64,000 nt of DNA from Paracoccaceae bacterium (GTDB lineage Bacteria > Pseudomonadota > Alphaproteobacteria > Rhodobacterales > Rhodobacteraceae): NCBI GenBank assembly GCA_020628545.1, contig JAHDEX010000012.1, positions 17,393 to 81,392 of the forward strand. Reading direction: 5' to 3'. The first letter of the stretch is position 1. Each line of letters opens with the position of its first letter. The notes beneath the pieces were generated by a model. That model was not told the origin of the DNA. It ran no database searches and was given only the letters and a program-made list of their open reading frames with translations. Below are positions 1 through 64,000 of this stretch, piece after piece. Both the position numbers and the translations under genes were made by a program.

Positions 1-49
1 GAGGACAGCGAAGAGTAGCATTCACTGTTGTCCCGACTCACCAAATGAC

Positions 50-58
50 TTATCCACA
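50..58 (+). promoter_or_regulatory. Single consensus DnaA box
   Basis: The nine bases are TTATCCACA, the strict bacterial DnaA-binding consensus, 49 bases before the start of the first gene. Only one copy is visible, with no AT-rich unwinding region and no origin genes nearby, so this is not an origin. It could be a DnaA-responsive promoter element or chance. Confidence 0.4.
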
Positions 59-106
59 GGTGTAAGAGGCGCGTTGACGTCTCGTGTATAAGTTGAGGCG
101 GACAAA

Positions 107-766
107 ATGAGACTTCCCACAGCAGTTGCTGCGCTTTTGTGCAGTGTTTCCCCACTTGCCGCGCAAGAGTTCACCGGCGGCGAACTGGGATTTGAATATA
201 ATCAGTCCTTCGATGACAGTGATGTGGATGGTACGAGCTATTTCGCTGGCGCCGAAATGGCCATCAATCGCGAGTTTTCCTTCGGCGTTGACCTTGCGGA
301 CATCGACGGGGCTGACGTCAGCACACAGGCCACCTTTCACGGGATCTATCACTTAAGCGATGCAGCATCCGTTGGCGCATTTTATTCCTACAAGGACGAA
401 GATGCAGCGACCTACGGCATCGAAGGTGGTATCGAGATTTGGGGCGGTGATGTCAGCGGCTACGTCGGACGGATCAGCGTCGACGACGAAAGCGCGTTTA
501 TCATCGGTTTTGACTCCAGCAATCCGATTGCAGACAGCAATTTCTCATTGTTCTCAGATTTTGATCTGGTGTCGGATGACGAAGTGGCCATCACCACTAA
601 TGAGATTGGGGTGGAGTATAACATCCCGCAGGGTGCCGACATTTACGCGCTCTATGGTCAGGCTTCTGCCTTTGCCGATGGCGGCAGTGGTTCAACAGAC
701 TACTTCGGTGTGGGGGCGCGCATTCGTTTTGGTGCAGAGCGCGGCACAACCTTCGAGGCCCGCTAA
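107..766 (+). CDS. Outer-membrane beta-barrel (porin-like) protein
   Basis: The 219-residue product starts with an export signal (charged MR, hydrophobic core, cleavage probably after the Ala-Ala of PLAAQ near residue 19). The rest is acidic and Gly/Asp-rich, with alternating hydrophobic residues of the kind seen in beta strands, and ends in short strand-like segments (YFGVGARIRFG). That composition fits a small outer-membrane barrel or porin fragment of the kind common in Rhodobacterales, but it is shorter than true trimeric porins (about 300 residues or more). GAGGCGG lies about 7 bases before the ATG and serves as ribosome-binding site. Substrate and role cannot be read from the sequence. 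Confidence 0.6.
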   Translation: MRLPTAVAALLCSVSPLAAQEFTGGELGFEYNQSFDDSDVDGTSYFAGAEMAINREFSFGVDLADIDGADVSTQATFHGIYHLSDAASVGAFYSYKDEDAATYGIEGGIEIWGGDVSGYVGRISVDDESAFIIGFDSSNPIADSNFSLFSDFDLVSDDEVAITTNEIGVEYNIPQGADIYALYGQASAFADGGSGSTDYFGVGARIRFGAERGTTFEAR

Positions 767-808
767 CGCCTCTTTGCAAAACACATGGTTCGGGATACAT
801 CCCGGGCC

Positions 809-2164
809 ATGACACAAACTCTCCATATCATCGGCGGCGGGATGGCCGGGTCTGAGGCTGCCTGGCAGGCGGCGAACGCTGGCGTGCCGGTCGTCATTCA
901 TGAGATGCGGCCGAAGGTCGAAACCTTTGCCCACCGCACGGGCAATCTGGGCGAGATGGTTTGCTCAAATTCCTTCCGGTCCGATGATCATGAGCAGAAC
1001 GCCGTGGGGCTTTTGCACTGGGAGATGCGTCAGGCTGGTGGACTGATCATGGAGATGGCGGCGAAGCATCGTTTGCCCGCCGGTGGCGCCCTTGCCGTTG
1101 ACCGTGATCCGTTTGCTGAAAGTGTGACAGCTGCCTTAAAAGCACACCACAACGTCTCTGTTTCTTATGAAGAAATCACCGAACTGCCGGATGACGGCCA
1201 TTGGATCATTGCCACCGGTCCATTGACCTCCGGCGCTATGGCTGAAGCGATCCAGGAAGAGACGGGTGCGGAGGCCCTGGCGTTTTTCGACGCCATTGCG
1301 CCGATCGTCTATTTCGACAGCATCAACATGGATGTCTGTTGGATGCAGTCTCGCTACGACAAAGGCGACACGGAGGATGAGCGGACGGCTTACCTCAACT
1401 GCCCGATGACGAAGGCGCAGTATGAGGCCTTCATCGACGCGCTGCTTTCCGCAGAGAAGACCGAGTTCAAGGAAGGAGAGACTGCGGGCTACTTCGACGG
1501 TTGTCTGCCGATTGAGGTGATGGCGGAGCGTGGACGCGAAACGCTACGCTTTGGGCCAATGAAGCCAATTGGCCTGACAAACGCGCATGACCCTCAGAAC
1601 AAACCCTACGCGGTTGTTCAGTTGCGCCGCGACAATGCGCTTGGGACGCTGTTCAATATCGTCGGCTTTCAGACGAAGATGAAATACGGTGCGCAGAAGG
1701 CTGTTTTCAAAACAATTCCTGGCCTTGAGAATGCAGAGTTTGCGCGCCTTGGCGGCATCCATCGCAACACGTTCTTGAACTCACCAACACTCTTGGATTC
1801 CGAAATGCGCCTGCGTTCTCGTCCAAACGTGCGCTTTGCTGGCCAGATCACAGGTGTTGAAGGCTACGTCGAAAGTGCTGCGATGGGCCTGCTTGCCGGG
1901 CGGATGACTGTGGCTGAGATGACGGGTCAAACGCTCCCTGTAGTGCCGGATACAACGGCGATGGGTGCGCTTGTCACGCATATCACTGGTGGCGCAGATG
2001 CGAAGACATTCCAACCGATGAACGTGAACTTCGGGCTGTTCCCGCCGCTCGATGGCGTGCGGGGCGGCCGACGCGGCCGCAAGGAACGCTACAAAGCTTA
2101 TACAGACCGTGCGAAGGCAGATTGGCTGGCGTGGTTGGGGCACCAAAGCCAAGACGCCGCGTGA
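809..2164 (+). CDS. trmFO: Methylenetetrahydrofolate--tRNA-(uracil-5-)-methyltransferase TrmFO
   Basis: TrmFO makes 5-methyluridine at position 54 of the tRNA T-loop, using methylene-THF as carbon source and FAD/NAD(P)H as reductant; it acts in the cytoplasm. The 451-residue protein opens with the FAD-binding motif [12 protein letters not shown] and shows the family stretch [14 protein letters not shown]. Length is normal. The ATG at 809 puts the FAD motif at the N-terminus, where the family has it; an upstream ATG at 785 would add eight unsupported residues. A short inverted repeat, CGGGAT-AC-ATCCCG, sits at 791-804 just before the start. gluQ follows with overlapping stop and start, so the two tRNA genes are probably cotranscribed. 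Confidence 0.93.
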
Positions 2165-2970
2165 TCACCCGCTTTGCACCGTCGCCAACGGGGCCGCTTC
2201 ACCTAGGGCATGCGTTTTCGGCGTTGAAGGTCTGGGAGGCCGCGCAGGCGGCTAACGGCACTTTTCTGTTGCGGATCGAGGATACGGACAGCACGCGGGT
2301 GCGCCCGGAATATGAGGCCCTGATCTATGACGATCTTGCTTGGCTAGGCCTGACGTGGCCTACGCCCCGCCGTCAGTCAGATCATTATGATGATTACTGG
2401 AAAGTGCTCGACCACCTGCAACATCAGGGGCTTATCTTTCCCTGTTCATGTAGTCGCAGGATGATCGAAGCTGCGGGGCGCGGCTACGGGCCGGATGGGC
2501 CTATCTATCACGGGGCGTGCGAAAATCGTTCCATGGGTGAGGCCAGACCGACGGACGCGATCCGGCTGAATATTGCAAAAGCGCTTCGTCTCCTTCCAAG
2601 GGAAATCACCTATATAGACACTGGTTCAAAGGTCACGGTTGACCCGACGACGCTAGTTCACACCGTTGGCTCCCCGATCCTGCGGCGTATTCAAACGGGC
2701 GACCCGGCCTACCACCTTGCTTGTACCCACGACGATGCCTTGCAAGAGGTCACCCATGTGATCCGAGGCAAAGACGTGGCCGCGCTCACGCCGATCCACG
2801 TGATGCTGCAAACGTTGATGGGTTGGCCCATCCCGATCTACCATCATCATGACTTGATAACCGACGACGACGGCAAACGGCTCGCGAAGATCAACAAATC
2901 ACGTGCACTGACCACCTATCGCGCGGAGGGTCTGACGCCGTCTGACATCCGCCAAATGGTTGGCCTCTAG
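2161..2970 (+). CDS. gluQ: Glutamyl-Q tRNA(Asp) synthetase
   Basis: GluQRS is a truncated GluRS paralogue that activates glutamate and attaches it to queuosine at position 34 of tRNA(Asp). Visible are the class I signature region ([17 protein letters not shown]), zinc-ligand cysteines (PCSCS and, further on, HGAC), and a KMSKS-like loop (GKRLAKIN). The C-terminal anticodon-binding domain of GluRS is absent, as expected. I place the start at GTG 2161, overlapping the trmFO stop as GTGA; this gives 269 residues and begins right at the conserved [10 protein letters not shown]. An in-frame ATG at 2122 would overlap trmFO by 43 bases. The stop overlaps the end of convergent hisI by four bases. Confidence 0.9.
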
Positions 2971-3329
2971 GCCATTGGCGACATCAATTCGACCTCATCA
3001 CCACTTTCCACTGCCGTGTAAAAGCACGTCCGCCGGTTCGTATGACACGCAGGTCCCTCCTGCCGCACGATCACCAGCAAACAATCCCGGTCGCAATCGA
3101 CACGCATGCTTACAAGTGTTTGTGTGTGCCCGCTGCTTTCGCCTTTCACCCAAAAGGCCTGACGCGACCGCGACCAGTAGGTGACTTTACCGCTTGTGAG
3201 TGTCTGTTCAACGGCTTCAGCGTTCATCCACGCCATCATCAGAACTTCATGGCTATCGGCATCCTGGGCAATCGCGGGGATCAGCCCTGCGTCGTTGTAG
3301 ACCAGTGTCGATGGATCAAATGTCATCAC
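2967..3329 (-). CDS. hisI: Phosphoribosyl-AMP cyclohydrolase
   Basis: HisI opens the adenine ring of phosphoribosyl-AMP, the third step of histidine synthesis; it is a cytoplasmic zinc/magnesium enzyme. The 120-residue product carries the family motifs WMNAEAV, YWSRSR, WVKGESSGH, the metal-binding D-C-D-D pattern (RVDCDRDC) and the C-terminal CHTNRRTCFY. Length is typical of the stand-alone form, not fused to HisE. Two consecutive ATGs (3329 and 3326) can serve as start. No other his gene is near, so it is a lone pathway member convergent with gluQ. Confidence 0.95.
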   Translation of the reverse strand: MMTFDPSTLVYNDAGLIPAIAQDADSHEVLMMAWMNAEAVEQTLTSGKVTYWSRSRQAFWVKGESSGHTQTLVSMRVDCDRDCLLVIVRQEGPACHTNRRTCFYTAVESGDEVELMSPMA

Positions 3330-3393
3330 GGACGCCTTTGCTTCTGTTGCCGTCCCGCCTATCTATGGAAGGACATCAGAAAGGGCAAACCGC

Positions 3394-3840
3394 GTGACTG
3401 CTGAAACCGATATGATCAAGCTCTACTCCGGGCGTATTCTGGCGCTTGCAGCGGACATGCCCCATACGACACGGTTGGATGCGCCCGATGCGACGGTCAA
3501 GAAACGCTCGCCGCTGTGTGGGTCGACTGTCACCGTGGATGTGCGACTTAGCGACGGTGTGATCAGTGCCTTTGGTCAGGACGTGAAAGCCTGCGCGCTT
3601 GGTCAGGCGGCAGCATCTGTCGTCGGCTCTGCGCTTGTCGGCCTGTCTGAGGCGCAAGTGCAAGAAGGGCGCGACCAGTTGCATGCGATGCTGACAGCGG
3701 GCGGTCCGGTCCCTGCGGCGCCCTTTGAAGGGCTAGAGGTTCTGGAACCTGCGAAGGACTATAAGAACCGCCATGCGTCGATCCTGCTTGCGTTTGATGC
3801 TACACTTGCGGCGATCGCCGAGGCGAAGACTGCAGCGTAA
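3394..3840 (+). CDS. Iron-sulfur cluster assembly scaffold protein, NifU/IscU N-terminal type
   Basis: The 148-residue protein matches the U-type scaffold fold: an N-terminal helix (MIKLYSGRIL), then SPLCGSTVTVDV, carrying the first ligand cysteine in the usual PxCGD-like place, and KACALGQAAASV, carrying the second. The third canonical cysteine (normally in the C-terminal helix) is not obvious; the C-terminal part reads YKNRHASILLAFDA. This divergent form is common beside hisI in Rhodobacterales. The start is GTG 3394, preceded by AAGGG; ATG 3412 is an alternative that removes six residues. It may assist Fe-S or other metal assembly, but a lost ligand leaves the exact role open. Confidence 0.75.
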   Translation: MTAETDMIKLYSGRILALAADMPHTTRLDAPDATVKKRSPLCGSTVTVDVRLSDGVISAFGQDVKACALGQAAASVVGSALVGLSEAQVQEGRDQLHAMLTAGGPVPAAPFEGLEVLEPAKDYKNRHASILLAFDATLAAIAEAKTAA

Positions 3841-3850
3841 CCCCCTACCC

Positions 3851-3893
3851 CAAAAGAAAAAAGCGCCGCACATCCCGGGCAGGATGGCGGCGC
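3851..3893 (-). terminator. Rho-independent terminator of the small membrane protein gene
   Basis: GCGCCGC (3863-3869) pairs with GCGGCGC (3887-3893) and CATCC (3871-3875) with GGATG (3882-3886), leaving a six-base loop. On the minus strand the hairpin is followed by a T-rich tract (complement of 3851-3862). Orientation points to the minus-strand gene at 4024-4146; no such tract follows on the plus strand. Confidence 0.75.
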
Positions 3894-4023
3894 AAAGGTA
3901 GATCGTACCACAGTGCAATTTCCAATTGGTCAGGCGAGCGGCCAACCATTCAGGACTTGGGACAGAGGGACATCTGGATACCGTGGGCAGGTTCAGACGG
4001 CACCGGGGTACGATCCAGGCAGG

Positions 4024-4146
4024 TTAGACCATCGCAGGCAACGACAGACCAACAAAAAGAATAACACCCAAAGCGACAACACCCAGCGCATCCATCAGGA
4101 TCGTGTCACTGCTGCGGACCCAGGCAATCTTCAGATCTTTGGCCAT
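4024..4146 (-). CDS. 40-residue single-span membrane protein, probably SOS-regulated
   Basis: This reading frame encodes MAKDLKIAWVRSSDTIL followed by a hydrophobic helix (about residues 19-38, rich in Leu, Val, Gly) and ends in PAMV. A strong ribosome-binding site, GAGGAG, lies eight bases before the ATG, and a clear terminator lies downstream at 3851-3893, so it is a complete transcription unit. The upstream DNA carries a GAAC-N7-GAAC box, the alphaproteobacterial LexA motif. A tiny inner-membrane protein under LexA recalls SidA, the Caulobacter SOS division inhibitor, but I see no sequence identity and infer only size, topology and regulation. Its short N-terminus is amphipathic and positively charged. 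Confidence 0.72.
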   Translation of the reverse strand: MAKDLKIAWVRSSDTILMDALGVVALGVILFVGLSLPAMV

Positions 4147-4224
4147 TTGAACGCTCCTCAATGCGGTGTGTTGTCGTTTTGTTCTGTTGCCACTTTGTTC
4201 TCATATCCATGGGTGTTCTGTAAA

Positions 4225-4259
4225 GAACTTTTTAAGAACATTTGTGAACTTTTTGGAAC
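4225..4259 (-). promoter_or_regulatory. LexA-type operator with four phased GAAC repeats
   Basis: GAAC occurs at 4225-4228, 4236-4239, 4246-4249 and 4256-4259. The first pair is spaced by exactly seven bases, reading GTTC-N7-GTTC on the minus strand, which is the established LexA box of alphaproteobacteria. The other gaps are six bases, so the array repeats about once per helical turn. Three GTTC words lie nearby at 4181, 4197 and 4215. The site is 79 bases upstream of the 40-residue membrane protein and beyond the recG stop, so it serves the small gene. Confidence 0.65.
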
Positions 4260-4266
4260 GTCCGCC

Positions 4267-8582
<4,316 letters not shown>

Positions 8583-8732
8583 TCAGGGGTGCTGCACTGA
8601 AATGCGAGTCTTGCGCAGCTTACAACGGCTTCACCGCCTCTTTGCCAATCTTACCGCTGTCGCGGCAACATGCGCCGCAGTTTGTGCAACCGGCCCACCT
8701 TTAAGTCAGCCATCAGCACGTGACGATTCAGG

Positions 8733-8751
8733 AAACGCGCAATGCGCGTTT
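8733..8751 (-). terminator. Hairpin downstream of ctrA, candidate terminator
   Basis: AAACGCGC (8733-8740) and GCGCGTTT (8744-8751) form an eight-base-pair stem with a three-base loop, 24 bases after the ctrA stop. The minus-strand run of T is only three long, so termination would be weak; it may instead protect the 3' end. Confidence 0.45.
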
Positions 8752-8774
8752 ACCGAGTACACACGGCGGCGCGT

Positions 8775-9488
8775 TTATGCCCCAATCGCCATGCGTTCCG
8801 CGTTTGTGCCAGGTTCCGGGTCGCGCAGGACGTAGCCGCGCCCCCATACTGTCTCGATATGGTTTTCGCCGTCCGTGGCCTGGCTGAGCTTCTTGCGTAG
8901 TTTGCAGATAAAGACGTCGATGATCTTGAGTTCTGGTTCGTCCATGCCGCCGTAAAGATGGTTCAGGAACATCTCTTTCGTCAGCGTTGTCCCTTTTCGC
9001 AGGCTCAACAGTTCCAACATCTGATATTCTTTGCCGGTCAGATGGACGGTGTGTCCGCCGACATCGACGGTCTTGGCGTCAAGGTTCACCGAAATGCGGC
9101 CCGTCTTGATAATCGATTGCGCGTGTCCTTTTGAGCGTCGGATGATCGCGTGAATGCGAGCAATTAGCTCTTCCCGGTGAAACGGTTTTGTCAGGTAGTC
9201 GTCCGCACCAAAGCCAAAGCCTTTGATTTTCGCCTCGGTGCTATCGTCGCCCGTCAGGATCAGGATAGGCGTTTCAATCCGGCTCAGCCGCAGTTGCCGC
9301 AATACATCGTGACCGTTCATGTCCGGCAACGACAGATCGAGAAGGATCAGGTCATAATCATACAATTTGGCAAGATCGATCCCCTCTTCCCCCAAGTCCG
9401 TCGCGTAGACGTTCAGGTTCGCGTGGGTCAACATCAACTCGATGCTTTTGGATGTCGTGGGATCGTCTTCAACTAGTAGTACGCGCAT
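8775..9488 (-). CDS. ctrA: Cell-cycle response regulator CtrA
   Basis: CtrA is the OmpR-type master regulator that in alphaproteobacteria controls motility, cell division and, in Rhodobacterales, gene transfer agents and quorum-linked traits. The 237-residue product has the receiver acidic pocket (VEDD) and phospho-acceptor Asp51 in LILLDLSLP, the conserved Lys in YLTKPF, and a winged-helix output domain with the CtrA-specific [18 protein letters not shown]. The C-terminal tail is AERMAIGA. A CtrA-like TTAA-N7-TTAC box lies 49 bases upstream. sciP, encoding its inhibitor, is immediately upstream, and chpT, its phosphate donor, lies 20 kb away in the window. Confidence 0.97.
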
Positions 9489-9520
9489 CCATTCTCTCCA
9501 ATAAGGACAACTCGCAACAA

Positions 9521-9551
9521 GTTAAGTACAAATGTCTTAACACCACGTTAC
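9521..9551 (-). promoter_or_regulatory. CtrA-type box and palindrome upstream of ctrA
   Basis: TTAA (9537-9540), seven bases, then TTAC (9548-9551) differs by one base from the CtrA consensus TTAA-N7-TTAA. Overlapping it is the inverted repeat GTTAAG (9521-9526) with CTTAAC (9536-9541). The site lies in the ctrA leader, where CtrA autoregulation occurs in Caulobacter. Binding here is inferred. Confidence 0.5.
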
Positions 9552-9603
9552 CTCCCCGTTGGAAAATCAGCGGGGATACATCCCGGCTAGCACACTTGAT
9601 GCG

Positions 9604-9882
9604 CTAGGGTTGTCTATACCTCTGTAAAGCCGTGGCCTTGAGCGCAGCTTCTCCGTGTTCTGCAATCGCCGTTTCCCATTCCGAAAATTCATCATCGGAC
9701 AAGGCATACCTTTCCAGTGCTTCCTTGCGTTGAAGCAACCCAGACCCGACGGCCTTGACCACAGCAGCCTTGCGCGACGCCACCCAGCGCCGCGTTTCAG
9801 GAGGCGGCAAATCCGCCCGCGTCATGATTGTGCCGTCCGGCAAGGTGACCGATCTCGGGCCGTCAATTTTTCGCAAATACAT
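9604..9882 (-). CDS. sciP: CtrA inhibitor SciP (DUF1153)
   Basis: SciP is a small helix-turn-helix protein that binds CtrA or CtrA-controlled promoters and blocks activation early in the Caulobacter cell cycle. The 92-residue product starts MYLRKIDGPRSVTLPDGT and continues with the family-typical LPPPETRRWVASRKAAVV and a C-terminal helix pair. I use ATG 9882, which has AAGGA nine bases upstream and gives the usual family length; an in-frame start at 9915 would add 11 residues. It is codirectional with ctrA and 115 bases ahead of it, so the regulator and its inhibitor may share expression. Confidence 0.92.
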   Translation of the reverse strand: MYLRKIDGPRSVTLPDGTIMTRADLPPPETRRWVASRKAAVVKAVGSGLLQRKEALERYALSDDEFSEWETAIAEHGEAALKATALQRYRQP

Positions 9883-10017
9883 ACAGCCATCCTTTGACTT
9901 CAGTTCGCAGGACATCCATATGAACCAAACCGCTTAAGTTTCGGTAAGTCACAGCGCGAAATGCACGACGCAAACGCCGCAATCGCCCAATGAATACAAG
10001 AGTAAACAGGTCCTTAA

Positions 10018-11193
10018 ATGGCGCGTGATGGAGTCATCAACTCACTTGGTTTTGCCAAACCCCCGTCTGAAACGCGGGTGGTTGTGGCGATGTCTGGTGG
10101 TGTCGACAGCTCGGTTGTGGCGGCGCAATTGGCATCGGAAGGATACGATGTCGTTGGCGTGACCCTTCAGCTTTACGATCACGGCGCGGCCCTTGCGAAG
10201 AAGGGCGCCTGCTGTGCCGGGCGTGATATTCACGACGCGCGGCGGGTTGCTGAGGAAATGGGTTTTCCGCATTACGTGCTCGACTATGAAAACACGTTTC
10301 GGGAAGCCGTGATTGATGAGTTCGCGGAAAGCTACTTGGCAGGTGCCACGCCGGTCCCTTGTATCCGGTGTAATGAGCGGGTGAAGTTCAAAGACCTGCT
10401 GGAGACAGCGCGCGACCTCGACGCGGATTGTATGGCAACGGGCCACTACATTCAGCGCAAGATGGGCGAATCAGGGGCTGAACTTCATACGGCCGGCGAT
10501 CCCACCCGCGACCAATCCTATTTCCTGTTCTCAACAACGGCAGAACAGCTTGATTATCTGCGCTTTCCCCTTGGGCATCTGAAAAGCAAAGCTGAAACGC
10601 GCGAACTTGCCGCCAAATTCGGTCTCAGCGTTGCGGACAAGCCGGACAGTCAGGACATCTGTTTCGTACCAAACGGCGATTACGCCGCTGTCATTGAAAA
10701 GTTGCGCCCCGGCGCCGCAGAACCCGGTTCCATCGTTGATGTCAACGGACAGGTTCTGGGGGAGCATAAAGGTGTGATCCACTACACGATTGGCCAGCGA
10801 CGGGGTCTCGGGATCGGTGGGCTTTCGACGCCTCTTTATGTGGTCAAACTTGATGTTGACCGCAAAGAAGTGATCGTCGGCCCTAAAGCCCTTCTGGCAA
10901 CCCGTGAGGTGCCCATTAAAGAGGTGAACTGGCTCGGCGATAGTGACTTTCTTGCTGGAGGCGAGCGTCGCATCGCCGTAAAGGTGCGTTCAACTCGTCC
11001 GCCGACCGAAGCCGTGTTGCACCCGATTTCGGAGACGGAAGCCGAAGTAATTCTGTCGGAAGCAGAAGAAGGCGTTTCTCCGGGTCAGGCCTGCGTGTTC
11101 TATGATCGTGACAGTACGCGTGTTCTGGGAGGTGGCTGGATCACGGGGCAGCGAAATGCGCGCACTCTGGGACATCCTAACCATCGCGCATAG
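10018..11193 (+). CDS. mnmA: tRNA-specific 2-thiouridylase MnmA
   Basis: MnmA adds sulfur to uridine 34 of the Lys, Glu and Gln tRNAs, activating the base with ATP and taking sulfur from a persulfide relay. The 391-residue enzyme shows the PP-loop SGGVDSS (residues 26-32), the catalytic cysteine region [11 protein letters not shown], and the partner cysteine in SQDICFVP. Normal length for alphaproteobacteria. TTAA overlaps the bases just before the ATG, and no strong ribosome-binding site is seen. It is divergent from sciP, with 135 bases between them. Confidence 0.95.
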
Positions 11194-11253
11194 GGCTTTG
11201 ACACTGCGCACGTTGATGTGTTTATCTGAACAAAGCATGAACATGAGGCCCGT

Positions 11254-11598
11254 ATGTCAGAGAAACCCACGATCCCCATCGACTATGTTGAGTTCACATC
11301 AGAGAGCCTCGAAGAGACGGAATCTTTCTTTGCTGCGGCTTTTGGCTGGTCGTTCATCGAATACGGTCCTGACTACCGCGACATTCAGAATGCGGGCACC
11401 GGAGGCGGGATCGAACGCAATCCTCATCGTGCGCCCTTGATCGTTTTATATTCTGACGACCTTGCAGACGCCTATGCCAGGGTCAATGCAGCGGGCGGGA
11501 CGATCACAAAAGAGGTATTTTCGTTTCCGGGCGGTAAACGTTTTGAGTTTCTGGAGCCGGGCGGAACAGCGATGGCCGTCTGGGCCAAGGATGAGTAA
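11254..11598 (+). CDS. VOC-superfamily (glyoxalase/bleomycin-resistance-like) protein
   Basis: This 114-residue single-module protein has the paired beta-alpha-beta pattern of the vicinal oxygen chelate fold: IDYVEFTSESLEETESFFAA at the N-terminus and FEFLEPGGTAMAVW at the C-terminus, the last containing the Glu that often binds metal. The usual first metal His is replaced (DYVEF), so metal binding is uncertain. Related proteins are often annotated as glyoxalases without a known substrate. It lies 60 bases after mnmA on the same strand. Confidence 0.75.
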   Translation: MSEKPTIPIDYVEFTSESLEETESFFAAAFGWSFIEYGPDYRDIQNAGTGGGIERNPHRAPLIVLYSDDLADAYARVNAAGGTITKEVFSFPGGKRFEFLEPGGTAMAVWAKDE

Positions 11599-11684
11599 TG
11601 ATTGCTGTGCGAAATTGCGCTTTTGTTTTATTTTCGGATCAAAAAAAATGCCAAATTGATCCTAGGGCCGTAAACGGGCCACCC

Positions 11685-12731
11685 TTAGGGCACCTCCAGC
11701 ACAATTTTCCCAACGTGTCGATTTTGGGCAAATGCGGCCTGCGCGGCCACGATGTCTTGCAGAGGAAAAGTTGCGGCCACCAGCGGTTTGATTTGGTCAC
11801 TGGTGATGCGTGCAACCAACGCGCCAAAGACATTTGGGTCCAACACGGTACACCCAAAAAAGTTCAGGTCCTTGAGATAAAGCGTGCGCACGTCCAAAGA
11901 CACAAGCGGTCCCGCGACTGCACCCGAGACAGCGTAGCGACCTTGGGGGCGCAAGACATCAAGAAGTGTCGGCCACGTCGGCCCTGCAACGAGGTCAATC
12001 ACGACATCGACGCTGTTCATGCCAAGCACAACGGCCAAATCGTCGGACCTATCCACGGTCCGCGCGGCCCCGAGCGCCATGAGCATATCGCCCTTCTCGG
12101 CAGATGTGACGGCAATGACCTCCGCCCCACGCGCTCGCGCGAGCTGGATCGCGGCGGAGCCGACGCCACCGGAGGCCCCGGTCACCAGAACCGAGTCGCA
12201 ATCTCCGACATTGGTGCGGGTCAACATGTTCTCAGCTGTCGAGTAGGAACACGGGAAGGTCGCAAGCGCGACATCGGACATGTTGCTTTGAACAGCATAG
12301 GCGTGTCGTGCCGCGACTTTCACGTATTGCGCGAAGCCGCCATCGCATTCTGACCCGAGGAACCAAGGCGATGAAAGTGGGGCACCGTTGGCTTCCTGCA
12401 AACAGGGTTCGACCAATACACGCTCGCCTATGCGGCTGTTCGGGACACCTGCACCGACGGCAGCAATATGCCCGCAAACGTCAATCCCTTGGATGAGTGG
12501 GAGTTGGAGTGCAGTGCCCGTCCACCCGGCATCTTCTGCATCGTTGTTTCCCTTCGAATACCATCCGACGCGCGTGTTGATATCGGTATTATTCACCGCT
12601 GCGGCCGCCACCCGGATCAGGACGTCACCCGGTCCTGGTTTGGGCACGGGAATATCCTCCCGCCACTGCAACATCTCCGGTCCACCGTGTCCGATTAGAT
12701 GAACACCCGACATATGCATTGGAATGGTCAC
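11685..12731 (-). CDS. Medium-chain alcohol dehydrogenase/quinone-oxidoreductase family protein
   Basis: The 348-residue protein belongs to the MDR superfamily: an N-terminal GroES-like domain (VLIRVAAAAVNNTDINTR, GIDVCGHIAAVG) and a Rossmann domain with GASGGVGSAAIQLARARG for NAD(P)H. The four-cysteine structural zinc lobe is not apparent, which points to the zeta-crystallin/quinone oxidoreductase side of the family rather than to a classical zinc alcohol dehydrogenase. The substrate is unknown. Its start overlaps the stop of the upstream hypothetical gene by four bases, so the pair is probably cotranscribed. Confidence 0.85.
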   Translation of the reverse strand: MTIPMHMSGVHLIGHGGPEMLQWREDIPVPKPGPGDVLIRVAAAAVNNTDINTRVGWYSKGNNDAEDAGWTGTALQLPLIQGIDVCGHIAAVGAGVPNSRIGERVLVEPCLQEANGAPLSSPWFLGSECDGGFAQYVKVAARHAYAVQSNMSDVALATFPCSYSTAENMLTRTNVGDCDSVLVTGASGGVGSAAIQLARARGAEVIAVTSAEKGDMLMALGAARTVDRSDDLAVVLGMNSVDVVIDLVAGPTWPTLLDVLRPQGRYAVSGAVAGPLVSLDVRTLYLKDLNFFGCTVLDPNVFGALVARITSDQIKPLVAATFPLQDIVAAQAAFAQNRHVGKIVLEVP

Positions 12732-13174
12732 TTTGCAGAAACCCTGGCTTCAAAAAGGAAGCTGTAATTGAGGGCAATCCTGTAGGGCCCGATTAGGTCA
12801 TTCTGTGCCTTGAGGCTGATCCGGTCATTTTCGTCAACGATCAGCGGGTCCTTAAACGAACCCTCACCAATTTCCTTAAATGTCACAGCCAAGGGCGTAT
12901 CACTCGACTCCGCGGCGTCCATACCAAGCGGCTTCGCGGTCTTGTGAATGCGGAGGTTGAGCGAACCGGATGACGCAGGCGGGTCAATGAAAGCCGCGGC
13001 CTGAAATCGAGTGATGCGGCCTGCCGGAAACCGAATGCGCACGCCTTCCGGCACGAAATTTGGGCGCACGAAATCATTTTGAAGAAAGATGCTAGCGCCG
13101 GGAGCAGCATACATCGTGGACGTGGGGATCAGTACTCCGAAACCAAGTACCAATTGACCTTGTCGATATAACAA
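12728..13174 (-). CDS. Hypothetical beta-rich protein upstream of the dehydrogenase
   Basis: I do not recognise this protein. The best start is a TTG at 13174 with a strong GAGGAGGGG just upstream, giving 148 residues; TTG 13228 is possible but unsupported, and ATG 13114 is the first ATG. The sequence is rich in strand-like segments (GVRIRFPAGRITRFQAAAF, GSLNLRIHKTA, YRIALNYSFLFEA), has no cysteines after the start, no clear signal peptide and no membrane span. It overlaps the dehydrogenase start by four bases, a normal sign of translational coupling. Function unknown. Confidence 0.55.
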   Translation of the reverse strand: MLYRQGQLVLGFGVLIPTSTMYAAPGASIFLQNDFVRPNFVPEGVRIRFPAGRITRFQAAAFIDPPASSGSLNLRIHKTAKPLGMDAAESSDTPLAVTFKEIGEGSFKDPLIVDENDRISLKAQNDLIGPYRIALNYSFLFEARVSAK

Positions 13175-13299
13175 ACTCCCCTCCTCACGACGAAACGCGT
13201 TGCAGTCAGTTGCACATCTTCGTCGCAAATTGGCAAGCCTGGGCAGGTTTGCACATCACCATACTGGACCTGCGGCCCACCTACCCTTACGCAAGTCGC

Positions 13300-14154
13300 A
13301 TGATTTACGCCTCTGCTGATGAATGGCGCAATGCGCCCAACAAACGTGTCTTGCTGTTCGCCATGTCCGGCCTCGGCAAGACTTACCTGTCCCACATGCT
13401 GCGCCAGACCGGAGAGTGGTTCCACTACTCGATCGATTACCGGATCGGGACGCGGTACATGGGCGAGGCGATTGCGGACAACGCCAAACGCGAGGCGATG
13501 AAAGTGCCGTTCCTGCGGGATCTTCTGCGGTCGAACTCGATCTATATCGGGTCGAACATCTCGTTTGATGACCTCAAACCGATGTCCTCCTATCTGGGCA
13601 AACCGGGGGATCCAAACAAGGGTGGCCTGCAGTGGGATGAATACACGCGCCGTCAGGACCAGTTTCAAGCGTCCGAAGTTGCGGCCTTGCACGACACCGG
13701 TCATTTCATCCAACGCGCGACAGACCTCTACCAATATCCCCACTTCGTCTGCGATACAGGTGGGTCGATCTGCGAATGGGTGGATGTGACCAACCCGAAC
13801 GACCCGATCATGACCGATCTGTCGTCAAAGACCCTGATGGTCTGGATTGAAGGCTCTGACGCACACAGGCAAGAGCTTATTCGCCGGTTCGACAAAGAAC
13901 CCAAACCAATGTCCTATGACCCGGTCTTTCTAAAGGCGACCTGGCACGCCTATCTGGAGGAATTTGACGTGGCCCCCGACAATGTCGACCCCGACGATTT
14001 CATCCGTTGGGCGTTCGCCAAGGCCTTGGCCCACCGCCAGCCCCGTTACCGTGCTATGGCCGAAAAGTGGGGGATCACGGTGGGAATGGACGATGTTGCG
14101 ACTGTGAAAGATGCGCAAGGCTTTGAGGAGTTGATTGCGGGCGCATTGCCGTAG
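13300..14154 (+). CDS. P-loop NTPase of unknown role
   Basis: The 284-residue product has an early nucleotide-binding loop, [14 protein letters not shown] (residues 18-31), in which the first Gly of the Walker A pattern is Ala. A later strand reads [14 protein letters not shown], and an acidic stretch [10 protein letters not shown] may hold Walker B-like residues. It looks like a kinase-type P-loop fold found in several roseobacters, but I cannot assign a substrate. ATG 13300 is chosen because the homologous-looking part begins there; a start at 13210 would collide with the divergent gene's leader. No good ribosome-binding site is seen. Confidence 0.65.
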
Positions 14155-14281
14155 GCCGGGGGCTTACCCCGGCAATCCCGGTTGCCGACCCGCGATCCCA
14201 CACCCTCGTGACCCGCACACCCCTTGCACCCTCAGATCATTCACCCTACCTCTGCCGTCCAACCTGACCAGAGACAGATCG

Positions 14282-15196
14282 ATGCCCATCAAACTCCCCG
14301 CCGCCCTGCCCGCCTTCGACGTTCTCCGGGACGAAGGTGTCATGGTGCTGGACGAGGACACAGCAGCGCGGCAAGATATCCGCCCCCTGCGGATCGGCCT
14401 CCTCAACCTGATGCCCAAGAAGATCCAGACGGAAAACCAGTTCGCCCGCCTCATCGGGGCCACGCCGTTGCAGATCGAACTGACCCTGATCCGGATGTCC
14501 GAACACCAGACCAAGAACACGGCCGCGGCTCACATGGCTGAGTTCTACAAACCGTTCCAGGAGGTCAAAGATGAGAAGTTTGACGGACTGATTATCACCG
14601 GCGCGCCGATTGAGCATCTCCCGTTTGAAGAGGTCACCTATTGGGATGAGCTGACCGAAGTCATGAACTGGACCCAAACCAATGTGCATTCCACATTTGG
14701 CGTCTGTTGGGGGGGCATGGCGATGATCAACCACTTCCACAATGTGCCAAAGCACATTCTGGACGAAAAATCTTTCGGCTGCTTCCGTCATCAGGTCACA
14801 GATCCAGCGAGCCCGTATTTGCGTGGTTTTTCAGACGATTGCGTGATCCCGGTGAGCCGCTGGACTGAGATGCGTCAGGACGAAATTGATGCGGCTGGCC
14901 TGAAAACGCTGATCACCAGCAACTTTTCTGGCCCCTGCCTCGTGGAAGATAGGGAACATCGCGCTCTCTATATCTTCAACCACTTTGAATACGACAGTGG
15001 GACGCTGAAACAGGAATACGACCGCGACATCGCAGAAGGCACGCCGATCAACGTGCCGGTCAACTATTATCCGGAGGATGATCCGACCAGAGACCCGCAG
15101 AACCGTTGGCGCAGTCATGCGCATCTGCTCTACGGCAACTGGATCAATGAGATCTATCAAACAACCCCTTATGACTTGGCGCAGATTGGCACTTAA
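14282..15196 (+). CDS. metAA: Homoserine O-acetyltransferase of the MetA family
   Basis: MetA acylates homoserine for methionine synthesis. The 304-residue protein shows the catalytic Cys142 (STFGVCWGG), a later HFEYD holding the triad His and Glu, and the family start MPIKLP. The residue that sets acyl-CoA choice is Glu111, in [11 protein letters not shown]; established work on this family links Glu here to acetyl-CoA and Gly to succinyl-CoA, so I predict acetyl transfer. ATG 14282 fits family length; earlier in-frame starts lack support. The following hydrolase gene begins inside its last codons. Confidence 0.93.
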
Positions 15197-16181
15197 CGCA
15201 CTTCTTGTTCTCCTCGTGATCGCCGCGATCTTTGCGGCGGTGACGGCCTATCTGGCGCGTCAACAGATCATCGAAGCCGAAGCGCGCTTTCCACCCATTG
15301 GTGCCTTCGTTGACGTCGCAGGGCGGCAGGTCCACTACATCCAACAAGGCAGCGGGCCGCATGTTGTGCTGCTTCATGGTGCAGGTGGCAACTTGCGCGA
15401 GTTCACAGTCGGACCGATCATGGACCGCCTTGCAGAGCGCTATACCGTAACCGTTTTTGATCGTCCCGGGCTGGGGTACTCTGATCGTGTTCCTGATATT
15501 CCAACTGGCGCCTTCGCTGTTGAGGGCGATCCTCCCATTGCGCAAGCCCGCGTGTTGCGCGCTGCGGCGGCTCAGCTTGGTATCCAGGCTCCAATCGTCG
15601 TGGGCCACAGTTTTGGCGGTATCGTCGCCATGGCCTGGGCGAACCTCGGCCTTGACACAGATGTCCCAGAGAATGCCCGGGCTGTCGTGTCTTACGCCGG
15701 CGTCCTGATGCCTTGGCCGGGTGAATTGGGGACGTATTACACCGCGCTCGGAAGCCGAATTGGGGGTGCCTTTGTCATTCCAACGCTGTCAGCCTACGCG
15801 ACGGAAGAGCGTATCAATGAAAGCATCCCAGGCATCTTCGCACCGAACCCCGTGCCTGATGACTATATCGCAAAAATAGGCGCACCGCTGACGGTGCGGA
15901 CCCCTAATTTCCGCGCGAATGTCCGGCAGGTGAACACCTTACGCCCACATGTGGTGGAGATGTCCCAGCGGTATCCGGAACTGACCCTGCCGATTGAGGT
16001 CATCCACGGCACGGAAGATGACACCGTTCCTATGGTCGTTCATCCGCAAGAACTGATGAAGATCGTCGATACGGTCAATCTGACCCCGCTCGCAGGTGTC
16101 GGCCACATGCCACATCATGCTGACCCAGATGCCGCAATTGCTGCGATAGATCGCGCTGCCGCGCGCGCTCCATTGCCTTAA
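15171..16181 (+). CDS. Membrane-anchored alpha/beta-hydrolase
   Basis: The 336-residue product begins with one hydrophobic helix (about residues 7-28), then an alpha/beta-hydrolase domain with the oxyanion motif LLHGAGGN, the nucleophile elbow GHSFGG (Ser147), the acid region HGTEDD and a C-terminal GVGHMPHH carrying the catalytic His. The hydrophobic start suggests a domain held on the outer face of the inner membrane. ATG 15171 overlaps metA by 26 bases; ATG 15147 is possible. Neither has a clear ribosome-binding site, so coupling to metA is likely. Substrate unknown. Confidence 0.82.
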
Positions 16182-16226
16182 CCCCATGTGAACGCCATAT
16201 ACACTGAACACAGTGAAAGGGCTGCA

Positions 16227-17099
16227 ATGGCAAACGCGGACACAAAACCACTCGATGGCGGCATCAGCAAATTCTATGCAGAGGACGCACCTGAAGATGT
16301 TGTCAAAGCGATCAAGGACGCCAAAAAGGGTAAGATTCTTGAGCCGAGCTACCCCTACGACAAACGCTGGGACAAGGATGCGTATGAGGCTGCACTAGAG
16401 GATTTGCAGATCCAATTGGTGCGCATGCAGTCCTGGGTGAAGGAAACTGGCCAGCGTGTGGCGATCGTCTTCGAAGGACGCGATGCCGCTGGCAAAGGGG
16501 GGACGATCAAGCGCTTCCGCGAAAATCTGAACCCACGGGTTGCCCGCACCGTCGCCTTGTCGAAACCGACCGAGAAAGAAGCCGGGGAGTGGTATTTCCA
16601 GCGCTATGTCGACCACCTGCCAACCGCGGGTGAAATCGTGTTCTTCGACCGCTCATGGTACAATCGCGGCGTGGTGGAACATGTGTTTGACTTCTGTACG
16701 GAGGACCAACGCGAAAAGTGGTTCGCGCAGGTGCCTGATTTTGAGCGTATGATTACAAATGACGGGATCCGGCTGTTCAAGATTTGGCTCAATGTCGGAC
16801 AAGCCACGCAGCTCAAACGCTTTCTCGATCGCGAGAATGACCCGCTGAAACAGTGGAAGCTGTCATGGATCGACGTAAAGGGTCTTTCGAAATGGGATGC
16901 CTATACGCATGCCATCAATGAAACTCTGACCCGCACCCACGCGGACTTTGCCCCATGGACCGTGGTGCGCTCGGACGACAAGAAACGCGCGCGGGTGAAC
17001 GCGATCCGCTCCGTGCTGCAGCATCTCGACTACCCCGGCAAGGACATCGGTGAGATTGACACCAAAATCGCGGGAGGTCCCGACATCTGGAATGCCTAA
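16227..17099 (+). CDS. ppk2: Polyphosphate kinase 2
   Basis: PPK2 transfers phosphate between polyphosphate and nucleoside di- or monophosphates in the cytoplasm. The 290-residue protein has Walker [11 protein letters not shown] (residues 84-93), Walker B-like [11 protein letters not shown] and the lid region [12 protein letters not shown]; one domain of this size is typical of class I enzymes that use diphosphates. ATG 16227 has AAAGGG six bases upstream and is preferred to 16188. The next gene starts inside its stop region, so the kinase and a TetR regulator share a message. Confidence 0.94.
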
Positions 17100-17709
17100 G
17101 CGCGGTTATCATCATGGCAATCTGCGAGAGGCATTGGTTGAATCTTGCCTGAAACTGATTGAACAGAAAGGCCCCACCGGCTTTTCGCTGTCCGAAGCGG
17201 CGCGCGAGGCTGGCGTGACGCCTGCCGCCGTTTACCGTCACTTTGAAGGCCGTGAAGACCTGATCGCAGAAGCGGCGCTGCAGGGCTATGAGATTTTTGG
17301 CGACCTGATGGAACACGCTTATGACGGCGGAAAACCATCGGCTCTATCCGCATTTCTCGCCACAGGCCGCGCCTACCTCGCCTTCGCCAACAAATTTCCC
17401 GGCCACTACGTCGCCATGTTTGAATCGGGCATCTCCATCCAGCGGAACCCGGCGCTCAACGCGGCGGCAACGCGCGCGCTCGGCACTTTGGAAAAAGCCG
17501 CGGCCGACCTGAGCGAGCACATCCCATCCGACAAACGCCCCCCCGCTCAAATGTTCTCAGCGCACGTCTGGGCGATGAGCCATGGCGTGGTTGAGCTCTT
17601 TGCGCGCGGCTCCCCGGGCACCAAAAGCCCCTTCCCACCTGATGATCTACTCGAAACCGGAATCGGGATTTACCTCCGCGGCCTCGGCCTGATCCCGCCG
17701 GACCACTAG
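17092..17709 (+). CDS. TetR-family transcriptional regulator
   Basis: The 205-residue protein starts [15 protein letters not shown], with a TetR helix-turn-helix near residues 25-50 ([29 protein letters not shown]) and an all-helical C-terminal ligand domain. The [10 protein letters not shown] start is shared with a WHG/TetR_C_33-type subgroup often linked to fatty-acid or envelope control. The ATG overlaps the ppk2 stop by eight bases. Its targets are unknown; ppk2 and the downstream PagL-like gene are the nearest candidates. Confidence 0.88.
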
Positions 17710-17722
17710 CGCGATACCTTGA

Positions 17723-17757
17723 TCTTCTTTTGGATAAAAATACCTCCGCCGGAGGCA
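17723..17757 (+). repeat. Intergenic element, copy 1 (TAAAAATACCT then inverted repeat)
   Basis: After the tetR stop comes a pyrimidine tract TCTTCTTTTGG, then TAAAAATACCT and the small inverted repeat CCTCCG-C-CGGAGG (17743-17755). A similar arrangement is found at 23131-23165, also just after a plus-strand stop. It may be a dispersed 3' element or degenerate terminator. Confidence 0.45.
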
Positions 17758-17788
17758 TCCAACCGCGCCACACCCACAGGAGCATGAC

Positions 17789-18343
17789 ATGGACGGCACA
17801 CTTGCACTCATCTGGTTGCTTACCAGTCTCGGCGATATGTACGTGAATGACTGCCCAGATGAATGCTTGAATGTCGAACGCGTGCAGCCGCGTGTGTCTT
17901 ATCAAGTCGCTGATGTGCAGTTTAACGAAGAGAGCATCGCGCAGGAATTCTATCTTGGCTACGACAGCCACCGGCAACCCGGACCGTTCAACCCGACCTA
18001 TGGGTTGTCTCTGACGACGGATGGGTCTGCGTGGTTTGGTATTGGGTGGAAGTGGACATCGCAAAACGTCATCGACAGCCCATTCTTTATCGAAACATCT
18101 TTGATGCCAGGCTTTTATCGGGCGGGCGACGGTCCTGATCTTGGCGGCGTGCTGCAGTTTCGCTCTGCCCTTGGTGTCGGGTACGAGTTCGACAACGGCA
18201 ACACGCTGACCGTCAGCTACGATCATCGGTCCAATGCTGACACACAATCGCTGAACCCTGGGCTGGAAACGCTTTCGATCCGCTACGCCGTGGCTTGGGA
18301 TGCAAGTCGCGGTCGCTTCCGCCCGTTCAAAGACTGGCAATAA
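17789..18343 (+). CDS. PagL-like lipid A 3-O-deacylase (acyloxyacyl hydrolase family)
   Basis: PagL is an outer-membrane barrel esterase that removes the 3-O acyl chain from lipid A. The 184-residue product keeps the catalytic geometry: His146 and Ser148 in SYDHRSNA and Glu160 in LNPGLETLSIRY, that is His, +2 Ser, +14 Glu, exactly the PagL spacing. Alternating strand segments (GSAWFGIGWKW, ALGVGYEF) fit a barrel. The N-terminus is hydrophobic but a clean signal cleavage site is not obvious. AGGAG lies upstream of the ATG. It follows tetR by 79 bases and faces rpsI across a terminator. Confidence 0.78.
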   Translation: MDGTLALIWLLTSLGDMYVNDCPDECLNVERVQPRVSYQVADVQFNEESIAQEFYLGYDSHRQPGPFNPTYGLSLTTDGSAWFGIGWKWTSQNVIDSPFFIETSLMPGFYRAGDGPDLGGVLQFRSALGVGYEFDNGNTLTVSYDHRSNADTQSLNPGLETLSIRYAVAWDASRGRFRPFKDWQ

Positions 18344-18353
18344 CGCCCTAAGC

Positions 18354-18381
18354 AAAAAGGGCGCCCCGCAGGACGCCCTTT
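18354..18381 (-). terminator. Terminator of rplM-rpsI (possibly bidirectional)
   Basis: AAAGGGCG (18356-18363) pairs with CGCCCTTT (18374-18381) around a ten-base loop, and the minus strand continues into a run of five T. It lies 21 bases past the rpsI stop and 13 after the convergent deacylase stop. Confidence 0.82.
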
Positions 18382-18401
18382 CCAAAACATGTCCAAACAG
18401 C

Positions 18402-18905
18402 TTAACGCTTGGAGAACTGGAAGCTCTTACGGGCTTTCGCTTTACCGTATTTCTTCCGCTCAACCACACGGCTGTCGCGTGTCAGGAAGCCAGCGGCCTT
18501 CAGTGCCGGACGCAAGGACGGATCATAAAGCTGCAAAGCTTTCGAAACACCGTGCTTCACCGCACCAGCCTGACCGGACAGCCCACCGCCTTTGACAGTC
18601 GCAACCACGTCGAACTGTCCAGAGACGCCCGCGACCGAGAATGGCTGAGCGAGGATCATCTGCAGCACGGGACGTGCGAAGTAGACGCTCATTTCCTTAC
18701 CGTTCACGGTGACCTTGCCGGAGCCCGGTTTGATCCAAACGCGGGCCACCGCGTCTTTCCGCTTGCCGGTGGCGTAGGAGCGGCCGAGTTCGTCACGAAC
18801 TGGCTCACGGTTGATTTCGACCGCTGCTGCCGCGGCAGGTGCTTCAGCTGTAACGCCATCAGCCACTTGGCCAAGCTCTTCCAAAGAGTTCACTTGATCA
18901 GCCAT
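18402..18905 (-). CDS. rpsI: 30S ribosomal protein S9
   Basis: S9 sits in the head of the small subunit, its C-terminal tail reaching the P-site tRNA. The 167-residue protein has an alphaproteobacterial N-terminal extension (about 37 residues, Ala/Glu-rich), the core [14 protein letters not shown], and the basic tail ending [11 protein letters not shown]. It overlaps the rplM stop by one base, the standard L13-S9 operon. Confidence 0.98.
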
Positions 18906-19402
18906 TATGCGCTCCCAGGTGTGCCGGTTGTTTCGGCTTGATGTTGCGTGCGTGTGTTCTTCTTGTTCATCGCTTTCACGTCGAGAACTTCAGGCTTCTG
19001 AGCGTCCATGCCGTGCTCAGTGCCTGCAAAGACACGCAGGTGTGTCATTTGTTTTTTGGACAGCGGACCGCCTGGCAGCATGCGCTGCACGGCTTTCATG
19101 ATCACGCGCTCTGGGTGTGCACCTTCAAGGATCTGACCCTTTGTGCGGCTCTTGATCCCGCCAGGGTGGCCGGTGTGCCAGTAGTATTTTTCGTCACGCT
19201 TGTTGCCGGTCATTTGGATCTTCTCGGCGTTGATGACGATCACGTTGTCGCCCATGTCCATGGACGGTGTGAAGGATGGCTTGTGCTTGCCGCGCAAGCG
19301 CATCGCGATGATCGAAGCAAGACGGCCCAGAACAACGCCTTCAGCGTCAATCAGGATCCATTTCTTGTCGACATCTGCTGGAGTTGCAGAAAAAGTTTTC
19401 AT
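18905..19402 (-). CDS. rplM: 50S ribosomal protein L13
   Basis: L13 is an early-assembly protein of the large subunit. The 165-residue product has the conserved [16 protein letters not shown], the nucleotide-fold region [11 protein letters not shown], and [15 protein letters not shown]-terminal extension of about 15 residues rich in Thr, Gln and Gly follows the usual end. It is the first gene of rplM-rpsI, with a good promoter at 19454-19481. Confidence 0.98.
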
Positions 19403-19453
19403 ATCTCACCAAAACGGTTCGGGGGCGGTTCGCCCTGTCATTCGGATGAGAGG

Positions 19454-19481
19454 CTTATAAAGATCGCAACGCACAGGTCAA
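19454..19481 (-). promoter_or_regulatory. Sigma70-type promoter of rplM-rpsI
   Basis: On the minus strand a -35 TTGACC (complement of 19476-19481) and a -10 TATAAG (complement of 19454-19459) are separated by 16 bases, about 50 bases before the rplM start. Confidence 0.65.
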
Positions 19482-19559
19482 CGGGAAGTTTCGCGATAAA
19501 ATCACTTAAAAACAATGAGTTAAAAATATGGTACTATTTTACCCCATAGGTTTTTGCGA

Positions 19560-20984
19560 TTAGGCGATCATCTGCACAGAAGGATTGCCAAGAAGCCGTC
19601 GCAGTTGTCTTATCGCCTGAACGAAGCGCTCGTGGCTGTAGTACCCGTTGATCGCAATACGGATGGCTTGAACGGCGGGACCATTGCGCAGCGTAAAGTC
19701 CTCAGCCGCTTTCAGCACGACTCCATCAGCCTCTGCGGCTTGCTTAAACGCACCAGCGCGCCAACCGTCCGGTAAGGCCAGCCACAGGAATGGCACATCC
19801 TTCGACCAGGTGACGTCGAAATTTTCCAGTATCGTCGCCGCAGCAGTCACGTCTTGCGCATAGCGCGTCCGCACTTTCTCTTGAATGGATGGCATACGCG
19901 GGTCGCCGGCGACGGCCGCGTACAGATCCGAGATGATCCGCGAGACTCCAAAATGGTTGTAAGTGGCTGTGCGCGCCAGGTTATTCGCCCACCCCTGCGG
20001 CGCAATAGCAAAGCCGATCCGCATTGCAGGCGTGATCGCCTTTGAGGGGGAAGAGACATACCACCCCAGATCGGGCAAAAGCGCGCGATAGCTGGGGCCG
20101 GTACGATTTTCGGGCGTCCGCCAAAAGCACTCATCATCGATAATGTGAACCCCATAGCGCCTTGCAAGGTCGGCAATTTCGGTGCGCCGCTTTATCGACG
20201 TTCCGCGCACTGTTGGATTGTTGACCTCACTCCCGGTGCCAAACACCTGCACGCTCCGCGTCTTGATGTAGTGTTCAAAGACATTGGGATCCGGACCTTC
20301 GTCATCCCAAGGAATGGCGAGTACCTCGGCACGCAGGGCAGCCCCCATCGTTCGGATACCGCCATAGCCAAGCTCATCCATCGCCACTACCGGATGATGT
20401 CCATGCAAAACTGTTTGCAGGATAAGAGAGATCGCATTTTGCCCTCCGTTCGTTGCGATGATGTCCTCGACTGTCATGGCGCCGGTTGGAGTCGTTGACA
20501 GCCTCGCCCACTCCGCTTCGCGCGCTGCCGCGTCCGACAACCGGTTCGGGTAGTTCATCAACGCTTCCGGTGTGATGCCCGCCGCAATGCCGCGCAAGTG
20601 ATCACGGATCAGGGCGGCCTGACCAAACTCCGGCACGACCGGACTGATCAGCTGGGTTTTGCTATCGGGCAGATCATCGGTGTCATACATCAATGGTATT
20701 TCGGTCAGCACCGGCGGCCGCGTTGTATCTGCATCGGCCACGAAGGTGCCACGCCCGACACCGGCAACCAAGCGCCCTTCGTCTGTCAGCAGTGCGTAGG
20801 CCCGTGCAACGGTGCCCGGTGTTACACCAATCCGGTAAGCAAGATCGCGCACCGGTGGCAACTTTTCTCCCGGCAACAATTGTTTCGATACAATCCCTTC
20901 CCGAATCGCTTGCGCCAATGCCTTATACTTTGACTGCTTTGCCGCCCCGAGCGTAGGTGTCCATTTTGTATCTGATACAATCAT
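19560..20984 (-). CDS. MocR/PdxR-type GntR regulator with aminotransferase domain
   Basis: The 474-residue protein joins a GntR winged helix (residues about 15-85, KLPPVRDLAYRIGVTPGTVARAY) to a fold-type I aminotransferase domain. The PLP lysine is in SSPSKAITPAMRIGF. In characterised MocR regulators PLP or its adduct acts as the effector, as in PdxR and GabR. It is divergent from a DUF1127 gene, and the 87-base spacer carries nested inverted repeats. No vitamin B6 or GABA gene is adjacent, so the target is open. Confidence 0.88.
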   Translation of the reverse strand: MIVSDTKWTPTLGAAKQSKYKALAQAIREGIVSKQLLPGEKLPPVRDLAYRIGVTPGTVARAYALLTDEGRLVAGVGRGTFVADADTTRPPVLTEIPLMYDTDDLPDSKTQLISPVVPEFGQAALIRDHLRGIAAGITPEALMNYPNRLSDAAAREAEWARLSTTPTGAMTVEDIIATNGGQNAISLILQTVLHGHHPVVAMDELGYGGIRTMGAALRAEVLAIPWDDEGPDPNVFEHYIKTRSVQVFGTGSEVNNPTVRGTSIKRRTEIADLARRYGVHIIDDECFWRTPENRTGPSYRALLPDLGWYVSSPSKAITPAMRIGFAIAPQGWANNLARTATYNHFGVSRIISDLYAAVAGDPRMPSIQEKVRTRYAQDVTAAATILENFDVTWSKDVPFLWLALPDGWRAGAFKQAAEADGVVLKAAEDFTLRNGPAVQAIRIAINGYYSHERFVQAIRQLRRLLGNPSVQMIA

Positions 20985-21008
20985 TTTCTCGACCGCGCTT
21001 ACATCTCA

Positions 21009-21055
21009 ATTGTACCAATATGACTAGGCAAGCTTGCCGAATGTGTCAATACAAT
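21009..21055. promoter_or_regulatory. Nested inverted repeats in the MocR/DUF1127 divergent promoter
   Basis: A perfect 12-base palindrome GGCAAGCTTGCC (21027-21038) is centred, to within half a base, inside an outer repeat ATTGTA (21009-21014) with TACAAT (21050-21055). TACAAT recurs at 20976-20981 beside the regulator start. This is a good candidate for the MocR operator. Confidence 0.5.
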
Positions 21056-21071
21056 CAGGAAAGGCAGTACA

Positions 21072-21302
21072 ATGTCACCCGCTTTGAGCCACCCCGCACA
21101 ACTCGCCCATTTGGCCACGCAGGCAGAGCTTCCCGCCCTCGCCCGTCTCGCCGTTGCATTTGCGGTCGTGGTGACCAAATGGGATCACAATTGGCGCAGT
21201 CGCAACGCTTTGAAACGTCTCGAAGCGCATGAGCTTGATGATGTGGGCCTCAGCCCGGCCGCGGCCCGCCGCGAAGCCAACAAACGTTTTTATCAGCGCT
21301 AG
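21072..21302 (+). CDS. DUF1127-domain protein
   Basis: The 76-residue protein has a hydrophobic helix (LARLAVAFAVVVTKW) followed by the DUF1127 signature of an Arg/Asn-rich turn and LKRLEAHELDDVGLSP. DUF1127 proteins are small, sometimes RNA-binding, and are linked to phosphate and carbon metabolism in several alphaproteobacteria. It starts 87 bases from the divergent MocR gene and is its likeliest target. Confidence 0.85.
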   Translation: MSPALSHPAQLAHLATQAELPALARLAVAFAVVVTKWDHNWRSRNALKRLEAHELDDVGLSPAAARREANKRFYQR

Positions 21303-21352
21303 CTATCCCCAACTGGGCCGGTCCACCCCGGCCCCTTTTTCCGGAGAGACCG

Positions 21353-21883
21353 ATGTTTGATCGCCAGCCGACGCTGACCAGCGGCGCCTTCAGCCTGCGC
21401 CGGCTACGCGAAGATGACCGCGATGCCTTGCGGATCGCGGCAGCGGATCCGGCAATCTGGGCGGGACACCCCGAAACCGATCGCTACGAAGCAAGCGTCT
21501 TCTACGACCTTTTCGACCAACTGTTGGCGTTCAAAGGCGCGCTTGTTATGCGGGACGGTGACACGGTGATCGGCACATCGACCTACTACACCGGCTCGAC
21601 CCAGCCAGGCACAATCGCGATCGGTTATACGTTTCTGACCCGACCCTATTGGGGCGGAAAGACCAACTTGACTATGAAAAGCATGATGCTCGCCCATGCG
21701 TTTGAAAGCTTCGATGAAGTGTGGCTGCACATCGCGCCAAGCAACCTGCGGTCACAACGGGCCACGCAGAAACTGGGTGCAACGTACAGTCATACCGAGA
21801 ATATGCAGACCAGCATGGGCCCGTGTGAGATGCAGTTTTACGTGATTTCACGTGCGGCGTGGCGGGATCGCATAGGTCAGTGA
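21353..21883 (+). CDS. GNAT-family N-acetyltransferase (RimJ/RimL-like)
   Basis: The 176-residue product begins SGAFSLRRLREDDRDAL, the usual first strand and helix of RimJ/RimL-like acetyltransferases, and ends with the IAPSNLRSQRATQKLGA motif of acetyl-CoA-binding GNATs. The acceptor is unknown; members acetylate protein N-termini or small amines. GGAGAG lies seven bases before the ATG. Its last 36 bases overlap the convergent thioesterase. Confidence 0.85.
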   Translation: MFDRQPTLTSGAFSLRRLREDDRDALRIAAADPAIWAGHPETDRYEASVFYDLFDQLLAFKGALVMRDGDTVIGTSTYYTGSTQPGTIAIGYTFLTRPYWGGKTNLTMKSMMLAHAFESFDEVWLHIAPSNLRSQRATQKLGATYSHTENMQTSMGPCEMQFYVISRAAWRDRIGQ

Positions 21884-22279
21884 CGCCCGCGCCACGGGTG
21901 CGTCTTGCCCGTCACTGTAGATCAGGACATCTCCCACGGCGAGCGATTGCCCCATTTTCAGGATACGCGTCGTCGCAATCAGATCGGCGCCTGACACCGG
22001 CTTGCGCATGAAATCGATGCTGCAGTTTGTGGTTACGGCAAGGGCCACCGGTCCCAGCCGCGCGAGGACCGCCACGTAGACAGCCACATCCGCCAAAGCG
22101 AACATCGACGGGCCAGAGACGGTGCCGCCGGGACGCAAATGTGCCTCAGTGATGTGCATGCGCACGCGCAGCTCGGCGTCGGTCAGACTTTCAATCGAAA
22201 ACGCCCCGTCAACCTGCGGAAACTCGCGCGTCAGAAAGGCCGCCAAATCCGCAGCAGTCATTTTCAATTCGGTGCCCAT
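21848..22279 (-). CDS. PaaI-family hotdog thioesterase
   Basis: The 143-residue product has the hotdog helix region with HLRPGGTVSGPSMFALADVAVY, in which Gly-Gly-Thr and the catalytic-type Asp fit the PaaI/YbgC group that hydrolyses acyl-CoA thioesters. The start is ATG 22279; an upstream in-frame ATG at 22381 would run through the divergent enoyl-CoA hydratase gene. Its 3' end overlaps the convergent acetyltransferase by 36 bases, an unusual amount. It is divergent from the hydratase (60 bases), suggesting shared acyl-CoA metabolism. Confidence 0.82.
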   Translation of the reverse strand: MGTELKMTAADLAAFLTREFPQVDGAFSIESLTDAELRVRMHITEAHLRPGGTVSGPSMFALADVAVYVAVLARLGPVALAVTTNCSIDFMRKPVSGADLIATTRILKMGQSLAVGDVLIYSDGQDAPVARASLTYAIPPRRT

Positions 22280-22339
22280 GGCTTTCCTCTCTGTCCGTCG
22301 CCCGCTACCGTTGGCCGAGACCTCAAAGAAAGACAAGCC

Positions 22340-23122
22340 ATGACGCTGCTGACCAGAGACGATGATGGCGCCGTTGCGCATCTGACCATGACCGCACCTG
22401 CGCGTTTGAACGCTCTAAGCGACGGTATGCTGGCCGCGCTCCATGAAACACTTGATCAGATCGCAACGGACCAATCCGTGCGTGCAGTGATCCTGTCTGG
22501 GGCGGGCAAAGCGTTTTGCGCGGGACATGATTTGAAGGAGATGCAAGGCAAGCGCCAGGCGCCAGATGGCGGGGCTGCTGCCTTCAAGGATCTCTTTGAC
22601 CGTTGCGCCGCTGTCATGCACCGCATCCAGACCCTGCCTCAGCCGGTCATTGCACAAGTCCATGGGTTGGCCACCGCGGCGGGATGCCAACTGGCGGCGA
22701 CCTGCGACATGGTGATGGCAGCCGATGATGCGCGATTTGGGGTCAACGGGGTCAATATTGGCCTTTTCTGTTCGACCCCCATGGTGGCCCTCACCCGCGC
22801 GATCCCTCGCAAGGCCGCGTTTGAGATTCTGACCACAGGTCGTTTCATCGATGCGCAAGAGGCGCAATCGCTTGGCCTCGTGAACAAGATCGTGCCAGCA
22901 GAGACGCTGAGCGACGCAACCCGTGAGCTTGCCGCGACTGTCGCAAGCAAACTTCCCGCCGCCGTGCGCTACGGTAAAGCAGCCTTCTACGCACAGGCAG
23001 AAATGATGACGAGAGACGCATACGCGTTCACCGGCGACGTGATCGTGCAAAACATGCTCGACGCGGACACTGACGAAGGCATCCAGGCCTTCCTCGAAAA
23101 GCGTAGCCCAGATTGGGAGTGA
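22340..23122 (+). CDS. Enoyl-CoA hydratase/isomerase family protein
   Basis: The crotonase-fold 260-residue enzyme has RLNALSDGM, the oxyanion-hole segment AFCAGHDLKEM and the second CoA-binding loop GLATAAGCQLAATCDMVMA. These features are typical of the enoyl-CoA hydratase group, which hydrates 2-enoyl-CoA in beta-oxidation; some members have other activities. ATG 22340 is the family start. No other beta-oxidation gene is adjacent except the divergent thioesterase. Confidence 0.85.
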   Translation: MTLLTRDDDGAVAHLTMTAPARLNALSDGMLAALHETLDQIATDQSVRAVILSGAGKAFCAGHDLKEMQGKRQAPDGGAAAFKDLFDRCAAVMHRIQTLPQPVIAQVHGLATAAGCQLAATCDMVMAADDARFGVNGVNIGLFCSTPMVALTRAIPRKAAFEILTTGRFIDAQEAQSLGLVNKIVPAETLSDATRELAATVASKLPAAVRYGKAAFYAQAEMMTRDAYAFTGDVIVQNMLDADTDEGIQAFLEKRSPDWE

Positions 23123-23130
23123 CGCTGCTT

Positions 23131-23165
23131 CTTCTTGCTAAAAATACCTTGCGGAGGTCCGGAGG
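23131..23165 (+). repeat. Intergenic element, copy 2
   Basis: A pyrimidine tract CTTCTTGC is followed by TAAAAATACCTT, GCGGAGG and CCGGAGG, just past the enoyl-CoA hydratase stop. It resembles the element at 17723-17757 in order and key words. Confidence 0.4.
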
Positions 23166-23194
23166 TGCAAAACCTCCGATGGCCGTCAGGCCAT
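23160..23194. terminator. Two hairpins between convergent genes
   Basis: CGGAGGT (23160-23166) pairs with ACCTCCG (23172-23178), and ATGGCC (23179-23184) pairs with GGCCAT (23189-23194). They fill the space between the hydratase and the peptidase stop. Neither has a T tract, so they may act as weak terminators or 3' end barriers. Confidence 0.4.
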
Positions 23195-23195
23195 T

Positions 23196-24665
23196 CTAAA
23201 GCCCGTAGATCCCACTGAACTTCGCTTCAAGATAATCCAGCAGCGGTGCCTCGGACGGCGGAAGTCCACAAGCCTGCGTGATCACCGGTTCGGGTTCGTA
23301 AAGCCCACCGTGGCGTTGGAGGTTTTCACGCAACCAAGCCGTCGCCGCACTGGTGTCACCGCGTGCCAGATCGCCATCCAGGTCCGGCACGGCCGCACGC
23401 AAAGCCTGATGCAAGCAACCGGCATAGACGTTGCCCAGCGTATAGGTTGGGAAATACCCAAACAGCCCTTCCGACCAATGCACATCCTGCAAGAACCCGT
23501 TGGACGGTTTATCGACGGCAAAGCCAAAGTCAGCCGCAAACCGGTCATTCCAGGCCGCTTCCAGATCGCCTACTCCCAAATCACCTGCGACCAGCGCCCT
23601 TTCCAGATCGAAGCGGAGGAGCACGTGCAGGTTATACTGCACCTCATCAGCTTCAGTGCGGATGAAGCCGTCAGACACGCGGTTCACACAGGCATAAAAC
23701 GCGCTTTCGTCTGGTACACCGAAATCGCCAAAGGTGTCTTTCATCTGCCCATAGAGCCAGCCGGTGAAGGCCGCGGACCGCCCGAGCTGGTTTTCATAAA
23801 TCCGGCTCTGGCTTTCATGCACCCCCATTGAAACGCCCGCACCGAGTGGTGTCAGCAGATAGTTGCGATCAATGTTTTGCTCGTAACAGGCGTGACCGAC
23901 CTCATGGATCGTTGAATAAAAACAGTTAAACGGATCGCGCAACGCGGTGCGGGTCGTGATGCGCACATCAAGGCCCGACCCGCTGGAAAACGGGTGCACC
24001 GCCTTATCAATCCGCCCGTTCTTCGTGTCGTAGCCAAAGGCCTCGGCCAGCCGTGTCGACAGCGCAAGTTGACCTGCTTCATCGAACTCCCGGTCAAGTG
24101 CATTGGGCGCAGGTTTTTGGAGGATCGCGGCGCGCAGGGCGACGAGCCGTGGGCGCAGCGCGTCAAACATGGCGGCCAGTGCAGTGCCGGTTGCACCCGG
24201 CTCATAGTCGTCAAGTAATGCATCGTAAGGATCTGCATCGCCTGCGACTGCCGCCGCCTCCTGCCGACGCAGGTTCAGCACCTCGTCAAGGATCGGCAGG
24301 AAGGCTGCCGGGTCTTCGTCCGCCCGTGCTTGTGCCCAGACGCGGTGCGCGCGTGACGTGGTGCGTGCCAGTGCCGCAGCCAGATCAGCAGGAACTTTAC
24401 GGGTGCGATCGTAGCTGCGCTGAATGTGCCGCAGGTTTGCCTGCGCCACTTCGTCAGCCGCCTCCGCCGCCGCAAGCCAGTCACCAATCCGCGGATCAAC
24501 CCGCCGCGCATGCAGAACCTTGGCCATCGCGCCGTGTTCTTCGGCACGCTGTTCGGTTGCGCCCTCTGGCATCATCGTTTCCTGATCCCAGCCAAGGCGC
24601 CCAGCCACTTGCCCCAAGGCTTCCGTTTCTCGCTGGAAAACCATCAGATCATCGTATGCGCTCAT
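23196..24665 (-). CDS. Carboxypeptidase, peptidase family M32
   Basis: M32 enzymes are cytoplasmic metal-dependent carboxypeptidases of broad specificity. The 489-residue protein has the zinc-binding HEVGH in TIHEVGHACYEQN, and the downstream HESQSRIYENQLGRS with the third ligand Glu. Length fits the family (about 500). ATG 24665 is chosen over 24896 because the N-terminal SAYDDLMVFQRE matches the family start. It overlaps the ctaA stop by four bases, so the two are read from one message. Confidence 0.92.
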   Translation of the reverse strand: MSAYDDLMVFQRETEALGQVAGRLGWDQETMMPEGATEQRAEEHGAMAKVLHARRVDPRIGDWLAAAEAADEVAQANLRHIQRSYDRTRKVPADLAAALARTTSRAHRVWAQARADEDPAAFLPILDEVLNLRRQEAAAVAGDADPYDALLDDYEPGATGTALAAMFDALRPRLVALRAAILQKPAPNALDREFDEAGQLALSTRLAEAFGYDTKNGRIDKAVHPFSSGSGLDVRITTRTALRDPFNCFYSTIHEVGHACYEQNIDRNYLLTPLGAGVSMGVHESQSRIYENQLGRSAAFTGWLYGQMKDTFGDFGVPDESAFYACVNRVSDGFIRTEADEVQYNLHVLLRFDLERALVAGDLGVGDLEAAWNDRFAADFGFAVDKPSNGFLQDVHWSEGLFGYFPTYTLGNVYAGCLHQALRAAVPDLDGDLARGDTSAATAWLRENLQRHGGLYEPEPVITQACGLPPSEAPLLDYLEAKFSGIYGL

Positions 24666-25807
24666 GCGGCTGTCCCCCGAACGGATTGCGGCAATGGATA
24701 TGCAGCAAGGAACCGTGCGCGCAGGACAAGCACCCACAGCACAACCGCCCCAAATTGATGCACAATTGCGATCTGCCAAGGTGCGGAATAGAGCACGGTG
24801 ACGATCCCCAAGAGCATCTGGATGACCATCATGGCCAGTACCGCGTTGAAGGCTAAGCGTGTCTGCGCATTGGCTGAGGTCCGAGCGCGTGTCCACACAA
24901 AGACGGCGAGTGCCAGTAAGACGTAGCCAGTCATGCGATGGAAAAACTGCACGAGGCCTGCGTCTTCAAAGAAGTTCCGCCAAATCGGCGTTAAGGTGAA
25001 CGGGTCAGGTGGAAAGAAGCTGCCAGCCATCAGCGGCCATTGCGGAAAGGCGCGGCCCGCGTCGATGCCTGCCACGAGCGCACCCAGAACGATTTGCAGG
25101 AAGGTGCCAACAATCAGCACAGTGCCCCAACGCGCGAGGCCCGCCTGCCCCAATCTGCGGGCCTGCAGCAAATCCGCCTCCCGCCGGGACAGCTGCAAGA
25201 TATACCACGTGATAAACCCAAAGATCACAAAGGCGAGCCCAAGATGCGTGGCAAGCCTGTAGGACGCCACATCAAGCATGCCCTCTTCCAGACCGCTTGA
25301 GACCATCCACCAGCCGATGAAACCTTGCAGCCCACCAAGCGCGCCAATCCAGATCAGCTTCGGCGTCCAGCCCGTCGGAATGTTGCGTGTGACGGCAAAG
25401 CCAATAAGGCCCACGGCCCAAACCAGCCCGATGAACCGGCCGAGCTGTCTGTGCCCCCATTCCCACCAGTAAATGAACTTGAACTCAGCCAGGGACATGC
25501 CCTTGTTTTGTTCCTGATACTCGGGGATCTGTTTGTACTTCTCAAACTCCGTATCCCACGCCTCAGCTGACATTGGCGGCAACGCGCCTTCAATCGGTTG
25601 CCATTCGGTGATCGACAGCCCGCTATCGGTCAGCCGGGTCAGACCGCCCACGGCGATCATCACCGCAACTAGCGCAAAAAGTGCCATCAGCCAAAGCCGG
25701 ATCCCTTTGCGCGCGCCGCGCTTGCCCGCGTCGATGGTGCCGGTTGTGACGGCCTGCCGCTCGGTCGTGCCGACCTCTTCGAAAATGCTGCGCTGTTTCT
25801 GGGCCAT
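24662..25807 (-). CDS. ctaA: Heme A synthase CtaA
   Basis: CtaA oxidises heme O to heme A for cytochrome aa3 oxidase and lies in the inner membrane. The 381-residue protein has about eight spans, with GGLTRLTDSGLSITEW after the first, the His-containing EWGHRQLGR, and FFHRMTGYVL carrying a heme-ligand His. This is the alphaproteobacterial form with an N-terminal cytoplasmic extension. No other cytochrome oxidase gene is next to it. Confidence 0.96.
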   Translation of the reverse strand: MAQKQRSIFEEVGTTERQAVTTGTIDAGKRGARKGIRLWLMALFALVAVMIAVGGLTRLTDSGLSITEWQPIEGALPPMSAEAWDTEFEKYKQIPEYQEQNKGMSLAEFKFIYWWEWGHRQLGRFIGLVWAVGLIGFAVTRNIPTGWTPKLIWIGALGGLQGFIGWWMVSSGLEEGMLDVASYRLATHLGLAFVIFGFITWYILQLSRREADLLQARRLGQAGLARWGTVLIVGTFLQIVLGALVAGIDAGRAFPQWPLMAGSFFPPDPFTLTPIWRNFFEDAGLVQFFHRMTGYVLLALAVFVWTRARTSANAQTRLAFNAVLAMMVIQMLLGIVTVLYSAPWQIAIVHQFGAVVLWVLVLRARFLAAYPLPQSVRGTAA

Positions 25808-25879
25808 AGTCTTTATCCCTTTGTCTTGCGCGAGACCCTATGTCGCCGCGCGGGGAGCGACAAGCGGCGGGTTGCCGCG

Positions 25880-26623
25880 TTACTCGCCGCGTTCTTTCCA
25901 GCGGACCATCTGTCGCATCACACCATGCAACATCTGCACATCCGCGCGGGTCAACGGCATCCGCGACCACAGGTTGCGCAGGTTGATCTTCATGTTGGCC
26001 GCTTTGGTTTCCGGATAGAAGAAGCCAGCTGTTTCCATCCGGTCTTCATAGTGTTCGGCCAATTTCTCGATCTCCGCATGGCTGGCCCATTGACCTTCCA
26101 TGCTGACAGTGGCGGGGACGCTTTCCACGGTGGCATTGCGCCATTCATAGCCGCAAAGCAGCACGCATTGAGCGAGGTTCAGGGACGGAAATTCCGGGTT
26201 CACAGGGACGGATATGATCGCATTTGCGCGCGCGATGTCGTCATTCTCAAGCCCCGCGCGTTCCGGCCCAAAGATCACCGCGACTTTCTCGCCCGCCGCA
26301 ATCCGTTTTGCGGCATCCTGCATCGCGTGGGCGGGTGTAAACACTGGCTTTGTCAGCTCTCGTGGTCGGGCGGTCGTAGCGTACACGTAGGAACAATCGG
26401 CCAGCGCCTCCGTCGTGCTGTCGCACATCTGCGCCTCATCCAGCAGCCGCCCGGCCCCGCTGGCCATCGCAATTGCCTTCTGGTTCGGCCAACCGTCCCG
26501 TGGGCTGGTGATCCGCATCCGGTCCAGCCCGAAGTTCCACATCGCCCGCGCTGCAGCCCCGATGTTTTCACCCATCTGAGGGCGGATCAGGACAAAGCTG
26601 GGTTGCGGGGTTGGGCGAGGCAT
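25880..26623 (-). CDS. trmJ: tRNA 2'-O-ribose methyltransferase, TrmJ/SpoU family
   Basis: TrmJ methylates the ribose of nucleotide 32 in tRNAs, using S-adenosylmethionine and a trefoil-knot SPOUT domain. The 247-residue product has FVLIRPQMGENIGAAARAMWNFG and the motif IFGPERAGLENDDI, followed by ISVPVNPEFPSLNLAQCVLL. ATG 26623 matches the family start. Target position 32 is inferred from family membership. It lies 72 bases upstream of ctaA on the same strand. Confidence 0.87.
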   Translation of the reverse strand: MPRPTPQPSFVLIRPQMGENIGAAARAMWNFGLDRMRITSPRDGWPNQKAIAMASGAGRLLDEAQMCDSTTEALADCSYVYATTARPRELTKPVFTPAHAMQDAAKRIAAGEKVAVIFGPERAGLENDDIARANAIISVPVNPEFPSLNLAQCVLLCGYEWRNATVESVPATVSMEGQWASHAEIEKLAEHYEDRMETAGFFYPETKAANMKINLRNLWSRMPLTRADVQMLHGVMRQMVRWKERGE

Positions 26624-26689
26624 TGCAGGCTCCTGTTCACAGTCGGCGCCTGATACGGTGCCGCCGGTGCCAAGACAAGGGAGGGACGC

Positions 26690-27043
26690 ATGGCCTATGA
26701 TGAAGATCACGCAGAGCTTTTGCGCGCTGCATTGCATGACGAGCCGGGCATCACAGAAAAGAAGATGTTCGGCGGGCTTTGTTTTCTTAAAAACGGCAAC
26801 ATGGTCTGCGGCGTCCACAAGGATGGCGGCATGGCCCGCGTCGGTAAGGAGGCTGAGGCATCTGCCCTTGAAATCGAAGGGATCTCGCCCCTCTCATTCA
26901 CCGGTCGCAAGATGGGTGGCATGGTGGATGTGGATGCCGGCGTCTTTGAAGATGAGGGGTTGCGGACACAGATCGTCGAGATGGCGCTCGCCTATGCTCG
27001 CACATTGCCGCCAAAAGTAGCCAAGCCGAAGAAAGCCCGCTAA
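26690..27043 (+). CDS. TfoX/Sxy N-terminal domain protein
   Basis: The 117-residue protein carries the TfoX N-terminal domain (EKKMFGGLCFLKNGNMVCGV) alone, with a Lys-rich tail. Full-length TfoX/Sxy activates competence genes in gammaproteobacteria; the short alphaproteobacterial form has no established role there. GGGAGGG lies upstream of the ATG. No competence genes are nearby, so I would not infer DNA uptake. Confidence 0.85.
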   Translation: MAYDEDHAELLRAALHDEPGITEKKMFGGLCFLKNGNMVCGVHKDGGMARVGKEAEASALEIEGISPLSFTGRKMGGMVDVDAGVFEDEGLRTQIVEMALAYARTLPPKVAKPKKAR

Positions 27044-27079
27044 AGGGGTCAGACGACACGTAATTTCAAGGCGCCCCCA

Positions 27080-27709
27080 ATGGTTGACGCGGACCCAGAG
27101 CTTCCCCAATTATATCTGATCACGCCTGCGGAAGTGGACCTGATGACCTTCCCGGACCAACTCGCTGGATGTCTGGATGCGGCAGAGGTTGGCTGCGTCC
27201 GTCTGGCGCTGAGCACCAAGGACGAAAGCCGGATCGCGCGCACCGCCGATGCCTTGCGTGATGTTACCCACACGCGGGACGTGGCGCTTGTCATCGACAG
27301 CCACATTCAACTGGTCGAACGGCTCGGTCTTGATGGTATTCACCTCACGGATGGCGGCCGGTCAGTCAAAAAGGTCCGTAAAGAGCTGGGCCCCGACGCC
27401 ATCGTTGGCAGCTTTTGCGGCAATTCAAAGCATGACGGGATGACGGCCGGTGAACTTGGTGTCGACTACGTCAGCTTCGGGCCGTGCGGCAACACCGCGC
27501 TCGGCGACGGGCGCACCGCCGACGTTGATCTTTTTGCCTGGTGGTCAATGATGATCGAAGTTCCCGTCGTCGCCGAAGGCGCACTGACTCCGGAACTGAT
27601 CACAGCTATCTCTCCCCACACCGACTTCTTTGGGATCGGGGACGAAATTTGGGACACAGATGACCATCTTGCCGCATTCGCGAAATTGCGGGCTGCGATT
27701 ACTGCGTAA
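27080..27709 (+). CDS. ThiE/TenI-like (thiamine phosphate synthase fold) protein
   Basis: The 209-residue TIM barrel has LIDS-like ALVIDSHIQLVERLG, GIHLTDGGRS and GVDYVSFGPCGNT, which align with the ThiE pattern, but the usual HLGQxD reads HLTDG and the usual AIGGI reads AEGAL. It may not make thiamine phosphate; TenI relatives are aminomutase-like. It partly overlaps the 3' end of olsA. No thi genes are close. Confidence 0.7.
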   Translation: MVDADPELPQLYLITPAEVDLMTFPDQLAGCLDAAEVGCVRLALSTKDESRIARTADALRDVTHTRDVALVIDSHIQLVERLGLDGIHLTDGGRSVKKVRKELGPDAIVGSFCGNSKHDGMTAGELGVDYVSFGPCGNTALGDGRTADVDLFAWWSMMIEVPVVAEGALTPELITAISPHTDFFGIGDEIWDTDDHLAAFAKLRAAITA

Positions 27710-28523
27710 GCCCGGCACGGACGGACGCCTCAAGCGACGCGGCAAGTGCTTTGCGATGCGCATAAGACGCAACCCTGACTGGGGCATGTGCGATCACCTC
27801 AATGCGGCCCTGTCGTTTTGCGGCCAAAGTGCTGAGCAGGTGTGGTCCGAATTCCATATCACCCCACCAGCCATAAAAGCGCGCGTCTTCTCCGTCTGGG
27901 GCCACATAGCGGACGGTGACTGGTTGGATCGCCATGTGATCTTTAAGCTTATCATCGAAGAAAGCCGCAAAGAGCGTGGGTTTGAACGGCAGAACCTGAC
28001 GCCCATCGCTTGAGGTGCCTTCCGGGAAGAACAACAACCGATGCCCGGCACCAAGGCGATCCTGAAAAACCTGAACTTGCGCGCGCGCCTCCGACCGGTC
28101 GCGTTTGATGAACACGGTTCCGGTGGCCCGTGCGAGCCAGCCAATCCCTGGCCAGCCAGCAACCTCTGACTTCGATACGAAATAAAGCCGCTGTGTCGCG
28201 TTCAGCGCGAAGATGTCGAGCCACGACGCGTGATTGGCCACGATAGCGCCGGGGCCCTCCATGACGTCGCCAACCAATTGATGCCTGATCCCCAAGATCT
28301 GCAGCGATCGCTTGCAAACCCAGACCGTTATCGCAGGCGTCCACGGGCGCCGTAGCCCGTGCAGGGGCCGTTCAATCAATCGACCTATCAACAATATAAG
28401 AAGCCCACCAAAGACGAGTAAAACCAACGGCGCCCCCCGCCTGACAACACGCAGCCAGTCGCGCCAAGTGAGCTTCACCTCAGGCGGTGGCGAATCGTCA
28501 CTGAACCAGGTGTCGGGTGTCAC
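27699..28523 (-). CDS. olsA: Lysophospholipid/lyso-ornithine-lipid acyltransferase OlsA
   Basis: OlsA adds the second acyl chain to lyso-ornithine lipid; it belongs to the PlsC family and is membrane-bound. The 274-residue product has a hydrophobic N-terminal span (about 30-48), the H-x4-D acyltransferase motif NHASWLDIF and the second motif FPEGTSSDG. The stop codon of olsB overlaps its start by four bases. The pairing with OlsB is what identifies it as OlsA rather than a general PlsC. Confidence 0.88.
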   Translation of the reverse strand: MTPDTWFSDDSPPPEVKLTWRDWLRVVRRGAPLVLLVFGGLLILLIGRLIERPLHGLRRPWTPAITVWVCKRSLQILGIRHQLVGDVMEGPGAIVANHASWLDIFALNATQRLYFVSKSEVAGWPGIGWLARATGTVFIKRDRSEARAQVQVFQDRLGAGHRLLFFPEGTSSDGRQVLPFKPTLFAAFFDDKLKDHMAIQPVTVRYVAPDGEDARFYGWWGDMEFGPHLLSTLAAKRQGRIEVIAHAPVRVASYAHRKALAASLEASVRAGLTQ

Positions 28524-29299
28524 ACAGCGACCTCAAGCATAGCACGCTGGCGCGCTGTCACATTGGCCGCTTCCAGCACGATGCAAACATCGATGGTGTT
28601 AAAATCGTTATCGATAAAGGCCCCCTCGCCGACTCGCGCACCCAGTCTCAGGTAGGATTTGATCAAAGCAGGCATGTCCAACATGGCCTGACGTCGATCC
28701 AGGAAGGCCGTATCGCACTGCGCCAACGCAATAGCTCCGCCACCACGCGCCACGGGCGCAAGGTCTGGCGCTGCGCGATATTCTTGATGGAGCAGCGTCA
28801 ACGCTGCAGCGTGGGCGGCGGGATCTGTGCCGGTGAAAGATGCAACGCCAAAAAGTAGCGCAATCTCTTGATCCGCGACATAGCGCCCGAGCCCTTGCCA
28901 TAGGTGGAACAGCGCACGGCCACCACGATAGTCTGGATGCACGCAGGATCGCCCCAACTCCAAAACGGATTTTTGCGTGTTGAGCACCGGATCAAGGTCA
29001 AATTCTCCTGATGAATAGAAACCCCCGGCTGCCCGCGCATGTGCTTCCGTCATCATCCGATATGTGCCAACGACCTGATCGCCAGCGGGGCGCGTCACGT
29101 CGCACAGCAGCAGATGATCAGCAAAAGCGTCGTACCAGTCCGCGTCGCGCTTGTTGGTGTTGTCCACCATCGGACCCGACGCGCCACCCTCTTCCACAAA
29201 CACCGCATACCGCAAAGCCTGCGCCGCTGCGATGTCGGCGGGCCCTGCTGCAAGGCGAACCTCAAATGGGTGGGATGAGAAACTGTGAAACATCTGCAC
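28520..29299 (-). CDS. olsB: Ornithine N-alpha-acyltransferase OlsB
   Basis: OlsB links a 3-hydroxyacyl chain from ACP to the alpha-amine of ornithine, the first step of ornithine-lipid synthesis, a phosphorus-free membrane lipid used by marine alphaproteobacteria. The 259-residue protein has ALRYAVFVEEGGA, VLELGRSCVHPDYRGG and LGARVGEGAFIDNDFNT, features of this family. ATG 29299 or 29293 may start it. It is translationally coupled to olsA. A TTAA-N7-TCAA word lies 36 bases upstream. Confidence 0.9.
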   Translation of the reverse strand: MQMFHSFSSHPFEVRLAAGPADIAAAQALRYAVFVEEGGASGPMVDNTNKRDADWYDAFADHLLLCDVTRPAGDQVVGTYRMMTEAHARAAGGFYSSGEFDLDPVLNTQKSVLELGRSCVHPDYRGGRALFHLWQGLGRYVADQEIALLFGVASFTGTDPAAHAAALTLLHQEYRAAPDLAPVARGGGAIALAQCDTAFLDRRQAMLDMPALIKSYLRLGARVGEGAFIDNDFNTIDVCIVLEAANVTARQRAMLEVAV

Positions 29300-29334
29300 C
29301 GGTATTTTGTTTTCGGTCTCGGCCTAGCGCGGCG

Positions 29335-29349
29335 TTAACCCTTTATCAA
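29335..29349. promoter_or_regulatory. CtrA-like half-matched box upstream of olsB
   Basis: TTAA (29335-29338), seven bases, then TCAA (29346-29349) differs from TTAA-N7-TTAA by one base and lies in the olsB promoter region. It may be chance; single-mismatch words are not rare. Confidence 0.25.
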
Positions 29350-29427
29350 CCTTCTCTCATGACGGTGGAGCCGGCTGCATTTGCGCGTCTGGGTTGCGTG
29401 AACTAGTGTGAACGAAGTAATGAAGGC

Positions 29428-29610
29428 TTACTGCGAATGAACAATCTCAAGACTGACACGGGCACCGTCAAGCACAACCTTGCCCTCTTCGCGAAAGTTC
29501 ACGGTCAGTTTTCCGTCAATGTTTGATTGCACTTGTCCGACACCCCAATCAGGCGCGCTAGGATTCTTTACCAGCATCCCCGGCTCCAAAAATGCATTCA
29601 AATCTGACAT
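29428..29610 (-). CDS. DUF3553 protein
   Basis: The 60-residue product contains one small beta-barrel-like module (MLVKNPSAPDWGVGQVQS then KLTVNFREEGKVVL). The same module ends some UvrD/PcrA helicases, where it may bind partner proteins or RNA polymerase; as a free protein it is of unknown function. It is divergent from chpT, with only 30 bases between starts. Confidence 0.85.
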   Translation of the reverse strand: MSDLNAFLEPGMLVKNPSAPDWGVGQVQSNIDGKLTVNFREEGKVVLDGARVSLEIVHSQ

Positions 29611-29640
29611 CGTTCCACCTATTTCAATACGAGGTATTCA

Positions 29641-30234
29641 ATGACCCCTGACCTTGCCAGCCTCGTGGGGGCCCGCATCTGCCACGACCTGATCAGCCCA
29701 ATTGGCGCCATTAGCAATGGGGTCGAACTAATCGGCATGACGCAAGGGACAAATGGGGCTGAAATGGCGCTGATCAATGACAGCGTTCATAATGCCAACG
29801 CCCGCATCATGTTTTTCCGCCTCGCCTTTGGGGCGGCGACGCCTGATCAACTTGTCAGCCAGAACGAGGTGCAGCAAATCCTGTCCGCGATGTCGAATGC
29901 CGGGCGCATTTGCTACCATTGGAAGATCGATGAACGGCAGCCTCGGCTGGAGGTGCGTGCCGCGTTCCTGCTGATCCAATGCGTCGAAAGTGCGATGCCA
30001 AGGGGCGGTGACATTACCATCTCTAAGCATAACGGCACGTGGCATTGTCTCGGCCAGGCCCCGGAAGTGCGGGTCGAAGAACCACTTTGGGACAGCCTGA
30101 CAAACCAGTTCGCAAACGTCGAACACACAGCGTCTCACGTGCAGTTCGCACTCCTGCCCAAGGCGCTCACGGATGCAGGTCTGACACTCAACACAACGCA
30201 CAGCCCAACGGAACTGAGTGCCGAAATGGCCTAG
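29641..30234 (+). CDS. chpT: Histidine phosphotransferase ChpT
   Basis: ChpT passes phosphate from the kinase CckA to CtrA (and CpdR). The 197-residue product has the DHp-like helix with the phosphoacceptor His15 in [17 protein letters not shown], and a degenerate ATPase-like C-terminal domain. The ATG has CGAGGTATT-type ribosome-binding bases upstream. Along with ctrA and sciP at 8.8-9.9 kb this makes three parts of the CtrA circuit in one window; CckA is not here. It ends four bases into the convergent proA. Confidence 0.9.
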
Positions 30235-31496
30235 GGCCGCACTGTCCCGTCACCTGTCACCAGATACTTGAAGCTGGTCAGCTGTGTGGCGCCAACGGGG
30301 CCGCGCGCGTGCAACTTGCCGGTGGCAATGCCAATCTCTGCCCCCATCCCAAACTCACCCCCATCGGCGAACTGGGTCGAGGCATTGCGCATCAGAATTG
30401 CACTGTCGAGCTGCTTGAAGAAGCTCTCAGCGACGGCATCATCCTCGCAAATCACAGCATCAGTATGCTGCGATCCGTGCGCGCGGATGTGCGCGATGGC
30501 TTCGTCCACCCCGTCCACGACCTTTGCCGCAATGATCATATCAAGGAATTCTTTCCCAAAATCATCCGCTTGCGCCGGTGTTGTCCCGACAATTCCCGAC
30601 AAGACCTCCGCTGCGCGCACTTCCACACCGGCTTTGAGCAGATCATCAATCAGCACAGACCCTTCTCGCTCAAAGAAGGCACGGTCGATCAAGACAGTCT
30701 CGGCAGAGCCGCAGATACCAGTGCGGCGTGTCTTGGCATTCAGAAGCACGTCGCGCGCCTTTTGAACATCCGCAGAACCATCGACATAAACGTGGCAGAT
30801 GCCTTCGAGATGGGCAAAGACCGGCACCCGTCCTTCGCGCTGGACAAGCCCGACGAGCCCCTTGCCCCCGCGCGGTACAATCACATCGATGAAGTCCGTC
30901 GCCTGCAGCATCGCTTTCACAGCGTCTCTGTCGCGCGTCGGCACGATCTGAATAGCCGCTTCAGGCAGACCCGCACTCCGCAGCCCCTCTGCGAGACAGG
31001 CATGGATTGCAGTTGCCGAATGCAGACTTTCGGAGCCGCCGCGCAGGATCACGGCATTACCCGATTTCAAGCACAACGCACCTGCATCTGCAGTCACATT
31101 CGGGCGGCTTTCATAAATCACGCCGATCACACCAATCGGCGTGCGCACCCGCTGGATGTGTAACCCACTTGGCTGTGTCCACTCCTCAGTCACAGCACCA
31201 ACGGGATCATCCTGTGCGGCAACCGCCCGCAAGCCATCAACCATGCCTTGGATCCGTGCCTCATCAAGCATCAGGCGGTCCATCATGGCGGGGCTGAGGC
31301 CTTTTTCGGCGCCGAAGGCCATGTCCTTCTTGTTCTCGGCGATGATATGCGCGCGCTGCGCCCAAACCGCATCAGCGGCGGCTTCAAGGGCTGCGCGCTT
31401 TGCGTCGCCCGGGCAAGACGCCAACACAGTCGCGGCGTCGCGCGCCTGTCGGCCAATGGTGGACATCATGTCGGTGATATCTGTCATTTCGTTCAT
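30231..31496 (-). CDS. proA: Gamma-glutamyl phosphate reductase
   Basis: ProA reduces gamma-glutamyl phosphate to glutamate semialdehyde for proline synthesis. The 421-residue aldehyde-dehydrogenase-fold protein has [28 protein letters not shown], the catalytic cysteine in [10 protein letters not shown] and [11 protein letters not shown]. Length is typical. It is the last gene of obg-proB-proA, separated from proB by only four bases. Confidence 0.96.
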
Positions 31497-31500
31497 CGTC

Positions 31501-33677
<2,177 letters not shown>

Positions 33678-34190
33678 CTATGTGGCAGAAGCGTTCAAGC
33701 GATCCCAGTCGCGGCGGGTCAGCCGATAGGCGTAGCTAAGCACCGGCAGTTTGCGCGCCTTCGCCGGCTCATACCCGGTGCGCCAGTGCTGAAAACCATG
33801 GTTTAACAGCAACCTGCGTGACACCGCGTTGTCGTGCCAGGTGGTCGCCGTCAACACGTCCAGATCTTGCGTCGCAAAGGCATGACTGATCCCGTGGCGC
33901 AACGCCTTGGTCCCAAGGCCTTGCCCGTGCCAATCCGGATCCAACATATACCCGACAGAACCACCGGTAACGCCAAGTGTGCCAATCAAACGATCATTGA
34001 CGCAAATCGCCCAGATGAAACCTGGGCCGTGACTTCCGTTGTACGCGGTACACCGCGACCGCGTGAACGCGGGGTCCGCAGGCCACGGCCATCCGCCGAG
34101 TTGACGGGTCACGGACCATTGGCAGACCATCGCGTGCAAGGGATCAAAATCATCCGGGCGGAGTGGGCGATAGCTCAGCTCAACCATCAT
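33678..34190 (-). CDS. GNAT-family N-acetyltransferase, third of three tandem copies
   Basis: The 170-residue product starts MMVELSYRPLRPDDFDPL and has the acetyl-CoA-binding loop DPDWHGQGLGTKAL and TWHDNAVSRRLLLNHGF typical of RimJ/RimL-type GNATs. ATG 34190 (or 34187) overlaps the upstream GNAT gene by a few bases; the longer frame to 34292 is unsupported. Acceptor unknown. Confidence 0.83.
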   Translation of the reverse strand: MMVELSYRPLRPDDFDPLHAMVCQWSVTRQLGGWPWPADPAFTRSRCTAYNGSHGPGFIWAICVNDRLIGTLGVTGGSVGYMLDPDWHGQGLGTKALRHGISHAFATQDLDVLTATTWHDNAVSRRLLLNHGFQHWRTGYEPAKARKLPVLSYAYRLTRRDWDRLNASAT

Positions 34191-34719
34191 TCCCGCGCCA
34201 CTTCGCTTTCGACAGCCTGACGCGCTGAATATCCACTGTGTTACCACGCGATGTTCGCACGGCCCGGTCGACATGTGTCGCCACAAAACCAAGCTTGGTC
34301 AGAACAGCCGACGATGGTCCATTGCCAACGTGATAGCCTGAGACCAGCGCCGCATCGCTTTGCGCGAAGTGCCAGTCGCACACACAGCGCGTAGCCTCGG
34401 TCATCAGGCCGTGGCCGTGTCGCGCAGGATGAAGCCAGTAGCCCAGTTCGTCACCAAGGCTGACGCATCCAATCATCCCATCCGCGCTGTCAATCGCCCA
34501 GATGCAATCGTCCGGGTCATTGCACATCTCGGCCAGAAACCACGCGAAGTCAGTTTCATCGTAAGGAAATGGCACCCGCGTCAGCCATTGGGTCACATCC
34601 CAATTGTTAAGAGCGTTCAGAACAACAGGTGCGTCGTCATGTCGAAACGTCCGCAACATCAACCGTTCGGTCTGCAAAGTGGGGACAGGTTTTATCCCAG
34701 TTTGAGCATGTAAGTCCAT
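34180..34719 (-). CDS. GNAT-family N-acetyltransferase, second of three
   Basis: The 179-residue product begins QTERLMLRTFRHDDAPVVL, with DELGYWLHPARHGHGLMTEATRCV and GNGPSSAVLTKLGF for the coenzyme-binding parts of the fold. Its first 28 bases overlap the end of the upstream GNAT gene, and its end overlaps the next by about 10 bases, so the three are one translational unit. Substrate unknown. Confidence 0.85.
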   Translation of the reverse strand: MDLHAQTGIKPVPTLQTERLMLRTFRHDDAPVVLNALNNWDVTQWLTRVPFPYDETDFAWFLAEMCNDPDDCIWAIDSADGMIGCVSLGDELGYWLHPARHGHGLMTEATRCVCDWHFAQSDAALVSGYHVGNGPSSAVLTKLGFVATHVDRAVRTSRGNTVDIQRVRLSKAKWRGNDG

Positions 34720-35255
34720 GTTGGCACCGTGGCCTTGCGGGCCACCGAGTAGGCTTCGGCGTCGCCCAAATAGTCAAATCCGTTGTTTGTCAGAACGCGG
34801 GCCGAGATCGGGTTGTCCTGAAACGCCTCTGCGAAGATCTGCTTGGCCTCATGCGGGTTAACCGCGATCAGGGTCCGTACCGCCTCCGTCGCGAGACCTG
34901 TGTTCCAGAAGGCAGGTGCGATCCAATAAAAGATCTCATCCTGCTGACGATCCATGCGGTTCAGAGAAATCAAACCAAGTGCCTCGGAATGCCCGTCTGC
35001 CGTGCCGTCCAAGATCCACATATCCTCAGACCGTTCAGGTTCGCTCGCGCGGTCGATCATCGCCTCAACCGCGCCGGGCGGCAACGGATGCGGCATGGCA
35101 CGCGTACCGCGTGCGATCCGCTCATCCCCCGCATACATCGCCACGAGGCCCGCATCAGACCTCCGGAGTGGGCGCAGCACAAAACGCTCGGCCTCAATGG
35201 TGATCTGGTCGTTTTTGGCCGCCTTATCAGGCATCGCAATCGTATTGTGCATCAT
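34692..35255 (-). CDS. GNAT-family N-acetyltransferase, first of three
   Basis: The 187-residue product has EAERFVLRPLRRSDAGLVAM and YWIAPAFWNTGLATEAVRTL. ATG 35255 has an excellent GGAGGAGGG eight bases upstream and is preferred to 35282. It follows the rpmA terminator hairpin, so it may have its own promoter or rely on read-through. Substrate unknown. Confidence 0.86.
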   Translation of the reverse strand: MMHNTIAMPDKAAKNDQITIEAERFVLRPLRRSDAGLVAMYAGDERIARGTRAMPHPLPPGAVEAMIDRASEPERSEDMWILDGTADGHSEALGLISLNRMDRQQDEIFYWIAPAFWNTGLATEAVRTLIAVNPHEAKQIFAEAFQDNPISARVLTNNGFDYLGDAEAYSVARKATVPTWTYMLKLG

Positions 35256-35299
35256 GGTTTTCCCTCCTCCGAAAAACCGCAAAGCGGGTAATGAACTGC

Positions 35300-35366
35300 G
35301 GTCACTAAATCCCCTTCGTGACCATAGTATGAAAAAACAAAGGGGACCGGCTAATCACCGATCCCC
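35300..35366 (-). terminator. Terminator of rplU-rpmA with a second hairpin after it
   Basis: Stem GGGGACCGG (35342-35350) with CCGATCCCC (35358-35366), one G-U pair, seven-base loop, followed on the minus strand by a T-rich tract (complement of 35332-35340). A second hairpin, GGTCAC (35300-35305) with GTGACC (35318-35323), lies beyond. It separates ribosomal protein genes from the acetyltransferases. Confidence 0.78.
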
Positions 35367-35393
35367 CCAAATGTGTTACCTGAGATTTTCGGC

Positions 35394-35663
35394 TTATTCA
35401 GCGGCCTCCGCCACCGGGAGAACCGAAATAAAGGTGCGGCCTTTGAGGCCTTTGTGGAATTTCACTTCGCCTTCGATGGTCGCAAAGATCGTGTGGTCTT
35501 TGCCCATACCAACACCGGCGCCTGGCCAATGCTTTGTGCCGCGCTGACGCTTGATGATGTTGCCGGGAACGACAGCTTCGCCGCCGAACTTTTTCACACC
35601 AAGGCGACGACCAGCTGAGTCGCGCCCGTTACGGGATGAACCGCCTGCTTTTTTGTGTGCCAT
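35394..35663 (-). CDS. rpmA: 50S ribosomal protein L27
   Basis: L27 reaches the peptidyl-transferase centre with its N-terminal tail. The 89-residue product starts [20 protein letters not shown] and has [20 protein letters not shown]. It lies 11 bases after rplU and is followed by a terminator. Confidence 0.98.
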
Positions 35664-35674
35664 TGGGTCTCTCC

Positions 35675-36394
35675 TTACTTCGCCAGCTTCTTGGCCTGTT
35701 CGATCCAGCCTTCACGCTCGATCCGGCCTTTGAAGGACAGTTTCTCGTCCATAGCAGCGACGTCTTCTTCTGTCCACGCAGCAATCTGAGCGAACGTGGT
35801 CACGCCAGCTGCGTGCAGTTTCTTCTCAAGCGCAGGACCAACGCCGGACAGCGTCTTCAGGTCGTCAGCGCCAGCAGACTCGGCTTTCGCTGCTGCTTTC
35901 TTTGGTGCAGCCTTTGGCTTTTCTTCAGCTTTCGCTTCAGCCTTTGGTGCTGCAGCTTTCTTTTCAGCTTTTGGCTTGGCGGCTTTCTTTTCTGCCTTTG
36001 GCTTTTCAGCCGCTGCAGGTGCAGCCAATGCGCCAGCTACAACAAGACCAGCACCGGACACAGCTGCTTTCACTCCGGACTTGCCGGCGCCTTTTTCAAG
36101 GATGTCACCGATGCGGACCAGTGTCAGTTGCTGACGGTGACCTTTCTTGCGCTGGGAAGAGTGCTTCCGGCGGCGCTTGACGAAATTGATCGTCTTTGGG
36201 CCTTTGATCTGGTCAATCACTTCAGCTTGCACACCAGCGTCTTCCACCAGTGGTGCGCCAACAGTGTTGCCGACCATCAGAATTTCATTGAATTGGATTT
36301 TATCACCAGCCGCCGCGTCGAGCTTTTCAACACGCAGAACGTCGCCAGAGGCCACTTTGTACTGCTTGCCGCCGGTTTTGAGAACCGCAAACAT
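35675..36394 (-). CDS. rplU: 50S ribosomal protein L21 with long C-terminal extension and helix-hairpin-helix domain
   Basis: The first about 100 residues are a normal L21 ([35 protein letters not shown]). Then comes a Lys/Ala/Pro-rich linker (about 100-176) of repeated [11 protein letters not shown] words and a final module (177-239) with the helix-hairpin-helix signature [19 protein letters not shown] and [19 protein letters not shown]. Normal L21 is about 103 residues, so the extension more than doubles it. Similar extensions occur in Rhodobacterales. The start has a good promoter at 36518-36546. Confidence 0.95.
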
Positions 36395-36517
36395 ATCGTC
36401 TTCCTTTTTTCACCGCGTCGATCAGGTCCCCGTCTGGGCGTTTGATACCTGCCAACTGCGCGCCTTCATCGGCGTGTATTTGCATGCGCAAGACAAAGCG
36501 CCTTGCTGAGATGCGGG

Positions 36518-36546
36518 CTTATGTGCGCAGATAGGATTCAAGTCAA
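36518..36546 (-). promoter_or_regulatory. Sigma70-type promoter of rplU-rpmA
   Basis: On the minus strand -35 TTGACT (complement of 36541-36546) and -10 CATAAG (complement of 36518-36523) are 17 bases apart. The 5' leader would be about 115 bases long. Confidence 0.6.
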
Positions 36547-36567
36547 GCCCCCCAAGAGGCCAAAAAC

Positions 36568-36897
36568 ATGCGCAGCAGTCTTCTTTTCATCCTTCTTCTG
36601 GCCGGATGCACCAACGGGTTCCAATTGCCCGTGAATGCCCTGACGTCCGCAGAAGAAAACGCCATCTACCAAGCCCGGCAGGCTGAGGTCGAAATCATCG
36701 TCAAATCGGAATTTGACGCTGTGATCTCTGACATCCAGACCGGTGGCGGCCCGACCCTGACCCGTGCCTTTGATGCAGCTGGCATCCCGGCGGAGGAACG
36801 CGCGACACGAGCGTTCCAGCTCAACAAGGATCTGGGTCTCTACGCAGGCAACCCCGGCGCTTTGGTGACCGCGATCATGCTCTATGGGTCCAGCTAA
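36568..36897 (+). CDS. Small lipoprotein of unknown function
   Basis: The 109-residue product has a lipoprotein signal (MRSSLLFILLLAGC, lipid-modified Cys14). The mature part is mostly helical and acidic (NALTSAEENAIYQARQAEVE), with no known domain that I recognise. It is divergent from rplU, and its last four bases overlap the convergent next gene. Similar short lipoproteins occur in many roseobacters. Confidence 0.7.
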   Translation: MRSSLLFILLLAGCTNGFQLPVNALTSAEENAIYQARQAEVEIIVKSEFDAVISDIQTGGGPTLTRAFDAAGIPAEERATRAFQLNKDLGLYAGNPGALVTAIMLYGSS

Positions 36898-37379
36898 CAG
36901 CTGGACCATCCCCGGTTGGGCGCATCATTCCAGCACATACCGGCGGCACGTTTCGCGTCAAACAGGGCCACTTCCCACCCAAAATCAACACTTTCAGGAT
37001 CGCAGGTCAGATTTGCAACCTCCTCCGTGCCACGGCGAACGGAGATGCCGCCAAAGGACTTCGGGTTCTCCGGGTTCCGTTCGAAGCCTGCCGTAACCGC
37101 GTAGCTGTAGTCACCGTTGTAAAACGTCACCGTTTCCCAGATCGCAGAGCCGACGCCAGGCCATGGCAGGTAATCGACCGTGGTGACAGGCTCGCTTAGC
37201 AACAAGTCTGGCTCACCCGCGGCGGGCCCAAAGGCATAGGTAACCTGATCAAACGAAAGGCAGACTTCAACGGTTTTCGCGCCATTGTCAAAGCTGCAGG
37301 CCATGAGGCTTAGATTACAGGCAATCGCCTGCGATGACACCGTTGCGATACCACCGGCCAGTGCGAGGACTCGGATCAC
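36894..37379 (-). CDS. Hypothetical exported protein
   Basis: The 161-residue product has a signal-like start (MIRVLALAGGIATVSSQAIAC). The mature part contains several cysteines (CNLSLMACSF, CLSF, LTCDPE, MCWN, and a C-terminal SSC), which suggests disulfides in the periplasm. I recognise no domain. It overlaps the end of the upstream DUF2059 gene by four bases (ATGA) and may be translated with it. Confidence 0.65.
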   Translation of the reverse strand: MIRVLALAGGIATVSSQAIACNLSLMACSFDNGAKTVEVCLSFDQVTYAFGPAAGEPDLLLSEPVTTVDYLPWPGVGSAIWETVTFYNGDYSYAVTAGFERNPENPKSFGGISVRRGTEEVANLTCDPESVDFGWEVALFDAKRAAGMCWNDAPNRGWSSC

Positions 37380-38209
37380 AAATCCTGACCGATCATGGCT
37401 TGTGATGCCGCCCGCCCCAACGCCCCACTGATATCTTCAAACATGCCGTCAAACGCGGCAAAAAGCGCGGCATTCAAGTCTTCGCCTGCCTCCGTGTTCG
37501 AAAAGTCAATGTAGGTCTGCAAATCCTCATCGCTCAGCGGCTGGTATGCCAACAACCCGTAGGAATAAACCCATTCCGTGGTGTTTTGCCGGATCTCATC
37601 TTCCTGGCTCCAGACATCGGCAAGCAGTTCGTCCTGGCTCAGGCCTCCTGCAAAGCCGCCACCTTCGATCAATCCTACGTAGAAGGCATAGTTCGCATTC
37701 ATCGCGCCCACCACATTAGTTTCCACCAGATCATTGGTCTCAACGAATTCTGTCAGCAATTGCGCACGCGGCGTCTCATCAATGAGCGCAATCGCAGCCG
37801 CTTCTTTACTGGCTTCTTCTACCGCCTCGTCAAGTAAAGCGCGTCGGGCCGCGATTTCGAGCTCGACAATCTCTTGCCCCAACTCGGTCGAGAAGAAATC
37901 AATAATCGTTGCAACGTCAGCACCGTCGAGCGCCGTCACAAGACCAGACCGGATCGCATCCGACATCGCCGTTTCGCTATAAATCTGATCAATCGCCGCG
38001 TCCCACTCCCCAGTGGTCCGCCCACCGAACATGTCCTCAGCGATCTGATCTCCGTAGCCCAGCCCCTCTTCGCGCATCACGGCGATCAGCTCATCAAAAG
38101 CCATCACATCAATCAGCTCATCAACAGCGCCTTCGTGGCTATCGGCTAGAGCGGGCATGGGTACCAGCAAAGCAAGTGAAACGGCTGTCAGCGTGTGGCG
38201 CAGGGTCAT
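37376..38209 (-). CDS. Exported DUF2059-domain protein
   Basis: The 277-residue product has a signal peptide (MTLRHTLTAVSLALLVPMPALADS) and a mostly helical body with DUF2059-type features: IDQIYSETAMSDAI, DFFSTELGQEIVELE and, near the end, QTYIDFSNTEAGEDL. DUF2059 proteins are periplasmic and of unknown role. ATG 38209 gives the signal peptide; the upstream ATG at 38263 would bury it. Confidence 0.8.
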   Translation of the reverse strand: MTLRHTLTAVSLALLVPMPALADSHEGAVDELIDVMAFDELIAVMREEGLGYGDQIAEDMFGGRTTGEWDAAIDQIYSETAMSDAIRSGLVTALDGADVATIIDFFSTELGQEIVELEIAARRALLDEAVEEASKEAAAIALIDETPRAQLLTEFVETNDLVETNVVGAMNANYAFYVGLIEGGGFAGGLSQDELLADVWSQEDEIRQNTTEWVYSYGLLAYQPLSDEDLQTYIDFSNTEAGEDLNAALFAAFDGMFEDISGALGRAASQAMIGQDL

Positions 38210-38351
38210 CGGAATCTCCGGATCTGTTTGTTTCGAAATAGGCGCGACAGAGCATCTTTCCAAGAGTGATCAGGCGCATGTGACCACTTGCCCGGAAATT
38301 CGCTTGCGTGCCGCCGGGGCGGCGATTAAACGACCGCCACCACTTAAGGAC

Positions 38352-38441
38352 GGAGAGGTGCCGGAGTGGTCGAACGGGGCGGTCTCGAAAACCGTTGTGC
38401 CTTTACGGGTACCCAGGGTTCGAATCCCTGTCTCTCCGCCA
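38352..38441 (+). tRNA. tRNA-Ser (anticodon CGA)
   Basis: Acceptor GGAGAGG pairs with TCTCTCC (one G-U), discriminator G, CCA encoded. The anticodon stem-loop reads CGGT-CTCGAAA-ACCG, giving anticodon CGA (codon UCG). The variable arm is long, as in class II tRNAs, and the T arm has GGTTCGAATCC. The whole resembles E. coli tRNA-Ser(CGA). Confidence 0.96.
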
Positions 38442-38480
38442 CTCTTCCCCTGACCGTTGTCGTTCTGGCCCTTGACCCGC

Positions 38481-39344
38481 TTAGACCTGATCTTGTTTGC
38501 GGCTTTGAAACAACAGCGACATCAGCCCAAGTACTGCAGACACGATGATCAACAACAACGACACAGCGTTCAAAACCGGTGTCGCGCCTTGCTTGAGCTT
38601 GTCAAACATAGTGATCGTCAATGGAGAGTCTGATCCCACCAGCATCAGTGTCGTGTTGAAGTTCTCAAAGCTCATCAGCACTGACACAACGGCCGATGCA
38701 ACGATGGCTGGCAGCAGGAACGGCAAGGTGATCTGACGGATCGCCCCCCATTTGCTGGCACCCAAGTTCAGTGCAGCCTCTTCAAGACTAGGATCAAACT
38801 TTTGCAGGCGGGCCGAGATCACGAGGGTCGCAAAGGTCGTGATGAACGAAAACTGCCCTAGGATCACAAGGATCAGCCCCGGACGCAGGCCATCGAACCA
38901 AAGCCCGGTCGCGTCCTCAAGCGTGTTGGCCAGCGAACTGGAAAACACGAGAATTGAGATGCCAAGGATCACCCCTGGAATGATCAGCGGCAGCAGCATC
39001 AGCATGTAAAGCAGCGCCTTTCCGCGAAAGTCATGCCGCACGAACAGGAAGGCATTGCAGGTGCCAACCGCAACGGCAAGCCCGGATACCCACATCGCGA
39101 CAAAAGCCGACGTCCCGATGGACCGCAGAATCGCGCGTTCGTTGAAGACACCGATATAGGGTGCCTCCGTGCCGAAGAACCAAGCGAGCGTGAACCCTTC
39201 CCAAGGCAAAGCGGGAAAGACGCTGTTGTTGAACGCAAAGACGCAGACCACCGTCAGTGGCAACGCAAGATAGACAAAAAACGCCGTGACGTAGGCGCGA
39301 TAGCACCACTTGGCGAAAGCGGGCTGCGGGACCGTTGGGATCAT
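38481..39344 (-). CDS. ABC transporter permease (PotC-like)
   Basis: The 287-residue inner-membrane protein has about six spans and the EAA-type loop LEEAALNLGASKWGAIRQITLPFLLPAI that contacts the ATPase. It is the second permease of a spermidine/putrescine-type importer. It overlaps the end of the upstream permease gene by four bases. It is the last gene of the unit potD-potA-potB-potC as read on the minus strand. Confidence 0.9.
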   Translation of the reverse strand: MIPTVPQPAFAKWCYRAYVTAFFVYLALPLTVVCVFAFNNSVFPALPWEGFTLAWFFGTEAPYIGVFNERAILRSIGTSAFVAMWVSGLAVAVGTCNAFLFVRHDFRGKALLYMLMLLPLIIPGVILGISILVFSSSLANTLEDATGLWFDGLRPGLILVILGQFSFITTFATLVISARLQKFDPSLEEAALNLGASKWGAIRQITLPFLLPAIVASAVVSVLMSFENFNTTLMLVGSDSPLTITMFDKLKQGATPVLNAVSLLLIIVSAVLGLMSLLFQSRKQDQV

Positions 39345-40207
39345 GACCGCCCCATCGTTTCAGACAGCGACTGACCGGATAGTTTCAGGCCAAGGAAGAC
39401 CACAAACGACGATAGCGCCAAAAGCAGGAAGCCAAACGCTGATCCCAGTTCCCAGTTAAAGCGCGTGATGAACTGCGTATAGATCATGCCCGTGAACCAA
39501 AGACTGTCTTTGCCACCCAGCAAAATCGGGGTCAGGTAATTGCCGAGCGAGAGCATAAACACCACAATACAACCCGAGACGATGCCCGGCATTGCATGCG
39601 GAATGACGATCTCGCGCAAGATCGAGGTGCTTGTCCCGCCCAGATCATAGCCAGCCTCAATCAAGCTGTCGTCAAGGCTATCAAGCGTTGTTACGAGTGG
39701 CACAACCATGAAAAGGATCGATGTGTAGACAAGCCCGACCATGATCGCGGCATCGTTGTAGAGCATCTCAACAGGGCCGCTCACAACGCCAAGGTATTGC
39801 AGAACGTTTGAAAACACGCCGGTCTCGCGCAGTAGAATCATCCAGCCAAACGTGCGCACCAGTTCCGACACCCAAAACGGGATCATGCACATCAGAAAGA
39901 GCGTCGTTTTGGTGCGGCCTCGTGTGAGCTTTGCGATGTAATAGGCAATTGGGAAACCCAAGATCAGCGTCAGCGCAGTCGCGAGGATCGACATGATCGC
40001 CGTGCGCGCAAATGTGCGCCAGTACAGCGGTTCGGTGAAGAAGGCAGCGTAATTGTCAAAGCCGGTCTCATACTCTCGTGGCCCAATCTTTTCGCTGATG
40101 GATACGACGAAAAGGCCGACATGCGGCAGGATGATCAAGAGCACCAGCCACAACAGGATAGGCGCCAACAGAAGGTAGAAGCCAAGGCGGGATGTGTCTG
40201 ACACCAT
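39341..40207 (-). CDS. ABC transporter permease (PotB-like)
   Basis: The 288-residue protein has about six spans and the EAA loop LIEAGYDLGGTSTSILREIVIPHAMPGI. ATG 40207 is preferred to 40315, which lies inside the ATPase gene. It follows the ATPase by one base and overlaps the PotC-like gene by four, so it is fully in the operon. Confidence 0.9.
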   Translation of the reverse strand: MVSDTSRLGFYLLLAPILLWLVLLIILPHVGLFVVSISEKIGPREYETGFDNYAAFFTEPLYWRTFARTAIMSILATALTLILGFPIAYYIAKLTRGRTKTTLFLMCMIPFWVSELVRTFGWMILLRETGVFSNVLQYLGVVSGPVEMLYNDAAIMVGLVYTSILFMVVPLVTTLDSLDDSLIEAGYDLGGTSTSILREIVIPHAMPGIVSGCIVVFMLSLGNYLTPILLGGKDSLWFTGMIYTQFITRFNWELGSAFGFLLLALSSFVVFLGLKLSGQSLSETMGRS

Positions 40208-40208
40208 C

Positions 40209-41324
40209 TTATGACCCGACCGGGTAGCAGCGGGCGTGCCGCGGGTCCCAATGTGTGACAACAGCGTCGCCTTTCCGAAGGTTGGCAAACGCCCCTGTCT
40301 GCGGCAGCGCAACATTCATCAGACTACCTGTCTTGTCCTTTACGGTGACAGTGCTGTTTGCGCCGTTGAATAGTACTGACTCGACCGTCCCCAGCTGCAC
40401 ATTCATGCCCTCATCATCATTGGCCGGGCCAAGGGCGATAATTTCTGGGCGCAGAAAAACCTCAGCCCAAGTTCCCACATCCAGACCGGTCTGTGGCGTG
40501 TCGACGATCATCTCAGTACCTGCGTCCGAAATCAGCTTTACATGTTGGCCCCGCATCGCGCTGACCTTTGCCGTGACTTTGTTGGCCTCACCTACAAATC
40601 CCGCAACAAACGCGGTGCTTGGCGCGTGATAGACCTCATGAGGCGTCCCGATCTGCTCAAAGCGTCCGTTGTTCATCACCGCAATATTGTCGCTCATCAC
40701 AAGCGCTTCGGACTGATCGTGTGTGATGTAGACGAAAGTGGTGTTGAACGCGGCTTGCAGCGATTTCATTTCAACCTTCATGTGTTCACGCAGCTTCAGG
40801 TCCAGCGCGCCCAAAGGCTCATCCAACAGCAGGACATCGGGTTCCAGCACCATGCATCGTGCAATCGCCACCCGTTGCTTCTGCCCACCCGAAAGTTGAT
40901 CCACCCGTCGCGCTGACACTCCGGGCAAGCCAACACGCTCAAGCACTTCGCCGACCCGCGTCTTGATCTCGGCCTTCGCAACACCACGCTGCCGCAGTCC
41001 AAACCCTACGTTGTCGCCAATGTTCATGGTCGGGAACAGCGCGAGATGCTGAAAAACCATTGAGACCGGCCGCTTGTTGGGCGGCACACCAATCATCGAC
41101 TTTCCCTTGATCCGCAGATCGCCGCCAGTGGGCGACTGAAATCCCGCGATCATCCGCAGCAAGGTGGTCTTCCCACAGCCCGATGGGCCGAGGATCGAGA
41201 AGAACGAGCCTTGGGGAACGTCAAAGCTGACGTGATCAACAGCGCGGAAACTGTCGAAGTCCTTGGTCAGATCCTGACAGACAAGGTCGGGTTGGGGGAC
41301 GGTCAAAAGGTCACCTCGCAGCAT
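40209..41324 (-). CDS. ABC transporter ATP-binding protein (PotA-like)
   Basis: The 371-residue ATPase has Walker A GPSGCGKTT, signature LSGGQKQRVAIARC, Walker B LLLDEPLGALD and a C-terminal TOBE domain (from about residue 280). ATG 41324 sits directly on the terminator hairpin and has no ribosome-binding site; a TTG at 41306 has GAGGTGA just upstream and may be the true start. The substrate class (polyamine or related cation) comes from the neighbouring PotD-like protein. Confidence 0.92.
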   Translation of the reverse strand: MLRGDLLTVPQPDLVCQDLTKDFDSFRAVDHVSFDVPQGSFFSILGPSGCGKTTLLRMIAGFQSPTGGDLRIKGKSMIGVPPNKRPVSMVFQHLALFPTMNIGDNVGFGLRQRGVAKAEIKTRVGEVLERVGLPGVSARRVDQLSGGQKQRVAIARCMVLEPDVLLLDEPLGALDLKLREHMKVEMKSLQAAFNTTFVYITHDQSEALVMSDNIAVMNNGRFEQIGTPHEVYHAPSTAFVAGFVGEANKVTAKVSAMRGQHVKLISDAGTEMIVDTPQTGLDVGTWAEVFLRPEIIALGPANDDEGMNVQLGTVESVLFNGANSTVTVKDKTGSLMNVALPQTGAFANLRKGDAVVTHWDPRHARCYPVGS

Positions 41325-41350
41325 AAAAAGGGCACCTTGCGATGCCCTTT
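41325..41350 (-). terminator. Intra-operon terminator between the binding protein and ATPase genes
   Basis: AAAGGGCA (41327-41334) pairs with TGCCCTTT (41343-41350); on the minus strand it runs into five T. It follows the binding-protein gene, so it should let that gene be made in excess over the transporter core. Confidence 0.75.
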
Positions 41351-41368
41351 CCTTGGATGGGTCGACCG

Positions 41369-42430
41369 TTAGTTCGCGGCGTTGATCCGGTCCAGCGTTG
41401 CGCCCTCAAGGGCTTCCAACCCGGCGGGTACCGGCGGATACCACTTGATGTTGTCAATCGCTGCTTGGTCGAAGCTGCCCTGATAGCGTGCTTTGAGATC
41501 GGCGCTGACGCCAGCGTCACCATCGACTGCGGCGGTAAAATTCCCGGCCGTATTGGTGATCATCGCGGCGATTTCGGGCTGCATGACGAAGTTGATCCAG
41601 TCGTATGCCGCATCATCCGCGCGACCGCGTGCTGGCAAGACGAATGTATCGATCCACCCAAGCGCACCGGCCTCTGGTGCCACGAACGTGATATCCGGAT
41701 TGTCCGCATTCAGCTGCCACCCTCCGGTATCCCAAGCCATCGAGGCCACGACCTCGCCCGAGCGGAGCAGGTTCTTAATCTCGTCACCGCCATCCCAATA
41801 GGTTTTCACGTTCGGCTTACATTCGGTCAGCTTGGCTTCGACCTGATCCAGAATGTCCTGATAGGCTGCCGTGTCGCTGTAGGCGGCAAAGGGATCGAGC
41901 CCCATGGAATAGGCAAATCCGATCAGGGTTGGGCGTTTCAAACGATAAGACACTTTGCCCGACACGGATGCATCACACAGATCGGCATAGTCGGTGACAT
42001 CACCTGCCATTGCCGTATTCACCACCAGACCACTTGTGCCCCACACATGCGGCACACCGTAAACCTCACCATCGTAGGTCGTGTTGCTCGCTGTCGCGCT
42101 CAGCATAGACGGAATGAACAGATCTGCATTCACCCGCGACATGTCGATCGGTTTGTAAATCCCGAACTCTTCCTGCGCGCTTGCGATGCGGTCCTGGCTG
42201 GGTTGGGCCAAATCGAAGCCACCGCCGCTTGTGGCACGCAACTTCGCGATCATTTCCTCATTGTTGGATGTTGTGACCTCAACCGTGTGGCCGGTTTCGG
42301 CTTCAAACATCGCGATGACCTCTTCAGGTGCATAGCCGCCCCAAGTCAACAGACGCAGCGTTTCGGCCTGTGCGCTTTGTGCTGTCAGCGCCGCGACGAC
42401 GGCCAATGATGAAACCAATGAAATACGCAT
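41369..42430 (-). CDS. Periplasmic binding protein of a polyamine-type ABC importer (PotD-like)
   Basis: The 353-residue product has a signal peptide (MRISLVSSLAVVAALTAQSAQA) and the PotD-type start ETLRLLTWGGYAPEEVIAMFE. It is the first gene of the importer unit. ATG 42430 has AAAGGGGG upstream; the longer in-frame ATG at 42682 lies in gcvP. Related proteins bind putrescine, spermidine or other cationic compounds; I cannot choose. Confidence 0.9.
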   Translation of the reverse strand: MRISLVSSLAVVAALTAQSAQAETLRLLTWGGYAPEEVIAMFEAETGHTVEVTTSNNEEMIAKLRATSGGGFDLAQPSQDRIASAQEEFGIYKPIDMSRVNADLFIPSMLSATASNTTYDGEVYGVPHVWGTSGLVVNTAMAGDVTDYADLCDASVSGKVSYRLKRPTLIGFAYSMGLDPFAAYSDTAAYQDILDQVEAKLTECKPNVKTYWDGGDEIKNLLRSGEVVASMAWDTGGWQLNADNPDITFVAPEAGALGWIDTFVLPARGRADDAAYDWINFVMQPEIAAMITNTAGNFTAAVDGDAGVSADLKARYQGSFDQAAIDNIKWYPPVPAGLEALEGATLDRINAAN

Positions 42431-42499
42431 GAGTGTTCCCCCTTTAGGATAGTCAACGTGATGATAAAGATTAGATTTTTGTAACAGTATTAAGTCAGA

Positions 42500-42543
42500 C
42501 CACCGCACAGCTGTCCACGTAAATGCACGAAACTGCGCGGTGG
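42500..42543 (-). other. Long hairpin past the gcvP stop
   Basis: CCACCGCACAG (42500-42510) pairs with CTGCGCGGTGG (42533-42543), eleven base pairs with one mismatch or wobble, 22-base loop, seven bases beyond the gcvP stop. There is no T tract. It may stabilise or end the gcvTHP message. Confidence 0.5.
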
Positions 42544-42549
42544 ATTGGA

Positions 42550-45393
42550 TCATTCCGCCGCTTCTGCGTAATCCTCCATCGGTGGGCAGGTGCAGGTCAG
42601 GTTCCGGTCCCCCCAAACGTTGTCGACGCGGTTGACCGGTGGCCAATACTTGTCCACGCGGAAGGCACCCGCTGGGAAGCAACCTGTCTCGCGGCTGTAG
42701 GGGCGATCCCAGTCTTTGACGAGGTCTTCCATCGTATGCGGCGCGTTCTTCAGCGGGTTGTTTTCGGCGTCCATCGCGCCTTCTTCAATCGCCCGAATCT
42801 CGTCTCGGATTCCCAGCATCGCATCGCAGAAACGGTCAAGCTCGGCCTTGGTTTCAGACTCCGTTGGTTCGACCATCAAGGTTCCTGCAACCGGCCATGA
42901 CATCGTGGGCGCATGAAAGCCGCAGTCCGACAATCGCTTGGCGATATCATCTACCGTCACATTGGCGCTTTCCGCAAACGGACGGGTATCAATGATGCAT
43001 TCATGCGCAACCCGGCCCGATGGGCCTTTGTACAGCACATCGAACGCCCCTTCGAGGCGCTTGGCAATGTAGTTCGCATTCAGGATCGCCACCCGTGTGG
43101 CCTGTGTCAGACCCTCTCCGCCCATCATCAGGCAATAAGCCCACGAGATCGGCAGAAGCGATGGCGACCCATAGGGTGCAGCACTCACAGCGCCTTCCCC
43201 ACCATTCGGGTCGCCGGGCAGATGGCTGATCAGGTGGTCTTTTACCCCGATCGGCCCCATCCCCGGTCCGCCGCCGCCGTGCGGAATGCAGAAGGTCTTG
43301 TGCAAGTTCAGGTGGCTGACATCGCCGCCCAGGTCTCCCGGCCTGCTCAGACCCACCATCGCGTTCATGTTTGCGCCGTCGATGTAGACTTGCCCGCCCG
43401 CCTCATGGGTGATCTGGCAAACGTCAATCACCGTTTCCTCAAACACGCCGTGCGTCGATGGATAGGTGATCATACATCCTGCAAGGTTGTCCTTATGTTG
43501 CTCCACCTTCGCCTTAAAGTCCTCGAGGTCGATGTCACCGTTGCCCGCAGACTTTACTGGCACCACCTTCCAGCCCACCATCTGGGCAGAGGCGGGATTG
43601 GTGCCATGCGCGCTCATCGGGATGAGGCAGATGTTGCGATGCCCCTCGCCGTTCGCCCGGTGATAGCTGGCAATCGTCAGAAGGCCTGCGTATTCCCCCT
43701 GCGCGCCCGAGTTGGGCTGCATCGAGATCGCGTCGTAGCCGGTCACATCGCACAGCTTTGTGGACAGATCATCGATCATCTCCGTATACCCGGCCGCCTG
43801 ATCTTTTGGGCAGAAGGGGTGCAGCAAGGAAAACTCCCGCCAGCTGACCGGCATCATCTCTGCGGCAGAATTCAGCTTCATCGTGCAAGACCCGAGCGGG
43901 ATCATGGCGCGATCCAATGCAAGATCCCGGTCTGCAAGACGCCGCATATAGCGCATCATCTCCGTCTCGGCACGGTTCATGTGGAAGATCGGATGCGTCA
44001 GGTAGGACGATGTCCGCACCAGCTTTTCCGGCACGTGGTAGTGCGGCGTGTAGTCCTTGTCTTCGCGAGCGATCCCAAACGCCCGCCAGACTTTCTCAAT
44101 TGTTGCGGGACGTGTCCGCTCATCTAGCGTGATACCCACCCGCGTCGTGCCAACAGCCCGCAGATTGATGCCTTCATCAACAGCCGACTTGATGACGGCA
44201 GACTGCAAAGGCCCCACGTCAACGGTGATCGTGTCAAAGAAGGTGGCGGGGCGCACATCGAAACCGGCTTGCTTCAACCCTTCGGCAAGACGTGCCGTCT
44301 TGCGATGGATCCGTTGCGCAATGGCCTTAAGCCCCTCTGGCCCGTGAAAAACCGCGTAAAACCCGGCCATCACCGCCAATAGCGCCTGCGCCGTACAGAC
44401 GTTTGATGTCGCTTTTTCGCGCCGGATGTGCTGCTCGCGCGTTTGCAGGGACAGACGGTACGCGCGGTTGCCGTGGCTATCGACAGAGACGCCGACGATC
44501 CGACCCGGCATGTTGCGCGCATAAGCCGCTTTGGTCGCCATATAGGCCGCGTGCGGACCGCCGTAGCCCACGGGCACCCCAAACCGTTGCGTCGTCCCAA
44601 CGGCAATATCCGCCCCCATCGCACCGGGTTCTTTCAGCAAGGTCAGTGACAGTGGATCTGCAGAGACAATGCCAATTGCCTTCGTCTCATGCAGTTTCTC
44701 GATGGCTGGTGTGAAATCGCGAATATGACCGTAGGTTCCCGGATACTGAAAAATCGCGCCGAAAACTTGTGACGGATCCAGCGTATCGGGGTCACCCACG
44801 ATAATTTCGATCCCAAGTGGCTGCGCCCGCGTTTTCATGACCGCAATGTTTTGCGGATGGCAGTTTTCGTCGACAAAAAAGCCCGTCACCTTGGACTTGC
44901 TGATCCGCTGCGCCATGGTCATGGCTTCAGCGCAGGCCGTCGCCTCGTCCAACAACGACGCGTTTGCAATCTCCAGCCCGGTCAAATCAGACACCATGGT
45001 CTGGAAGTTTAACAGCGCCTCCAGCCGTCCCTGACTGATCTCTGGCTGATAGGGCGTATAAGCCGTGTACCATGCTGGATTTTCAAGAATATTGCGCTGA
45101 ATGGCCGGTGGCGTCACCGTACCGTGGTAGCCCTGCCCGATCAGTGACGTCAGCACCTTGTTTTTGGAGGCCGTCACCCGCATGTGGTGCAAAAGCTCGC
45201 GCTCGGACTTCGCCTTCCCAAACTTGAGCGGCTCCTTTTGCCTGATCTTCGCGGGCAACGTGTCGGCAATCAATGCATCGAGATCTGCTGCGCCCACCAC
45301 GCGCAGCATCTCGTCCATTTCCGCAGGTGACGGGCCGATATGGCGCCGGTTTGCAAAATCGTAAGGCAGGTAATCTGTGGGCGTGAAACTCAT
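42550..45393 (-). CDS. gcvP: Glycine dehydrogenase (P-protein)
   Basis: GcvP decarboxylates glycine and passes the aminomethyl group to lipoylated GcvH. The 947-residue single-chain enzyme has the PLP-lysine region [20 protein letters not shown] and IGSGM-like [10 protein letters not shown]. Length is typical of the fused (P1+P2) form. It is last of gcvT-gcvH-gcvP, which is regulated by the riboswitch at 47031-47182. Confidence 0.97.
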
Positions 45394-45447
45394 GGCGTCG
45401 CTTTCAGAATGCGTTGGTCTATGCAGGTGACGGTGCTGCGTCGCAGG

Positions 45448-45807
45448 CTAAGAGATCATCTCTTTGTAAGCCGCTTCATCCATCATGTCGTCGAGCTGCG
45501 ACGGATCGGATGGTTTAATTTTGAAAAACCAGCCGTCTCCAAGCGCGTCACTGTTGGCAAGGCTTGGGTCTTCTGCAAGCGCCGTGTTGACCTCAGTGAT
45601 TTCGCCATCAACCGGTGCCAATATGTCTGACGCTGCCTTGACGCTTTCGATGACCACGATTTCATCGTCTTTGGTGACGGTATCGCCTACCTCCGGCAAT
45701 TCGACAAAGACCAGATCGCCGAGCTGAGTGGTCGCATGCTCCGTGATGCCAACGACATAGACGTCGCCCTCGGCGCGCAGCCATTCGTGCTCTTCGGTGT
45801 ATTTCAT
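45448..45807 (-). CDS. gcvH: Glycine cleavage H-protein
   Basis: The 119-residue carrier has the lipoylation lysine Lys57 in [11 protein letters not shown]. It shuttles the aminomethyl group between P, T and L proteins. It follows gcvT by 15 bases and precedes gcvP by 54. Confidence 0.97.
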
Positions 45808-45822
45808 GGTGATATCTCCCTG

Positions 45823-46947
45823 TTATCTTTTGAAATTCGCGGGGGTGAAGGGCAGCTTAGCCACTTTCAATGGCTGGCGTTTGCCGCGCAGCTCTCCGTA
45901 GACTTGTGTTCCGATCGCCGCATAATCGGATGTGACATACCCCATTGCGACGGGTCCGCCGACCGTGGGGCCGAAGCCGCCGGATGTGATCGACCCGATG
46001 GCCTCAGTCGCTGTTTCATCGGCGTAAAGCATGACACCCTCTCGCATCGGCGCCCTGCCCTCTGGCAACAGACCGACACGTTTGCGCGCGGTGCCGTTCT
46101 CCATCTCCTGAAAGATCGCCTCCGCCCCCGGGAAGCCACCCGCGCGCGCGCCACCCGGACGGCGTACTTTCTGGATCGCCCAGGTCAGCGCCCCCGCAAC
46201 GGGCGAGGTTGTTTCATCGATGTCATGACCATAGAGGCAAAGCCCCGCTTCCAGCCGCAGTGAATCGCGCGCGCCCAAACCAATCGGCTCAACATCGGCG
46301 TGCGCCAAAAGGGCCGTGGCGATGCTTTCCGCATCGGCGGCCGGGATCGAAATCTCAAAGCCGTCCTCACCGGTGTAACCGGAGCGCGAAACCCATGCTG
46401 ACACGCCGTTCAAGTCGAGCGTTGCGACATCCATGAATGTCATCTCCGCTGCGCGCGGGTCGATGGCGGACAAAACGGCCTCCGACGCGGGACCCTGCAG
46501 GGCCAGCAGCGCGCGGTCGGTGATTTCTGTCACGGTAAGGTCAGGTTCAAGCGCAGCCTTCATCCGCTCAATATCGGCAGCCTTGCATGCCGCGTTCACC
46601 ACCACGAAGACATGGTCGCCACGGTTGGCGAGCATCAGATCGTCTTCGATCCCACCCGCATCATTTGTGAAGAAACCATACCGTTGGCGGTCCTCGGCCA
46701 AATCCGCCACATCCACCGGGATCAGGGTCTCGAGGCCAAGCGCCGCTGCGGCATAGCTGTCCCCTTTGACGATCACCTGCCCCATATGGCTCACGTCAAA
46801 CAGCCCGGCCTTGGCGCGGGTGTGCAGATGCTCTTTCATGACGCCAAGCGGATACTGCACCGGCATCTCGTATCCCGCGAAGGGAACCATCTTTGCACCC
46901 AGCGACAGATGCAGCGCGTGGAGAGGTGTTTTCTGCAGGTCTGCCAT
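45823..46947 (-). CDS. gcvT: Glycine cleavage T-protein (aminomethyltransferase)
   Basis: GcvT releases ammonia and gives methylene-THF. The 374-residue product starts MADLQKTPLHALHLSLG and has MVPFAGYEMPVQYP, FDVSHMGQ and the folate-binding residues of the GCV_T domain. ATG 46947 is the family start; the frame runs upstream to 46998 but lacks support. The tandem glycine riboswitch lies in its leader. Confidence 0.96.
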   Translation of the reverse strand: MADLQKTPLHALHLSLGAKMVPFAGYEMPVQYPLGVMKEHLHTRAKAGLFDVSHMGQVIVKGDSYAAAALGLETLIPVDVADLAEDRQRYGFFTNDAGGIEDDLMLANRGDHVFVVVNAACKAADIERMKAALEPDLTVTEITDRALLALQGPASEAVLSAIDPRAAEMTFMDVATLDLNGVSAWVSRSGYTGEDGFEISIPAADAESIATALLAHADVEPIGLGARDSLRLEAGLCLYGHDIDETTSPVAGALTWAIQKVRRPGGARAGGFPGAEAIFQEMENGTARKRVGLLPEGRAPMREGVMLYADETATEAIGSITSGGFGPTVGGPVAMGYVTSDYAAIGTQVYGELRGKRQPLKVAKLPFTPANFKR

Positions 46948-47030
46948 CTCGCCTTCACTTTCTTCAAGCCAGCAAGATTTCTGCAAATCAAGCGGCACCG
47001 GTTCAGCGCAGGCGGTGCCTGCGCGGTGGT

Positions 47031-47182
47031 GCCTCCTCTGTCCGGGTGCCTGAGATCATTATCCCTTCGGCGGGTGCATGTGGCACCACTCTCCAGAGTT
47101 GTCGTATCCTGACGTTGGTCCTGTGGCCTGAGAGATTCCGAGGCGGTTGCTCCTTCGGCACCAGTGGTCTGGTTCTCCCAAC
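47031..47182 (-). ncRNA. Tandem glycine riboswitch upstream of gcvT
   Basis: On the minus strand two aptamers follow each other: the first with GGGAGA, GCCGAAGGAGCAA and CTCTCAGGC, the second with CTCTGGAGAG, GCCGAAGGGATAA and CTCAGGCAC, then the closing GGACAGAGGAGG. These are the hallmark conserved words of the glycine riboswitch. It lies between the iron alcohol dehydrogenase stop and gcvT and is expected to turn the gcv genes on when glycine rises. Confidence 0.95.
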
Positions 47183-47195
47183 GTCAAGTGTAAGC

Positions 47196-47211
47196 GTTTC
47201 CTATCGGAAAC
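47196..47211 (-). other. Hairpin between the alcohol dehydrogenase and the riboswitch
   Basis: GTTTCC (47196-47201) pairs with GGAAAC (47206-47211), loop four bases, just past the alcohol dehydrogenase stop. No T tract follows, so read-through into the riboswitch is possible. Confidence 0.4.
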
Positions 47212-47213
47212 AC

Positions 47214-48362
47214 CTAGAGACAGGCAAGTAACAATTGCCGTGTGTTTGTTTCGGTCATCTCTACCGGATTGCCGCCCGTGCTCGGATCGCTCAGCGCGCC
47301 CGCGACGATGCGGTCAATATCCGGGTCTGTCACCCCAATTTCTCCGAGAGTCTTGGGGATACCAAGTGAGGCGTTCAACGCGTCCACATAGGCGCAAAAC
47401 CCATCAAACCCTCCGTCGATCCCAAGGTAGTTTGCCGCTTGCGTGATCACGCCAATGATCGCCGGCTTGTTGAATTGCAAGACCGCAGGCATGCACACGG
47501 CATTTGTGGTCCCATGGTGCGTGTGATGCATCGCACCAATCGGATGCGACAATGCATGGATCGCACCAAGACCCTTCTGAAACGCCGTCGCCCCCATGGC
47601 CGCCGCCGACATCATGTGCGCCCGCGCCTCAAGGTCGGCGCCATCAGCATAGGCTCGCGGCAAATACTCTTTGACCAGACGCATCCCCTCCAGCGCCATC
47701 CCCTGCGACATAGGGTGATAATGCGGCGAGCAATACGCCTCAACGCAATGCGCGAACGCATCAAGCCCGGTGCCCGCCGTAATGAACGGCGGCATGCCGA
47801 CCGTCAGTTCCGGGTCGCAGATAACCACCGATGGCAGGAATTTCGGGTGGAAGATGATCTTCTTTTCCTGCGTTACCGAGTTCGTGATGACAGAGGCGCG
47901 CCCAACCTCTGATCCGGTCCCGGCTGTCGTAGGCACCGCAACAATCGGCGCAATCGCATCCGCATCAGCGCGGGTCCACCAATCACCAATATCTTCAAAG
48001 TCCCAAAGCGGGCGCGTTTGCCCGGCCAGGAAAGCCACCAGTTTTCCCAGATCGAGGCCGGACCCGCCACCGAAGGCCACCACCCCGTCGTGTCCGCCAT
48101 CCTTGAAGGCCTGTACACCTGCAGCCGCATTCTTCTCATTCGGGTTCGGGTCAACCTCCGCAAAAAGCGCACGCCCCAATCCCGCGTCGTCGAGAAGATC
48201 AAGCGTACGCTTTGTGATTTCCATCTCCGCCAGCCCACGATCCGTGATCAGCAGCGGTTTCTTGATTGCAGCCGCCGCGCAGGCATCGGCGATCTCAGAA
48301 ATGCGGCCCGCGCCAAAGCGCACGGCGGTGGGGTATGACCAATTTGCAGTCAGTGACATCAA
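47214..48362 (-). CDS. Iron-containing alcohol dehydrogenase
   Basis: The 382-residue group III dehydrogenase has the NAD-binding GGGSGLDLGK, and the metal-ligand set GLDAFAHCVEAYCSPHYHP and HALSHPIGAMHHTHHGTTNAV. Family members oxidise small alcohols or reduce aldehydes. It is the last gene of the GS-like/ALDH/ADH trio, one base after the aldehyde dehydrogenase. I infer that it oxidises the hydroxyl of a gamma-glutamylated amino alcohol. Confidence 0.93.
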   Translation of the reverse strand: MMSLTANWSYPTAVRFGAGRISEIADACAAAAIKKPLLITDRGLAEMEITKRTLDLLDDAGLGRALFAEVDPNPNEKNAAAGVQAFKDGGHDGVVAFGGGSGLDLGKLVAFLAGQTRPLWDFEDIGDWWTRADADAIAPIVAVPTTAGTGSEVGRASVITNSVTQEKKIIFHPKFLPSVVICDPELTVGMPPFITAGTGLDAFAHCVEAYCSPHYHPMSQGMALEGMRLVKEYLPRAYADGADLEARAHMMSAAAMGATAFQKGLGAIHALSHPIGAMHHTHHGTTNAVCMPAVLQFNKPAIIGVITQAANYLGIDGGFDGFCAYVDALNASLGIPKTLGEIGVTDPDIDRIVAGALSDPSTGGNPVEMTETNTRQLLLACL

Positions 48363-48363
48363 T

Positions 48364-49737
48364 TCATGCCTTCTTCAGGTGGTAGGATTTGGGCCGGGTC
48401 AGATTGTGGTAACCGATGAGCGACAAGCCACCACCGCGCCCGGTATCTTTGCAACCGGTCCAGCACAGGCCCGGATCAAGGTAGTCCGCGCGGTTCATGA
48501 ACACCGTCCCGGTTTCGATTTGATCCGCGATGGCTTCGGCGCGCGCGACGTCACGTGTCCAAACCGACGCCGTCAATCCAAAGTGGCTGTCATTCATCAA
48601 GCGGATCGCTTCGGCGTCGTCCTTCACGGGCATGATGCCAACCACAGGGCCAAAGCTTTCGTCGCGCATGACCCGCATATCGTGGGTGACGTTTGTCAGG
48701 ATCTGGGGCGTCAGATACGCACCGCCATCATCTTCCGCGAACTTATCAATATGTGGTATGGCCCCATCGGCAATGGCTTCTGCCGTCTGCGCCCGCACCT
48801 CATCAGCAAAACGCCTATGGGCCATCGGACCAATCGTCGTCTCTGGGTCCAACGGATTGCCTAATTTATAACCCTTCACGATGGATACAGCCTTTTCGAC
48901 AAAGGCGTCGAAATGCTGTTCGGCGACGTAAATACGTTCAATCCCGCAACAGCATTGGCCAGAGTTGAACATCGCCCCGTCGATCAGCGTGTCCGCCGCC
49001 GCATCCACATCCGCGTCATCGCAGACATAGCCCGGGTCTTTGCCGCCAAGCTCTAGCCCCACCCCCGTAAAGGTCCCCGCTGCAGCACGCTCGATGGCCT
49101 GCCCGCCACCGACAGAACCGGTGAAATTGACGAAACCGAATGATTTTGCGGCAATCAAGTCAGACGTTGTCTGGTGATCAAGAAAGACGTTTTGAAAGAC
49201 GTCCTCCGGAATGCCAGCGTCATGGAACGCCTCTGCCATGCGTTCACCAACCAAGGGGGTCTGGCTCGCGTGTTTCAGTATCACCGCATTGCCTGCAATC
49301 AAAGCGGGTGCGACCGTGTTGATCGCGGTCATGTAAGGGTAATTCCACGGGGCCACGACCAGCACGACGCCATGCGGGACGCGTTTGATTACCCGGCGAA
49401 ACGCGGGGCTGTCTTCAATGACAATATCCGCAAGCGCATCCTGCGCGATCTCAGCCATATAGCTGGCGCGTTCGTTAAAGCCGCCAAACTCACCACCATA
49501 GCGCACCGGTCGCCCCATCTGGCGGGCAAGTTCTGGCACGATCTGGTCGTTCATCGCGCCAACCGCGGCAACACCGGCTTGCACCAACGCGATCCGCTCT
49601 GACTGTGGTCGTGCTGTCCAACCTATTTGAGCTTGCTTGGCAAGCGCCACGGCATCAGAAGCAGCTGCGGCCGACAGCGCCGGGCGCTCGGCATAGACCG
49701 TGCCATCGATGGGTGAAATGCAGCGGATCATGCTCAT
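48364..49737 (-). CDS. Aldehyde dehydrogenase family protein
   Basis: The 457-residue enzyme has NAD-binding features, the general base in LELGGKDPGYV, and the catalytic Cys in NSGQCCCGIERI, a three-cysteine variant. It is a little shorter than usual (about 480-490). It overlaps the ligase gene by four bases. In gamma-glutamyl pathways the matching enzyme (PuuC-like) oxidises gamma-glutamyl aminoaldehydes; that role is inferred here from its neighbours. Confidence 0.9.
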   Translation of the reverse strand: MSMIRCISPIDGTVYAERPALSAAAASDAVALAKQAQIGWTARPQSERIALVQAGVAAVGAMNDQIVPELARQMGRPVRYGGEFGGFNERASYMAEIAQDALADIVIEDSPAFRRVIKRVPHGVVLVVAPWNYPYMTAINTVAPALIAGNAVILKHASQTPLVGERMAEAFHDAGIPEDVFQNVFLDHQTTSDLIAAKSFGFVNFTGSVGGGQAIERAAAGTFTGVGLELGGKDPGYVCDDADVDAAADTLIDGAMFNSGQCCCGIERIYVAEQHFDAFVEKAVSIVKGYKLGNPLDPETTIGPMAHRRFADEVRAQTAEAIADGAIPHIDKFAEDDGGAYLTPQILTNVTHDMRVMRDESFGPVVGIMPVKDDAEAIRLMNDSHFGLTASVWTRDVARAEAIADQIETGTVFMNRADYLDPGLCWTGCKDTGRGGGLSLIGYHNLTRPKSYHLKKA

Positions 49738-51104
49738 GCCCTTTCAAAGCCACGGGCGATTTCCCAATCGGTCACGACACGGTCGAATTCTTCCTGCTCC
49801 CATTCGGCGCAGCGGGTGTAATGGTCAATGACGTCGTCACCCATCGCTTCTCGCAAGAAACTGGAATTGCGCAGAGTTTCTGTCGCAGCACGTAGTGTCT
49901 GCGGGATATCCTGCGCCTTCGCGTCCTCGTAAACGTCGCCCTGCGTCGGCGGCGCAAGCTCCATTTGATCCTCGATCCCTTTGATCCCGGCGGCCAGCAT
50001 TGCGGCTTGCGCCAGATACGGATTCAGGTCCGACCCGCCAATCCGACATTCCGCACGGATCCCCTTGGTGCCGTCGCCACACAGTCGAAACCCAGCGGTC
50101 CGATTATCAACAGACCACACGGTTTTGGTTGGCGCAAACGTGCCTTTGGCGAAGCGTTTGTAGCTGTTGATGTAGGGGGCGAGGAAAAAGGTATAGTCCG
50201 GCGCATAGGCGATCAGGCCCGCCATGTAGTGCTTCATCAAATCGGACATGCCCAACTCGGCGTCCTCATCATAAAAAGCGGGTTTTCCGTCTTTCCAAAG
50301 TGACTGATGGACATGGGATGATGAGCCAACCTTCGTATGATCCCACTTGGGCAGGAAGGTCGCGGCGTGGCCTTGCTGCCAGGCGATCTCCTTGATCGCA
50401 TTCTTGGCGATAGTGTGATGGTCCGCGCAATCGAGCGCGGCGGCGTAGCGAATGTTCAGCTCTTCTTGACCGGTTTCCGCCTCACCCTTTGAATTCTCCA
50501 CCGGCAGACCAGCTGCAAAGAGGTGATTGCGGATCGGCCGCATCACATGCTCTTCCTTGGTTGTTTGCAGGATGTGGTAATCTTCGTTGTAGCCACTGAT
50601 GGGCGCAAGATTGCGGAAACCATCCTTACGAATGTCGTCAAAGGACTTTTCGAACAGGAAGAACTCAAGCTCGGTCGCCATCATCGCGTCAAACCCAAGC
50701 GCTTCCAACCGTGCGATCTGCTTTTTCAACACCTGACGCGGACTGTGCGGCACAGGCGCGTGGGTGTGGTGATCAAGAATATCGCACATCACCATCGCAG
50801 TCCCTGCGAGCCAGGGCAGTTCGCGGATCGTCGTCAGATCCGGCGCCATGATGTAGTCCCCGTATCCCTTTTCCCAGCTGCTGGCGGCATAGCCATCCGG
50901 CGTGGCCATCTCGAGATCTGTGGCAAGCAGGTAGTTACAGCAATGTGTCTCTTTGAAGGAGGTCTCAACAAAGTTCACCGCATGAAAGCGCTTGCCCATC
51001 AGGCGGCCCTGCATGTCGGGAAAGCAGGTCAGAACAGTGTCGATGGTGCCGTTACTGACGCGCGCTTTCAGATCGTCGAAACTCAGAAGTCCGGGCATTG
51101 TCAT
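49734..51104 (-). CDS. Glutamine-synthetase-like gamma-glutamyl-amine ligase
   Basis: The 456-residue protein has the catalytic GS core: EFFLFEKS for metal ligands, the GSSSHVHQSLWK loop with the ATP-site His and the RIGGSDLNPYLAQAAML region. It belongs to the GlnT/PuuA-like branch, whose members join glutamate to amines (putrescine, isopropylamine, ethanolamine) instead of ammonia. Its association with an aldehyde and an alcohol dehydrogenase and a TRAP importer points to an amino alcohol. It lies after a terminator that follows dctP. Confidence 0.9.
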   Translation of the reverse strand: MTMPGLLSFDDLKARVSNGTIDTVLTCFPDMQGRLMGKRFHAVNFVETSFKETHCCNYLLATDLEMATPDGYAASSWEKGYGDYIMAPDLTTIRELPWLAGTAMVMCDILDHHTHAPVPHSPRQVLKKQIARLEALGFDAMMATELEFFLFEKSFDDIRKDGFRNLAPISGYNEDYHILQTTKEEHVMRPIRNHLFAAGLPVENSKGEAETGQEELNIRYAAALDCADHHTIAKNAIKEIAWQQGHAATFLPKWDHTKVGSSSHVHQSLWKDGKPAFYDEDAELGMSDLMKHYMAGLIAYAPDYTFFLAPYINSYKRFAKGTFAPTKTVWSVDNRTAGFRLCGDGTKGIRAECRIGGSDLNPYLAQAAMLAAGIKGIEDQMELAPPTQGDVYEDAKAQDIPQTLRAATETLRNSSFLREAMGDDVIDHYTRCAEWEQEEFDRVVTDWEIARGFERA

Positions 51105-51116
51105 TCTCTTTTGTGC

Positions 51117-51142
51117 AAAAAGGGGCGGCGTTATACCGCCCC
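51117..51142 (-). terminator. Terminator between dctP and the ligase gene
   Basis: GGGGCGG (51122-51128) pairs with CCGCCCC (51136-51142), loop seven bases, and the minus strand continues into five T. It lies just past the dctP stop, so the binding protein should be made in excess and ligase expression should depend on read-through. Confidence 0.75.
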
Positions 51143-51151
51143 CAAAGTGTG

Positions 51152-52183
51152 TTAGCCGTACCGGTATGGGCGACCAGCTTTCACCATATCGGCGTTGTAT
51201 TTCTTGAAGATGTCAACGACCTTGCGCTTGGTGTCGCTTTCGGCGGCAATCTCTTCCCAGAAGACTTGTGCGGCTTCTTCGACCTGCGCCCATTCCTCAT
51301 CAGGAATCGTCGTCAATTCCATCTTCGTGCCGTTCACCCGCAGGTCGGCCTCGCCACCCCAGTACCAATGCTGGCGATAGTAATGTGACTGCTCACAGCA
51401 GACCTGGAACAGCTTCTGCAGATCTTCGGGCAGTTCATTCCACCGGTCCATATTGGCAAAGAAGTGGCCAATCCACGCGCCAGAGATGTTGTTGGTCAGG
51501 AAGTAGTTCGTCACATCGGCCCAGCCCACGGTGTAGTCTTCCGTGATGCCCGACCACGCGATCCCGTCAAGTTCGCCTGTCTGCACCGCAACTTCGATGT
51601 CTTCCCAAGGCAGGTTCACAGGCACAACACCGAACTGCGACAGGAAGCGGCCTGCGGTTGGGAATGTAAACACCCGCTTGCCTTGCAGGTCAGCCAGGCT
51701 GCGGATCGGGTCTTTCGTGGCAAAATGGCATGGGTCCCATGCACCCGCACTCACGTGTTTGACGCCGACGGCTGCATATTCCTCAGCCCAGATCTCATTC
51801 AGTCCATAGCGGTTGAACAGCACCGGCACGTCGAGAGAGTAGCGCGATCCAAACGGGAAATAGCCACCGAACACAGTGACCTCAGTCGGTGACGCCATCG
51901 AGTCATCATCGGACTGCACCGCATCAATCGTGCCGCGCTGCATGGCCTGGAACAGTTCCCCGGTCGGCACAAGCTGGTCAGCATAGAACAATTCGATCTG
52001 CATCCGGTCGCCCGCGATGTCGTTGAACATCTTGATCGCTGGGTCGATGACCTCGGCCGCAAGGGCCGCGCCTGCATAGGTCTGCATCCGCCAGGTGATC
52101 GTGCTTTGCGCCAAGGCGGGGGCCGCAAGCGCTGCTGGCGCTGTCATCGCAGCGCCTTTGATAAACTTACGTCTTGTCGTCAT
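51152..52183 (-). CDS. dctP: TRAP transporter periplasmic substrate-binding protein (DctP family)
   Basis: The 343-residue product has a twin-arginine signal (TRRKFIKGAAMTAPAALAAPALA) and a DctP-type domain (TITWRMQTYAGAALAAEV, GELFQAMQRGTIDAV, ELDGIAWSGITEDYTVGWAD). The twin-arginine route suggests folding before export. Related subfamilies are annotated for mannitol, chloroaromatic acids or 2-oxo acids, with few substrates proven. It follows dctM in the same unit. Confidence 0.9.
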   Translation of the reverse strand: MTTRRKFIKGAAMTAPAALAAPALAQSTITWRMQTYAGAALAAEVIDPAIKMFNDIAGDRMQIELFYADQLVPTGELFQAMQRGTIDAVQSDDDSMASPTEVTVFGGYFPFGSRYSLDVPVLFNRYGLNEIWAEEYAAVGVKHVSAGAWDPCHFATKDPIRSLADLQGKRVFTFPTAGRFLSQFGVVPVNLPWEDIEVAVQTGELDGIAWSGITEDYTVGWADVTNYFLTNNISGAWIGHFFANMDRWNELPEDLQKLFQVCCEQSHYYRQHWYWGGEADLRVNGTKMELTTIPDEEWAQVEEAAQVFWEEIAAESDTKRKVVDIFKKYNADMVKAGRPYRYG

Positions 52184-52229
52184 TGTCTTTCTCCTTGTGT
52201 CAAATTGCCGGTTGGCCCGGCTTATGGGT

Positions 52230-53555
52230 TCATTGTCCGTAAACGAGTGTCGGGAGCCACGTGGCTAGCCCGGGGAAAACCATGACCAGCGTCAGCGCGA
52301 GGACCATCACCAGCACAAACGGTGTGATGGAACTGTAGATGTCGCGAAGGCCGATCTCGGGCGGGGCCATCGCGCGCATCAGGAACAGGTTGTAGCCGAA
52401 CGGCGGCGTCATATAGGCGATCTGCGTCGTGATCGTATAAAGAATGCCGTACCAGATCAGGTCGAACCCCAGCGCGCCGACAAGGGGCACGTAAAGTGGT
52501 GCGACAATCACCAGCATCGCCGTGTCATCCAGAAACGTGCCCATCAGGATGAAGCTCAGCTGCATCAGAATAAGGATCATCCAGGGCGACAGGTTCAGTC
52601 TTTCGGTGAACAGGCTTTCGATCGCCTTCACGGCCCCCAGCCCATCGAACACCGCCCCAAACGCAAGTGCCGCAAGGATAATCCACATGAACATGCAGGT
52701 GATGCCAAGCGTGTTGCGGACAGAGTTTTCGAAAACCTCTTTCGTCATGCGCCCTTTGAGAACTGCGGCGACAAAGGCTGCCAGTGCCCCAATGGCAGAG
52801 CTTTCGACCAGCGATGTCCAGCCGTTCACAAACGGCACCATCATAACCGCAAAAATGATGAGCGGCAGCAGCCCTGCGCGCAAAAGGCGAAGCTTTTCGG
52901 CCTGTGGCATGTCGCGGTCCGCGTCGCTCAGCACCGGCCCCAAAGACGGGTTCATCCGGCACCGGATTGCGATGTAGGCCACGAACATCGCCGCCATCAT
53001 CAGCCCCGGCACAATCCCGGCAAGCCAAAGCTGACCAACCGGTTGCCGGGCAATCATCGCGTAAAGCACCAGCACCACTGACGGCGGCACCAGAATGCCA
53101 AGCGACGATCCGGCCTGGATCACGCCGGTGACCATCCGCTTGTCGTATCCGCGTTTCAGCAGCTCCGGCAGCGCAATCGTCGCGCCAATCGCCATGCCCG
53201 CAACGCTCAACCCATTCATGGCAGAGATCAGCACCATCAGGCCAATCGTCCCAATCGCCAATCCACCGCGCAGCCCGCCCATCCAGACGTGGAACATCCG
53301 GTAAAGATCATCTGCAATCTTCGACTCGCTCAGCACATAGCCCATGAAAATGAACATCGGCAGCGTCAGCAGCGGATACCACTTCATCAGTTTCATCGCC
53401 GCCGCGAATCCGATGTCATACCCGCCTTTGTCTCCCCACAGTAAAAGCGCTGCGACAACCGCAACAAATCCAATCGCGCCAAACACCCGCTGCCCGGTCA
53501 GCAGCATCAGCATCATGGTCGAAAACATCAGTGTGGCGATCATCTCATAAGGCAT
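52230..53555 (-). CDS. dctM: TRAP transporter large permease (DctM)
   Basis: The 441-residue protein has about 12 spans and typical DctM segments (MFIFMGYVLSES, IGATIALPELLKRGYDK, GSSLGILVPPSVVLVLYAM, FLDDTAMLVIVAPLYVPL). It is the sodium-coupled channel of the importer. It overlaps dctQ by one base. Confidence 0.93.
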   Translation of the reverse strand: MPYEMIATLMFSTMMLMLLTGQRVFGAIGFVAVVAALLLWGDKGGYDIGFAAAMKLMKWYPLLTLPMFIFMGYVLSESKIADDLYRMFHVWMGGLRGGLAIGTIGLMVLISAMNGLSVAGMAIGATIALPELLKRGYDKRMVTGVIQAGSSLGILVPPSVVLVLYAMIARQPVGQLWLAGIVPGLMMAAMFVAYIAIRCRMNPSLGPVLSDADRDMPQAEKLRLLRAGLLPLIIFAVMMVPFVNGWTSLVESSAIGALAAFVAAVLKGRMTKEVFENSVRNTLGITCMFMWIILAALAFGAVFDGLGAVKAIESLFTERLNLSPWMILILMQLSFILMGTFLDDTAMLVIVAPLYVPLVGALGFDLIWYGILYTITTQIAYMTPPFGYNLFLMRAMAPPEIGLRDIYSSITPFVLVMVLALTLVMVFPGLATWLPTLVYGQ

Positions 53556-54124
53556 CAGATCTCAGCACCTTTGAGACGCAGGATGTCTTTAAAAAGCTCT
53601 GACAGGCACTGCAGGATCATCAGAAAAAAACCGATGATCATCACTGTCTTGACCGGCCACATGTAGGGGCGCCACGCGGAGGAAGATTGCTCCAGCCGCC
53701 CGATTTCTTCCGTTCCAGTGATCAGACCCGCAAAGAAGGCCAGCGGCTCGGTCTGCCAGTAGCCAAGCGAATATGCGGTTGAACCAATCGCGCCGTAAAG
53801 CAGCACACACAGATAAAAGATCAGGAACAGCACCGTGATCAGGTCAAACCAGGCTTTGCGCCGCACAGACCAACCGCCGTAAAGCAGGTCCATCCGAACG
53901 TTCGACCCCAACTGAAGCGAATAGGGTCCACCCAGAATGTAGTATCCCACCATCACAAACTGCGCCATCTCAAGCGTCCAGAGCGTTGGCAGGAAGAAGG
54001 TCTTGCTGATCGAAGACCACAGCAGGATCCCCATCAGCACAAAGATCCCGTACATCACCAGACGCCCCAGCCGGTAGTTGACCGCGTCAACACCGCGAAT
54101 GAAGCCATGCATCAAGCCCTGCAC
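53555..54124 (-). CDS. dctQ: TRAP transporter small permease (DctQ)
   Basis: The 189-residue protein has four hydrophobic segments and the DctQ-type LGSNVRMDLLYGGWSVRRKAW. It works with DctM. It overlaps the upstream hydrolase gene by 13 bases, so hydrolase and importer share one message. Confidence 0.9.
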   Translation of the reverse strand: MQGLMHGFIRGVDAVNYRLGRLVMYGIFVLMGILLWSSISKTFFLPTLWTLEMAQFVMVGYYILGGPYSLQLGSNVRMDLLYGGWSVRRKAWFDLITVLFLIFYLCVLLYGAIGSTAYSLGYWQTEPLAFFAGLITGTEEIGRLEQSSSAWRPYMWPVKTVMIIGFFLMILQCLSELFKDILRLKGAEI

Positions 54125-54867
54125 GTGTCTGCCCCCAAGCTTTCGAGGGCCTTGGTCAGCCAGTTTACCAATGTCTTCGCCATGGAGACCTGCGAGGCTC
54201 TGTCAGCGATTAGATCGTTGCGCACCTCGATCATCACATTGAGATAGCCATGTTTCTGGCCATGCTCTTTCAGCGTGTGCGTAACACCATCCTCGGGGCC
54301 GTAAGGGGTGTTGCGCCGCACATCATACTGATCCGCACAGTCGAGCATCGCATCGGCCAATCGGGCATCCTGATCATGCAGGATACCCACCTCAACGTCC
54401 CGCTTTTCAGCGCGATAAACCGGGGTAAAACTGTGGATCGTTACGAGGACCGGATCCTTGCGCCGTTTCACCTCCGCCGACAAAGCATCGCGAAACGGCG
54501 CGTAGTAACGTCTGACCCGCGCCGCCTTCGCGTCCTCGGTCAAACCGACATTGCCCGGCACGTGATAGGTTTCGCTTTGTACTGGCATTGCATCTGACGC
54601 GTCAGGCGGTCGATTGCAGTCATAGACAAGGCGCGAGACATTGGAGGCGACCAGCACCGCATCGAGCTTTTCGGACATGACCTGTGCGACCGAGAATGCC
54701 CCCGGATCCCAAGCGATGTGGCTGCGCTGCGCCTCTGCATCAAGACCAAGATCGGCCAATTCGGGTGGGATCTGATGGCTGGCATGTTCGCAAACAAGGA
54801 CAATCGCAGATCGCGCCTCTGGACGCATGACTTGCACAACCTCCGCTTGATGAGAATCTGTTTTCAT
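54112..54867 (-). CDS. N-formylglutamate amidohydrolase family protein
   Basis: The 251-residue product has VLVCEHASHQIPPEL near its start, with the zinc-type Glu/His pattern of the family, and EVRNDLIAD near its end. HutG-type members free glutamate from N-formylglutamate; relatives handle other N-acyl or gamma-linked glutamates. No hut genes are here, so I suggest that it may remove glutamate from a gamma-glutamyl product of the cluster. ATG 54867 has AGGGG six bases upstream; ATG 54897 is possible. Confidence 0.82.
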   Translation of the reverse strand: MKTDSHQAEVVQVMRPEARSAIVLVCEHASHQIPPELADLGLDAEAQRSHIAWDPGAFSVAQVMSEKLDAVLVASNVSRLVYDCNRPPDASDAMPVQSETYHVPGNVGLTEDAKAARVRRYYAPFRDALSAEVKRRKDPVLVTIHSFTPVYRAEKRDVEVGILHDQDARLADAMLDCADQYDVRRNTPYGPEDGVTHTLKEHGQKHGYLNVMIEVRNDLIADRASQVSMAKTLVNWLTKALESLGADTCRA

Positions 54868-54875
54868 AGCCACCC

Positions 54876-54959
54876 CTGCTGATAAATTGCTTGCCATCTC
54901 GGTTTCTTGTCAACAGAATTGTGGAAGATTTATCACCTCTCCCTAGCTGCTGATAAATT
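54876..54959. promoter_or_regulatory. Repeated TGATAAATT operator in the RpiR divergent promoter
   Basis: CTGCTGATAAATT occurs twice, at 54876-54888 and 54947-54959, and a reversed TGATAAATC lies at 54927-54935 (plus-strand GATTTATCA). Thus three copies of TGATAAATY lie between the two divergent genes. They are the probable binding sites of the RpiR regulator. Confidence 0.65.
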
Positions 54960-54981
54960 TTTGAACAAAACGGAGCTGTAA

Positions 54982-55854
54982 ATGGCAGAGCCCGCACAAA
55001 CGATCTCTGATCGCATCCACGATCTTCTGGATGATCTGACGCGGGCAGAGCGTCAGCTGGCCCTGTCAGTTCTCGAAAACTACCCGGTGTCCGGGCTCGG
55101 CCCGCTGGCAACTCTGGCCAAAAACGCTGATGTTTCGGTGCCCACGGTGGCACGCATGGTGCAGAAACTTGGATACAAGGGTTATCCCGAGTTTCAGGCC
55201 GGTTTGCGCGAGGAGTTGAAGGCAAAGGTCAAAACGCCCATCGCCAAGCACGAAACCTGGGCTGAGGCTGCGCCGTCCGAACATCTGCTCAATCGTTTTA
55301 CCGAAGCGGTCATCGACAACATCCGTCTGACCCTCAGCCACATCGAACCCGCCGCGTTTGATCACGCCTGTGATTTGATGGCTGATGAAGCGCGTCACCT
55401 CTACATTGCCGGTGGCCGGATCACGCATACACTGGCCGAATACCTGTTTTTGCACATGCAGGTCATCCGGCCCAACCTGACCCACGTTCAATCAACCTCA
55501 AGCACCTGGCCGCATTACCTGTTGAATGCCGCCGAAGGCGACGTCTTTGTCATCTTCGACGTGCGCCGGTACGAAAACAACACGCTGCGGATGGCGGAGA
55601 TGGCCCATTCGCGTGGTGCGAAAATTATCCTGATGACCGACCAATGGCGCTCCCCCGTGCACCAATTGGCGACGGTCTGCCTCAGCAACCGGATCGTCGT
55701 GCCCTCTGCCTGGGATTCCGCCACAACCATGATGCTGCTGACCGAGACGATGATCTCCGCGATCCAGACCCTAAAGTGGTCCCAGACAAAAACACGCATC
55801 GAAAGTCTCGAAGACATGTTCGATCAGACCAAGCTGTTTCGAAAGTTTACCTGA
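54982..55854 (+). CDS. RpiR/MurR-family transcriptional regulator
   Basis: The 290-residue protein has an N-terminal HTH_6 domain (SVPTVARMVQKLGYKGYPEF at about 50-70) and a C-terminal SIS domain (YIAGGRITHTLAEYLFLHMQ). SIS domains usually bind phosphosugars, but many RpiR members regulate other catabolic operons. Its location next to the TRAP/ligase unit and the repeated sites in its promoter point to control of that unit and of itself. Confidence 0.9.
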   Translation: MAEPAQTISDRIHDLLDDLTRAERQLALSVLENYPVSGLGPLATLAKNADVSVPTVARMVQKLGYKGYPEFQAGLREELKAKVKTPIAKHETWAEAAPSEHLLNRFTEAVIDNIRLTLSHIEPAAFDHACDLMADEARHLYIAGGRITHTLAEYLFLHMQVIRPNLTHVQSTSSTWPHYLLNAAEGDVFVIFDVRRYENNTLRMAEMAHSRGAKIILMTDQWRSPVHQLATVCLSNRIVVPSAWDSATTMMLLTETMISAIQTLKWSQTKTRIESLEDMFDQTKLFRKFT

Positions 55855-55887
55855 GCATCTACGGGCCGAGACTGCCGCCTATTCAAC

Positions 55888-55902
55888 ACACCTATTAGGT
55901 GT
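55888..55902. promoter_or_regulatory. Palindrome upstream of the gamma-glutamyltransferase
   Basis: ACACCTA-T-TAGGTGT is a perfect inverted repeat with a one-base centre, 60 bases before the ggt start and just past the regulator stop. It may be an operator or part of the promoter of ggt. Confidence 0.4.
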
Positions 55903-55962
55903 ATAGTCCTCCTATCGGACACGCTTTTGTCCCAAACACTTTTCAATCAAGGGGGATCGACC

Positions 55963-57753
55963 ATGCGGCTTTCCATCAGCTTCTTGGCGCTTACACTTTC
56001 ATTACCGGCACCACTTCTCGCCCAGCAGGCCGCTGACGCCGTTGATCCGGAAGCCGCAAGTGGCCTTTCGACCTTCGCGGAACTCTCCGAAGCCGCACAG
56101 GCCGCGCAGTCCCAGAAAGACGCCGGAGCCCCAACAACCGCTGACAACTGGATGGTTGCCGCAGCCAATCCATTGGCTGTTGAGGCCGGTGCTGCGGTCC
56201 TGCGCGACGGTGGCACCGCAGCCGATGCCATGGTCGCGGTCCAGGCGGTGCTTGGCTTGGTGGAACCCCAATCATCCGGCCTTGGCGGCGGCGCATTCCT
56301 TGTCTGGTACGACGCCAACTCGGGCGAGGTCACAACGCTCGACGGCCGCGAAACCGCACCACTTGCTGTCACCCCGACCCTGTTCCAGACCGACGACGGA
56401 GAGCCGATGGGCTTCTGGGATGCCGTGATTGGCGGTCGCTCTGTGGGCACGCCGGGCACCCCAAAGTTGATGGAAGAGGCCCACGCCCGCTGGGGCAACG
56501 CTGAATGGGCGGGCCTGTTTGAGGCGGCGATTGGTCTCGCGGACGACGGCTTTGCAGTTTCCGAACGTCTCGCCGGGTCGATCGAGGGCGGGGCCGAACG
56601 GCTTCAGACCTTCAGCCGCACCGCTGACTACTTCTTCCCGGGTGGCACCGCGCTGCAGGCAGGCGACACGCTGGTAAACGCCGAGTATGCCAACACACTC
56701 CGCCTCATCGCGGCGCATGGCACGGATATTTTCTACGAGGGCGCTATCGCAGATGACATCGTCGCCACCGTCCGCACCGCCGCTGGCAACCCCGGTGTGC
56801 TGAGTTCCACTGACCTTGCAGTTTATGAGGTCGTTGAACGTGACCCGGTCTGCGTCCCTTATCGCAGCTACGAGGTTTGCGGCATGGGGCCACCGTCCTC
56901 GGGTGCGCTCACCGTCGGGCAGATCCTCGGCATGTTGGATCGCTATGATCTTGCCGCCATGGGGCCAGACGACGTGAACGCATGGCGGTTGATCGGCGAC
57001 GCCTCGCGTTTGGCCTTCGCCGACCGTGGCCGATACATGGCCGATAGTGACTACGTCCCAATGCCTACAGCTGGCCTGACGGCCGCCCCCTATCTCGACG
57101 AGCGGGCCGCACTTTTGGAGACAGACGCCGCCTTGGCAGAGGTCACACCGGGATCGCCAGAGTGGGATCACGCGATGCTCTGGGGCGACGATCAATCGCT
57201 CGAACTGCCATCGACGTCGCATATCTCAATCGTTGATCAATACGGCAATGCGCTGTCGATGACGACGACGATCGAAAACGGCTTCGGGTCGCGCCTGATG
57301 GTGCGCGGGTTCCTGTTGAACAACGAGCTGACAGATTTCTCCTTCCGCACACATGACGAGGGCTTCCCGATTGCCAATCGCATCGAACCCGGCAAACGCC
57401 CCCGGTCTTCCATGTCGCCAACCATTGTGATGGACGACGGCGCACCAAGCCTCGTGATCGGCTCTCCGGGTGGCAGCCGGATTATCGGTTACGTCGCCCA
57501 AGCCATCGTGGCCCATGTAGACTGGGGCATGGACGTTCAACAGGCAGTGTCCATGCCACATCTGGTGAACCGCTTTGGCACCTACGACCTGGAGGAAGGC
57601 ACGGATGCGACGTCCTTCGAAGCTGCCTTGACCGAGATGGGCTTTGAAGTGAATGTGCGCGACCTGAACTCGGGCCTCCACGCCATCCAGGTCGGCGAAA
57701 CCCTGTCGGGCGGCGCTGATCCGCGCCGCGAAGGCATCGCACTCGGCGAATGA
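55963..57753 (+). CDS. ggt: Gamma-glutamyltransferase (exported)
   Basis: The 596-residue product has a signal peptide (MRLSISFLALTLSLPAPLLAQQ) and the GGT fold: APLAV near the start, SSGLGGGAFLVW, and the autocleavage site in LPSTSHISIVDQYGN, where the nucleophile Thr is followed by Ser instead of the common Thr. Downstream is GSPGGSRIIGYV. GGT cleaves gamma-glutamyl bonds in the periplasm. ATG 55963 has AGGGGG upstream. It is next to a gamma-glutamyl-ligase cluster, though on the opposite side of the membrane from the ligase. Confidence 0.93.
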   Translation: MRLSISFLALTLSLPAPLLAQQAADAVDPEAASGLSTFAELSEAAQAAQSQKDAGAPTTADNWMVAAANPLAVEAGAAVLRDGGTAADAMVAVQAVLGLVEPQSSGLGGGAFLVWYDANSGEVTTLDGRETAPLAVTPTLFQTDDGEPMGFWDAVIGGRSVGTPGTPKLMEEAHARWGNAEWAGLFEAAIGLADDGFAVSERLAGSIEGGAERLQTFSRTADYFFPGGTALQAGDTLVNAEYANTLRLIAAHGTDIFYEGAIADDIVATVRTAAGNPGVLSSTDLAVYEVVERDPVCVPYRSYEVCGMGPPSSGALTVGQILGMLDRYDLAAMGPDDVNAWRLIGDASRLAFADRGRYMADSDYVPMPTAGLTAAPYLDERAALLETDAALAEVTPGSPEWDHAMLWGDDQSLELPSTSHISIVDQYGNALSMTTTIENGFGSRLMVRGFLLNNELTDFSFRTHDEGFPIANRIEPGKRPRSSMSPTIVMDDGAPSLVIGSPGGSRIIGYVAQAIVAHVDWGMDVQQAVSMPHLVNRFGTYDLEEGTDATSFEAALTEMGFEVNVRDLNSGLHAIQVGETLSGGADPRREGIALGE

Positions 57754-57760
57754 ACGTGCC

Positions 57761-57786
57761 GCGCCGCAGGAGCCTTTCTGCGGCGC
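57761..57786. terminator. GC-rich hairpin between convergent ggt and araC-type genes
   Basis: GCGCCGCAG (57761-57769) pairs perfectly with CTGCGGCGC (57778-57786), loop eight bases. It lies between two convergent stops. There is no T tract on either strand, so termination is probable but not certain. Confidence 0.6.
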
Positions 57787-57787
57787 G

Positions 57788-58780
57788 CTACTCGACGCGG
57801 GCCCCGCTTTGCCGAAAGGCATTTGGGGTGATCCCGTACCACCGCTGAAAGGCGCGATAGAACGCGCTTTCTTCGGCATAACCAAGCTCTGAAGCGATCA
57901 CCGCAATAGGTCGCTCAGTCCGGCTCAACAAAGACGCCGCCCGCCCGCGGCGCAGCTCTTCCTTGATCATCCCGTAGTTCTGCCCCGTCGCCAGCAAACG
58001 CCGGTGTAGTGTCGAGCGTGACATCCCCATCATCTTGGCGGCTGCGGTCATATCCGGCCAGTCCTGCGCAGGCCCCACAAGGCACCGTTTAATGATCCGA
58101 TGCTGCAACGTCTCTGTGTCGCGATAGCCGCGCAAAAATGTCTCAGGCGACGCGCGCAGGAACCGTTTCAGCGCTGGTTCTGACCGGTTCACGGGGCGCG
58201 CCATGTAGCGCCAGGCAAACGTCAACTGCGCCTGCTCCGCTTCAAAACGCACCGGGACCCCAAAGAAGTCGCCATAGTCGTTGCGCTGTGCCGGCTCTTT
58301 GCAGGGAAAGGAGACCGTGTGCAGCGGTATCCGGTCTCGGGCCAGCCAGCAGGTGAAACCGTGCATGATCAAAAAGAAAGTCCGATAGGTAAAGGCACTG
58401 CGCGCGGGACCGTTCTCGACCAGCCTGATCACACATTGATCCCCCTCGCGCGTCACAACACCGTAAGGTTCTTCAAGCACCACGCGCAAAAACCGCGCCA
58501 CACGCCGGACGCCCACTTCCAATGTCGGTGCGCCGCGCACCGCATGGCCCATCAGTGTGGTGCTCCCCGGTCGCATCGGGCGTTTGGCCAGTCCGAAGAG
58601 TTCATCTTCCATGCGAAACGACAACTCCAGCCAGATTCGGCCAAAGTCATGACTGTCCAGATGGTCCAGCCGGTCCTCCGCGATGCCAAGGTCAGCAAGC
58701 ATCCGCGAGACATCAATTCCTGCGCCACGCCCGCAACCCAATGCTTCGTCTACGAAAATGCGCGCGATAGGATGAGCCAT
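57788..58780 (-). CDS. AraC-family transcriptional regulator
   Basis: The 330-residue protein has an N-terminal Arabinose_bd-like domain and a C-terminal double helix-turn-helix (ASLLSRTERPIAVIASELGYAEESAFYRAFQRWYGITPNAFR). It resembles the OruR/GbdR-like group. It is divergent from the acyl-CoA operon, with 88 bases between, so it is a probable regulator of that operon. ATG 58780 is used; the frame to 58837 is unsupported. Confidence 0.9.
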   Translation of the reverse strand: MAHPIARIFVDEALGCGRGAGIDVSRMLADLGIAEDRLDHLDSHDFGRIWLELSFRMEDELFGLAKRPMRPGSTTLMGHAVRGAPTLEVGVRRVARFLRVVLEEPYGVVTREGDQCVIRLVENGPARSAFTYRTFFLIMHGFTCWLARDRIPLHTVSFPCKEPAQRNDYGDFFGVPVRFEAEQAQLTFAWRYMARPVNRSEPALKRFLRASPETFLRGYRDTETLQHRIIKRCLVGPAQDWPDMTAAAKMMGMSRSTLHRRLLATGQNYGMIKEELRRGRAASLLSRTERPIAVIASELGYAEESAFYRAFQRWYGITPNAFRQSGARVE

Positions 58781-58868
58781 ACTGGTATTCCGTGTCAAAT
58801 TTTCGGAACACCATGGCACTGTGTGCCAGTTTTGCAAGTGCTAGCGTTTCGGTCAGGGAGGAACTTGC

Positions 58869-60062
58869 ATGAACGATCCAATCGTTATTCTTGCGGCCAA
58901 GCGCACGCCGATGGGCGGCTTGGGCGGAGAACTCAGCCCACTGACTGCGGCCCAGATCGGGTCCGTTGCGGCGCAAGCTGCCGTCGCTGATGCGGGCATT
59001 GATCCGGGCGATGTGGATGAGGTGATTTTCGGCAATGTCCTCAGCGCCGGTCAGGGTCAGGCCCCTGCCCGTCAGGTCGCCTTGGGTGCCGGTCTGTCCG
59101 TTGATGCCGCATCGACTACCGTGAACAAGATGTGCGGCTCCGGCATGAAAGCCGCGATGATGGCGCATGACCTGCTGGCTGTTGGCTCTGCCGATATGGT
59201 CCTCGCCGGTGGCACCGAAAACATGTCAAATGCGCCTTACCTTCTGCCCAAGGTCCGGCAGGGTCTACGGATGGGGCATGCTGCAACGCTCGACCATATG
59301 TTCCTTGATGGCCTCGAAGATGCCTACGAGAAAGGGACGCTCATGGGGGTTTTCGCCGAACGCTGCGCGAGCGATTACCAGTTCACCCGCTCGGCGCAGG
59401 ATGACTATGCGCTGGCGTCGCTCGAACGCACACTGGCTGCGGAGAAGTCAGGGGCCTTCGCCTCCGAGATTGCGCCAATTGACGTGGCCACACGCAAGGC
59501 CACCGCCACCATCACAAGCGACGAACAACCCCGCAACGCGCGCCCGGACAAGATCCCCACTTTGAAACCAGCCTTTGCTAAGGACGGCACCGTCACGGCG
59601 GCAAATGCCTCATCGATTTCGGACGGCGCAGCGGCTTTGATCCTCACCCGCGCCTCTGTCGCGGACGCGAAGGGGCTGACACCGATTGCGAGGATCACTG
59701 GTCACGCCAGCCATGGCATGACGCCTGACAAGTTCCCGGTCGCCCCCATCGGCGCCGTTGAAAAGCTGCTCGCCAAGACCGGCACGCAACTTTCAGATTA
59801 CGGCCTCTTTGAAGTGAACGAAGCCTTCGCGGTTGTTGCGATGGCGGCGATGGCGAGCCTTGGATTACCGCATGAGAAAATGAATGTGAACGGCGGGGCC
59901 TGTGCGCTTGGCCATCCCATCGGTGCATCCGGCGCACGGATCATGGTGACACTGCTCCACGCGATGAAAGCGCGCGGCGAAAAACGTGGCATGGCCGCCA
60001 TTTGCATCGGCGGCGGCGAAGCAACGGCCATTGGCCTCGAACTGATGGAGACCGCCGCATGA
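58869..60062 (+). CDS. Acetyl-CoA acetyltransferase (thiolase)
   Basis: The 397-residue thiolase has the acyl-enzyme Cys in [12 protein letters not shown], and the [18 protein letters not shown] and [12 protein letters not shown] motifs with the base His and Cys. It can cleave 3-ketoacyl-CoA or condense acetyl-CoA. GGGAGG lies before the ATG. Its stop overlaps the acyl-CoA dehydrogenase start as ATGA. Confidence 0.95.
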
Positions 60063-61201
60063 GCCTTGATGACACGCAACAAGCCATCCAGGACATGGCC
60101 CGCCAGTTCGCCAAGCAAGAGCTGTGGCCCGGTGCCGAAAACCGCGACCGGGAAGCACGCTTCCCCCGCGATGAACTGCGCAAAATGGGTGAACTTGGCT
60201 TTCTGGGCATGCAAGTGCCCGAAACCTACGGCGGTTTCGAAGCGGACTACGTCAGCTACGCCAGCGTCGTCGAAGAAATTGCTGCCGGTGACGGCGCCTG
60301 CTCGACCATTCTGTCGGTCCATAGTTCCGTCGGCTGCGTGCCGATCCGGGACTATGGGACGGAAGAGCAAAAGCAAAAGTACCTCCCCAAGCTCGCCTGT
60401 GGGGACTGGATCGGTGGCTTTGCCCTGACCGAACCACAGGCGGGTTCTGATGCCTCCAACCTGCGCACCACCGCCGTGCGGGACGGAGACCACTATGTCC
60501 TGAACGGCGCCAAGCAATTCATCACCTCCGGCAAGAACGGTAGCGTGATCATTGTCTTTGCGGTGACGAACAAGGCCGCCGGGCGCAAAGGGATCAGCGC
60601 CTTTATCGTGGAAACCGACACACCCGGCTACGAAGTCGTGCGGGTCGAGAAGAAGCTGGGCATTCACTCATCCGACACCTGCCAGCTATCGTTCAATGAC
60701 ATGCGCATCCCGGCAGAAAACCTTCTCGGCGCGGAGGGCGAAGGCTACAAGATCGCGCTCGCGAACCTTGAAGGTGGCCGCATCGGCATTGCCGCTCAAG
60801 CGGTTGGTATGGCCCGCAGCGCCTTTGAATACGCGCGCGATTATGCCGTCAGCCGCACCGCCTTTGGGGGACCGATCACCGACCAGCAAGGCGTGTCGTT
60901 CAAGCTGGCGGATATGGCAACCCAACTTGAAGCTGCCCGCCAGATGTACCTGATGGCGGCCCGCAAAAAAGACGCGCACGAACCCTGCCTGCGCGAGGCG
61001 TCGATGGCGAAACTCTTCGCGTCGGAAACCGCCGAGAAAGTCTGCAGCCAAGCCATCCAGATCCTGGGCGGTTACGGCTATCTCGCCGATCACCCTGTGG
61101 AACGCATCTACCGCGATGCCCGCATTTGCCAGATCTACGAAGGCACCAGTGAAATCCAGCGCCTCGTGATCGCGCGGGACCTGTTGAAGGAGGCCGGATA
61201 A
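60059..61201 (+). CDS. Acyl-CoA dehydrogenase
   Basis: The 380-residue flavoprotein has the FAD/CoA-binding [14 protein letters not shown] and the catalytic Glu in [12 protein letters not shown]. Length and motifs fit short- or branched-chain acyl-CoA dehydrogenases. It is translationally coupled to the thiolase. The substrate chain is unknown; a branched or short acid is likely. Confidence 0.93.
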
Positions 61202-61204
61202 GCC

Positions 61205-62161
61205 ATGCTCGATTTCGCCCAACACGCCCAACACGTCGAAGCCACCGTCGCCAGCCGCTCTGCTGCCGCGCGCTGCCGGATCGCCGCATCCTGGACACGC
61301 TCAAAGAACCTGCACCTGCTGGACCCGGCCAATGACCAGACAGTCCACAGGCTGTCCGACCTGCATCTCAAACCGATCCTCATTGCCGCGCGCCCGCTTA
61401 TGTCCCATGCGACACCTGAGATGGACCGTCTTTTTAAGCTGCTTGGCCGCAGCGGCAGTGCCCTGTTCCTGGCGAATGCGGATGGCATCATTCTCGATCA
61501 ACGCACCAACATGCCCGCCCGGAACATCTTTGCAAAGATTGGTCTTGGCGTCGGCGCGGATTGTGCCGAAAAGCGCGAAGGCACCAACAGCATCGGCACC
61601 TGCATTGCCGAGGACATGGTGGTCGTGATCGACCGCGATCAACACTTCTTCGCCCGCAATCGCGCCATCACCAGCATCGCAACGCCAATTTTCGGGACCG
61701 AAGGTGTGCTGATCGGGGTCCTCGCCTATGCAACGTCAGAACCAGTCATGCACCCCGGATCGCACCCGCTGATCGTGGAAACACTGCGTCAGGCCAGCAA
61801 ACGGATCGAAAGCGCGCTCTTCCGGCATGTCCACGCAGACCACCGCATCATGGTTGCCCCTGAAAGTGATGCCGAAGACGTGGCACTTCTGGCCGTGGAT
61901 CGCAGCGACTTTGTGATCGGGGCCACCCGTGCCGCGCGTCAGGCCCTGCGTTGCGGTCTGGGCGACACTTTCGCTCCACGCCCGGCGGCTGACCTTCTGG
62001 GAAAGGACGAACCCGCCCGCGATATGCACGACATCCGGCGCACCGCGATCCTGCATGCGCTGCACGCAGCTTCGGGCAATGTCTCCGCCGCCGCACGCCA
62101 GCTTGGTCTGGGGCGTGCGACGCTCTATAACCAGATGAAACGGCTGAACATCCGGCCTTAG
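61205..62161 (+). CDS. GAF-Fis regulator lacking an AAA+ domain (AcoR-like)
   Basis: The 318-residue product has a GAF-type sensor region (about residues 65-210, with SGSALFLANADGIILDQR and KREGTNSIGTCIAED, hallmarks of AcoR/DhaR-type regulators) and a C-terminal Fis-type helix-turn-helix (ILHALHAASGNVSAAARQLG). The AAA+ sigma54-activation domain between them in classical AcoR proteins is missing. It lies inside the operon, three bases after the dehydrogenase. Confidence 0.82.
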   Translation: MLDFAQHAQHVEATVASRSAAARCRIAASWTRSKNLHLLDPANDQTVHRLSDLHLKPILIAARPLMSHATPEMDRLFKLLGRSGSALFLANADGIILDQRTNMPARNIFAKIGLGVGADCAEKREGTNSIGTCIAEDMVVVIDRDQHFFARNRAITSIATPIFGTEGVLIGVLAYATSEPVMHPGSHPLIVETLRQASKRIESALFRHVHADHRIMVAPESDAEDVALLAVDRSDFVIGATRAARQALRCGLGDTFAPRPAADLLGKDEPARDMHDIRRTAILHALHAASGNVSAAARQLGLGRATLYNQMKRLNIRP

Positions 62162-62175
62162 CAAAGGGCCACTCC

Positions 62176-63864
62176 ATGAGCGACAGACGCCCAATTGACG
62201 GCCTCTCCCACGTGCAGGGCAGCACGGGAACTCCTTTGTGGAACCTCACCATCCCAGAGGTGCTGACCCAGACTGTCGCGCAATTTCCCGAAAACGACGC
62301 CGCTGTTTTTCCCGAAGAGGGCCTGCGCTGGTCCTATGCCAATTTCGCCGCTGAAGTGGACCGCCTGGCTGGCGGGCTTCTGTCGCTGGGTGTGCAGAAA
62401 GGCGAACGTGTTGGCATCTGGTCGCCCAACCGGTCGGAATGGCTGCTTACACAATTTGCAATAGCGCGGATCGGCGCGATTCTTGTTTGCGTGAACCCCG
62501 CCTATCGCCCGTTTGAACTGGAATATGCGCTCAACAACGTGGGCTGCGCCACGTTGATCACGGCGCAAAGGTTCAAGTCGTCGGACTATATCGCGATGCT
62601 GACCGACCTCGCGCCGGAACTGGCGACGGCGACACCGGGCAAGCTCAAAGCAGCGCGCCTGCCACATCTACGCCGGGTCATCACCTTGGGCGACACAACA
62701 CGCGCTGGCATGATCGGCTTCGCCGCCGTCCAAGCCGCGGGCGAAACGGTTCCGAAATCAGACCTCGATGCGATCAGCGCGGCCCTGACACCGCAAGATC
62801 CGATCAACATCCAGTTCACCTCGGGCACAACCGGCAGCCCCAAGGGCGCCTGCCTCACCCACCACAACATCGTCAACAACGCCAAGCATACCACCGACAC
62901 GATGGTCTTCACCGATCAGGATCGGCTTTGCATACCGGTCCCGTTTTATCACTGCTTTGGCATGGTCATGGGGACTTTGGGCTGCGTCACCAAGGGGGCG
63001 ACCATGGTTGTTCCCGGCGAAGGGTTTGACCCCGCCACGACCCTGAAGGCAGTCTCAGACGAAAAATGCACAGCCCTTTATGGCGTCCCAACCATGTTTG
63101 TCGCTGAACTCGCCCTGCCCGACTTTGCGGACTACGACCTCAGCCACCTGCGCACTGGCATCATGGCGGGTGCCATCTGCCCGATTGAGGTGATGAAAAA
63201 GGTCCAGTCACAGATGAACATGACGGGTGTTACCATTGCCTACGGTATGACCGAGACAGCGCCTGTGTCGTTCCAATCCGACGTCGACGATCCGCTTGAT
63301 AAACGCGTCAGCACCGTCGGTCGTATTCATCCGCACGTCACCTGCAAGATCGTGGATGACACCGGCGCCACCCTGCCCGTCGGGCAACAGGGGGAACTAT
63401 GGACCAAGGGGTATTCCGTGATGCAAGGCTACTGGAACGACCCGGCCAAAACCGCCGACAGCATCACCGCTGATGGATGGATGAAAACCGGCGACCTCGC
63501 CGTGATTGATGCGGAGGGGTATTGCGACATCACAGGTCGGGTGAAGGACATGATCATCCGCGGGGGCGAGAACGTCTATCCGCGTGAGATCGAAGACTTC
63601 CTGTTCACCCATCCGAAGGTCGCGCTTGCGCAGGTATTCGGCATTCCAGACGACACTTTAGGCGAAGTTGTTTGCGCGTGGATTGTTCCCTCGGACCCAA
63701 GCCTCAGATCCGACGACATTCGCGACTTCTGCAGGGCCAACATCGCGCATTACAAGGTGCCGCTGCATATCAGAATGAAAGAGGCTTTCCCAATGACCGT
63801 CACCGGCAAACCGCAGAAGTTCATCATGCGTGATGAGATGTGTGCGGAACTGGGTGAAAATTAA
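62176..63864 (+). CDS. Fatty-acyl-CoA synthetase (AMP-binding)
   Basis: The 562-residue ligase has the P-loop FTSGTTGSPKGACLTHHN, the adenylation motif YGMTETAP, GRVKDMIIRGGENVYP and the C-terminal Lys in VTGKPQKF. It activates a carboxylic acid to its CoA thioester, supplying the acyl-CoA dehydrogenase and thiolase upstream. The chain length is not readable. It is the last gene of the operon. Confidence 0.95.
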   Translation: MSDRRPIDGLSHVQGSTGTPLWNLTIPEVLTQTVAQFPENDAAVFPEEGLRWSYANFAAEVDRLAGGLLSLGVQKGERVGIWSPNRSEWLLTQFAIARIGAILVCVNPAYRPFELEYALNNVGCATLITAQRFKSSDYIAMLTDLAPELATATPGKLKAARLPHLRRVITLGDTTRAGMIGFAAVQAAGETVPKSDLDAISAALTPQDPINIQFTSGTTGSPKGACLTHHNIVNNAKHTTDTMVFTDQDRLCIPVPFYHCFGMVMGTLGCVTKGATMVVPGEGFDPATTLKAVSDEKCTALYGVPTMFVAELALPDFADYDLSHLRTGIMAGAICPIEVMKKVQSQMNMTGVTIAYGMTETAPVSFQSDVDDPLDKRVSTVGRIHPHVTCKIVDDTGATLPVGQQGELWTKGYSVMQGYWNDPAKTADSITADGWMKTGDLAVIDAEGYCDITGRVKDMIIRGGENVYPREIEDFLFTHPKVALAQVFGIPDDTLGEVVCAWIVPSDPSLRSDDIRDFCRANIAHYKVPLHIRMKEAFPMTVTGKPQKFIMRDEMCAELGEN

Positions 63865-63937
63865 CCTTTTGGGAGGTGCCATTTTACCCCCATACCAGAT
63901 GATGTGGTCCTGAGGCCGCGTCTTATACCACCCCGTG

Positions 63938-63953
63938 GTTCACAGCTGTGAAC
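63938..63953. repeat. 16-base perfect palindrome at the right edge
   Basis: GTTCACAGCTGTGAAC is a perfect palindrome 73 bases past the acyl-CoA synthetase stop. It may be an operator or a 3' hairpin; with no flanking T tract it does not look like a strong terminator. Confidence 0.35.
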
Positions 63954-64000
63954 TCATGAATCGGGTTCGGCGGACATGGCCGCATCTGCAAGGTCTCGAA
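63954..64000 (-). CDS. Possible C-terminal end of a further gene (partial)
   Basis: The last 47 bases read on the minus strand as RDLADAAMSAEPDS followed by TGA. The codon choice and Ala/Asp-rich tail look like coding DNA of this genome, but fourteen residues cannot prove a gene. The gene would extend past the window. The adjacent palindrome at 63938-63953 would lie just beyond its stop. Confidence 0.3.
   Translation of the reverse strand, partial: RDLADAAMSAEPDS

What the first reader, a model, noticed from the sequence alone, without database searches (positions are those of the whole stretch)
4024..4259. SOS-regulated 40-residue membrane protein with its own operator and terminator
A complete small gene (GAGGAG site, 40 codons, terminator) lies downstream of an array of four GAAC words spaced 6-7 bases, including one exact GAAC-N7-GAAC, the alphaproteobacterial LexA box. 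The product is one membrane helix with a short charged head. SidA, an SOS-induced division inhibitor of Caulobacter, has the same size class, topology and regulation but no visible sequence similarity. This may be an unnamed SOS division or stress peptide of the roseobacters.
Basis: partly seen in the sequence, partly recalled or inferred. Interest (0 to 1): 0.82.

Follow-up and report, generated by a model that had tools for sequence, protein, structure and literature searches.

The report
SOS-type membrane peptide with structured RNA
Most bacteria of the Rhodobacter/Roseobacter family carry, next to the DNA-repair gene recG, an unnamed gene for a 40-residue membrane peptide whose promoter looks like a DNA-damage switch and whose message usually ends in a folded RNA that the RNA-family library does not hold.

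Summary
A protein profile finds it in 179 of 196 genomes of the order (84 of 87 genera), all in one family. It is under purifying selection (median dN/dS 0.14 and 0.12 in two genera) and lies behind recG in 108 of 110 loci. GTTC-N7-GTTC precedes it in 108 of 110; a second, imperfect box (GAAC-N7-CAAC) over the -10 region is conserved too. LexA control is likely, not proven: the boxes score like held-out lexA and uvrA boxes but poorly against lexA and recA alone, and one half-site always departs from the usual form.

Between stop codon and terminator (window 3857-4023, minus strand) is a structured RNA. A covariance model finds it in 82 of 100 loci; its stems covary; its loops repeat a C-rich word; Rfam 15 does not identify it. 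The window's own copy is diverged (E 0.43). Best reading: an SOS-type dual-output transcript, a SidA-like membrane peptide plus a regulatory RNA. What either acts on is inferred.

The parts
4246..4259 (-). two further GTTC half-sites (4256-4259, 4246-4249), 6-base gaps; the inner one (N6 before the N7 box) is conserved
   Evidence: N6+N7 triple in 98 of 110 loci
4225..4239 (-). GTTC-N7-GTTC, LexA-type box abutting the -35 element
   Evidence: present in 108 of 110 loci
4219..4224 (-). TTTACA, probable -35 element
   Evidence: logo of 108 promoters, TTTAC 85-100% per position; role inferred
4186..4200 (-). GAAC-N7-CAAC, second LexA-like box with one mismatch, over the probable -10/start region
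   Evidence: GAAC-N7-NAAC in 107 of 108 promoters, CAAC in 97; 0.9% in mono-shuffled segments
4154..4159 (-). GAGGAG ribosome-binding site
4024..4146 (-). 40-codon ORF, one membrane helix
3857..4023 (-). structured RNA forming the 3' part of the transcript; closing stem 4007-4015 with 3901-3909 in this (diverged) copy
   Evidence: for this copy; for the family; R1 and R2 do not find this copy significantly
3857..3893 (-). terminator: GC-rich hairpin 3863-3893 followed by a T-run
4267..6357 (-). recG, upstream neighbour on the same strand
   Evidence: Pfam RecG domains; upstream in 108 of 110 loci
3394..3840 (+). NifU_N-like gene, convergent neighbour
   Evidence: PF01592 E 0.0096, below its cut-off; convergent in 81 of 110 loci

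Best explanation
The locus is a self-contained, probably LexA-repressed transcription unit of the Rhodobacteraceae with two products. Damage leads to LexA cleavage, a promoter flanked by two LexA-type boxes is freed, and a transcript of roughly 350 nt is made. Its 5' half is translated into a 40-residue peptide with a short basic head and one membrane helix; by analogy with SidA it most likely slows division, or another membrane process, while DNA is repaired. Its 3' half folds into a stable RNA with a closing stem, hairpins that display C-rich YUGYCY words, and a terminator; most likely it acts as a regulatory RNA, by pairing with G-rich sites or by binding a protein. Shown by comparison: selected ORF, conserved promoter, conserved RNA structure, linkage to recG. 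Inferred: LexA as binder, transcript length, peptide target, action of the RNA.
For: ORF. Promoter; comparison boxes. RNA: terminal stem of 8 or more pairs in 100 of 103 cores folded alone against 32% of shuffles; R1 70 of 100 loci, R2 82 of 100 with best control E 0.45 and 0.082; 204 double-change cells against 40.3, and on a sequence-only alignment 14 against 3.5; YUGYCY 4.53 per RNA against 1.10 shuffled, 73% unpaired against 41% overall; G-U 51 against A-C 16, which favours this strand.
Against: No expression data. Matrix from lexA and recA alone does not favour LexA; AT-rich planted boxes reach the observed score range. G150, with no LexA found, keeps the boxes. The 51-row sequence alignment supported only the terminator hairpin. 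The reversed word YCYGUY is enriched too, 2.25 against 0.82, so part of the word count is C/U-richness. The window's own RNA copy is not significant to either model, and 18 of 100 loci gave no R2 match at E 0.01.
Confidence: 0.5

Rival explanations
1. Single-product gene: an SOS-type membrane peptide whose folded 3' UTR only protects and terminates its mRNA and has no action of its own.
For: The RNA starts right behind the stop codon and ends in the terminator; R2 found it at no second place in the window or, at E 0.01, in the control loci.
Against: Repeated unpaired C-rich words and compensatory change through the whole core are more than a terminator needs.
Confidence: 0.25
2. The promoter is read by another direct-repeat regulator, not LexA, for example an OmpR-type activator: words at 10-11-base steps end exactly at the -35 element.
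For: 10/10/11-base steps; half-site letter not seen in 61 known LexA boxes at that half; the 22-base promoter form is nearly private to this gene; boxes kept in G150 without detectable LexA.
Against: Exact N7 in 108 of 110; score like held-out lexA and uvrA boxes; nine of 20 other triples, picked by eye, stand before lexA; in G150 imuA and a umuD-like gene keep boxes too; CenR's motif is TGA-N8-TGA.
Confidence: 0.18
3. TisB-like SOS-induced toxin: the peptide depolarises the membrane and favours dormancy, with the RNA tuning its translation.
For: Size class, one helix, SOS-type promoter; TisB is recalled, not fetched.
Against: One match per genome at one syntenic place in nearly all genomes listed, unlike patchy toxin modules (recalled). 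No search for an antisense antitoxin was made.
Confidence: 0.12

Closest known systems
SidA (and DidA) of Caulobacter crescentus
   Same: Very small inner-membrane protein, SOS-type control for SidA; LexA consensus GTTCN7GTTC in Caulobacter (PMC4211646, PMC12700426; passages)
   Different: SidA has 29 residues and binds FtsW; no SidA sequence was compared here; about 97% of Caulobacter SOS promoters have a single box; no 3' RNA was mentioned in the passages seen
Pos19 and UdsC of Rhodobacter sphaeroides (small ORF and regulatory RNA in one transcript)
   Same: Small coding RNA (Pos19) or sRNA cut from the 3' UTR of a small hypothetical mRNA (UdsC from RSP_7527) (PMC5036791, PMC9779115; passages)
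   Different: Pos19 is RpoE-dependent, between cxp and fadB, not found outside R. sphaeroides; UdsC is 67 nt and RpoHII-dependent. I could not place RSP_7527 relative to recG
sRNAs with repeated C-rich loops (CcsR of Rhodobacter, sX13 of Xanthomonas)
   Same: Repeated unpaired C-rich words (recalled, not read)
   Different: No family match: the only Rfam hit overlapping this RNA was sX13 in L123 at E 0.91, 24.2 bits against a gathering score of 50, taken as chance

Membership tests
LexA (SOS) regulon | LexA box (GTTC-N7-GTTC) in the promoter | tested here: met
   108 of 110 loci
LexA (SOS) regulon | Box resembles those of lexA, recA, uvrA, imuA of the same family | tested here: inconclusive
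   four-gene matrix: median 18.4, held-out lexA 19.5, uvrA 18.0, recA 22.3, imuA 24.3; two-gene matrix: 12.6 against 24.3
LexA (SOS) regulon | Induced by damage, dependent on RecA and LexA | not testable with these tools
   no expression data
SidA-type SOS division inhibitors | Very small single-pass membrane protein | tested here: met
   one helix 2-39, mean pLDDT 87; hydropathy
SidA-type SOS division inhibitors | Blocks division through FtsW/FtsN | not testable with these tools
   needs bench work
SidA-type SOS division inhibitors | Sequence similarity to SidA | not tested
   no SidA sequence was fetched
Known protein family (Pfam, NCBIfam, PHROGs) | Profile match | tested here: not met
   none for P0001 in Pfam and NCBIfam; of 29 members each weak family matched one only, best E 0.0089
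Known Rfam 15 RNA family | Match at the RNA's place reaching the gathering score | tested here: not met
   window 3000-5000 and 25 distinct loci, permissive threshold; only sX13 in L123, E 0.91, overlaps
Structured RNA | Covariation beyond controls | tested here: met
   fitted alignment; sequence-only alignment, 14 rows

The most novel reading that the evidence does not exclude
The Rhodobacteraceae share an unnamed core SOS gene: one LexA-controlled message of about 350 nt carries a membrane checkpoint peptide and, in its 3' half, a new multi-loop regulatory RNA whose repeated C-rich loops act in trans, so that DNA damage both pauses division and rewires gene expression from a single transcript.
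Probability: 0.35. Interest if true: 0.92.

Novelty: new variant of a known kind. Interest (0 to 1): 0.82.

Why it matters
SOS division inhibitors are known in a few models and do not share sequence (general knowledge). This gene was found in 179 of 196 genomes of the order at E 0.01, at a fixed place, and no library searched here (Pfam, NCBIfam, PHROGs, Rfam) identifies its protein or RNA. It gives roseobacter and Rhodobacter laboratories a direct test for a checkpoint peptide, a new RNA structure with covariation support, and an apparent case of an SOS-controlled peptide and structured RNA in one transcript.

Tried and rejected
CenR as binder: published motif is TGA-N8-TGA. Relatives outside the family: five weak class-level matches (E 8.7e-4 to 0.0086) lie inside frames of 427-969 aa and were taken as noise. 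Mobile origin: no match in phage records; one plasmid-collection match, a 1.58-Mb Pseudorhodobacter replicon. First LexA matrix argued against LexA; it was broadened afterwards with uvrA and imuA, and both results are reported. Natural knock-out test in G150 was not decisive: no LexA by domain or tblastn, yet boxes persist here, before imuA and before a umuD-like gene; only 400 kb of its 2.58-Mb contig was read. Sequence-only alignment of 51 RNAs gave only the terminator, 12 pairs. PDB profile search gave designed TIM barrels at E 0.0092 or worse over residues 3-22, taken as chance. A generic hairpin scan of my own found a terminator in only 46 of 110 loci; its rules were too narrow, since it missed the window's.

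Literature: ten searches listed no paper that I recognised as describing this gene or RNA. Prior detection is not excluded: two conserved Paracoccus sRNAs (intergenic 134, 84 nt; intergenic 100, 137 nt) share context with R. sphaeroides sRNAs (PMC5107571, section 15 read), and RSP_7517 and RSP_7527 are small R. sphaeroides mRNAs of about 240 and 300 nt (PMC6238624, passages); I could not place any of them. Supplements, figures and subscription papers were not available.

Rows dropped: of 145 loci found, 110 were studied (30 given, 80 fetched); 35 were not fetched, mostly the weakest. The N7 box is absent in L160 and in L176 (N-masked, 75-aa frame); recG was not seen in L021 and L025. Of 130 loci 119 gave an RNA with a recognisable end, 111 a trimmed core. 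R1 and R2 were run on 100 of the 110 loci. dN/dS used pairs of equal length only (28 of 36 in the second genus). The 20 triples were picked by eye. For imuA the box was sought anywhere in 2.8 kb upstream of ImuB; its distance to imuA was not measured, and G006 was left out.

Full report
Observation. The minus-strand frame 4146..4024 encodes 40 residues behind GAGGAG. Four GTTC words stand upstream, one pair with the exact 7-base gap. In this window alone the exact pair is not above chance (4 found, 2.52 expected), so the case rests on comparison.

Protein. A single-sequence search found the frame in 145 of 295 family genomes at E 0.01. A profile of 29 orthologues (A1) found it in 179 of 196 genomes of the order, 84 of 87 genera, all in the same family; the 17 misses fall in four genera. 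Of 385 class genomes 10 matched: five in the family, five weak stretches inside long frames. M1, S12, T15, D19, G22, L34 and P37 are invariant in A1. Of 110 orthologues 89 have exactly 40 residues, 20 have 36-42 and one has 75. In 14 genomes of the own genus and 9 loci of a second genus, pN is below pS in every pair counted (91 of 91; 28 of 28 pairs of equal length) and median dN/dS is 0.14 and 0.12. The product is a short basic head (median three K/R in the first 20) and one hydrophobic helix with an almost uncharged end; AlphaFold gives one helix, 2-39, mean pLDDT 87. No Pfam or NCBIfam family fits the window's protein; of the 29 rows no weak family matched more than one.

Place. recG lies upstream on the same strand in 108 of 110 loci; the NifU_N-like gene converges in 81 of 110. 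Phage records gave no match, plasmid records one.

Promoter. Of 110 loci 108 keep GTTC-N7-GTTC within 220 bases upstream and 98 keep a third word six bases before it. The logo of 108 promoters reads GTTC-N6-GTTC-N7-GTTC-TTTAC; where measured, 18 bases then separate TTTAC from GAACA in 92 of 104. There a second LexA-like box begins: GAAC-N7-NAAC in 107 of 108 (CAAC 97, TAAC 5, GAAC 3, AAAC 2), against 0.9% of mono-shuffled segments. Of these, 113 have the ORF within 360 bases downstream and 114 have recG upstream; four of the five exceptions are cut by the edge of the held DNA on one side, and one, L318, is unrelated (the first 80). L389, cut downstream, also shows no recG. The element is nearly private to this gene.

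Is it LexA? Known SOS promoters from family genomes served as reference: lexA box in 16 of 16, recA 15 of 16, uvrA 15 of 16, and a box in the 2.8 kb upstream of ImuB in 15 of 15 fetched. Two tests disagree. A matrix from lexA and recA scores the small gene's box at median 12.6, against 24.3 for left-out references, 3.8 and 8.9 for boxes planted in GC-rich and AT-rich random sequence. A matrix from all four genes, made after that result, scores it 18.4, like left-out lexA (19.5) and uvrA (18.0), below recA (22.3) and imuA (24.3); 97% exceed the 95% point of GC-rich planted boxes but only 2% that of AT-rich ones. The consistent deviation is A before the promoter-proximal GTTC: 98% here, 0 of 61 references at that half-site, 4 of 61 at the other, but present at the same half-site in lexA of L194 and L211. 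Of 20 other triples picked by eye, nine lie before lexA, six are this gene and five are neither, by my reading. LexA was found in 275 of 290 family genomes. G150, near-complete and without detectable LexA, keeps the box here and also before imuA and a umuD-like gene, so some reader of the box may remain there; this is neutral. Caulobacter work gives GTTCN7GTTC as the LexA consensus and one box in about 97% of SOS promoters (PMC12700426, passages). The text of the in-silico LexA study of Dinoroseobacter does not contain recG (PMC6473078, passages; its table was not available). I put LexA control at about 0.8.

The RNA. The region between stop codon and terminator is alike in same-genus genomes and the pattern runs through the family. 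Folded alone, 100 of 103 cores close with a stem of eight or more pairs between their ends (shuffled 32%), the window's copy with 17. Fold energy has median z -4.72 for the full RNA (104 of 107 below -2) and -2.92 for the core (84 of 103). R1, a covariance model of 14 rows, found 70 of 100 loci at E 0.01, training rows included, and nothing below E 0.45 in 413 kb of other loci. R2, from those 70, found 82 of 100, best control E 0.082, and 61 of 80 loci fetched by promoter pattern, some of them the same genomes. On the 70-row alignment 18 of 19 pairs change on both sides, 204 such cells against 40.3+-6.4, covariation score 0.460 against 0.158. That alignment is fitted to the structure, so I also counted the 14-row sequence-only alignment, from whose RNAalifold fold I took the 19 pairs: 8 pairs, 14 cells against 3.5+-1.5, 0 of 500 shuffles. 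RNAalifold on the 70 rows predicted 15 pairs, 14 of them pairs of the model. A 51-row sequence alignment supported only the terminator. G-U outnumber A-C 51 to 16, as expected if this strand is the RNA. YUGYCY occurs 4.53 times per RNA (1.10 shuffled), 73% unpaired (41% overall); the reversed word is also enriched, 2.25 against 0.82; CUGUCCC occurs 1.21 times (0.04 shuffled). Rfam 15 does not identify it in window 3000-5000 or in 25 distinct loci; the only overlapping hit is sX13 in L123, E 0.91, far below its gathering score. The window's copy keeps the closing stem and some of the words but has drifted: best E at its place 6.6 with R1 and 0.43 with R2.

Mechanism. The simplest account is a damage-induced message with two outputs. 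SidA, 29 residues, interacts with FtsW, and filamentation of a Caulobacter lexA mutant depends on it (PMC4211646, PMC12700426; passages). Whether this peptide does so is untested. The RNA shows repeated unpaired C-rich words, which suggests pairing to G-rich sites or a protein partner. R. sphaeroides LexA is said to activate as well as repress recA (recalled, not read), which could fit words upstream of the -35 element.

Estimates by step: selected, translated peptide 0.97; conserved structured RNA on this strand 0.95; LexA control 0.8; division inhibition 0.4; RNA acting in trans 0.5.

Noticed in passing
window 11228-11242 (minus strand): Another exact GTTC-N7-GTTC (GTTCATGCTTTGTTC), just beyond the end of a tRNA-thiouridylase-like ORF at 10018-11193 (named by eye); one of four in the window, where 2.5 are expected.
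   Followed up: no
window 8775-9488 (minus strand): A response-regulator ORF that looks like CtrA by eye lies close by, behind a ligA-like ORF (6354-8507) and recG.
   Followed up: no
L192-L211: GTTC-N6-GTTC-N7-GTTC triples also stand before lexA itself in nine of the 20 loci picked, so a third half-site may be part of some LexA operators in this family.
   Followed up: partly
G150 (L295, L422, L432): A near-complete family genome without detectable LexA keeps LexA-type boxes before this gene, imuA and a umuD-like gene; another reader of the box may exist.
   Followed up: partly
order search, genera g577, g24, g583, g102: The 17 of 196 genomes without the peptide fall in four genera: candidate losses or divergence.
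   Followed up: no
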